Assembly (NCBI GenBank): GCA_945901245.1
Contig: CAMDKY010000016.1
Coordinates: 1 to 36,760, forward strand
DNA from: Polynucleobacter meluiroseus
GTDB taxonomy: Bacteria; Pseudomonadota; Gammaproteobacteria; Burkholderiales; Burkholderiaceae
Direction: 5' to 3'
Length of the DNA: 36,760 bases
Under the pieces are notes generated by a model. It had not been told where the DNA came from and did not search any database. It saw only the letters and a list, made by a program, of their open reading frames with translations. The translations under genes were made by a program, and so were the position numbers. Shown here piece after piece: positions 1 to 36,760 of the stretch (the first letter of the stretch is position 1; the number at the start of each line of letters is the position of its first letter).

Positions 1-227
1 ATACATCCTCTAACCCACTTCTCAATCTCAGCTTTGTAACCCTCTTCAAATAATTTAGAGGCAGTAAATATAGGTCGAAACTCATCTTCATCATTGAGCT
101 CAGAAGGTTTTGGGCAATAAATTGTCAGAGTCTCGACTATCTCGAGCGCATGATTTAAGTTGTTACCGGCCAGGGATTTGTATTTGTGAAAATATCCTCG
201 ACCAAAAGTTATTTTTGTTTGATCCAT
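1..227 (-). CDS. Partial DUF2971-like protein (N-terminus only)
   Basis: An open frame runs from an ATG at 227 down to the left edge without a stop, giving about 75 residues, so the gene is cut by the window. The start reads MDQTKITFGRGYFHKYKSLA, followed by a segment containing YCPKPSELNDEDEFRP. A K-Y-K-S-L opening followed by a P-x-x-x-N-D motif is the style of DUF2971 proteins, whose function is unknown and which are often found in accessory regions. The match is by eye and covers only the N-terminus. No clear Shine-Dalgarno precedes the ATG, so the true start may differ. It lies just downstream of the tRNA terminator on the same strand and is AT-richer than the core genes. Confidence 0.5.
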   Translation of the reverse strand, partial: MDQTKITFGRGYFHKYKSLAGNNLNHALEIVETLTIYCPKPSELNDEDEFRPIFTASKLFEEGYKAEIEKWVRGC

Positions 228-243
228 TACTATCACTATAGAC

Positions 244-271
244 AAAAAAATACCAACCCGAAGGCTGGTAT
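244..271 (-). terminator. Intrinsic terminator behind the tRNA gene
   Basis: Read on the minus strand, a 9-bp stem ATACCAGCC / GGTTGGTAT with one G-T pair encloses a TTCG tetraloop and is followed by seven Ts (244-250). It begins 10 nt after the tRNA CCA end, so it is well placed to end the tRNA transcript. Confidence 0.85.
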
Positions 272-280
272 TCTCATTTC

Positions 281-569
281 TGGTGGGCCCACCAGGACTT
301 GAACCTGGGACCAAAGGATTCCGGTTTGTGTAATTTTCATTACTCCCTGGACTATGCCTTCATCATATTGATTGCTCAACTTAGATGGGTGCCGTCTAGT
401 CTCTACACGTTCAAAGTATTTCTACTAAGCTTCGCTCGGCGTTGGCTTGTGCAGCTTTTGGCTGCATTTAGCTTTCTCCGAATTTGACACCATCCCTTAT
501 GCAGTTTCCACGCATAAGGCACAACTTTCGCTATGAGTCCTCTGCTCTAACCAACTGAGCTATGGGCCC
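281..569 (-). tRNA. tRNA-Ile2 (CAU), interrupted by a group I intron
   Basis: The 5' exon is 569..533 and the 3' exon is 320..281, together a 77-nt tRNA with an encoded CCA. The acceptor stem GGGCCCA / TGGGCCC is perfect. D arm, T arm (CCAGG TTCAAGT CCTGG) and anticodon stem (GAGGA / TCCTT with one G-T pair) are intact. The spliced anticodon loop is CTCATAA. Anticodon CAU can be elongator Met, initiator, or Ile2, where TilS changes C34 to lysidine. The ACTCATAATC loop context, the TTGGTC variable region, and C4-G69 and C5-G68 (known TilS determinants) favour Ile2. Azoarcus carries a similar intron in the same tRNA. The two exons are separated by the intron at 321-532. A promoter is not obvious, though TTGCAG (619..614) with TAAGGT (597..592) at 16-bp spacing is possible. 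Confidence 0.9.
321..532 (-). ncRNA. Group I intron (IC3-like, Azoarcus type) in the tRNA anticodon loop
   Basis: This 212-nt intron sits directly after U36 of the CAU anticodon and ends in G (321), the omega-G. P1 forms from exon CAU plus intron AGC pairing with GUU plus GUG around a GAAA loop, with the expected U-G wobble at the 5' splice site. P2 is CCUUAUGC / GCAUAAGG. Further on are a GCAGC / GCUGC hairpin, an AGUA-GAAA-UACU hairpin, and the conserved core strings GUGUAGAGACUAGACGGCAC and GGCAUAGUCCAGGGAGU. P9 is GUAAU-GAAA-AUUAC, and the intron ends ACACAAACCGG. These strings match my recollection of the 205-nt Azoarcus tRNA-Ile intron closely. No homing endonuclease is encoded. The 62-codon frame on the opposite strand is not a gene. 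Confidence 0.92.
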
Positions 570-572
570 TAA
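532..572 (-). repeat. 41-bp direct repeat, copy 1 (5' half of the intact tRNA)
   Basis: This stretch is identical base for base to 765-805, an offset of 233 bp. It covers three bases upstream of the tRNA, the whole 5' exon, and one base past the anticodon. Identity stops at the intron 5' splice site on one side and three bases before the tRNA on the other, so the repeat is almost exactly the 5' tRNA half. Confidence 0.9.
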
Positions 573-764
573 AACTTTACATTTACTACACACCTTACTA
601 CTGGTGTTTACCACTGCAAAACCACACTAAAACCGCATTTACTACACACCTCGGTTTTTGCTCCGGTGTGTAAGCGGTGTGTAAGCAATTTTGACCACCT
701 AATCGACCACTAAGCTCTTGAATCTATTGAGGTCTTTGCTACTAGACCCCTAGGGCTTCTTTCT
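573..764. other. Non-coding segment between tRNA halves, with attachment-site-like repeats
   Basis: This 192-bp stretch has no credible gene. It contains ATTTACTACACACCT twice (581-595 and 637-651) and GGTGTGTAAGC twice in tandem (665-675 and 676-686). The shared core GGTGTGTA thus occurs twice on each strand, at 665-672 and 676-683 on plus and at 587-594 and 643-650 on minus. Clustered short repeats in both orientations next to a tRNA are typical of arm-type binding sites for tyrosine recombinases. A smaller inverted repeat, GGTCT / AGACC, lies at 731-748. No integrase gene is present, so an attachment remnant is an inference. Confidence 0.4.
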
Positions 765-765
765 T

Positions 766-802
766 ATGAGTCCTCTGCTCTAACCAACTGAGCTATGGGC
801 CC
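766..802 (-). pseudogene. tRNA 5'-half fragment (tRNA-Ile2 CAU)
   Basis: It is identical to the 5' exon of the intact tRNA at 533-569, from GGGCCC through the CAU anticodon, but no 3' half follows; the sequence continues AAGAAAGAAGCCC. A -10-like TACAAT (817..812) lies 9 nt before its first base, so this fragment may sit behind the original tRNA promoter. It is part of the 41-bp repeat 765-805. It could be the left-behind half of a gene split by an integrating element, or a partial duplication. Confidence 0.8.
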
Positions 803-870
803 TAATTTGTCATTGTAATTGAAGGGTTGGCAATCTCTGCGTGCAGTATGCATATGGTGGTTTCATTTCA

Positions 871-902
871 ATAAGATATACATTATTATATGTATATCTT
901 AT
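871..902 (+). promoter_or_regulatory. Palindromic operator upstream of the toxin-antitoxin pair
   Basis: A perfect inverted repeat has 12-bp arms, ATAAGATATACA and TGTATATCTTAT, around an 8-bp AT-rich centre. It ends 12 nt before the antitoxin ATG at 915 and overlaps the likely promoter. Antitoxins of the AbrB/MazE fold commonly bind such palindromes to repress their own operon, so autoregulation is likely. Confidence 0.7.
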
Positions 903-914
903 GGGAGAAAAGTG

Positions 915-1145
915 ATGATCGTATCCAAATGGGGCAACAGCTTAGCCATACGACTGCCCTCTCAAGTAGTGGAGCATCTCAATCTCAAAGAGGGGGATGA
1001 CATTGAAATTCTTGTCGCCGATAAAAAACATTTTCAAGTGAAAAAGAAACCATCCCTGCAAGAGAGGATTGAGGGTTTGAGAAAATTCCGGGGACGCATG
1101 CCCGCCGATTTTCACTTTGATCGATCTGAATTGAATGAACGCTAA
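915..1145 (+). CDS. vapB: AbrB/MazE-fold antitoxin (VapB-type)
   Basis: The 76-residue protein begins MIVSKWGNSLAIRLP, the signature of the swapped-hairpin AbrB/MazE DNA-binding domain that occupies about residues 1-45. The C-terminal part (about 50-76, rich in charged residues and ending DFHFDRSELNER) would wrap and neutralise the toxin. The ATG at 915 is preceded by GGGAGAAAAG. A GTG at 912 is possible. A longer reading from 819 is unlikely because it would run through the operator palindrome. The stop overlaps the toxin start by 11 bp (1135-1145), giving translational coupling and antitoxin-first order. The function is inferred from family and arrangement. Confidence 0.88.
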   Translation: MIVSKWGNSLAIRLPSQVVEHLNLKEGDDIEILVADKKHFQVKKKPSLQERIEGLRKFRGRMPADFHFDRSELNER

Positions 1146-1539
1146 AAAGATATTCTTTGATACCAACACCCTGCTTTATCTTCTCTCTTCAAATGAGGAT
1201 AAGTCGAATTGGGTCAGCCGCAATCTACAACAATCCAATGTAATCAGCGTTCAGGTACTTAATGAGTTCACGTCAGCAAGCCTGAGAAAAATCAAGCTGA
1301 CACATACTGAGCTCGATGAATTTTTAGATTTATTTACTACAACATGTGATGTACGGTCGCTTGACCTAGAGACATTCGAGATTGGCTTAATGGTATCCAG
1401 AAGATATGGCTACCAGCACTACGATTCAATGATTATTGCTGCAGCACTACAGGCAGGATGTGAGCGGCTGTATTCAGAAGACATGCAACACCGACAAACC
1501 ATCGACAAACGACTACAGATCGTGAATCCTTTTATTTAA
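1135..1539 (+). CDS. vapC: PIN-domain ribonuclease toxin (VapC-type)
   Basis: The 134-residue protein is a single PIN domain. The acidic metal-binding residues expected for catalysis are present: D9 in FFDTNTLLYLL, E44 in VLNEF, D97 in HYDSMI and D116 in SEDMQH. VapC toxins are Mg-dependent endoribonucleases, several of which cut tRNAs at the anticodon loop or cut 23S rRNA; the target here cannot be told from sequence. The ATG lies inside the antitoxin gene, with no separate promoter. It is convergent with rpoD, 25 bp away. The AT-rich codon use and position next to a rearranged tRNA suggest acquisition by transfer. Nothing looks broken. Confidence 0.9.
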   Translation: MNAKKIFFDTNTLLYLLSSNEDKSNWVSRNLQQSNVISVQVLNEFTSASLRKIKLTHTELDEFLDLFTTTCDVRSLDLETFEIGLMVSRRYGYQHYDSMIIAAALQAGCERLYSEDMQHRQTIDKRLQIVNPFI

Positions 1540-1564
1540 GGACTCACGATGGCAGTTTGCTTAA

Positions 1565-4156
1565 TCAATCTTCTTCGAGGAAGGTCTTGAGCTTGTCGCT
1601 GCGGCTAGGGTGACGCATTTTTCTCAAAGCCTTGGCTTCAATCTGACGGATGCGCTCACGCGTCACATCAAACTGCTTACCCACTTCTTCGAGGGTATGG
1701 TCTGTGCTCATTTCTACACCGAAGCGCATACGCAATACTTTCGCTTCGCGCGGCGTTAATGAGTCGAGAACATCCTTAACGACATCGCGCATCGATTCAT
1801 GCAAAGCTGCTTCGGCTGGAGCCAAGGTGTTGCCGTCTTCAATGAAGTCACCTAAATGGGAGTCTTCGTCATCGCCAATCGGTGTTTCCATCGAGATAGG
1901 CTCTTTGGCGATTTTCATGATCTTACGGATCTTGTCTTCCGGAATCTCCATTTTCAAGGCCAAGGTTGCTGCATCGGGCTCATGTCCAGTCTCTTGCAGA
2001 ATCTGACGGCTAATTCGGTTCATCTTATTGATGGTCTCGATCATGTGGACCGGAATACGAATCGTACGGGCCTGATCAGCGATGGAGCGAGTAATGGCCT
2101 GACGAATCCACCACGTCGCGTAAGTTGAGAACTTATAGCCACGGCGATACTCAAACTTATCCACTGCCTTCATGAGGCCAATGTTGCCCTCTTGTATCAA
2201 ATCGAGGAACTGCAAGCCGCGATTGGTGTACTTTTTAGCAATCGAAATCACCAAACGCAAGTTAGCAACGGTCATTTCTCGTTTGGCTTCACGTGCGCGC
2301 TTCTCGCCTGCAATCATTTGCTTGTTCACTTCTTTTAATTCAGGTAAAGGCAAAACAACCTTCGTTTGAATATCAATCAGCTTTTGTTGCAGCTCTTGAA
2401 TAGCAGGAACGTTACGCTCCAGAAGTGCACTGTAGGACTTATTGTCTTTCATTAAATTAGCCGTCCACTTTAAATTCATGGACATCTTGGGGAAGTCTTT
2501 TAATACCTCGCCGCGCGATACGCCAATTTTGTCCACCAACAAGCTAACGATGCCACGCTCGAGTTTCCAGACTTGGTCTACTTGGGAGCGCATGGTATCG
2601 CAAAGCTTTTCAACGCTCTTCGCCGTCAAACGGAAACCAAGCATTTCATTCCGAATGGCTTCCTGTGCTTTGATATAGGCAGGGCAGTTGTATCCATCCC
2701 GGTTATACGCACGGAGCATCTTGTCCGCCTGCGTGCGGATGATGGCAAACTTTTCTAAAGAAATCTGCTTGAGTTCTTCCAGTTGCTTAGCACTGGCCGT
2801 GCTTGAGCCACCACCACCGCCACCAGTATCTTCTTCGCCTCCCTCTTCATCTCCTTCTATAGCTTCGAGGTCTTCTTCTGGCTCATCGGGTCCCAGCTGA
2901 ATGTCTTCGGCATTGGGATCTACTAAACCATCGACAAACTGATCAATCTCCATTTCGCCGGAAACAATCTTATCGGCATTGCCAACGATTTCAGCAATGG
3001 TGACTGGGCATGCGGAAAGGGCCATCACCATGTCTTTGAGACCTGCCTCAATTTTCTTGGCAATCACAATCTCGCCCTCGCGGGTCAGCAGATCGACTGT
3101 TCCCATCTCGCGCATGTACATGCGCACAGGGTCAGTCGTTCGGCCAAACTCCGAGTCAACGGTAGATAAAGCAGCCTCAGCCTCTTCTTCTGCCTCCTCA
3201 TCGGACGCACCTGAAATTCCGTTTTCATTCAGGAGCAGGGTTTCTGCATCAGGGGCTTGCTCGTATACGGTAATACCAATGTCATTGAGCAAACCGATTA
3301 AGGTTTCGAGTGCGTCAGCATCCGACAACTCATCGGACATCACGTCATTCATTTCACCGTGGGTTAGGTAGCCCTTAGACTTACCCATCTTAATCAGGGT
3401 TTTCAGGCGGGCGCGGCGTAATTCTTGCTGCTCCTCCGAGCCTAACTGCTGCGCTGCAAACTCTTTTAAGAGGGCCTTCTCTTTAGCCTTGCGATCTCTC
3501 GCTTTTTGGCGATCGGTGCGATTGTCTTCACCGGATTCCGCAGCAGGGACTTCAGCTTTGGCTTTACGCCCTTTGGTTTTTTTACCCTCTTCTCCTACTT
3601 CTCCGCCCTGCAATACCTCAGCAGATGTAGCCGCTTTGGACTTGCCTTTGCCTTTTGGTAATTCAGGCTCAACTGCTTTGCCTTTTTTAGCTGGGACGTC
3701 TTTGTTTGTTTTTGCAGCGACTGCTGTTTTTTTAGTTGCCTTCACCTCTAGCTTTGCTTTTGCAGCTACCTTGGCTGACGTCTTCGCCGCAGGCTTGCCC
3801 GCCTTTGCTACTGGCCTTGCTGGCTTCGCCGGTTTTTTAACTGCCTTCGCTGGAACTTTTGATGCTGCCTTCTTTGCTGCTGGCTTTGTAGGCTTTGCGA
3901 TTGGCTTTTTTGCTGTCTTTGCAGGTGCCGTCGCTTTTTTGGGGGCTACTTTAGATGCTGGCTTGGACTTAAGGGGCGCCGACTTTTTGGCAGGTGCTTT
4001 GGCTTTAGCTGTTGGAGCGGCTTTCTTGACTGGTGCTTTAATAGCGACTTTGCCTTTGACTGGGGCGGCTGTTTTCTTAGCAAGGGGTTTGGACTTGCTT
4101 GCTGCTGGAGTATTTTTCACGGGTTTTGCGCTTTTATTGGTTTTGCTGCTGGGCAT
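1565..4156 (-). CDS. rpoD: RNA polymerase primary sigma factor RpoD (sigma-70)
   Basis: The protein has 863 residues against about 613 for E. coli RpoD. The extra length is an N-terminal tail: residues 1 to about 205 are almost only Lys, Ala and Pro, like a histone H1 tail. Region 1.1 starts near 246 ([19 protein letters not shown]), and region 1.2 contains [20 protein letters not shown] non-conserved acidic insert with a poly-Gly run follows. Region 2 includes [20 protein letters not shown] and [20 protein letters not shown], which melt and bind the -10. Region 4 ends with the helix-turn-helix [20 protein letters not shown], which binds the -35. All core regions are intact. It is last in the rpsU-yqeY-dnaG-rpoD order and has its own upstream -10. 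Confidence 0.98.
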
Positions 4157-4286
4157 AGGTTTACGCTCACTTACTTAATTGTTGGTTTCAATGGGTCAGA
4201 CCAATTGCCTGGGCCACTACGGTCAATCAATTCAAATTAATGACGCAAGTGACTGAATTACATCGTATTTTTTCTCTGAACAAAGG

Positions 4287-4292
4287 ATTATA
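4287..4292 (-). promoter_or_regulatory. Candidate -10 of an rpoD promoter
   Basis: A perfect TATAAT on the minus strand lies about 130 bp before the rpoD ATG in the 217-bp gap behind dnaG. The 17-bp-upstream hexamer GCGTCA is a poor -35. An internal promoter before rpoD would let it be expressed apart from rpsU and dnaG, as is known in other proteobacteria. Nothing else recognisable lies in this gap. Confidence 0.45.
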
Positions 4293-4373
4293 GTCGATTC
4301 AGTATTTTCTGACGCTGAAATAAGCAATAAATCGGGCTTAAACAGCTACTTTTTAAGGACTTAAGGGCTTTTT

Positions 4374-6311
4374 TTAGGAAAACTTCAGGCGCTCGCCCAG
4401 CTCGCGATACCGCGCCCGATCTAAATCCGATGCTTCGCCGCTGGATATACGCTGGGTAATGGCAGTCATTTCATTTTTTAATTGGAGCGTGCCGAGCTTT
4501 TTTAGGGCACCGTCTAGATCAGCCGCAGCGCCGCCTGCATCCAAATCTGATTCCATCACCCGTTTGCGCAGTACCTCATACATCGATGCAAGCTCGCTGC
4601 GGGAGAGTTGTTCCTGAAACAATGCGAACGCACCGGCGCCTGGGCTTGATTCTGTGCCGGATGCGCTAGATGTATTGGGCAAATAATCCAATTGATCGCA
4701 TTGCTTAATTAAATCGGTCATCAGCATCAATGCGTTGGTTGAGCGCTGCTCCGCTGCTACCAAGACCAATTGCCGTTGTTCGGTATTCAGGCCCTTGCCC
4801 AAATGCGGAAACTGAATCAGCACGCGCAAAATTTGCTCGGCTAAATCCATCGGCGCATTGGGTGGTGGAATCACCGGCCCCGCTGGCTTTTTACTATAGC
4901 CCTTACCAGGCTGCCAGGTAGTGGATTGGCTTCGTGCTCCAGCACCCATTTGTGCTGCTGACATTCCTTGTACTTGGTTACTGCTGCGTGCCGCTGGTAC
5001 AACCGTCAGCCCACAAAATGCCTCTAACTCAGCTGCGGTAGAGGAGGTTCGTATTGCTACTTCACGCAGCATTTGCGTGCGCAAGGCAATCGGTGCCATC
5101 GATAAAAACAAAGGCTTGGCAGCATGGTGGGTTTGCGCCCGCCCTTCCGGCGTCGTTAAGTCGTGGCCTTCGCTGACGATCTTAAAAAAGAATCCGGAAA
5201 ACGACGTAGCCTCTTTAACGGCTTTTTCAAACGCAGGCGCGCCGTAGGCACGAACGTAACTATCGGGATCATGTTCTGTTGGCAAAAATAAGAAACGGAT
5301 TTCTTTATCGTCCGACATCAAAGGCAAACAGGCTTCCAGCGCCCGCTGTGCTGCACGTTGGCCAGCCGCATCGCCGTCAAACGAAAACACAATCCGATCG
5401 GTTTGGCGCAGCAGCATGCGCACATGATTGGCTGTACAGGCTGTGCCTAAGGTCGCTACCGCATTGGGAAAGCCCAACTGCGCCAAGGCCACTACGTCCA
5501 TATAGCCTTCGCAAACCAAGACGTACTCTTGCGCTCGAATCGCTTGACGCGCTTCAAACAACCCATACAAGGTATTGCCTTTAGAAAAGAGGGGCGTTTC
5601 AGGTGAGTTCAAATACTTGGGCTCGCCTTGATCCAAGATCCGTCCACCAAAACCAATGACCTGGCCTTTGTGATTGCGGATGGGGAACATCACGCGATCA
5701 CGAAAGCGATCATAGCGACGCGCTGTTGGGTTGGACTCGCTGGTCTCGCTCTGAATTAATAAACCACCTTCAAGTAAGGGCTTGGCAGTAGCGTCGTCAG
5801 CATAGCTACCGAACACCGCCTCTAAGCCTTGCCAGCCATCGGGCGCATACCCCAGTGAATAGCGCTTCGCAACTTCACCGGTAAGGCCGCGGCTTTTTAA
5901 GTAATCAATTGCGCGCGGCGCCGCCTTTAACTGAGTTTTATACCAATCGGCTGCCAAACCCATCACCTCACTTAGGGCAAGTGCCTGCTGTTGCCTCGCT
6001 ACATCGTTGGCAGTGCGCTCCTCACGTGGCACGGTAAGTCCGGCAGAGCGCGCGAGCTCTTCAATCGTTTCAACGTAACCGAGCCCCGAGTACTCCATTA
6101 AAAAGCCAATGGCAGAACCATGCGCACCACAGCCAAAGCAGTGATAGAACTGCTTGGTTGCCGACACCGAAAATGACGGGGATTTTTCTTGATGGAATGG
6201 GCAGAGGCCTTGGTAGTTGGCCCCTGCTTTTTTTAACTTAACGTGCTGCCCAACGACATCGACGATGTCGACCCGATTGAGTAAATCTGCAATAAACGAT
6301 TGAGGGATCAT
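4374..6311 (-). CDS. dnaG: DNA primase DnaG
   Basis: The 645-residue protein makes RNA primers at the replication fork. The N-terminal zinc-binding domain has C37-P-F-H40 and C58-F-G-C61. The TOPRIM catalytic core shows VCEGYMDVVALAQLGFPNAV, with the conserved Glu, and FSFDGDAAGQRAA, with the DxD. The C-terminal part after about residue 430 is a linker plus a helicase-binding domain, weakly conserved as usual. I chose the ATG at 6311 (MIPQSFIADLL) because relatives start this way; an ATG two codons earlier, at 6317, is also possible. Neither has a clear ribosome-binding site. It follows yqeY closely and precedes rpoD in the classic macromolecular-synthesis operon. Confidence 0.97.
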   Translation of the reverse strand: MIPQSFIADLLNRVDIVDVVGQHVKLKKAGANYQGLCPFHQEKSPSFSVSATKQFYHCFGCGAHGSAIGFLMEYSGLGYVETIEELARSAGLTVPREERTANDVARQQQALALSEVMGLAADWYKTQLKAAPRAIDYLKSRGLTGEVAKRYSLGYAPDGWQGLEAVFGSYADDATAKPLLEGGLLIQSETSESNPTARRYDRFRDRVMFPIRNHKGQVIGFGGRILDQGEPKYLNSPETPLFSKGNTLYGLFEARQAIRAQEYVLVCEGYMDVVALAQLGFPNAVATLGTACTANHVRMLLRQTDRIVFSFDGDAAGQRAAQRALEACLPLMSDDKEIRFLFLPTEHDPDSYVRAYGAPAFEKAVKEATSFSGFFFKIVSEGHDLTTPEGRAQTHHAAKPLFLSMAPIALRTQMLREVAIRTSSTAAELEAFCGLTVVPAARSSNQVQGMSAAQMGAGARSQSTTWQPGKGYSKKPAGPVIPPPNAPMDLAEQILRVLIQFPHLGKGLNTEQRQLVLVAAEQRSTNALMLMTDLIKQCDQLDYLPNTSSASGTESSPGAGAFALFQEQLSRSELASMYEVLRKRVMESDLDAGGAAADLDGALKKLGTLQLKNEMTAITQRISSGEASDLDRARYRELGERLKFS

Positions 6312-6336
6312 GCCCATGGCGCGCTTTGCTTTACGC

Positions 6337-6783
6337 TTACTGAGCGAGTGCCGCTTTCACGAGGCCAGATACCGCGCCCATATCGGCTTTGCCTGCCAGT
6401 TGGGGCTTGAGCGCGCCAATCACCTTACCCATGTCCTGCGGTCCGCTTGCGCCCAGTTGTTTGATGGTTGCAGTCACAATGGCAGCGACCTCGGCATCGG
6501 ATAACTGTGCTGGCAAGTAGGCTTGCATAATCGCCATCTCAGCTGCTTCGATCGCCACTAAATCAGCGCGGCCTGCTTTTTCAAACTGACTAATGGAGTC
6601 TTTGCGCTGCTTGATTAACTTTTCGACAATCGCAATCACGCCAGCGTCATCCACCACCACGCGCTCATCCACCTCACGCTGTTTGATGGCTGCTAGCAAA
6701 AGGCGAATCGCACCTAAACGCTCGGCCTCTTTCGCGCGCATGGCGTTTTTCATATCCTCGGTGATTTGGTCTTTCAGGCTCAT
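6337..6783 (-). CDS. yqeY: GatB/YqeY domain-containing protein
   Basis: The 148-residue protein begins MSLKDQITEDMKNAMRAKEA and is a stand-alone YqeY protein. It has the helical domain (AIRLLLAAIKQREVDERVVV) and the C-terminal half that resembles the tail of GatB and bacterial GlnRS (GPQDMGKVIGALKPQLAGKA). In the GatB family this tail contacts tRNA. The role of free YqeY is not settled, and tRNA binding is inferred from the fold. Length is normal for the family. It lies between rpsU and dnaG, and its stop is about 25 bp before the dnaG start. The position is conserved in many bacteria. Confidence 0.93.
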   Translation of the reverse strand: MSLKDQITEDMKNAMRAKEAERLGAIRLLLAAIKQREVDERVVVDDAGVIAIVEKLIKQRKDSISQFEKAGRADLVAIEAAEMAIMQAYLPAQLSDAEVAAIVTATIKQLGASGPQDMGKVIGALKPQLAGKADMGAVSGLVKAALAQ

Positions 6784-6833
6784 GGCATTTCCTTGCGATT
6801 ATTGAATGTATTGGTGTCTATTAGTACCACAAC

Positions 6834-6871
6834 AAAAAAACAAAAACCCGCTGCGTTTTACCGTCAGCGGG
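6834..6871 (-). terminator. Intrinsic terminator or attenuator between rpsU and yqeY
   Basis: On the minus strand, CCCGCTG (6871..6865) pairs perfectly with CAGCGGG (6853..6847), and the stem is followed by T5-G-T7 (6846..6834). It lies 48 bp behind the rpsU stop and before yqeY. E. coli has a partial terminator at the matching place, which lets S21 be made in excess of primase, and the same logic fits here. Confidence 0.8.
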
Positions 6872-6880
6872 CTTGTTGGC

Positions 6881-6898
6881 CACTCCATGAATGGAGTG
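6881..6898 (-). repeat. Perfect inverted repeat behind rpsU
   Basis: CACTCCAT and ATGGAGTG face each other with a 2-nt centre, 20 nt behind the rpsU stop and just before the terminator. It could fold in the rpsU mRNA and protect its 3' end or guide processing. The role is not known from sequence. Confidence 0.6.
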
Positions 6899-6918
6899 CC
6901 TGTATTCGGGCTGCCCTG

Positions 6919-7131
6919 TTAGTAAAGCTTTTTAGGCAACATCTGGCTGCGAATACGCTTGTAGTGGCGTTTTGCAGCAGCGGCTTTTTTGCGCTTGCGC
7001 TCTGCAGTTGGCTTTTCGTAAAACTCGCGGGCACGCAAGTCAGTCAAAAGACCGTTTTTTTCAATGGTGCGCTTGAAACGGCGTAATGCCACTTCAAAAG
7101 GCTCGTTTTCGCGGAGGCGGACTGTAGTCAT
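6919..7131 (-). CDS. rpsU: 30S ribosomal protein bS21
   Basis: The 70-residue basic protein begins [20 protein letters not shown] and ends [12 protein letters not shown], the standard length and sequence style of bS21. The C-terminal half is the usual Arg/Lys-rich helix ([16 protein letters not shown]). bS21 sits on the 30S platform near the 3' end of 16S rRNA and helps start translation. It is the first gene of the unit rpsU-yqeY-dnaG-rpoD. A terminator-like hairpin directly behind it would keep downstream expression lower. It is divergent from tsaD across a 73-bp gap that holds its promoter. Confidence 0.98.
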
Positions 7132-7181
7132 GCTGGTTTAACTCGTATATGCTCGAATAATCGAAATTAACTGAATCTCGG

Positions 7182-7190
7182 ATTCTAGCA
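7182..7190 (-). promoter_or_regulatory. Extended -10 promoter for rpsU
   Basis: The minus strand reads TGCTAGAAT, an extended -10 (TG-n-TAGAAT), 50 bp before the rpsU ATG. The -35 position falls at the tsaD start codon and is poor, which an extended -10 can offset. It leaves a leader of roughly 45 nt. Confidence 0.6.
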
Positions 7191-7204
7191 CGGCTTAGCT
7201 AAAA

Positions 7205-8257
7205 ATGATCGTTTTGGGCATAGAAACTTCCTGTGATGAGACCGGAATCGCGGTTTATGACACTAAAAACTGGGAAGCCGGACAACCCGCCCGCCAAGGC
7301 ATATTAGGCCAGGCCCTCCACTCTCAAGTGGCCATGCACCGTGAATACGGGGGTGTTGTCCCTGAATTAGCCTCTAGAGACCATATTCGCCGGGTTTTAC
7401 CCCTCCTCGAAGAGACTTTAGCGCAGGCTAGCCTACCCCTAGATTCGATTGATGCCATTGCCTATACCCAAGGCCCGGGGCTGGCTGGGGCCCTGTTGGT
7501 CGGCACTGCATTTGGTCGGTCTCTGGCGCTCGCTTTAGAAAAGCCATCGATTGGAGTACACCACCTCGAGGGTCACCTGCTCTCCCCTCTACTGGGTGAA
7601 TCTGCCCCCCAATTTCCATTTATTGCCCTCTTGGTATCGGGTGGCCATACCCAGCTGATAGGTGTAGAAGGGGTGGGTCAATACCAACTCCTTGGGGAAA
7701 CCGTGGATGATGCTGCTGGCGAGGCATTCGATAAAACGGCCAAATTATTGGGCTTGGATTACCCCGGCGGCGCCGCGGTATCGTTATTGGCGGAGAGTGG
7801 CAAACCAGGGCGCTTTGATTTACCCCGGCCCATGCTGCATTCAGGGGATTTGGATTTTTCCTTCTCAGGTCTCAAGACAGCCGTCCTCAATCAAGTCAAT
7901 CGCTTTAGCCCAGAGAACCTAAACGATAAAGTCCAGTTTGACGCTGACCTTGCTTATGCATTTGTTGAGTCTCTAGTAGACGTATTAGTGCAGAAGTCAG
8001 CCAAAGCCATCCAGCAAACAGGCTATCGTGACTTGGTCTTGGCAGGGGGAGTGGGTGCTAACAAACAACTGCGAGCGGCGCTCCATGCGCGCGCCCTACG
8101 CGATCAGTTTCAGGTGCACTATCCACCGCTGCAGCTCTGTACCGACAACGGCGTCATGATTGCCTTTGCGGGGGCTTTGCGTTTACTCGCAGGACATCAA
8201 GACGGGGATACCGCCGCTTTTGACATCAAGCCACGCTGGGATTTAACTGCTGCTTAA
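7205..8257 (+). CDS. tsaD: tRNA N6-threonylcarbamoyladenosine transferase TsaD
   Basis: The 350-residue protein is of the Kae1/TsaD family of the ASKHA fold. It starts [19 protein letters not shown], the family hallmark. The metal-binding motif H120-L-E-G-H124 is intact. Nucleotide-binding stretches include [33 protein letters not shown] and the C-terminal [10 protein letters not shown]. With TsaB, TsaE and TsaC it moves threonylcarbamoyl onto A37 of tRNAs that read ANN codons, including tRNA-Ile. It is divergent from rpsU, as in E. coli. Its stop codon shares TTAA (8254-8257) with the stop of the convergent dxs. Confidence 0.98.
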
Positions 8258-10134
8258 GTCAAAAAAGCGTCCGGAAAGCGAGTGCTAATTGACGTCTTAA
8301 TGCCATCCGTATCCAGACCACAGCGCGACATCAGCAAGTTGTAATCACCATGCTCAATGAATTCATCTTTCAGGCCCAATTGCAATACCGGCTTATTGAT
8401 ATTCAATTGGATCAGCGCCTCAAGGCAAGCACTACCAGCACCCCCCATAATTGCGCCGTCCTCAATCGTGACGAGGTAGTCGTGGTTAGTTGCAACTGCT
8501 TTTAGTAAATCCACATCCAAGGGTTTTACAAAACGCATATTCACTACGGTCGCATTAAGTGCCTCACCCACATCGAGTGCAGGGTATAGCAAGGTTCCAA
8601 ACGCCAAAATGGCAAGTCGTTTACCCGCAACTGCAGTCGACTCACGGCGTACCTCGCCCTTACCTAAAGGCAAAGTCCGTAACTCCGCCGATGGTTTAGC
8701 ACCAACCCCGGATCCGCGCGGATAACGCACGGCGCTCGGATGCGGCTGACGATAGGCTGTAGTGAGTAAATCGCGGCACTCGGCTTCATCTGCCGGAGTC
8801 ATGACCAGCATGTTCGGTATGCAGCGCAAGAAGGGAATGTCATATGCACCCGCATGGGTTGCGCCATCGGCTCCGACCAAACCAGCACGATCGAGCGCAA
8901 ACACCACCGGCAAATCCTGAATCGCCACATCGTGAATCAATTGATCATAGGCGCGCTGCAAAAAGGTGGAATAAATCGCCACTACCGGCTTCATGCCTTC
9001 ACAGGCCATGCCCGCAGCAAAAGTGACAGCATGCTGTTCTGCAATGCCAACGTCGTAATAACGATCGGGGAAGCGCTTTTCAAACTCAACCAGACCCGAT
9101 CCTTCGCGCATGGCCGGCGTAATACCAACCAGTAGCGGGTCGGCATGCGCCATATCGCATAGCCACTCGCCAAACACTTGGGTAAAGGTTTGTTTGGTAT
9201 TGCTTGTTTTTTGAATGCCCTCGGAGGGATTAAATTTACCGGGGCCGTGATACAGAACTGGGTCGGCCTCGGCCAACATATACCCTTGGCCTTTGCGCGT
9301 GATGACATGCAAAAACTGAGGGCCGCCACCTTCGAGGGCTAGTCGTCGAACGTTTTGCAGCATGGGCAGCAAAGCATCTAAATCGTGGCCATCGATTGGC
9401 CCAAAATAGTTAAAACCAAATTCTTGAAAAATCGTGGATGGTGACACCATGCCTTTCGCATGATCCTCTAAACGCTTCGCAAACTCGCGCAATGGCGGCG
9501 CAATCGATAAAACACTATCGATGCCTTTTTTGGTTGCAGAATAAATATTGCCACTGAGCAGGCGCGCAAGGTAGCGATTGAGCGCTCCCACCGCCGGAGA
9601 AATCGACATGTCGTTGTCGTTCAGAATCACGATTAAGGGCAGATCATCGTAGACGCCGGCGTTATTCATCGCCTCAAATGGCATACCAGCACTCATGGCG
9701 CCATCGCCAATCACTGCAATTGCGACGCGCTGTTCTCCCTTGGTTTGGGCCGCCCTGGCCATCCCCATGGCGGCAGAGATGCTGGTGGATGAATGGCCAG
9801 TACCAAAGGTATCGTATTCACTTTCTGCGCGCCGTGGAAATCCAGAGAGTCCATTAAATTGCCGTAAGGTATTCATGCGCTCGCGGCGACCCGTCAAGAT
9901 TTTATGGGGGTAACTTTGATGCCCGACATCCCACACAATGCGATCACGCGGCGTATCAAACACGTAATGCAGCGCAATCGATAACTCGACTGTGCCCAAG
10001 TTGGACGATAAGTGTCCGCCGGTTTTGGATACCGAATCAATGACAAATTGACGCAGCTCATCAGCAAGAGCTGGCAACGCCTCGCGTTCCAATTTACGCA
10101 AATCAGCAGGATCATTAATCGTATTCAACATCAT
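8254..10134 (-). CDS. dxs: 1-deoxy-D-xylulose-5-phosphate synthase
   Basis: The 626-residue ThDP enzyme joins pyruvate and glyceraldehyde 3-phosphate to make DXP, the first and usually limiting step of the MEP isoprenoid pathway and also a source for thiamine and pyridoxal. Visible marks are [20 protein letters not shown] and [17 protein letters not shown] near the N-terminus. The ThDP/Mg motif is GDGAMSAG followed by NNAG, and the transketolase pyrimidine-binding part has [20 protein letters not shown]. The length is normal. Two consecutive ATGs (10134 and 10131) could start it. It is 26 bp behind ispA, so xseB-ispA-dxs look like one unit. Confidence 0.98.
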
Positions 10135-10160
10135 CGTTTTAGAGCGTAGTTAAAAAATAG

Positions 10161-11045
10161 TTAGTGTGTGCGCTCTACTACAAGCCGCGCGAGTGCGCGC
10201 AGTGCATCTGCTTTAGGGCCAAACGGTGCAAGGCTATCTAAAGCAAGGGCTTGTAATTCTTTCGCTTGGTTTTGAGCATACTCTAAGCCCATCAGCGTGA
10301 CATAGGTTGGCTTATCATCTGCCGCATCTTTTCCAGCAGTCTTACCTAGAGTCTGGCTATCGGCCGTTGCATCCAGTACATCATCCACCACCTGAAAGGC
10401 CAGCCCGAGTGCAGTGGAGTATTGCGTCAATTGAGTCAGCGCAGTTGCATCCAGCTCGGCAGTAATCGCGCCCATGCGTACAGCGCAGCTCAGCAAAGCA
10501 CCGGTTTTCATGGCGTGCATTTGTTTGAGGGCAGTGAGATCAATCTTTTGACCTACGCTCTCCAAATCAATCGCTTGGCCACCAGCCATACCAAGCGAGC
10601 CTGAGGCTTTACTCAGCTCGCCAATCAGGGATAAGCGCATCTCCGCTGTGCCTTGGGTATCCACCAATACTTCAAACGCTTTGGTTTGCAGGGCATCACC
10701 AACTAGAAGCGCGGTTGCCTCATCAAATGCTTTGTGAACAGTTGGACGACCGCGACGTAAATCATCGTCATCCATGCACGGCAGATCATCGTGCACCAAG
10801 GAATAGGCATGAATCATCTCAATGGCAGCTGCAGCAGCATCGAGCACCTCAGGATTGGACTTACCCAACTCACCCGCAGCAAACACCAATAAAGGACGAA
10901 TCCGTTTACCGCCCCCTTGGGCGGCATAGCGCATAGCTTCATGGAGGCGTTGCGGCAGTAACTGGGCTGAATCAAGACGAAGATCCAAGGCTGTTTCGGC
11001 GCGCGCCGAGCCGGCCTGCAACCACACTCCAAAATCAAATGTCAT
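10161..11045 (-). CDS. ispA: Farnesyl diphosphate synthase (IspA-type prenyltransferase)
   Basis: The 294-residue all-helical isoprenyl diphosphate synthase adds isopentenyl diphosphate to DMAPP and GPP to give FPP. The first Asp-rich motif is DDLPCMDDDDLRRGRPT, the second is DDVLDATAD, and the N-terminal GGGKRIRPLL binds IPP. The DDxxxxD spacing of the first motif is that of bacterial short-chain FPP synthases. I chose the ATG at 11045 (MTFDFGVW) because GAGG lies 9 nt before it. A TTG at 11060 inside xseB would add five residues. The xseB stop is only 4 bp before the ATG, so translation is coupled. dxs follows, feeding the same pathway. Confidence 0.96.
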   Translation of the reverse strand: MTFDFGVWLQAGSARAETALDLRLDSAQLLPQRLHEAMRYAAQGGGKRIRPLLVFAAGELGKSNPEVLDAAAAAIEMIHAYSLVHDDLPCMDDDDLRRGRPTVHKAFDEATALLVGDALQTKAFEVLVDTQGTAEMRLSLIGELSKASGSLGMAGGQAIDLESVGQKIDLTALKQMHAMKTGALLSCAVRMGAITAELDATALTQLTQYSTALGLAFQVVDDVLDATADSQTLGKTAGKDAADDKPTYVTLMGLEYAQNQAKELQALALDSLAPFGPKADALRALARLVVERTH

Positions 11046-11049
11046 GGGA

Positions 11050-11283
11050 TTAGGCCTCAAATACCCGAACCTGTTGCTCGACTTGCACTAAGACACCCTG
11101 GCAATGGCGCAATAAAGCGGCACCGCGCTGATAAGCGGCCAAGGTTTCTTCCAGGGAATATTGACCTGACTCCATATCGGCAATCAGTTTTTCAAGTTCT
11201 TTTACAGCCTGCTCATAGCGCAGGGCTGGGTCAATTTGCACCTCTATGCCATTGGCAATGGCATCGGATTTTTTTGCTGGCAT
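11050..11283 (-). CDS. xseB: Exodeoxyribonuclease VII small subunit
   Basis: The 77-residue protein has the XseB coiled-coil core: YEQAVKELEKLIADMESGQY, then SLEETLAAYQRGAALLRHCQ. With several copies bound to XseA it forms exonuclease VII, which degrades single-stranded DNA from both ends in mismatch repair. The XseA partner is not in the window. The N-terminal 20 residues are less conserved. xseB-ispA-dxs is the common proteobacterial order, and the stop lies 4 bp from the ispA start. Confidence 0.93.
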   Translation of the reverse strand: MPAKKSDAIANGIEVQIDPALRYEQAVKELEKLIADMESGQYSLEETLAAYQRGAALLRHCQGVLVQVEQQVRVFEA

Positions 11284-11393
11284 GTGCAGTTTCCGGAAAA
11301 TAAGGGGGTTATATGGCTCGTATGCCTAAATCATGCCTGATTTTCCACCAAAGCAGCGTCTTCCTATAAAAGCGAGCCCCAGTCATCGGTGGG

Positions 11394-11399
11394 TATAAT
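11394..11399 (+). promoter_or_regulatory. -10 element upstream of the Rieske oxygenase gene
   Basis: A perfect TATAAT lies in GGGTATAATCCC, 88 bp before the oxygenase ATG. The 17-bp-upstream hexamer AGCGAG is a poor -35, so an activator may be needed. Transcription from here would give a leader of about 80 nt. Confidence 0.5.
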
Positions 11400-11413
11400 C
11401 CCCTCCTTCCTTT

Positions 11414-11472
11414 CCAATATCGATCTTTCGATGGTTGGATTGGTTGTTCCGCTTAGCTTCGGCTGACTTTTT
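11414..11472 (+). promoter_or_regulatory. Structured leader with terminator-like hairpin
   Basis: In the predicted leader, CCAA-t-ATCGA (11414-11423) can pair with TCGAT-gg-TTGG (11428-11438). Then TTAGC-TTCG-GCTGA (11453-11466) forms a 5-bp UUCG-capped stem followed by C and five Ts (11468-11472). The second hairpin is short for a terminator. The pair could be an attenuator or just a stable leader. It matches no riboswitch class I know. Confidence 0.35.
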
Positions 11473-11486
11473 CGGGGGTGGGGAGA

Positions 11487-12584
11487 ATGACTAATCTGGC
11501 TACCGCGCAGCAACTTGCGCCGTCCAATCTGCAGTTGCCGGTCTCGGCTTACTTTGACGTTGATCTGTATCAGCGCGAGATGGCTCTGCTATTTAAGCAG
11601 GGGCCTGGCTATGTGGGCCATCAATTAATGGTGCCCGAACAAGGCTCCTATCGCACCCTAAGCGCAGAAAACGAAGGTCGCGTATTGGTTCGTAACCCAG
11701 CAGGCGTTGAACTCCTCTCCAATGTATGCCGCCATCGTCAAGCCCTGATGCTCAATGGCTCGGGTCAAGTGGATACCATTGTTTGCCCTTTGCACCGCTG
11801 GACTTATGGATTGGATGGTCAATTACTAGGGGCTCCGCATTTCGGCGATAAGCCCTGCCTTCATTTAGGAAAATCGCCACTGCAAAACTGGCAAGGATTG
11901 CTGTTTGAAGGTCCGCGCGATGTTCGTAAAGACTTAGGCAAATTGGGTGTGGCTGACGATTTAGACTTTACCGGCTACATGCTCGATCACGTTGAGGTGC
12001 ATGAGTGTAACTACAACTGGAAAACCTTCATTGAGGTTTACCTCGAGGATTACCATGTGGTGCCCTTTCATCCGGGGCTTGGTCAATTTGTCTCCTGTGA
12101 AGACTTGCATTGGGAATTCGGTGATTGGCATAGCGTACAAACGGTGGGTATCCATAAAAACCTCGCCAATCCGGGCTCTCCCGTCTATCGCCAATGGCAT
12201 GAGGCAGTGCTGCGCCACCATGGTAATACACCACCGCGGCATGGTGCTATTTGGCTGACCTACTACCCCAATGTGATGGTCGAGTGGTATCCAGGGGTGC
12301 TGTGCATTTCTACACTACACCCCATGGGCCCTAATAAAACCCGCAATATTGTGGAGTTTTACTATCCCGAAGAAATCGCCCTATTTGAACGTGAATTTGT
12401 CGAGGCCGAGCGGGCCGCGTACATGGAAACCTGCATCGAAGATGATGAGATTGCCGAGCGCATGGACGCGGGTCGCGCCGCACTCCTCGCTAGAGGCGTA
12501 AACGAAGTCGGGCCATACCAAAGCCCAATGGAAGACGGGATGCAGCATTTTCATGAATGGTATCGCCGGGAGATGCAGTTTTAA
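11487..12584 (+). CDS. Rieske non-heme iron oxygenase, alpha subunit
   Basis: The 365-residue protein has an N-terminal Rieske domain with [2Fe-2S] ligands C81-x-H83 and C100-x2-H103 (CRHRQALML, CPLHRW). The C-terminal catalytic domain has the iron site EDYHVVPFH, with H190 and H195 as ligands and an acidic residue just before as the bridge. The third iron ligand is probably an acid near MDAGR but is not certain. Such enzymes activate O2 to hydroxylate or demethylate aromatics, quaternary amines or similar compounds; the substrate cannot be told here. No beta subunit, ferredoxin or reductase gene is adjacent. I chose the ATG at 11487; a GTG at 11478 adds MGR. It has its own promoter region. 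Confidence 0.9.
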   Translation: MTNLATAQQLAPSNLQLPVSAYFDVDLYQREMALLFKQGPGYVGHQLMVPEQGSYRTLSAENEGRVLVRNPAGVELLSNVCRHRQALMLNGSGQVDTIVCPLHRWTYGLDGQLLGAPHFGDKPCLHLGKSPLQNWQGLLFEGPRDVRKDLGKLGVADDLDFTGYMLDHVEVHECNYNWKTFIEVYLEDYHVVPFHPGLGQFVSCEDLHWEFGDWHSVQTVGIHKNLANPGSPVYRQWHEAVLRHHGNTPPRHGAIWLTYYPNVMVEWYPGVLCISTLHPMGPNKTRNIVEFYYPEEIALFEREFVEAERAAYMETCIEDDEIAERMDAGRAALLARGVNEVGPYQSPMEDGMQHFHEWYRREMQF

Positions 12585-12651
12585 CTAGGCGAGTAGATGC
12601 ATTCACGGTAGACTATTTTTTCTTGCCGACCACCCACAAGGAGCTTGCGCT

Positions 12652-13491
12652 ATGAACCCACTCATCACACCTAATCAGTTAGAAGAGCTCGTTAATACGG
12701 GCGCAGATATTCTCATCTGTGACTGCCGCTTTGATTTAGTAAACCCAAACGCAGGTCGTGAAGCTTATAACGCAGGTCATATTTTGGGTGCCATTTACGT
12801 CGATCTAGGTCGCGATCTCTCTGCAGCAAAAACCGGCAGCAACGGCCGTCATCCGCTGCCTAGCCCTGAAGAATGGGCAACAACAAAGCAGCGCCTCGGT
12901 ATAGACCCCAAGACAACCGTGATTGCCTACGATAATCATGGCTCAGTCTACGCAAGCCGCTTGTGGTGGATGCTCAAAGCCAGCGGGCATACGCATGTCC
13001 AAGTATTGGATGGTGGTCTATCCGCATGGAATGGCTCGATTGGCACCATTCCACCAATGATTGAGCCCTTAAAAGTAATCCCGGCTCCGCAGGAGTGGGT
13101 AGGCGCAGTCACAGTGGACGTCATCGAAGAGTGCATTGCAGATCCGAATTTACTGGGCCATTGCATGATCGATGCGCGCGCTGAAGATCGCTTTCGTGGG
13201 GAAAACGAAACCCTAGATCCGGTCGGCGGTCATATTCCAGGAGCACTGAATCGCTTCTTTAAACACAATCTCAGTGCAGGGCAATTTAAATCACCTGAGG
13301 TCTTGCGCGCTGAATTTGAATCCTTACTGGGTAGCACGGCTGCGCATGATGTAATTCACCAATGCGGATCTGGCGTTAGTGCTTGCCATAATGTGTTGGC
13401 AATGGAGGTGGCGGGCTTAGCGGGATCCCGTTTATACGTTGGTAGCTGGAGCGAATGGTGCACCGATCCAAAACGGCCGATTGCCACCTGA
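12652..13491 (+). CDS. sseA: Two-domain rhodanese sulfurtransferase (3-mercaptopyruvate or thiosulfate type)
   Basis: The 279-residue protein has two rhodanese domains. The first (about 8-130) lacks a catalytic cysteine: the loop reads YDNHGSVYASR with Asp at 94, as is normal for the structural domain. The second (about 150-275) has the active loop C238-G-S-G-V-S. CGSGVT-type loops are found in mercaptopyruvate sulfurtransferases, which move sulfur from 3-mercaptopyruvate to thiols or cyanide. A thiosulfate donor cannot be ruled out. A good AAGGAG lies 8 nt before the ATG. It follows the oxygenase by 67 bp on the same strand, but a link in function is not evident. Confidence 0.88.
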   Translation: MNPLITPNQLEELVNTGADILICDCRFDLVNPNAGREAYNAGHILGAIYVDLGRDLSAAKTGSNGRHPLPSPEEWATTKQRLGIDPKTTVIAYDNHGSVYASRLWWMLKASGHTHVQVLDGGLSAWNGSIGTIPPMIEPLKVIPAPQEWVGAVTVDVIEECIADPNLLGHCMIDARAEDRFRGENETLDPVGGHIPGALNRFFKHNLSAGQFKSPEVLRAEFESLLGSTAAHDVIHQCGSGVSACHNVLAMEVAGLAGSRLYVGSWSEWCTDPKRPIAT

Positions 13492-13513
13492 GAAAACCCT
13501 CTAAGCTGGCGGT

Positions 13514-14287
13514 TTAGTGTCCGCGCGAGAGCAAGATAATCAAGCCCACGCCACAACCGATCAAGGTTATTTGCCGCAAGGATTCCCGCCAATGGGATCT
13601 GCGGTGCATTTGCGGAATTAAATCACTCACGGCAATGTAGATAAATCCACTGGAGGAAATCACCAGCAAATAGGGCATTGCGGCATTGGCTTTTTCTAAA
13701 AAGAAATACCCCAGCACACCACCCAATACCGACAGAGCACCGCTAATTAAGTTATAAAGCAATGCACGTGCCCGCGAAAAACCAGCATTAATCAGCACAA
13801 TAAAATCACCGATTTCCTGCGGTATCTCATGCGCCACAATCGCCATTGCCGTAAACACACCGACTTCAAAGTCCACCATAAATGCGGCAGCAATTAAAAC
13901 GCCATCGACAAAATTGTGCAGTCCGTCGCCAATCAAAATCATCCAACCGCTTTGACCAGCCTCTTCTGCATCGTGCCCATGGTGGTGATCATGGCCATCG
14001 CCTTCATGGTGATGACTATGGCGTAGCAACGACACCTTCTCTAAAAGAAAAAATCCCAGAAGACCTGCAAGCAAAACCGCAAACAACACATGGGGATCAA
14101 CTCCAGGCATTTCAAATGCTTCTGGTAGAGAATGGAGCAATGCAGCGGCAAGCAAAATACCGACCGAAATACTCACCATTCGGTCGACCAGCTTCGCTAA
14201 AACACCTAGCGATAAGCTTGCCGCAATCAGAACACTCGATACACCCGCACCTGCTGTTACTAAAATAATAAGCTGCAGGGTGGTCAT
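13514..14287 (-). CDS. ZIP-family metal transporter
   Basis: The 257-residue membrane protein has about eight hydrophobic segments. A His-rich cytosolic-type loop reads HSHHHEGDGHDHHHGHD near residue 90. Transmembrane segment 4 carries HNFVDGVLIAAAF and segment 5 carries VAHEIPQEIGDF, which together form the ZIP metal-binding site. ZIP proteins import divalent metals, most often zinc; iron or manganese are also possible. The start codon overlaps the stop of the upstream hydrolase gene by 4 bp (14284-14287), so the two are translationally coupled. It is convergent with the sulfurtransferase gene, 22 bp away. Confidence 0.93.
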   Translation of the reverse strand: MTTLQLIILVTAGAGVSSVLIAASLSLGVLAKLVDRMVSISVGILLAAALLHSLPEAFEMPGVDPHVLFAVLLAGLLGFFLLEKVSLLRHSHHHEGDGHDHHHGHDAEEAGQSGWMILIGDGLHNFVDGVLIAAAFMVDFEVGVFTAMAIVAHEIPQEIGDFIVLINAGFSRARALLYNLISGALSVLGGVLGYFFLEKANAAMPYLLVISSSGFIYIAVSDLIPQMHRRSHWRESLRQITLIGCGVGLIILLSRGH

Positions 14288-15147
14288 ACCACTCCGTTCC
14301 GCTTAAACCAATCCAAACACTTTACCCAGCCATCGGCAGCCGGTCCAGCACGGTAGGTCTCACGGTAATCCGCATGAAACGCGTGGGGGGCATCGAGGTA
14401 AATCTCAAAACGCGATGCTTTTGCTTCTAGATTTTTTGATCCTGCCACGGCCAATGCTTGACGCATCTTATCCACGCTCTCGAGCGAAATGCCGGTATCG
14501 GCTGAACCATATAGACCAAGTACAGGGGCTTTGAGCTCTGCCGCAATGTCGACTGGATGGCGTGGGTTACCAGCTGTTTTTTCACCGACTAAGCGGCCGT
14601 ACCAAGCGACGCCTGCCCGCACTTCGGGCATGGTGGCGGAGAGCCAAGTAATCCGTCCGCCCCAGCAAAAACCGGTAACGCCAACGCGCTTCACATCACC
14701 GCCATTGGCGCCAGCCCACGCAATCGCTGCCCGTATATCACCCAAGACTTGGGCATCCGGTGTTTTTGCAACGATGTTGGTGAAGATTTCAGCTACGGTT
14801 CCATAGGTATTGGGATCGCCGGCCCGCACAAAAAATTCAGGGGCAATGGCCATATAACCCATATTGGCAAAGCGACGAGTGACGTCGGCAATGTATTCAT
14901 GCACACCAAAAATTTCACTGCAGACAATCACGATTGGCAATGGCCCTTTAGCCTTTTCAGGGCGTGACACATAGGCTGGCATTTGTATGTTGCCGGATGG
15001 GATCGACAGTTCACCTGCCTTGATACCTGTAAAGTCAGTTTTAATGACCTGCGCCAGAACGGGTTGGGATGCTGCAACAAAACCGACGCCAAGGCCAGTT
15101 GCTGTTACAGCCGATGCCTTCATAAAGTCTCTTCGATTGGTGCTCAT
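14284..15147 (-). CDS. Dienelactone hydrolase family protein with Tat signal
   Basis: The 287-residue alpha/beta hydrolase starts with a twin-arginine signal NRRDFMK, then a hydrophobic stretch ending ASQPVLAQ, so it is probably folded in the cytosol and exported to the periplasm. The catalytic triad is visible: C161 in GFCWGG, D217 in GLYGSADTG and H255 in DAPHAF. The Cys nucleophile is typical of dienelactone hydrolases (chlorocatechol pathway), but many relatives act on other esters and lactones. No catechol-pathway neighbours are present, so the substrate is unknown. CAGGAGACGA before the ATG is a good ribosome-binding site. It lies 24 bp behind polA and overlaps the ZIP gene by 4 bp. Confidence 0.92.
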   Translation of the reverse strand: MSTNRRDFMKASAVTATGLGVGFVAASQPVLAQVIKTDFTGIKAGELSIPSGNIQMPAYVSRPEKAKGPLPIVIVCSEIFGVHEYIADVTRRFANMGYMAIAPEFFVRAGDPNTYGTVAEIFTNIVAKTPDAQVLGDIRAAIAWAGANGGDVKRVGVTGFCWGGRITWLSATMPEVRAGVAWYGRLVGEKTAGNPRHPVDIAAELKAPVLGLYGSADTGISLESVDKMRQALAVAGSKNLEAKASRFEIYLDAPHAFHADYRETYRAGPAADGWVKCLDWFKRNGVV

Positions 15148-15171
15148 ATTCGTCTCCTGTTTGCGTTTGAT

Positions 15172-18006
15172 TTAATGCGCTTCTTCCCAATTATCACCGA
15201 CACCGATACTCACCAGCAAAGGTACCTTCAGTGTTGCAACCGAGCACATCAAGCCTGGTAGGGCCTTTTGCACGTAATCCAGCTCGTCTAAAGGCACATC
15301 AAAGACCAGTTCATCGTGTACTTGCAGTAGCATGCGCGTCTTTAATCCTTCCGCTTCTAGCCAATTCTGCACTGCAACCATCGCCAATTTAATTAAGTCC
15401 GCGGCAGTGCCTTGCATCGGCGCATTGATGGCGGCACGTTCGGCGCCCTGCCGGCGGGGGCCGTTAGAGCCCTTGATCTCGGGTAGCCAAAGCCGCCGAC
15501 CAAAGACCGTTTCGACATAACCTTGCTCCCGCGCCTGCAGCTTGGTTTCTTCCATGTACTGCGCCACGCTGGGGTAACGCTCAAAGTACGTGGCGATGTA
15601 CTTTTGCGCAGCAGCACGTTCAATACCCAAATTACCAGCAAGGCCATAGGCGCTCATGCCATAAATCAAACCGAAATTAATCACCTTGGCATAGCGACGC
15701 TGCTCTGACGATACTTGCTCGAGCGGTATGCCGAAAATTTCAGCAGCAGTTGCCTGATGAATGTCCTTCCCAGCAGCAAATGCCGTTAATAGACTTTCGT
15801 CTTCCGCAATGTGCGCCATGATGCGCAGTTCAATTTGTGAATAATCGGCAGACAATAACTTGCAGCCCGCCGCTGGCACAAAGGCTTCGCGTATCCGCCT
15901 ACCTTCCTCGGTACGCACCGGAATGTTTTGCATATTGGGCTCACTCGATGCCAAGCGACCCGTTACCGCAACGGCTTGCGAGAAATTGGTATGCACGCGC
16001 CCGGTTTTAGGGTTCACCATGCGCGGTAATTTCTCAATGTAGGTCGACATCAGTTTTGCAAGGCCACGGTAATCCAAAATCCTCGCCGGCAAGGGAAAAT
16101 CTTCCGCTAGTTTTTGCAAGACCTCTTCATCGGTCGACGGCGCGCCCGACGGGGTTTTTTTAATCACCGGCAACTGCAATTGCCCAAACAAAATCTCGGC
16201 AATTTGCTTGGGTGACTGGATATTAAATGGCTGCCCTGCAAGCGTATGAATCTCGCCCTCTAAGGCCAAGAGTCGTTTGCCCACTTCAAGCCCTTGAGCT
16301 GCTAAACGCGCCGAGTCAATCCGAATACCGTTGCGCTCCATCACCCCCAGTACACGCATGGCCGGCATTTCGATCTGCTCGTATACGTAGCGTAAGCCTG
16401 GGCTACTTTCAATCTGTGGCCATAAGAAATGATGCAAGCGCAAGGTAATATCGGCATCTTCTGCAGCGTAGTTGGTTGCCGTTGCCAGGTCGACTTGATC
16501 AAAGCCAATTTGATGCACGCCCTTGCCGCACACTTCTTCGTAGCGGATGGTCTTCACACCCAAGTGGCGCTCCGCCAAGCTATCCATATTGTGGGCCAAA
16601 TGCGATTCCAGCACATAGGACTCCAATAAGGTGTCGTGCTGTATCCCGCGTAAGGCAATACCGTAGTTCGCAAAGATATGGGCGTCGTACTTGAGGTTCT
16701 GCCCAAGCTTGTGACGCTTGGGGTCCTCTAGCCAGGGGCGCATCTGATCCAAGACCGATTGGCGATCGAGTTGATCCTCGCCAGTGCGGTGCGCCAGTGG
16801 GATGTAACAGGCAACGCCTTCTTCGGCACTGAGTGAAATCCCAACTAGCTCGGCTACCAAGGCATCAAGCCCCGTCGTTTCGGTATCAATGCACACCAAA
16901 TCAGCAGCGGCTATTTTGGCCAGCCATGCATCTAGTCTTGCCTGATCAACCACGCATTCGTATCGACGCTCGATCGCATGTTGCTCCGCGGCATCTTTTG
17001 CGGGAATCGTTGGTGTAAGTGCGGGTGGATTAACTGATTTTGATGAGACTGCGCTCGGCGATGAAGCCGAGTTACCCACTAAATCAAATGCGGGCACATC
17101 ATTTTGTGCGGCGCCGCTTGCCTGTGCAGCGCCCTCTTCGCTTAATCGCTTCTCCACATCACGCAACCAAGTTTTAAATGCAAAGCGCTCAAAGAACTCT
17201 TTTAATACGGGTAAATTCTCTGGCTTGGCATGCAAATCGTCCAGACCAGGAATATGTTCATTCAGATCACAATCCAATTTCACGGTGAGCAGCTCCCTTG
17301 CTCGCAATAGCCAGGGCAGGCTAGCACGGAGGTTATCGCCCACCACGCCTTTGATTTCATCTGCGCGCGCCATGAGTTGATCCAAATCGCCGTATTCTGC
17401 TAACCATTTATTTGCGGTCTTCGGCCCAGCCTTAGGCACTCCAGGTACGTTATCCACCGCATCACCAACGATGGTGAGGTAATCGACAATGCGCTCGGGT
17501 GGTACGCCGAACTTTTGGGTCACGCCATCCACATCGAGCTTCTCATCGGTCATGGTATTAATCAGCGATACCGAGGAATTGACCAGTTGCGCCAAATCCT
17601 TATCACCAGTCGAGATGATGGTGTCCCAGCCGGCCTCAGTAGCTTGCCTGGCCAAGGTACCAATCACATCGTCTGCCTCTACCCCCGAAACGACTAGGAT
17701 CGGCCAGCCCAGGGCCTTAACCAACTCGTGAATTGGCTCAATTTGAACCACCAGGTCTTCTGGCATGGAACTGCGATTTGCCTTGTATTCGGGGTAGAGC
17801 TCGTCCCGAAAGGTCTTGCCTTTGGCATCAAAAACGCAGGCCAAGTGGTCTGCCTGGATCTCGGCCCTAGCCCGCCGCATCATATTAACCATGCCATAAA
17901 CCGCTCCAGTAGGCTCTCCAGCCGCATTTCGGAGGTCTGGCATGCCATGAAAGGCCCGATACAGGTAGCTAGAGCCGTCTACCAACAAGAGTCTATGTTT
18001 CGTCAT
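15172..18006 (-). CDS. polA: DNA polymerase I
   Basis: The 944-residue protein has all three domains. The 5'-3' nuclease spans about 1-290 (VDGSSYLYRAFHGMP, VSGVEADDVIGTLA). The 3'-5' proofreading domain spans about 350-540 and has an intact DxE motif in CIDTETTGLDALV. The polymerase domain has motif A SADYSQIELRIMAHI and motif C LLQVHDELVFDVP. It removes RNA primers and fills gaps in repair. I chose the ATG at 18006 (MTKHRLLLVDGSS) because the frame before it holds only a TTG. A -10-like TACGAT ends 6 nt before this ATG with no ribosome-binding site, a leaderless layout. It is divergent from the DUF2782 gene. Confidence 0.98.
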   Translation of the reverse strand: MTKHRLLLVDGSSYLYRAFHGMPDLRNAAGEPTGAVYGMVNMMRRARAEIQADHLACVFDAKGKTFRDELYPEYKANRSSMPEDLVVQIEPIHELVKALGWPILVVSGVEADDVIGTLARQATEAGWDTIISTGDKDLAQLVNSSVSLINTMTDEKLDVDGVTQKFGVPPERIVDYLTIVGDAVDNVPGVPKAGPKTANKWLAEYGDLDQLMARADEIKGVVGDNLRASLPWLLRARELLTVKLDCDLNEHIPGLDDLHAKPENLPVLKEFFERFAFKTWLRDVEKRLSEEGAAQASGAAQNDVPAFDLVGNSASSPSAVSSKSVNPPALTPTIPAKDAAEQHAIERRYECVVDQARLDAWLAKIAAADLVCIDTETTGLDALVAELVGISLSAEEGVACYIPLAHRTGEDQLDRQSVLDQMRPWLEDPKRHKLGQNLKYDAHIFANYGIALRGIQHDTLLESYVLESHLAHNMDSLAERHLGVKTIRYEEVCGKGVHQIGFDQVDLATATNYAAEDADITLRLHHFLWPQIESSPGLRYVYEQIEMPAMRVLGVMERNGIRIDSARLAAQGLEVGKRLLALEGEIHTLAGQPFNIQSPKQIAEILFGQLQLPVIKKTPSGAPSTDEEVLQKLAEDFPLPARILDYRGLAKLMSTYIEKLPRMVNPKTGRVHTNFSQAVAVTGRLASSEPNMQNIPVRTEEGRRIREAFVPAAGCKLLSADYSQIELRIMAHIAEDESLLTAFAAGKDIHQATAAEIFGIPLEQVSSEQRRYAKVINFGLIYGMSAYGLAGNLGIERAAAQKYIATYFERYPSVAQYMEETKLQAREQGYVETVFGRRLWLPEIKGSNGPRRQGAERAAINAPMQGTAADLIKLAMVAVQNWLEAEGLKTRMLLQVHDELVFDVPLDELDYVQKALPGLMCSVATLKVPLLVSIGVGDNWEEAH

Positions 18007-18012
18007 ACCGCA

Positions 18013-18018
18013 ATCGTA
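18013..18018 (-). promoter_or_regulatory. -10-like hexamer 6 nt before the polA start
   Basis: TACGAT on the minus strand is separated from the ATG at 18006 by TGCGGT. A transcript starting at the usual distance would begin at or next to the A of the ATG. No good -35 is visible. Confidence 0.45.
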
Positions 18019-18101
18019 CAATCTAGTGACTTACTTGTTGCTAATTCCTTGCCCTATGGGCTGAGGGGCTAGCTTGAGCTAACCAAAACCAAGATCACCT
18101 T

Positions 18102-18485
18102 ATGCGCCCAACCCTGCACCTTCTTGCAACTTCCCTCGTTTCCAGCCTCATGGCCACATCGGGTTCTGCCCTTGCCCAAGCCGGAAACTCCCAAGCCCTG
18201 AGTCCTGCAGAGTTAAACCGCATAAATAATCAACCGATTGCTGCTCCGGTTGGTAACCCAGGTCAAATGGGCAATGCCGATGCCCGAAAGCCCACCTTTG
18301 AGTACACCGATCCAGGCGGCACTCAAGTCAAGGAATTTCGTGATGCCAATGCACCAACGGAGGTACAAGTCAAAGGTCCCCTAGGAACCTATGAAATGTC
18401 GCCGCCTACGTCCGTCATGCCCGGACCGAGCAATAAAGCCAATGACAATTTGCTGAGCGTTCCCAGCATTAGTATTCCGTTTTAA
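18102..18485 (+). CDS. DUF2782 family secreted protein
   Basis: The 127-residue protein starts with a Sec-type signal peptide (MRPTLHLLATSLVSSLMATS, cleavage probably after SALAQA). The mature part is Pro/Asn-rich, then has the conserved stretch FEYTDPGGTQVKEFRDANAP and TEVQVKGPLGTYEMSPP that fits DUF2782. Its function is unknown. Relatives sit between polA and thrB in many beta- and gammaproteobacteria, Pseudomonas included, and the same order is seen here. It is 12 bp upstream of thrB. The conserved position suggests a real gene despite the lack of known activity. The DUF call is from pattern and context, not a search. Confidence 0.8.
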   Translation: MRPTLHLLATSLVSSLMATSGSALAQAGNSQALSPAELNRINNQPIAAPVGNPGQMGNADARKPTFEYTDPGGTQVKEFRDANAPTEVQVKGPLGTYEMSPPTSVMPGPSNKANDNLLSVPSISIPF

Positions 18486-18497
18486 ATCTCCTTACGT

Positions 18498-19502
18498 ATG
18501 GCCGTTTTCACACCCGTCCAACTGAGCGATATCGCCGAGTGGGTTTCGACCGACTTTGATATCGGAGTGGCAACGGCTGTTCGTGGCATTCAAGGCGGAA
18601 TAGAAAACTCCAATTTTTTTCTGGATACCCAAAAAAACAATTGCCAGCACGAGTACGTGCTCACCATTTTTGAACGCCTATCTGCAACGCAACTGCCTTA
18701 CTACCTGGAGCTGATGCGCCACCTGGCAGAAAAAGGCATTCCGGTACCTAAGCCTATTGCGAATCACGCCGGCGCCATTTTGTTTGCGCTCAAAGGCAAG
18801 CCGGCTGCCATCGTCAGTAAGCTCGCTGGGGCATCGTGCATGCAACCTACCGCCACCCACTGCGCGATGGTGGGAGACATGCTGGCAAAAATGCATTTGG
18901 CTGGCGCTGATTTTGCCAAGCATCAACCCAATCTGCGCAGCCTGGACTGGTGGCGCGTGACGGTTCCTGCGATATTGCCCCACCTCAATACCGATCAACG
19001 CAATCTGCTGGTCGATGAAATGGCATTTCAAGAATCGTTTTTTGCATCAAATGCGTACCGCGCACTTCCAGAAGGCGCAAGCCATTGCGATCTCTTTCGC
19101 GATAACGTCTTATTCGAAGACGAAGGCTCGGGCTTGCGCCTGGGTGGATTTTTTGATTTCTATTTTGCTGGTAACGACAAGTGGTTGTTTGACCTTGCAG
19201 TTACTATTAATGATTGGTGTTTCTTAGAAGGTGGCGCTCTGGATTCTGGTCGCATGCAAGCCTTAGTTGATGCCTATCAATCCATTCGCCCACTCAGCTC
19301 CGATGAATTGGCAAGCATGGAAGCGATGCTGCGAGCCGCTGCACTGCGTTTTTGGATCTCGCGCCTATGGGATTTTTATTTACCCCGGGATGCGGAAATG
19401 CTCACGGCCCATGACCCAAGCCACTTTGAGCGGATTTTACGTCATCGGCGTCAATCCACAATAGCCCCCGCCTTTTCAAAATCGATTCCACAAAGTGTTT
19501 AG
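18498..19502 (+). CDS. thrB: Homoserine kinase (choline kinase-like type)
   Basis: The 334-residue protein is of the aminoglycoside phosphotransferase / choline kinase fold, as is the betaproteobacterial and pseudomonad ThrB, and unlike the GHMP-type enzyme of E. coli. N-terminal [15 protein letters not shown] is the nucleotide loop. Brenner's motif reads [11 protein letters not shown], and the metal-binding Asp is in [10 protein letters not shown]. It phosphorylates homoserine on the way to threonine. It starts 12 bp behind the DUF2782 gene, and its stop is immediately followed by the ATG of the next gene, so the three form one unit. Confidence 0.94.
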
Positions 19503-20288
19503 ATGAAACTCAATCTTGTCAGCCACAAAGAAGCCATTACCTGGATTCGCCAGGGATTCTGGCTTTTTAAACAAAATCCGCTGGGGTTTTTAATGCTGGT
19601 CTTCATGTACATTTTTTTTGCCCAGCTCTCTATTTTGATTCCAGTGATTGGTGTCTTTGTTGTGCTTTTAGTAACCCCCGCACTCTCGGTTGGTTTTATG
19701 ACTGCCTGCCGGCAGGCCATTCAGAAGGAACGAATTCTGCCAACCGCGTATTTGGCTGCATTCAGACTACCATCAACATTGGCACGTAAACGGATATTGC
19801 AGCTGGGTCTGGTCTATACCGCATGCATCTTGATCTTGAGTTTTTTGGCTAGCCTCATCGTCGACTTTGAAGCACTACTACCGCTTTTGACGAGTGATCA
19901 AGCCCCGAGCGTTGAAGCAATGCAACAGTTATATAAATTAGTCTTTGTGGGAGGCTTGCTCTACATTCCGATTGCGATGCTGATGTGGTTCGCGCCCCTA
20001 CTCGTTGCTTGGGCTGAAATGCCCCTGATGCAAGCCATCTTCTCGAGTTGGATGGCTTGCTGGTCAAATCGCGGTGCGTTTGCTTACTATTTGCTGATAT
20101 GGAGCATCGTTTTGGTAGCGGTACCTATGCTGATTGGCGGCATGCTCGAGGCGTTGGGTTTTGCGAGCATCGCCTCTTATGTGGTTGCGCCCATATCGAT
20201 GGGTGGTCTCACCATCATGTATTGCTCCTTCTTTGCAACCTGGAAGGGCTGCTTTACAGACAACAGCGTTGAGCAATTATCTACCTAA
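19503..20288 (+). CDS. BPSS1780-type membrane protein
   Basis: The 261-residue integral membrane protein has about five to six hydrophobic segments, for example LMLVFMYIFFAQLSILIPVI and LVYTACILILSFLASLIVDF. It starts MKLNLVSHKEAITWIRQGFW. The pattern of GFWLFKQNP followed by LSVGFMTACRQA is that of the BPSS1780 family of unknown function found in Burkholderiales. The start codon directly follows the thrB stop with no gap. It ends 12 bp from the convergent uvrD stop, with an AAGCTT inverted repeat across the junction. The family name is from memory of the pattern. Confidence 0.75.
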   Translation: MKLNLVSHKEAITWIRQGFWLFKQNPLGFLMLVFMYIFFAQLSILIPVIGVFVVLLVTPALSVGFMTACRQAIQKERILPTAYLAAFRLPSTLARKRILQLGLVYTACILILSFLASLIVDFEALLPLLTSDQAPSVEAMQQLYKLVFVGGLLYIPIAMLMWFAPLLVAWAEMPLMQAIFSSWMACWSNRGAFAYYLLIWSIVLVAVPMLIGGMLEALGFASIASYVVAPISMGGLTIMYCSFFATWKGCFTDNSVEQLST

Positions 20289-20300
20289 AGCTTGGCAAGC

Positions 20301-22652
20301 TTAGGCATCAATCGCCGTTAGTTTTGCAATACTGAGCTGCAACCATTTCACGCCATGGCGCTTAAAGTTCACTTGGGCACGCGCTTCAATATCGAGGCCT
20401 TCCAAGCCAACAACACGGCCTTCGCCAAACTTCGTATGAAAGACGGCTTGCCCAATGGCAAAGGGATAGCCTGAACGCGGCGGTGCAGCCATCCGTTTGA
20501 CGGTCTCCGTGGCTTTGTTGCGACTGCCTAAGCGCGGCGTCTCCATATCAAAGGTATCCATGCCCTCGTTATCACGTTGACGGGTATAGCCACCACTCTG
20601 CCAACTAGAACCGGTATTGCGACTACCACCCCAACGCGCATCGCTTGCTTTGGGTGTCAGCCATTTTAGGGAGTCAGAAGGGAGCTCTTCTAAAAAGCGC
20701 GACGGCATGTTGTAGCGTACCTGGCCATGCAACATGCGGGATTGCGTATGCGATAGGTAAAGGCGCTCTTTCGCGCGCGTAATCGCCACGTACATTAAAC
20801 GGCGCTCTTCCTCTAAGCCATTGGCTTCGTTAACGCTGTTCTCATGCGGAAATAAACCTTCTTCGAGACCCGTAATAAAGACTGCAGTGAACTCCAGCCC
20901 TTTGGCGGAGTGCACCGTCATTAACTGAATCGCATCCTGCCCAGCTTGCGCTTGGTTATCGCCTGCCTCCAGCGAGGCATGGGATAAAAAACCTGCGAGC
21001 GGGGATGCTTCCAGCGTGCCTGGGTCGTTCTCTCCCGGCAGTAATGCGGCTTCGGCATTTTGTCCGTAGCCTTCTTCAGCAATAAAGGCAGTAGCCGCAT
21101 TGACAAGTTCTTGTAAGTTTTCAACCCGATCTTGGCCTTCGCGCTCGGTCAAATAGTGCTGGATTAAACCGCTGTGCTGAATCACAAACTCCACGGTTTC
21201 GGGCAAGGTATTGCGGCGGGTTGCCTCACGCATGTGATCAACCAGGCGCACAAAACTACCCAAGGCGGCACCCGCTTTTCCTTCTAAACTCGAAGCAGCC
21301 AAATACAGTGAGCATTGCTGCTGCCGTGCCGCATCTTGCAAGGCCTCGATCGAGCGCGCACCAATGCCGCGGGTTGGAAAATTAACCACCCGAGAAAATG
21401 ACGTATCGTCATTGGGATTCTCTAATAGGCGCAAGTAAGCGAGGGCATGTTTAATTTCAGCACGCTCAAAAAAGCGCAGGCCGCCATAGACTCGGTATGG
21501 AATCCCGGATGAAAATAAGCCGTGCTCAATAATGCGCGACTGGGCATTGCTGCGATAGAGAAGCGCAATATCGCTGCGCCGCAAGCCCCCATTGACAAGG
21601 GCTTTAATCTCATCGATCAGCCAACTTGCCTCCATGCCGTCACTTGCCGCTTCATAAATACGAACCGGCTCGCCATGGCCGGCATCGGTGCGCAGGTTTT
21701 TTCCGAGGCGACCCGTGTTGTTGGCAATTAAGTGATTTGCAGTATCTAAAATATACCCGTGCGAGCGGTAGTTCTGCTCGAGCTTGACCATGATCGGCTG
21801 AAATTGATTTTCATAGAGGCGCATATTGGCCACATCTGCGCCGCGGAAGGCATAGATACTTTGATCGTCATCCCCTACCGCAAAGACAGCACTCGCATCC
21901 GCTTTGGCGCGGCCGCCATCGTGGCCCGATAGGAGTTTTAACCAGGCGTACTGCAAGGCATTGGTGTCTTGGAACTCATCGATCAAGATGTGCCGAAAGC
22001 GCTCTTGGTAATGGTTACGAATCGCTTCGCTGTGCTTTAAGAGTTCGTAACTGCGCAATAAGAGCTCTGCAAAATCAACCACGCCCTCGCGTTGGCACTG
22101 CTGATCATAGGCATCGTAAAGTTGTGCCATGCGCGCCTGAAAATCATCGCTACTTTCGAGATCCCGCGCCCGCATGCCCCGTTCTTTGGCATGCGCAATG
22201 AAATACTGCAACTGCTTGGGTGGGTACTTTTCATCATCGACCTTGAGGCCTTTGAGGAGGCGTTTGATTGCCGATAACTGATCTTGCGTATCCAAGATTT
22301 GAAAGGTGGAGGGTAAGCCGGCATCACGGTGGTGCGCCCGCAGTAATCGATTACAAAGGCCATGAAATGTACCAATCCACATCCCGCGGGTATTGATCGG
22401 CAGCATCGCACTCAGGCGCATCATCATTTCTTTGGCGGCTTTGTTGGTGAATGTCACTGCCAGCACGCCGATTGGTGAAACTTGGCCCGTTTGGATCAGC
22501 CAAGCGATGCGGGTGGTGAGTACCCGGGTCTTGCCACTGCCAGCGCCAGCCAAGATCAGGGCAGACTGGGAATAGCCATTTTCGGCAACCGGAGGAAGTG
22601 TCACTGCCTCGCGTTGTTCGGGGTTTAAGTTCGCGAGTAGGTCTGAATACAT
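20301..22652 (-). CDS. uvrD: ATP-dependent DNA helicase UvrD/PcrA type
   Basis: The 783-residue SF1A helicase unwinds DNA 3' to 5' in excision and mismatch repair. Motif Q/Ia begin [10 protein letters not shown]. Walker A is GAGSGKT at 36-42, motif II is DEFQDTN, motif III is [14 protein letters not shown], motif IV is LEQNYRS, motif V is [10 protein letters not shown] and motif VI is [11 protein letters not shown]. The C-terminus ends with the Tudor-like [12 protein letters not shown] domain that in UvrD and PcrA contacts RNA polymerase; Rep lacks it, which favours UvrD. A TATAAT on the minus strand ends 7 nt before the ATG. It is divergent from valS with only 24 bp between starts. Confidence 0.95.
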
Positions 22653-22659
22653 TACGCCA

Positions 22660-22665
22660 ATTATA
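22660..22665 (-). promoter_or_regulatory. -10 element 7 nt before uvrD
   Basis: A perfect TATAAT on the minus strand is separated from the uvrD ATG (22652) by TGGCGTA. It lies within the palindrome AATTATAATT, which also supplies the plus-strand TATAAT for valS. No convincing -35 is visible, and no ribosome-binding site could fit a normal leader. Confidence 0.55.
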
Positions 22666-22667
22666 AT
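22662..22667 (+). promoter_or_regulatory. -10 element 9 nt before valS
   Basis: A perfect TATAAT on the plus strand overlaps the minus-strand TATAAT for uvrD by four bases. It ends 9 nt before the valS ATG (22677), so a transcript would have a leader of only a few bases. The -35 is weak. Confidence 0.5.
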
Positions 22668-22676
22668 TTGACTCTT

Positions 22677-25592
22677 ATGCCAAACTCACCGAATACCCTT
22701 GAATCAAGCCCAGCCCCGTCCGAAGCAGAGTTACCTGCTGGATCCGAGTTAGCCAAATCATATGAACCCGCCCCAATCGAAGCATTTTGGGGTCCGGAAT
22801 GGGAAAAGCGCGGCATAGCAAGTGCCACCCTTGACGACTATAAAGCGGACTTCAGCATTCAGCTGCCGCCGCCCAATGTCACGGGTACTTTGCATATGGG
22901 TCATGCGTTTAATCAAACCATCATGGATGGCTTAATCCGTCATGCCCGTATGTCCGGCAAAAACACCTTATGGGTTCCGGGAACCGACCACGCTGGTATT
23001 GCCACTCAAATCGTAGTGGAGCGCCAACTCGATGCGCAAAAAATCTCCCGCCATGATTTAGGCCGCGATGCGTTTTTAGAAAAAGTGTGGGAATGGAAAG
23101 AAAGTTCCGGCTCGACCATTACTCGGCAAATTCGGCGCTTAGGTGCATCGATTGATTGGAGTAGGGAGTATTTCACGATGGACGACAAAATGTCGGCCTC
23201 GGTTATAGAAGTATTCGTGCGCTTACATGAGCAAGGATTAATTTACCGCGGCAAGCGTCTCGTTAATTGGGATCCGCAGTTGGGCACAGCCGTTTCGGAT
23301 CTTGAGGTGGTGAGCGAAGAGGAAGACGGTAGCATGTGGCACATCCGCTACCCCTTAAGCGATGGCTCAGGCTCCCTCGTGGTGGCAACGACCCGCCCAG
23401 AAACCCTCTTGGGTGACGTTGCCGTGATGGTCAACCCCAATGATGAGCGCTATCGTCATCTGATTGGTCAATCGGTCAGCCTACCGCTATGTGATCGCAC
23501 CATCCCCATCATCGCCGACGATTACGTTGACCTGGAGTTTGGCACCGGCGTAGTAAAAGTAACACCTGCGCATGACTTTAATGACTATGCCGTTGGTCAG
23601 CGCCATCAACTCCCCCTCATTAATATTTTGACGCTCGATGCCAAGATCAATGAGAACGCACCGAGCGCATACCAAGGCCTTGATCGCTTTGAGGCACGCA
23701 AGCGCGTGGTTACCGATCTAGAAGCAAGCGGTTTTTTAGAAAAGGTACAGCCCCATAAATTGATGGTGCCGCGCGGCGACCGTACGCAAGTGATTATTGA
23801 GCCGATGCTGACCGATCAATGGTTTGTGGCAGTATCGAAGCCGTCGCAAGACAATGCGTACAAACCAGGCGCATCGATTGCGAGCGCCGCATTGCATGCG
23901 GTCACCAGTGGCGACATTACATTGGTTCCCGAAAACTGGAACAGCACGTACAACCAGTGGTTAGAGAATATTCAGGATTGGTGTATTTCGCGCCAATTGT
24001 GGTGGGGTCATCAGATTCCAGCATGGTATGGCGATGCTGGGCAAATTTTTGTGGCGCGGTCCGAAGCCGATGCGAAAGCAAAAGCGCTGGCTGCTGGCTA
24101 TACCGGCACACTCACGCGCGACCCCGACGTTCTCGATACCTGGTTTAGCTCTGCCCTCGTTCCCTTTAGTGCGCTGGGCTGGCCTAAAGAAACCCCAGAG
24201 CTCAAGCATTTCTTACCCTCCTCAGTATTGGTTACTGGCTTTGACATTATTTTCTTTTGGGTGGCGCGCATGGTCATGATGACCTGCCATTTCACGGGCA
24301 AGGTACCGTTTCATACGGTCTATGTTCATGGCCTGGTGCGGGATGCAGAAGGCCAGAAGATGAGCAAGTCCAAAGGCAATACCTTAGACCCAATCGATCT
24401 GATTGATGGCATCACGCTTGACACCCTCATCGACAAACGCACCACGGGTCTCATGAACCCGAAGCAGGCTGAAACCATCAGTAAAAAGACTCGGAAAGAA
24501 TTTTCGGAAGGCATTCCGGCGTTTGGGACAGATGCCCTGCGCTTTACCTTTGCCTCGCTTGCTTCATTGGGTCGCAACATTAATTTTGATCAGAAACGCT
24601 GCGAGGGTTACCGGAACTTTTGCAACAAACTCTGGAATGCCACCCGCTTTGTCTTAATGAATTGCCCTGGATCGGATGAAGACAATGGCTTTGCCCCCTG
24701 CAACGAGCAATGCGGCCCCGATGGTCATCTCGATTTTTCAGCAGCTGATCGCTGGATTGTGTCGGCCCTGCAGCGCACGGAGCTTGAGGTTGAGAAAGGC
24801 TTTACGCAATACCGCTTTGACAACATCGCCAGCGCCATTTACCAATTCACCTGGGACGAGTATTGCGATTGGTACTTAGAGCTCGCCAAGGTACAGCTAC
24901 AAACGGGTACGCCGGCGCAGCAACGCGCAACCCGCCGCACCCTTTTACGCGTTCTGGAAACCATTTTGCGCATGGCTCATCCACTCATTCCGTTTATTAC
25001 CGAGACCCTGTGGCAAACGGTTGGCCCCAAGACTGGCAAGATCCTTACTGAACAAGCAGGGCAGTCGATTGCGCTGCAACCCTACCCCGTGGCACAACCC
25101 TCAAAGCTGGATGAGCAAAGCGAGGCTTGGGTCAGTCAAGTCAAAGCGATTGTCGATGCTTGCCGTAACCTCCGAGGAGAGATGCAAATCTCTCCAGCCC
25201 AAAAAGTGCCACTGTGGATTTATGGGCCCGCTGCTTTCTTGGAAAAGGCGAGCCCCTATTTGCAAGCCCTCGCAAAATTATCGGAAGTCAAAATTTACAG
25301 CGATGAAGCCTTGCTTGAGCGCGATGCACCTGGGGCTCCAATCGCTTTAGTGGGCGATCTGAAGTTACTGCTGAAGATTGAAGTTGATGTCGATGCAGAA
25401 CGCCTTCGCCTGCGCAAAGAAATTGACCGGCTTGCCAATGAAATCAGTAAAGCGCGTAGTAAGCTAGATAACGAGAGCTTTGTAGCTCGCGCGCCCGTGG
25501 AGGTGGTTGCACAGGAAAAGCTGCGTATGGCTGGATTTGAGCAAAACCACGAAAAATTGCTTGCCCAGCTTGATCGACTTGGTAAAGCCTAG
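22677..25592 (+). CDS. valS: Valyl-tRNA synthetase
   Basis: The 971-residue class I enzyme charges tRNA-Val. The HIGH motif is in [16 protein letters not shown] and the KMSKS loop in [15 protein letters not shown]. The editing domain carries [14 protein letters not shown]. The C-terminal coiled-coil arm ([20 protein letters not shown] to the end) binds the tRNA elbow. The N-terminus before [13 protein letters not shown] is about 30 residues of low-complexity sequence. I chose the ATG at 22677; a TTG at 22668 would overlap the -10 region and is unlikely. galU follows 55 bp later. Confidence 0.97.
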
Positions 25593-25647
25593 TTGGCATG
25601 GTTGATGTCCGCTAGAATCGTTTATTCTTTTTTTAATTGGACTTACT

Positions 25648-26529
25648 ATGACTACGCCCCATACTAAACCCGTAACAAAAGCTGTATTTCCGGTTGCTGG
25701 TTTGGGTACGCGCTTTTTGCCTGCCACCAAAGCCAGTCCAAAAGAAATGCTCAATGTCGTGGACAAGCCCTTGATTCAGTATGCGGTAGAAGAGGCAATC
25801 GCAGCAGGCATCACTGAAATGATTTTTGTCACTGGTCGTAGTAAGCGCGCGATTGAAGATCACTTTGATAAAGCCTATGAACTGGAAGCCGAGCTTGAGG
25901 CAAAAAACAAGCATGCTTTATTGGAGATCGTGCGCAGCGTTAAACCCAGTCATGTGGATTGCGTCTACGTCCGTCAGCCAGAGGCATTAGGCTTAGGTCA
26001 CGCCGTGCTCTGTGCCGAAAAACTGGTTCGCGATGAGCCCTTTGCCATCATCTTGGCCGATGACTTATTGGATGGCCAGCCGCCGGTATTAGATCAGATG
26101 CTCAAGGTACATGAAGCACAACAAGGCTCCGTGATTGCAGTGGAGAAAATTGATCCTGCCAAAAGCAGCTCCTACGGTATTGTTGCCGGAGCCGAAGTTG
26201 GTAAGGGCATTTATCGCTTAAATGGGATTGTGGAAAAGCCACAATCCAAGGATGCGCCATCCAATCTGGCCGTGGTTGGCCGCTATGTTTTATCGTCTTC
26301 CATTTTTGGCCACATTCGAAATTTGAAGCCAGGTGCTGGCGGTGAGATTCAGCTGACTGACGCGATTGCAGCCCTTCTGAAGGAAGAGCCCGTATTTGCT
26401 TATGAATACGATGGCGTGCGTTACGACTGCGGCAGCAAACTCGGCTATATGAAAGCCTCGGTTGAGTTTGCCTTGCGCCACTCGGAGTTAGGTGCTGAGT
26501 TCGCTGCTTACCTGAAAAACAGATCGTAG
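25648..26529 (+). CDS. galU: UTP-glucose-1-phosphate uridylyltransferase
   Basis: The 293-residue nucleotidyltransferase makes UDP-glucose from UTP and glucose 1-phosphate for surface polysaccharides. The N-terminal signature [20 protein letters not shown] and the following [17 protein letters not shown] form the nucleotide site. ILADDLLDG holds the metal-binding Asp, and GIVEKP and [10 protein letters not shown] are conserved. The length is normal. A TAGAAT at 25613-25618 may be its -10, with a leader of about 25 nt and a weak ribosome-binding site. It is convergent with the tusA-like gene, 10 bp away. Confidence 0.97.
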
Positions 26530-26539
26530 ATCGAAGTGC

Positions 26540-26785
26540 TTATCGGCGCTTGAGGTAAAAAATCAGCGTATCGCCTTCCGTGGCGGTAGCAATGAGTTCA
26601 TTTCCGGTCTGCTTCGCAAAGACTGGAAAATCGTGTACAGCGCCAGCGTCGGTTGCCTTCACCATCAATATCTGACCCGACTCCATCTCCGCTAAGGCTT
26701 TTTTAGTGCGCAAAATGGGTAAGGGGCAGTTCATACCAATCGCATCGATTTCACGATTGACTTCGGGGATGATGATTTCGCTCAT
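26540..26785 (-). CDS. TusA/SirA-family sulfur carrier protein
   Basis: The 81-residue protein has the family motif C20-P-L-P in AIGMNCPLPILRTKKALAEM; the Cys carries persulfide in TusA. TusA passes sulfur for 2-thiouridine of tRNA and for cofactors; other family members (YeeD, YedF) serve thiosulfate uptake or have unknown roles. The helix after the motif and the beta-alpha-beta fold fit. Acidic and hydrophobic residues at the start (SEIIIPEVNREIDA) resemble the betaproteobacterial sulfurtransferase TusA family. It has a strong GAGGAG ribosome-binding site and follows alaS by 14 bp, so it is probably cotranscribed. Which family member it is cannot be decided. Confidence 0.88.
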   Translation of the reverse strand: MSEIIIPEVNREIDAIGMNCPLPILRTKKALAEMESGQILMVKATDAGAVHDFPVFAKQTGNELIATATEGDTLIFYLKRR

Positions 26786-26799
26786 GTCCTGCTCCTCTT

Positions 26800-29433
26800 T
26801 TAAGACTTACTTGCCTGAATAACCCACTCTTTTACACCCGCTAATGCAGCAGGCAGGGCCGATGGATTGGTGCCTCCCGCCATTGCCATCTCTGGCTTGC
26901 CGCCACCTTTGCCGCCGACTTGCTGCGCGACAAAATTCACGAGATCACCCGCTTTGATTCGACTCGTTGCATCCGTAGTAACACCGGCAATCAAACTGAC
27001 TTTATCGCCCTGTACTGAAGCAAGCACAATCGCCGCCGTTTTCAGTTTGCCTTTAAGGGCATCCATGGTCTCACGCAGAACCTGTGCATCGGCACCATCC
27101 ATTCGAGCAGCCAAAACCATCAAGCCACCCACATCGATTGCTTGTGCTGCCAACTCATCGCTTTGGCTAGCGGCTAATTTGGAATTGAGTTTTTCCAGCT
27201 CACGCTCTACTTGACGCAAACTATCCTGCAACTGCGTTACGCGCTGGGTTAATTCATGGGGATTGGTTTTCAGAACCGCTGCGGTAGCATTGATTCTATC
27301 TTCCAGAGACTGCAAAAAGTGGAGTGCATGACGGCCGGTTACTGCCTCGACACGCCTTATGCCTGCAGCGACGCCACTCTCCGACACAATCTTCAGACTA
27401 CCAATATCACCTGTGCGCGACACATGGGTGCCACCACACAATTCTTTCGATGTACCAATTTCCAACACCCGCACCGAATCGCCGTACTTCTCACCAAAGA
27501 GCATCATGGCACCGGTTTTTTGTGCATCCTCTAAGGCCATCACCTGCGCAGACGTCGCCTCGTTATGCAAAATCTCGTCATTGACAATTGTCTCAATGCG
27601 ACGAATCTGCTCTTGAGTTACGGGAGCGTTATGGGTAAAGTCAAAGCGGGTCTTATTGGCGTCTACCAAAGAACCCTTTTGCTGTACGTGATCGCCGAGG
27701 ACCTCGCGCAAGGCTTTGTGCATGATGTGGGTAGCGCTGTGATTACGCATGGTGTCAAAACGTTGCTGCGTATCCACCACGGCATTCAAGTGATCACCAA
27801 TACTTAATTTACCCTCGAGTAATTCACCTTGGTGACCAAAAACGTCCGCCTGAATTTTAAAAGTATCGGCCACCTCAAAGCGGGCCGCATCATTGCGTAA
27901 CTCGCCTTGATCGCCCACTTGACCGCCCGACTCGGCATAAAACGGCGTGTTGTCCAAAACAACTACAGCGGCATCGCCTGCCTGAACCGATTGCACGGCA
28001 GCGCCATCGACGTACAAGGCAAGCACGGTGGCTTTCTCATGGCGCAATCCCTCGTAGCCATGAAATTTCGTCGGCGCACCCTTGTATTCCAATCCTTGTG
28101 CTACTTTGAATTTGCCTGCTGCGCGCGCCTGATCGCGTTGTTGTTGCATGGCCGCTTCAAACCCAGCTGCATCGACGGTGACATTGCGTTCGCGGCAGAC
28201 ATCCGCGGTTAAGTCGAGCGGAAAGCCAAAGGTGTCATGTAGCCGAAATGCAGTTTCACCATCCAGCGTTTTACTGCCATTAGCTAAAGCACCTTCTAGA
28301 ATTTCCATGCCATTGGCAATCGTTTGGAAAAAGCGCTCCTCTTCTTGCTGGATTACCGCAGCGACTTTTTCTTGGGCTTGGCGCAACTCGGGGTAAGCAT
28401 CGCCCATCTGCGCCACCAAAGCGGGGACCAACTGGTAGAAAAATGGTTTGCGCGCGCCCAATTTGTAACCATGGCGAATCGCCCTGCGCGCAATGCGGCG
28501 CAGAACATAACCACGACCCGCATTGCCCGGAATGACGCCGTCGACAATCACAAAGCTACAGGCACGAATGTGGTCTGCAATCACCTTTAAGGACGGGCTC
28601 GTCGCATCGCAATTGCCACCGCCGGCATTATCGACAGCTGTTTTAGCAGCCTGCAATAAATGCACAAACAAATCAATCTCGTAATTGGAATGCACATGCT
28701 GAAGCACGGCAGCAATGCGCTCAAGACCCATGCCGGTATCCACGCTGGGCTTGGGTAGTGGATGCATTACGCCCGCTTCATCGCGGTTGTACTGCATAAA
28801 TACGTTATTCCAAATCTCGATGTAACGGTCACCATCTTCATCGGGGCTGCCGGGAGGGCCGCCTGCTATTTCGGGGCCGTGATCATAGAAAATCTCAGTG
28901 CAGGGGCCGCAAGGTCCGGTATCGCCCATCATCCAAAAATTATCGGAAGCGTAACGGGCTCCTTTGTTGTCACCAATTCGGATAATGCGGTCTGCTGGAA
29001 CGCCAATGACCTTATTCCAAATATCGTATGCTTCGTCATCTTCGGCATACACCGTCACCAGTAACTTGTCTTTTGGTAGCTTTAATACCTCGGTGAGCAA
29101 TTCCCACGCAAATGCAATGGCATCTTTTTTGAAGTAATCGCCAAATGAAAAATTACCCAGCATCTCAAAAAAAGTATGGTGCCGGGCGGTATAACCTACG
29201 TTATCGAGGTCGTTGTGTTTGCCGCCAGCACGAATGCACTTTTGGGCGGAGGTTGCGCGCTGGTATGGGCGCTTATCAAAGCCCAGAAAGACATCCTTAA
29301 ACTGATTCATGCCTGCATTGGTAAATAGCAATGTCGGATCATCTCCCGGCACAACCGGGCTCGAGGGCACCATTTGATGCCCTTTGGCTGCAAAAAAATC
29401 GAGGTAGGCTTGGCGAATTTCGGTAACTTTCAT
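26800..29433 (-). CDS. alaS: Alanyl-tRNA synthetase
   Basis: The 877-residue class II enzyme charges tRNA-Ala. The N-terminal catalytic domain starts [20 protein letters not shown] and includes [17 protein letters not shown] and [13 protein letters not shown]. The editing domain has the zinc-binding H-x3-H in [11 protein letters not shown] and C-x3-H in CGGTH, all intact. The C-terminal coiled coil plus C-Ala domain ([15 protein letters not shown]) is complete. The length is normal. A CATAAT lies 7 nt before the ATG, with TTTACC 18 bp further upstream, which would give a leaderless mRNA; the GAGG in between is too close to act as a normal ribosome-binding site. Confidence 0.98.
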
Positions 29434-29440
29434 ATCCTCA

Positions 29441-29446
29441 ATTATG
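29441..29446 (-). promoter_or_regulatory. -10 element 7 nt before alaS
   Basis: CATAAT on the minus strand lies 7 nt before the ATG (29433), with TTTACC 18 bp upstream as a fair -35. The start point would be at or beside the A of the ATG. Confidence 0.5.
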
Positions 29447-29449
29447 GCA

Positions 29450-29481
29450 TTGACCGAATACTAGGGTAAACCCTTTATATG
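29450..29481 (+). promoter_or_regulatory. Candidate promoter and operator for tctBA
   Basis: TTGACC (29450-29455) is followed after 19-20 bp by TTATAT/TATATG (29475-29481). Between them lies the palindrome AGGGT-AA-ACCCT (29463-29474), placed where a regulator could block the polymerase. The spacing is longer than ideal, so the promoter call is modest. Confidence 0.4.
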
Positions 29482-29560
29482 CCGCAGAATCTGTGCCTTA
29501 CAATCGCATAACATTAAAAAAAATTAAAGTAGCTAGCCAATAGCTAAAAGGAGCGCAGTT

Positions 29561-30019
29561 TTGAAAATTCGTAACCAAAGGGACTTTGGTGCCGGCATCA
29601 TGTTTATTGTAGTTGGTGCCTTTTTTGCCATTATCGCAACCCAGTACCGCATGGGCACCGCTGCCAAAATGGGTCCAGGCTATTTTCCATTCTGGCTTGG
29701 CGTCTTGATGGCGTTTATTGGATTACTTCTACTGTTTAACTCGCTCTCCAAAAAAACAGAAGAAGAAAAAATGCCCAAATGGGATTTTAAAATCATGCTG
29801 TGGATCACGGGATCGGTGGTGCTCTATGGCATTTTGTTACCCACCATGGGATTCATTGTTGCGATTTTTGCGCTGGTATTAGCATCCGCCTCAGTCAGTC
29901 ATGATTTTGGCTGGAAGGGCACCGCGCTGAATGCGGTTTTCCTGGTTGGATTTACCTATTTGGCGTTTGTAAAAGGACTGGGACTTACTTTCCCGCTTTT
30001 TCCATTCTTCATGAACTAA
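29561..30019 (+). CDS. tctB: Tripartite tricarboxylate transporter, TctB small membrane subunit
   Basis: The 152-residue protein has four hydrophobic segments (for example FGAGIMFIVVGAFFAIIATQ and TGSVVLYGILLPTMGFIVAI) and the family's GPGYFPFWLG motif after the first. TctB is the small subunit of the TTT uptake system, working with TctA and a periplasmic binding protein. The start is a TTG at 29561, supported by AAAAGGAG 7 nt upstream; there is no suitable ATG nearby. tctA follows 19 bp later. The substrate is a carboxylate of unknown identity. It is divergent from alaS. Confidence 0.9.
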   Translation: MKIRNQRDFGAGIMFIVVGAFFAIIATQYRMGTAAKMGPGYFPFWLGVLMAFIGLLLLFNSLSKKTEEEKMPKWDFKIMLWITGSVVLYGILLPTMGFIVAIFALVLASASVSHDFGWKGTALNAVFLVGFTYLAFVKGLGLTFPLFPFFMN

Positions 30020-30038
30020 GTTGACGAGACAATAAAAA

Positions 30039-31541
30039 ATGGAATTATTAGCAAACTTATCACTTGGTTTTGATACGGCGTTTACGCTGCAGAACCTGAT
30101 GTATTGCTTTATTGGGTGCGTGCTCGGCACCTTGATTGGTGTACTGCCTGGTTTGGGCCCAGTAGCAACAATCGCAATGCTCTTGCCTGCCACATACGCA
30201 CTCCCGCCGATTGCTGCCTTAATTATGCTCGCCGGTATTTATTACGGTTCACAGTATGGCGGCTCCACGACAGCTATTTTGCTCAATATTCCAGGGGAAA
30301 CATCCTCGGTAGTCACTGCTATCGACGGCTACCAAATGGCACGCCGTGGTCGTGGTGGTGTTGCACTCTTTACCGCCGGTATGGGCTCCTTTTTCGCAGG
30401 CTGTGTCGCCACTTTAATTTTGGCTGCGTTTGCTGCTCCACTAGCTGAAGTAGCATTTAAGTTTGGGCCAGCCGAGTATTTTTCACTCATGGTCTTAGGT
30501 TTGATTGGTGCGGTTGTACTGGCATCTGGGTCCTTGATTAAAGCTATTGGCATGATCATCCTCGGGCTGCTCATGGGCCTTATTGGTACTGACGTCAACT
30601 CCGGCGCGGCGCGCTACACTTTCGATGTGCCACAACTCGCTGACGGCATTGGCTTTGTGTCTGTCGCCATGGGGGTGTTTGGTTTTGCGGAAATCATGGT
30701 CAATTTAGAAAAGAAGGGTACTGGTGAATCCTTTATCAATAAGGTAACCACTCTCATTCCTACCTGGACCGATGTTAAGCGCATGACTCCGTCCATTCTG
30801 CGTGGCACTACGATTGGATCGCTTTTAGGTGTCCTACCTGGTGGTGGCGCTGCGCTTGCGGCCTTCGGCGCTTACTCGGTTGAGAAAAAAACCTCAAAAC
30901 ACAGCGAAGAATTCGGTAAAGGCGCAATTGAAGGTGTAGCCGGTCCCGAGGCTGCCAATAACGCAGCTGCGCAAACCTCCTTTATTCCCCTCTTGACCCT
31001 AGGCATTCCACCCAATGCTGTGATGGCGCTCATGGTGGGCGCAATGACCATTCATAACATTCAGCCAGGTCCTCAGGTAATGACGAGCAATCCAACCCTG
31101 TTCTGGGGTTTGATTGCGTCCATGTGGATTGGTAACTTCATGTTGATTTTGTTGAATCTACCGCTGATTGGTATTTGGGTGAAGTTGTTACAAATTCCGT
31201 ATCGCTACCTCTACCCTGCTATTTTGGTGTTCTGCTGTATCGGTGTGTACACCGTTAATAACTCGATTATTGACGTTTACATCACTGCTGCATTCGGCAT
31301 CATTGGCTACTTATTCTTTAAGCTCGGCTGCGAACCCGCGCCGCTACTTTTAGGATTTGTGCTTGGGCCCATGATGGAAGAAAATTTCCGCCGCGCCTTA
31401 TTGCTGTCGCGTGGTGATTTCACGACCTTTGTAACGCGCCCCTTATCCCTTGGTCTCCTTATCGCGGCTGCCTTGCTGGTTATTATTGTGACTCTTCCTG
31501 CGGTGAAGAAAAGCCGCGAACAGGTTTTTGTCGAAGAATAA
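30039..31541 (+). CDS. tctA: Tripartite tricarboxylate transporter, TctA large membrane subunit
   Basis: The 500-residue permease has about twelve hydrophobic segments. Family marks are [20 protein letters not shown] near residue 35, [20 protein letters not shown], and the second copy [19 protein letters not shown] near 265, showing the internal repeat of TctA. It forms the channel for carboxylate uptake driven by an ion gradient. No tctC binding protein is in the window, which is usual in Burkholderiales, where many Bug-type receptors are scattered. A strong terminator follows. Confidence 0.95.
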
Positions 31542-31561
31542 GGCTCACTACCGCATCCTTT

Positions 31562-31599
31562 GACAAGGCCCGCACTCACCCTGCGGGCTTTGTCTTTCT
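31562..31599 (+). terminator. Intrinsic terminator behind tctBA
   Basis: GACAAGGCCCGC (31562-31573) pairs with GCGGGCTTTGTC (31583-31594) over 12 bp with one G-T pair and a 9-nt loop, followed by TTTCT. It ends the tctBA transcript and stands 33 bp before the glnS ATG. Confidence 0.85.
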
Positions 31600-31620
31600 G
31601 GGGAGGTGTATTTTCTTCTC

Positions 31621-31626
31621 TACAAT
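31621..31626 (+). promoter_or_regulatory. -10-like hexamer 6 nt before glnS
   Basis: TACAAT is separated from the ATG at 31633 by GGAGGC. The GGAGG is only one base from the ATG, too close for normal use. The terminator just upstream means glnS needs its own promoter, and this is the best candidate. Confidence 0.45.
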
Positions 31627-31632
31627 GGAGGC

Positions 31633-33388
<1,756 letters not shown>

Positions 33389-33414
<26 letters not shown>

Positions 33415-34315
33415 GTTCGCTCAGAAAATCCTGCGTACTGGCGTAGCGCAGTTGTACTTTTAATTCTTTCAGGCGGTCATTGCCCACCCGCCTCGATTCA
33501 CGCATAAAAGACCACAGCATCGGGCTCACCAACTGCTGAACCTCTTCTGCTGGCAAACGCGGTGGGCGCTTCAAGCCGAATGCATCGGCCACTTGATCAA
33601 AGTAATCACCCATTTTGGTTTGCGCGCCATCGCACGCGTTCACTAGACGCTGCGGCTTGCCGTGATAAATGGCGGCGCAAACAATCCGCGCTAAATCATC
33701 GGCCTGAATGTGATTGGAGTAGGCATCTACCTCGGGCAATAAAGCGGGTGTACCGGCCTTTAATCGATCAATTGGCAATCGATTGGCATCGTAAATACCA
33801 GGCACCCTTAATATCGTGAGTCGCACGTGGTGCAGTAGGGCCCATTGGCGCAATTGCCATTCGGCGTTCCAGCGGCGTATTGCCCGCTCGCTTTGCGGCT
33901 TTGCTGCGCTTGTTTCAATTGCGTCGCTACCGCCACAGTCACCATAGACACCGGTGGTACTGACATAGACCAGCCGCCTGACAGCGACTCCGCCTTGCGA
34001 TAAAATCCGTAAAAGGTTTTGGGTGCGCAGGTCGCTTGCGCCGGTTTGTTGTGGCGGGGCTAAATGGACTACCGTGCTGGCTAAACCACGCAGACGCCAA
34101 AGTGTATCTATCTGGTCTAAGTTGCCCAGCATCGGAATCGCGCCCATTGTCCTGATTTCTGGAAATCGGCTGCTTTGCGAAGTCAATGCAAATACGCGGT
34201 ACGCCTGAAAGCGCGTGAGCTGTTGCAGTACCCGCATACCGATATCGCCGCACCCGACGATTAAAACCCGGGGGCGCTGAAACGGGACTGCTAAAGAATG
34301 ATGTAACGATGGCAT
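33389..34315 (-). CDS. NAD(P)-binding Rossmann-fold protein, SDR/epimerase-like (YeeZ style)
   Basis: The 308-residue protein has the dinucleotide motif GCGDIG in RVLIVGCGDIGMRVLQQL, then VHLAPPQQTG and VYVSTTGVYGDCGG. The last is the beta-strand with the Ser/Thr and the Tyr usual for extended SDR enzymes, though the Lys three or four residues later is absent. This pattern resembles the atypical SDR subgroup that includes YeeZ, whose reaction is unclear. A substrate cannot be named. TACGAT lies 7 nt before the ATG with no ribosome-binding site. The 3' end overlaps glnS by 26 bp tail to tail. Confidence 0.8.
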
Positions 34316-34322
34316 ACCTACT

Positions 34323-34328
34323 ATCGTA
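34323..34328 (-). promoter_or_regulatory. -10-like hexamer 7 nt before the epimerase-like gene
   Basis: TACGAT on the minus strand is separated from the ATG at 34315 by AGTAGGT. The whole gap to the divergent reductase gene is only about 30-36 bp, so the -35 would fall inside or next to that gene. Confidence 0.45.
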
Positions 34329-34351
34329 CCGATTTATTTAAAGGAATGAGA

Positions 34352-35401
34352 TTGCCTTACCAAGTTACCCTGAAATCCAGTGGCAAGCAGTTTGATGCCG
34401 GCTCGGATGAAACCATTTTGCAAGCAGCGCTACGACAGGGCATCACCCTGCCCTATGGTTGTAAGAATGGCGCCTGCGGCTCGTGCAAGGGTCAAGTTAC
34501 TGAGGGCCTGGTTCGCCATGGTGACCACAATGAAGGCGCTCTCACTGCTGCTGAAAAGACCGCTGGCAATGCCCTCTTTTGCTGCGCCCATGCGCAAAGC
34601 GATCTGGTGATTGCAGTACGTGAGGTGCAAGGAGCAGGCGACCTATCGATTCGGAAAATCCCCTGCCGCGTGAATGAAATCGATCGCCCCAGCCCGGATG
34701 TGGCGATCCTAAAACTCCAACTGCCCGCCGCCGAGCGCTTTCAGTTTCTAGCTGGCCAGTATCTTGAATTTCTACTCAAAGACGGTCAACGGCGCGCCTA
34801 CTCGATTGCCTCGGCGCCAGAGGCTGAAGGCCTGCTGGAGCTACATATTCGCCATACCCCTGGTGGTCTATTTACCGATTTTGTCTTTGGGGTACCCGAT
34901 AAACCCGTACTCAAACTAAAAGACATCTTGCGCTTTGAGGGGCCCATGGGTAGCTTCTTTTTGCGCGAAGACAGCAATAGTCCGATCATTTTTGTCGCCG
35001 CAGGCACTGGCTTTGCGCCCATCAAATCGATCATCGAACACATGCAAACCCAAAAAATAGAGCGCCCGATGACCCTGTTTTGGGGAGGGCGCCGGCCGCG
35101 TGACCTGTATTTAGATGCCCTTTGTCGCAGCTGGGCCGATAGCATGCCCCACTTTAAGTACGTTCCAGTTGTTTCCCATGCACTGCCAGAAGATCAGTGG
35201 ACTGGCCGAGATGGCTTTGTTCATCAGGCGGCCATGGCTGATTTCCCTGACATGCGCAGTGTTGAAGTCTATGCCTGCGGAGCGCCCGTCGTGGTCAACG
35301 CGGCGCGTGCTGATTTTGTCGCGGCATGCCAACTGCCCAGCGATGCCTTCTTTGCCGATTCCTTTACTACCGCTGCCGATTTGATTCCTGCAAGTGCCTA
35401 A
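34352..35401 (+). CDS. Ferredoxin-flavin NAD(P)H reductase (CDP-6-deoxy-glucoseen reductase-like)
   Basis: The 349-residue fusion has three domains. An N-terminal plant-type [2Fe-2S] ferredoxin carries CKNGACGSC and a fourth Cys in FCCAHA. An FAD-binding barrel has RRAYSIASAP. A C-terminal NAD(P) domain has AAGTGFAPIKSI and VYACGAPVVV. This is the layout of oxygenase reductases and of enzymes annotated as CDP-6-deoxy-L-threo-glycero-4-hexulose-3-dehydrase reductase. It passes electrons from NAD(P)H to an oxygenase or similar partner. The TTG at 34352 is 6 nt behind AAGGA and gives the family-like start MPYQVTL. An ATG at 34346 touches that site directly but is the alternative (351 residues). 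A sugar-pathway role is not supported by neighbours. Confidence 0.88.
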   Translation: MPYQVTLKSSGKQFDAGSDETILQAALRQGITLPYGCKNGACGSCKGQVTEGLVRHGDHNEGALTAAEKTAGNALFCCAHAQSDLVIAVREVQGAGDLSIRKIPCRVNEIDRPSPDVAILKLQLPAAERFQFLAGQYLEFLLKDGQRRAYSIASAPEAEGLLELHIRHTPGGLFTDFVFGVPDKPVLKLKDILRFEGPMGSFFLREDSNSPIIFVAAGTGFAPIKSIIEHMQTQKIERPMTLFWGGRRPRDLYLDALCRSWADSMPHFKYVPVVSHALPEDQWTGRDGFVHQAAMADFPDMRSVEVYACGAPVVVNAARADFVAACQLPSDAFFADSFTTAADLIPASA

Positions 35402-35437
35402 TTTTAAAAAACCCCTGCAGTAATCCCAGCCTTTTTG

Positions 35438-35443
35438 TATGAT
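35438..35443 (+). promoter_or_regulatory. -10-like hexamer 6 nt before the ArgD-type gene
   Basis: TATGAT lies 6 nt (GGAGCC) before the ATG at 35450. The GGAG is 2 nt from the ATG, too near for normal ribosome binding. The -35 position (CTGCAG) is weak. Confidence 0.5.
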
Positions 35444-35449
35444 GGAGCC

Positions 35450-36670
35450 ATGAACAAGCCGTACGACATCCCCTCTACTCCACTGAGCTCAACTGCGGTG
35501 GACAGTCACTCCGTGATGTTTATCACCCAGCGCCCTGAGCTCGTGATGACGGAGGGCTTGGGCTCTTGGCTAGTGGACAACAACGGCAAACGCTACCTCG
35601 ACTTTTTGCAAGGCTGGGCTGTCAATTGCTTGGGCCATAGTAATCCCGGGATGATTGCCGCGATGAATACCCAAGCGCGTAAATTAATTAATCCAAGCCC
35701 TGCCTTTTACAACGAGCCGATGATTCGCTTATCGAATCTCCTCACCGAACACAGCTGCTTTAATCGCGTCTTCTTTGCCAATAGTGGTGCCGAGGCCAAT
35801 GAGGGCGCAATTAAGTTAGCCCGCAAATGGGGGCAACTCCATAAGTCTGGCGCGCACGAAATCATTACCTTTGAACATTCCTTTCATGGCAGAACCTTAG
35901 CCACCATGAGCGCTTCTGGCAAGCCAGGCTGGGACACGATGTTTGCACCGCAGGTCCCCGGCTTTTTAAAAGCGGAATTAAATAACCTTGAGTCCGTCAA
36001 GCAGTTAATCGGCGAGAAAACCGTTGCAGTGATGGTCGAACCAGTGCAAGGTGAAGGCGGGGTAATACCCACCAATGCTGCGTTTATGGAAGGCTTACGC
36101 GCATTGACACAAGAGCACAAGGTGCTGCTCATCGTTGACGAAGTACAAGCAGGTTGTGGACGCACCGGCAAACTATTTGCATACCAGCACTACAACATCA
36201 AACCTGACATCATGACCTTGGGTAAAGGCATTGGTGGCGGCGTTCCTTTGGCTGCATTACTAGCGACTGAGTCAGTCGCCTGTTTTGTCCCGGGCGATCA
36301 AGGCGGTACCTATAACGGGAATGCGCTCATGACGGCCGTCGGGATCAGCGTGATCGAGCAGTTGCTTGCTCCTGGCTTTTTAGATGAAGTGGTTCGCAAG
36401 GGTGAATTGCTCAGCCGTGAACTACAAACCCTTGCAACCGAATTTAAGCTCGAAGGTGAGCGGGGCAAAGGCCTATTGCGGGCCCTGGTGCTTGGCAGTG
36501 ATATCGGATCTAAACTCGTTGAAATGGCGCGCGACCATGGTCCCGAAGGCCTGCTAATTAACTCACCGAAGCCTAATTTACTGCGCTTTATGCCATCGCT
36601 TGCAGTAACGGATGATGAAATTGGGCAGATGTGCCGCATATTGCGCAGCCTCTTAAAACAAATCCATTAA
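35450..36670 (+). CDS. argD: Acetylornithine aminotransferase-type class III transaminase
   Basis: The 406-residue PLP enzyme of aminotransferase class III shows NSGAEANEGAIKLARKWGQ (phosphate-binding region), EHSFHGRTLATMSASG, EPVQGEGGVIP, VDEVQAGCGRTG (Asp that pairs with the PLP nitrogen) and TLGKGIGGG with the Schiff-base Lys. The length and motifs fit ArgD, which makes acetylornithine in arginine synthesis, and ArgD often also acts on succinyl-diaminopimelate. Ornithine or 4-aminobutyrate aminotransferases are alternatives that cannot be ruled out. I chose the ATG at 35450 (MNKPYDIPST) because the frame before it has only a TTG. Confidence 0.85.
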   Translation: MNKPYDIPSTPLSSTAVDSHSVMFITQRPELVMTEGLGSWLVDNNGKRYLDFLQGWAVNCLGHSNPGMIAAMNTQARKLINPSPAFYNEPMIRLSNLLTEHSCFNRVFFANSGAEANEGAIKLARKWGQLHKSGAHEIITFEHSFHGRTLATMSASGKPGWDTMFAPQVPGFLKAELNNLESVKQLIGEKTVAVMVEPVQGEGGVIPTNAAFMEGLRALTQEHKVLLIVDEVQAGCGRTGKLFAYQHYNIKPDIMTLGKGIGGGVPLAALLATESVACFVPGDQGGTYNGNALMTAVGISVIEQLLAPGFLDEVVRKGELLSRELQTLATEFKLEGERGKGLLRALVLGSDIGSKLVEMARDHGPEGLLINSPKPNLLRFMPSLAVTDDEIGQMCRILRSLLKQIH

Positions 36671-36673
36671 AAA

Positions 36674-36760
36674 TTAATTTGTTAAGTTTTTGGGTAGGGA
36701 GAATGTAACGTCTTCCACCACGCCCGGCAAGGAACGAATTTGCCGCGGACCAAATTCTTG
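36674..36760 (-). CDS. Partial gene, C-terminus only, unrecognised
   Basis: On the minus strand a frame enters from the right edge and ends with TAA at 36674 after 28 residues (ending VEDVTFSLPKNLTN). It is convergent with the ArgD-type gene, 3 bp from its stop, which fits the gene-dense layout. A second open frame exists in this short stretch, so the choice rests on protein-like composition. No family is recognised. Confidence 0.4.
   Translation of the reverse strand, partial: QEFGPRQIRSLPGVVEDVTFSLPKNLTN

Follow-up and report, generated by a model that had tools for sequence, protein, structure and literature searches.

How does a bacterial tRNA gene come to be split by a ribozyme directly after its anticodon, a short distance from a second, broken copy of itself? 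The question is raised by the first 36,760 nt of contig CAMDKY010000016.1 of Polynucleobacter meluiroseus, the stretch analysed here and hereafter called the window. A sequence-only reading of the window had recognized a group I intron in a tRNA-Ile2 (CAU) gene beside rpoD and had attributed it to old inheritance or to spread between betaproteobacteria. That attribution missed the main point, as the intron appears to have arrived inside the replacement tRNA gene of an integrative element. The locus bears on two old questions: the reason for the clustering of bacterial tRNA introns in the anticodon loop, and a possible role of such introns in protection against integration.

Results

The split tRNA-Ile2 gene and its intron

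The stretch at 281-569 (-) encodes tRNA-Ile2(CAU), and a group I intron interrupts the gene after the anticodon. ARAGORN run without introns found no tRNA in the window. With introns allowed, it returned the gene as c[281,569] with a 212-nt intron and labelled it tRNA-Met(cat), which bears out the earlier warning that tRNA finders may miss or mislabel it. The 5′ exon (533-569 (-)), with the anticodon CAT at its end, and the 3′ exon (281-320 (-)) were placed by exact match, and joining them gives a 77-nt cloverleaf. The intron (321-532 (-)) is inserted after position 36, runs from P1 to P9 and ends in G. A covariance search matched RF00028 at 545-328 (-) with 55.7 bits (E 1.2e-11), above the 50-bit gathering threshold. 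This was the sole gathering-threshold match in the window and the sole match at E<=0.001 in the 1.97-Mb draft. Behind the tRNA, a GC-rich hairpin followed by a T-run (244-268 (-)) reads like a terminator, and the start of an element ORF, truncated by the contig end, occupies 1-227 (-).

We aligned 57 distinct introns at the same site (36^37) from the window, the genus and other Burkholderiales. One locus, L191, was left out of alignment A2 because its intron lies at another site (33^34). The helices drawn from P1 to P9 were paired in 93.7% of cells, compared with 29-42% after sliding and 83.8% after shuffling, and 304 two-sided changes fell within them versus 74.8 in the shuffled alignments. 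For P3, P4, P7, P8 and P9, pairing reached 100% of cells and each of these helices showed one or more two-sided changes, so that the P3-P7-P8 fold, which had been named as a check on the intron, holds throughout. The P6 hairpin as drawn was paired in only 59.3% of cells. All 57 introns have a U.G pair at the 5′ splice site and a terminal G, consistent with the U-G splice site and omega-G first read from the window, where GAAA loops and a P1 formed with the anticodon are also seen. The proposed likeness to the Azoarcus intron holds as well, at 77% to L304, presumably an Azoarcus-type copy that matches the intron of Azoarcus sp. BH72. Based on these features, we predict that the intron is of the self-splicing type and that the RNA of this gene can still become a normal tRNA.

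A target apparently cut at its anticodon loop

The sequence-only reading did not see the surroundings of the gene. An orphan 5′ half of the native tRNA-Ile2 stands at 766-802 (-) and a 3′ half lies on another contig of the genome, C56. The 5′ half is within a perfect 41-bp direct repeat, the copies of which (532-572 and 765-805) are 233 bp apart, the upstream copy ending in CTCATA. At 764-770 (-) it runs into CTCATAA, the 7-bp core of the anticodon loop, which occurs once in the window in tRNA orientation and forms the same junction in relatives; we call this the attL junction. From this core, a 194-nt spacer (570-763 (-)), regarded as the right arm of the element, leads to the complete tRNA gene, the rescue copy carried by the element. 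Inside the rescue gene the core is broken by the intron and reads CTCAT|AG (531-537 (-)).

The same spacer precedes most of the aligned intron genes (exceptions among those shown include G031, G033, G108 and G144). Two direct boxes, CTTACACACCG, lie in it 11 bp apart at 664-685 (-) and resemble arm-type sites, and a repeat search found an inverted box, GGTGTGTAGTAAATG, at 580-594 (-) and again at 636-650 (-). Upstream of 30 tRNA-Ile2 genes, 12.2 kb of sequence holds 37 copies of the TTACACAC box, compared with 20 copies in the remaining 508 kb (3.03/kb versus 0.039/kb), a density about 78-fold higher upstream of rescue tRNAs. The box also lies 76 nt before the attR core in L206, L214, L220, L225 and L228, and it is absent from the upstream stretch of L197, L202, L209, L210, L211, L215, L218, L220 and L222. 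The arm and rescue gene of the window (524-526 nt) share about 96% identity with their counterparts in G067 and G101.

Two different sequences precede the spacer, an orphan 5′ half-tRNA near rpoD or a different left arm at the far ends of islands, and both join it at CTCATAA. Relatives thus show three junction types at the same 7 bp: 5′ half to arm, left arm to arm, and left arm to 3′ half. The third was predicted and then matched, with up to 3 mismatches allowed, in 94 of 186 genus genomes, while a backwards control gave 1 match. In the window's own genome it is found at G000:C56:8008-8029, where left arm, CTCATAA and 3′ half-tRNA follow one another as an attR, on a contig separate from the attL core. 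Joined on paper, the 5′ half from the window and the 3′ half from C56 restore an intact tRNA-Ile2, the empty site.

These arrangements recur across the genus. Among the matches listed, 32 genomes show 35 pairs of 5′ halves whose members stand 198-253 bp apart. When all pairs spaced by 190-260 nt are taken and each of the resulting 38 attL sites is counted once, including four with a 33^34 or recoded rescue (G001, G041, G052, G098), 25 have a same-strand attR downstream within 100 kb (the nearest at 2.4-81 kb), 5 have one solely on another contig and 8 have none among the matches listed. Viewed from the other end, 36 of the 50 attR rows listed lie downstream of an attL on the same strand within 100 kb. 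A review likens the 7-bp anticodon loop, together with the stem beside it, to the overlap region and core sites of tyrosine recombinases (PMC8371274). Together, the three types look like the attL, tandem and attR junctions that a site-specific recombinase acting within this 7-bp loop would leave.

Recombination at the 3′ half was also considered, as suggested by islands without a visible integrase (G086, G082, G022), and was set aside because junctions of left arm to arm fit better. Elsewhere on C56 a second, degenerate 3′ half-tRNA lies about 840 nt past attR (L170), perhaps from an older insertion. Between rpoD and attL the window carries a MazE-like antitoxin and PIN-domain gene pair (915-1539 (+)), and by eye a similar-looking pair precedes tRNA-Ile2 in G059.

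The integrase and the element

In G039, a 450-aa protein with integrase matches (phrog_1, 5e-32) is encoded next to the rescue tRNA. Its R235, K285, R373, H374 and Y406 are invariant in nine relatives and presumably form the catalytic set of a tyrosine integrase. Searches of Pfam and of PDB sequences gave no match to it, and the AlphaFold model has a mean pLDDT of 56, with much of the catalytic part below 50. Genus-wide, 22 of 31 long matches of at least 55% identity lie within 10 kb downstream of an intron match on the same strand, and 25 of the 31 lie within 40 kb of one, compared with 3 of the next 62 matches. Including four short fragments of at least 55% identity gives 23 of 35 within 10 kb downstream. 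Among the integrase matches lacking a nearby intron, two (G071, G076) accompany a rescue that is intact and intronless, and the rescue of G052 has a recoded stem.

In the window genome the integrase match is weak (best E 4.9e-6 among the matches listed), the element is broken over contigs, and 7 other integrase-domain matches are present. The element cannot be read through here because contig C16 starts inside it. A complete element of 27.4 kb, with integrase, is found in Polynucleobacter sp. CS-Odin-A6 (G101), and its cargo comprises nitrate and nitrite reductase-like, Rieske, NMT1-type and ABC transport, cyanase and CbiX genes. Two CS-Odin-A6 element loci, L175 and L176, show a nitrate/nitrite assimilation-like and cyanase cluster. 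Within elements, a short (190-aa) tyrosine recombinase can be seen beside the 450-aa integrase (L101:5852-6424 (-), L175:7796-8368 (+)). In a viral scan, an exact pattern from the attP arm hit one contig (L119), where by eye the stretch was unrelated and coding-like; this was judged a chance match.

Since attL, rescue gene and integrase follow one another in this order in relatives, where most attL have an attR downstream, we conclude that the native tRNA-Ile2 was cut by an element that carried a whole replacement gene with it, and that the window holds the attL end of this element. We give this reading, taken jointly with masking of the rescue gene by its intron as discussed below, a probability of roughly 0.7.

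Supply of tRNA-Ile2

The window genome is a draft of 79 contigs and 93.75% completeness, and 30 of its 33 tRNA matches were examined. Apart from the split gene, those of the 30 with a CAU anticodon are elongator Met and fMet, the naming of all three types being our assumption. The window tRNA is of the genus tRNA-Ile2 type and differs from both others. No intronless tRNA-Ile2 site was found in the draft, and the split gene is the only tRNA-Ile2 found in it. Likewise, where a 36^37 intron stands behind attL, none of the listed genomes of the genus (26 of 26) showed an intronless tRNA-Ile2 match at up to 3 mismatches. AUA accounts for 33 of 552 Ile codons in window ORFs of at least 200 aa. To our knowledge, no other tRNA reads AUA, a statement applied here to an incomplete draft. 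Splicing is thus likely to be needed to read AUA in this strain, as the sequence-only reading had supposed. By extension, AUA decoding in many Polynucleobacter species would probably depend on a ribozyme brought by a mobile element.

Occurrence beyond Polynucleobacter

A scan of named genomes by integrase alignment yielded 110 relatives, and 80 loci were kept. The integrase is preceded, at a distance of about 0.1-1.5 kb, by an intron-bearing tRNA-Ile2 in Limnohabitans (L210, L212, L215), a Comamonadaceae MAG (L211), Rhodoferax (L220), a Sterolibacterium MAG (L221) and Leptothrix (L222), and Rugamonas L219 has a divergent intron miscalled by ARAGORN. The order attL, intron-split rescue, integrase is seen in the Limnohabitans, Rhodoferax, Sterolibacterium, Leptothrix and Rugamonas loci. 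The host 5′ half stands ahead of the rescue in all eight loci except L211, which is at a contig edge. An attR lies downstream in three of these eight non-Polynucleobacter intron loci (L210, L211, L220), and none was found in the other five within the DNA stretches examined.

Group I matches were present in 40 of the 399 genomes of a sample drawn across the order. ARAGORN calls tRNA-Leu at 10 of the 29 group I loci given from this sample, wrongly at L296. Nine of 12 extended tRNA-Ile2 introns have no half-tRNA copy (L299-L304, L306, L307, L311) and look native, although L301 has arm-like sequence upstream. As introns occur at native-looking loci, the intron is older than the elements or more widespread. 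Of the other three, L305 has an orphan 3′ half alone, 1.7 kb on, L308 has both halves, and L309:14469-16608 (-) (family f42) has two orphan 5′ halves in a row, then an intron-split rescue and an adjoining 37% integrase. The first arm of L309 resembles the Polynucleobacter arm.

Several further observations were made in passing. A second family of group I introns interrupts tRNA-Ile2 at 33^34 (L191, L180, L202, L092, L311), and ARAGORN miscalls these genes as well, e.g. L202 and L311 as tRNA-Leu(taa). In other Burkholderiales, genes called by ARAGORN as tRNA-Asp(gtc), Thr(tgt) and Asn(gtt) are split by group I matches (L272, L276, L278, L282, L294). MAG contigs labelled Legionellaceae (L204) and Nitrospira (L216) encode integrases of the 450-aa family at 96% and 55%, and their labels may reflect either mis-binning or transfer.

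States of the rescue gene

Both the host 5′ half and the rescue gene are visible in 24 of the 80 named loci. The rescue is split by an intron in 18 of the 24, at 36^37 in 16 and at 33^34 in two (L191 and L202, where the junction reads GGACT|intron|CATAA). Five rescues (L206, L213, L225, L228, L265) are intronless with an anticodon stem unlike that of the host half, and one (L214) is intact. Among the Polynucleobacter matches listed, an intact rescue stands 225-226 bp behind attL in G062, G071, G073, G076 and G085. The rescue of G028 was left out of these classes, and L208 and L216 were assumed to be recoded because the host half is not visible. Among the 57 introns at 36^37, 53 alter CTCATAA at the 5′ junction. 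Those of L220, L300, L306 and L307 begin with AA and re-make it, displacing the 3′ stem side alone; the last three of these sit at native-looking loci.

Stem change and intron tend to exclude one another (17,1;1,5; Fisher p 0.0008), a descriptive figure only, in which related loci are taken as independent and the rows for L222 (stem unlike host despite an intron) and L197 (one changed base in the host half) are debatable. Host anticodon stems vary too. The stem-recoded rescues, with three stems, form one clade in the integrase tree (bootstrap support unsettled, some long rows) and were therefore counted as one origin, and the idea of many separate origins was dropped.

Discussion

Based on these observations, we propose the following mechanism. 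A tyrosine integrase would recombine the CTCATAA core of the element with the anticodon loop of the single native tRNA-Ile2 near rpoD. The native gene would be split, its 5′ half remaining at 766-802 and its 3′ half coming to lie at the other end of the element (C56). The complete tRNA-Ile2 gene directly behind the right arm would restore AUA decoding. Since the intron interrupts this rescue gene within the integrase site, at CTCAT|AA, the gene has probably ceased to be an attB at the DNA level, although normal tRNA could still be made from its RNA by splicing. Recombination between attL and an intact rescue some 200 bp away would delete the arm of the element and strand it. Most likely, the intron keeps the integrase from doing so and from inserting further elements in the rescue gene. 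In turn, the intron would move with the element. The simplest account of the nested 5′ halves in G042 and L309 is that intact rescues were later hit by further insertions. A likely function of the intron is to mask the rescue gene from the integrase. Masking is not obligatory: intact rescues exist in five Polynucleobacter genomes and in L214.

A wider claim can be put forward tentatively, at a shade under even odds. Self-splicing introns would act as DNA camouflage for the replacement tRNA of an element, hiding it from the element's own and rival integrases and being undone at the RNA level. The integrase would spread the intron without homing, and the same pressure would have produced both the two intron sites and the recoded stems.

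Under a rival reading, the intron is a passenger. The element and rescue would be as described, with the rescue copied from a host gene that already had its intron, and splicing would make that intron neutral and without a role. The introns at the same sites in nine of 12 extended loci, which have no half-tRNA copies, speak for this; intact rescues exist, and the L220 intron re-makes the 7-mer. Nevertheless, the presumed att site is altered in more than one way, by two different introns at separate sites of one loop and by recoding of the stem. Changes there are seen in 23 of 24 rescues, although the loci are related, and the nested 5′ halves suggest that intact rescues get hit. We therefore regard an intron without a role as unlikely, while still a serious contender to masking.

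Spread by homing is far less probable. A free-standing endonuclease would cut intronless tRNA-Ile2, and repair would copy the intron together with its flanking module, leaving the integrase a minor part. A gene resembling phage homing endonucleases (phrog_9084, 7.8e-20; phrog_7140) does lie between rescue tRNA and integrase in G101 and G039 (L175:1141-2376 (+), L102:6947-8137 (+)), with relatives in G041, G098 (a fragment), G183 and, weakly, G082. However, such matches occur in 11 of the loci examined, from six genomes, and no more than about 0.1 kb separates rescue and integrase in L210, L211 and L212. After repair one would expect a replaced native gene, not a 5′ half and a distant 3′ half, and the meeting of distinct arms at a fixed 7-bp core speaks against it as well. 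Finally, an ordinary inherited intron in a native tRNA beside an unrelated duplicated fragment is scarcely credible, since the 5′ half recurs at a similar distance in 32 listed genomes with a matching 3′ half downstream in most, even though such introns are known from Azoarcus (PMC3984707) and native-looking loci elsewhere carry them.

Masking by an intron thus remains our preferred reading. If it is correct, a freshwater bacterium would read one codon through a tRNA gene brought by an island to replace the copy that the island broke. Because the integrase, its target, and altered and intact rescues occur side by side in freshwater bacteria, including several named strains, the idea is directly testable. 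In the titles and abstract openings searched, we found no report of a rescue tRNA interrupted by an intron on a bacterial element.

The intron itself is of a known kind. The IC3 intron in the pre-tRNA-Ile of Azoarcus sp. BH72 shares the tRNA, the insertion after the anticodon, the P1 formed with the anticodon and the GAAA loops. In contrast, L304, the presumed Azoarcus-type copy, has no half-tRNA or integrase match in 20 kb, whereas the window gene belongs to an integrative element.

The element recalls several mobile systems. Islander genomic islands likewise use a tyrosine integrase that splits a tRNA gene which the island then restores, the regenerated gene and a displaced fragment marking the island ends (PMC4383910). 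Here, restoration is by a second complete gene, which is mostly no intact target itself, and not by completion of a hybrid gene. Tycheposons, compared by description alone, are also islands that sit at tRNA genes and have a tyrosine recombinase; nitrate assimilation is among their metabolic cargo, and the 27.4-kb element of G101 falls within their definition (cargo of 4-200 kb, tyrosine recombinase, border tRNA); the accessible text describes no intron-split rescue tRNA (PMC10872708). IStrons, too, pair a group I intron with a DNA mobile element, but their intron is joined to an insertion sequence, the insertions of which it renders harmless, while the present intron sits in the rescue tRNA (PMC4227781).

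The masking idea has archaeal precedent. The proposal that tRNA introns give protection goes back to Randau and Soll (2008), as cited in PMC4390854 and PMC4090602. The closest parallel is a tRNA-Thr intron of Caldiarchaeum, which, according to Sugahara 2012 (PMC3293823), was brought by an integrating element and may stop further invasion. There too, a 5′ half-tRNA repeat lies upstream of the intron-bearing tRNA, with a recombinase adjoining. That case concerns one archaeal locus and an enzyme-spliced intron at 24/25, thought to lie within the recombining attP tRNA. The Polynucleobacter system differs in having a ribozyme of the self-splicing type, a complete rescue gene behind the att core, a presence in several genera, two intron sites and a stem-recoded alternative.
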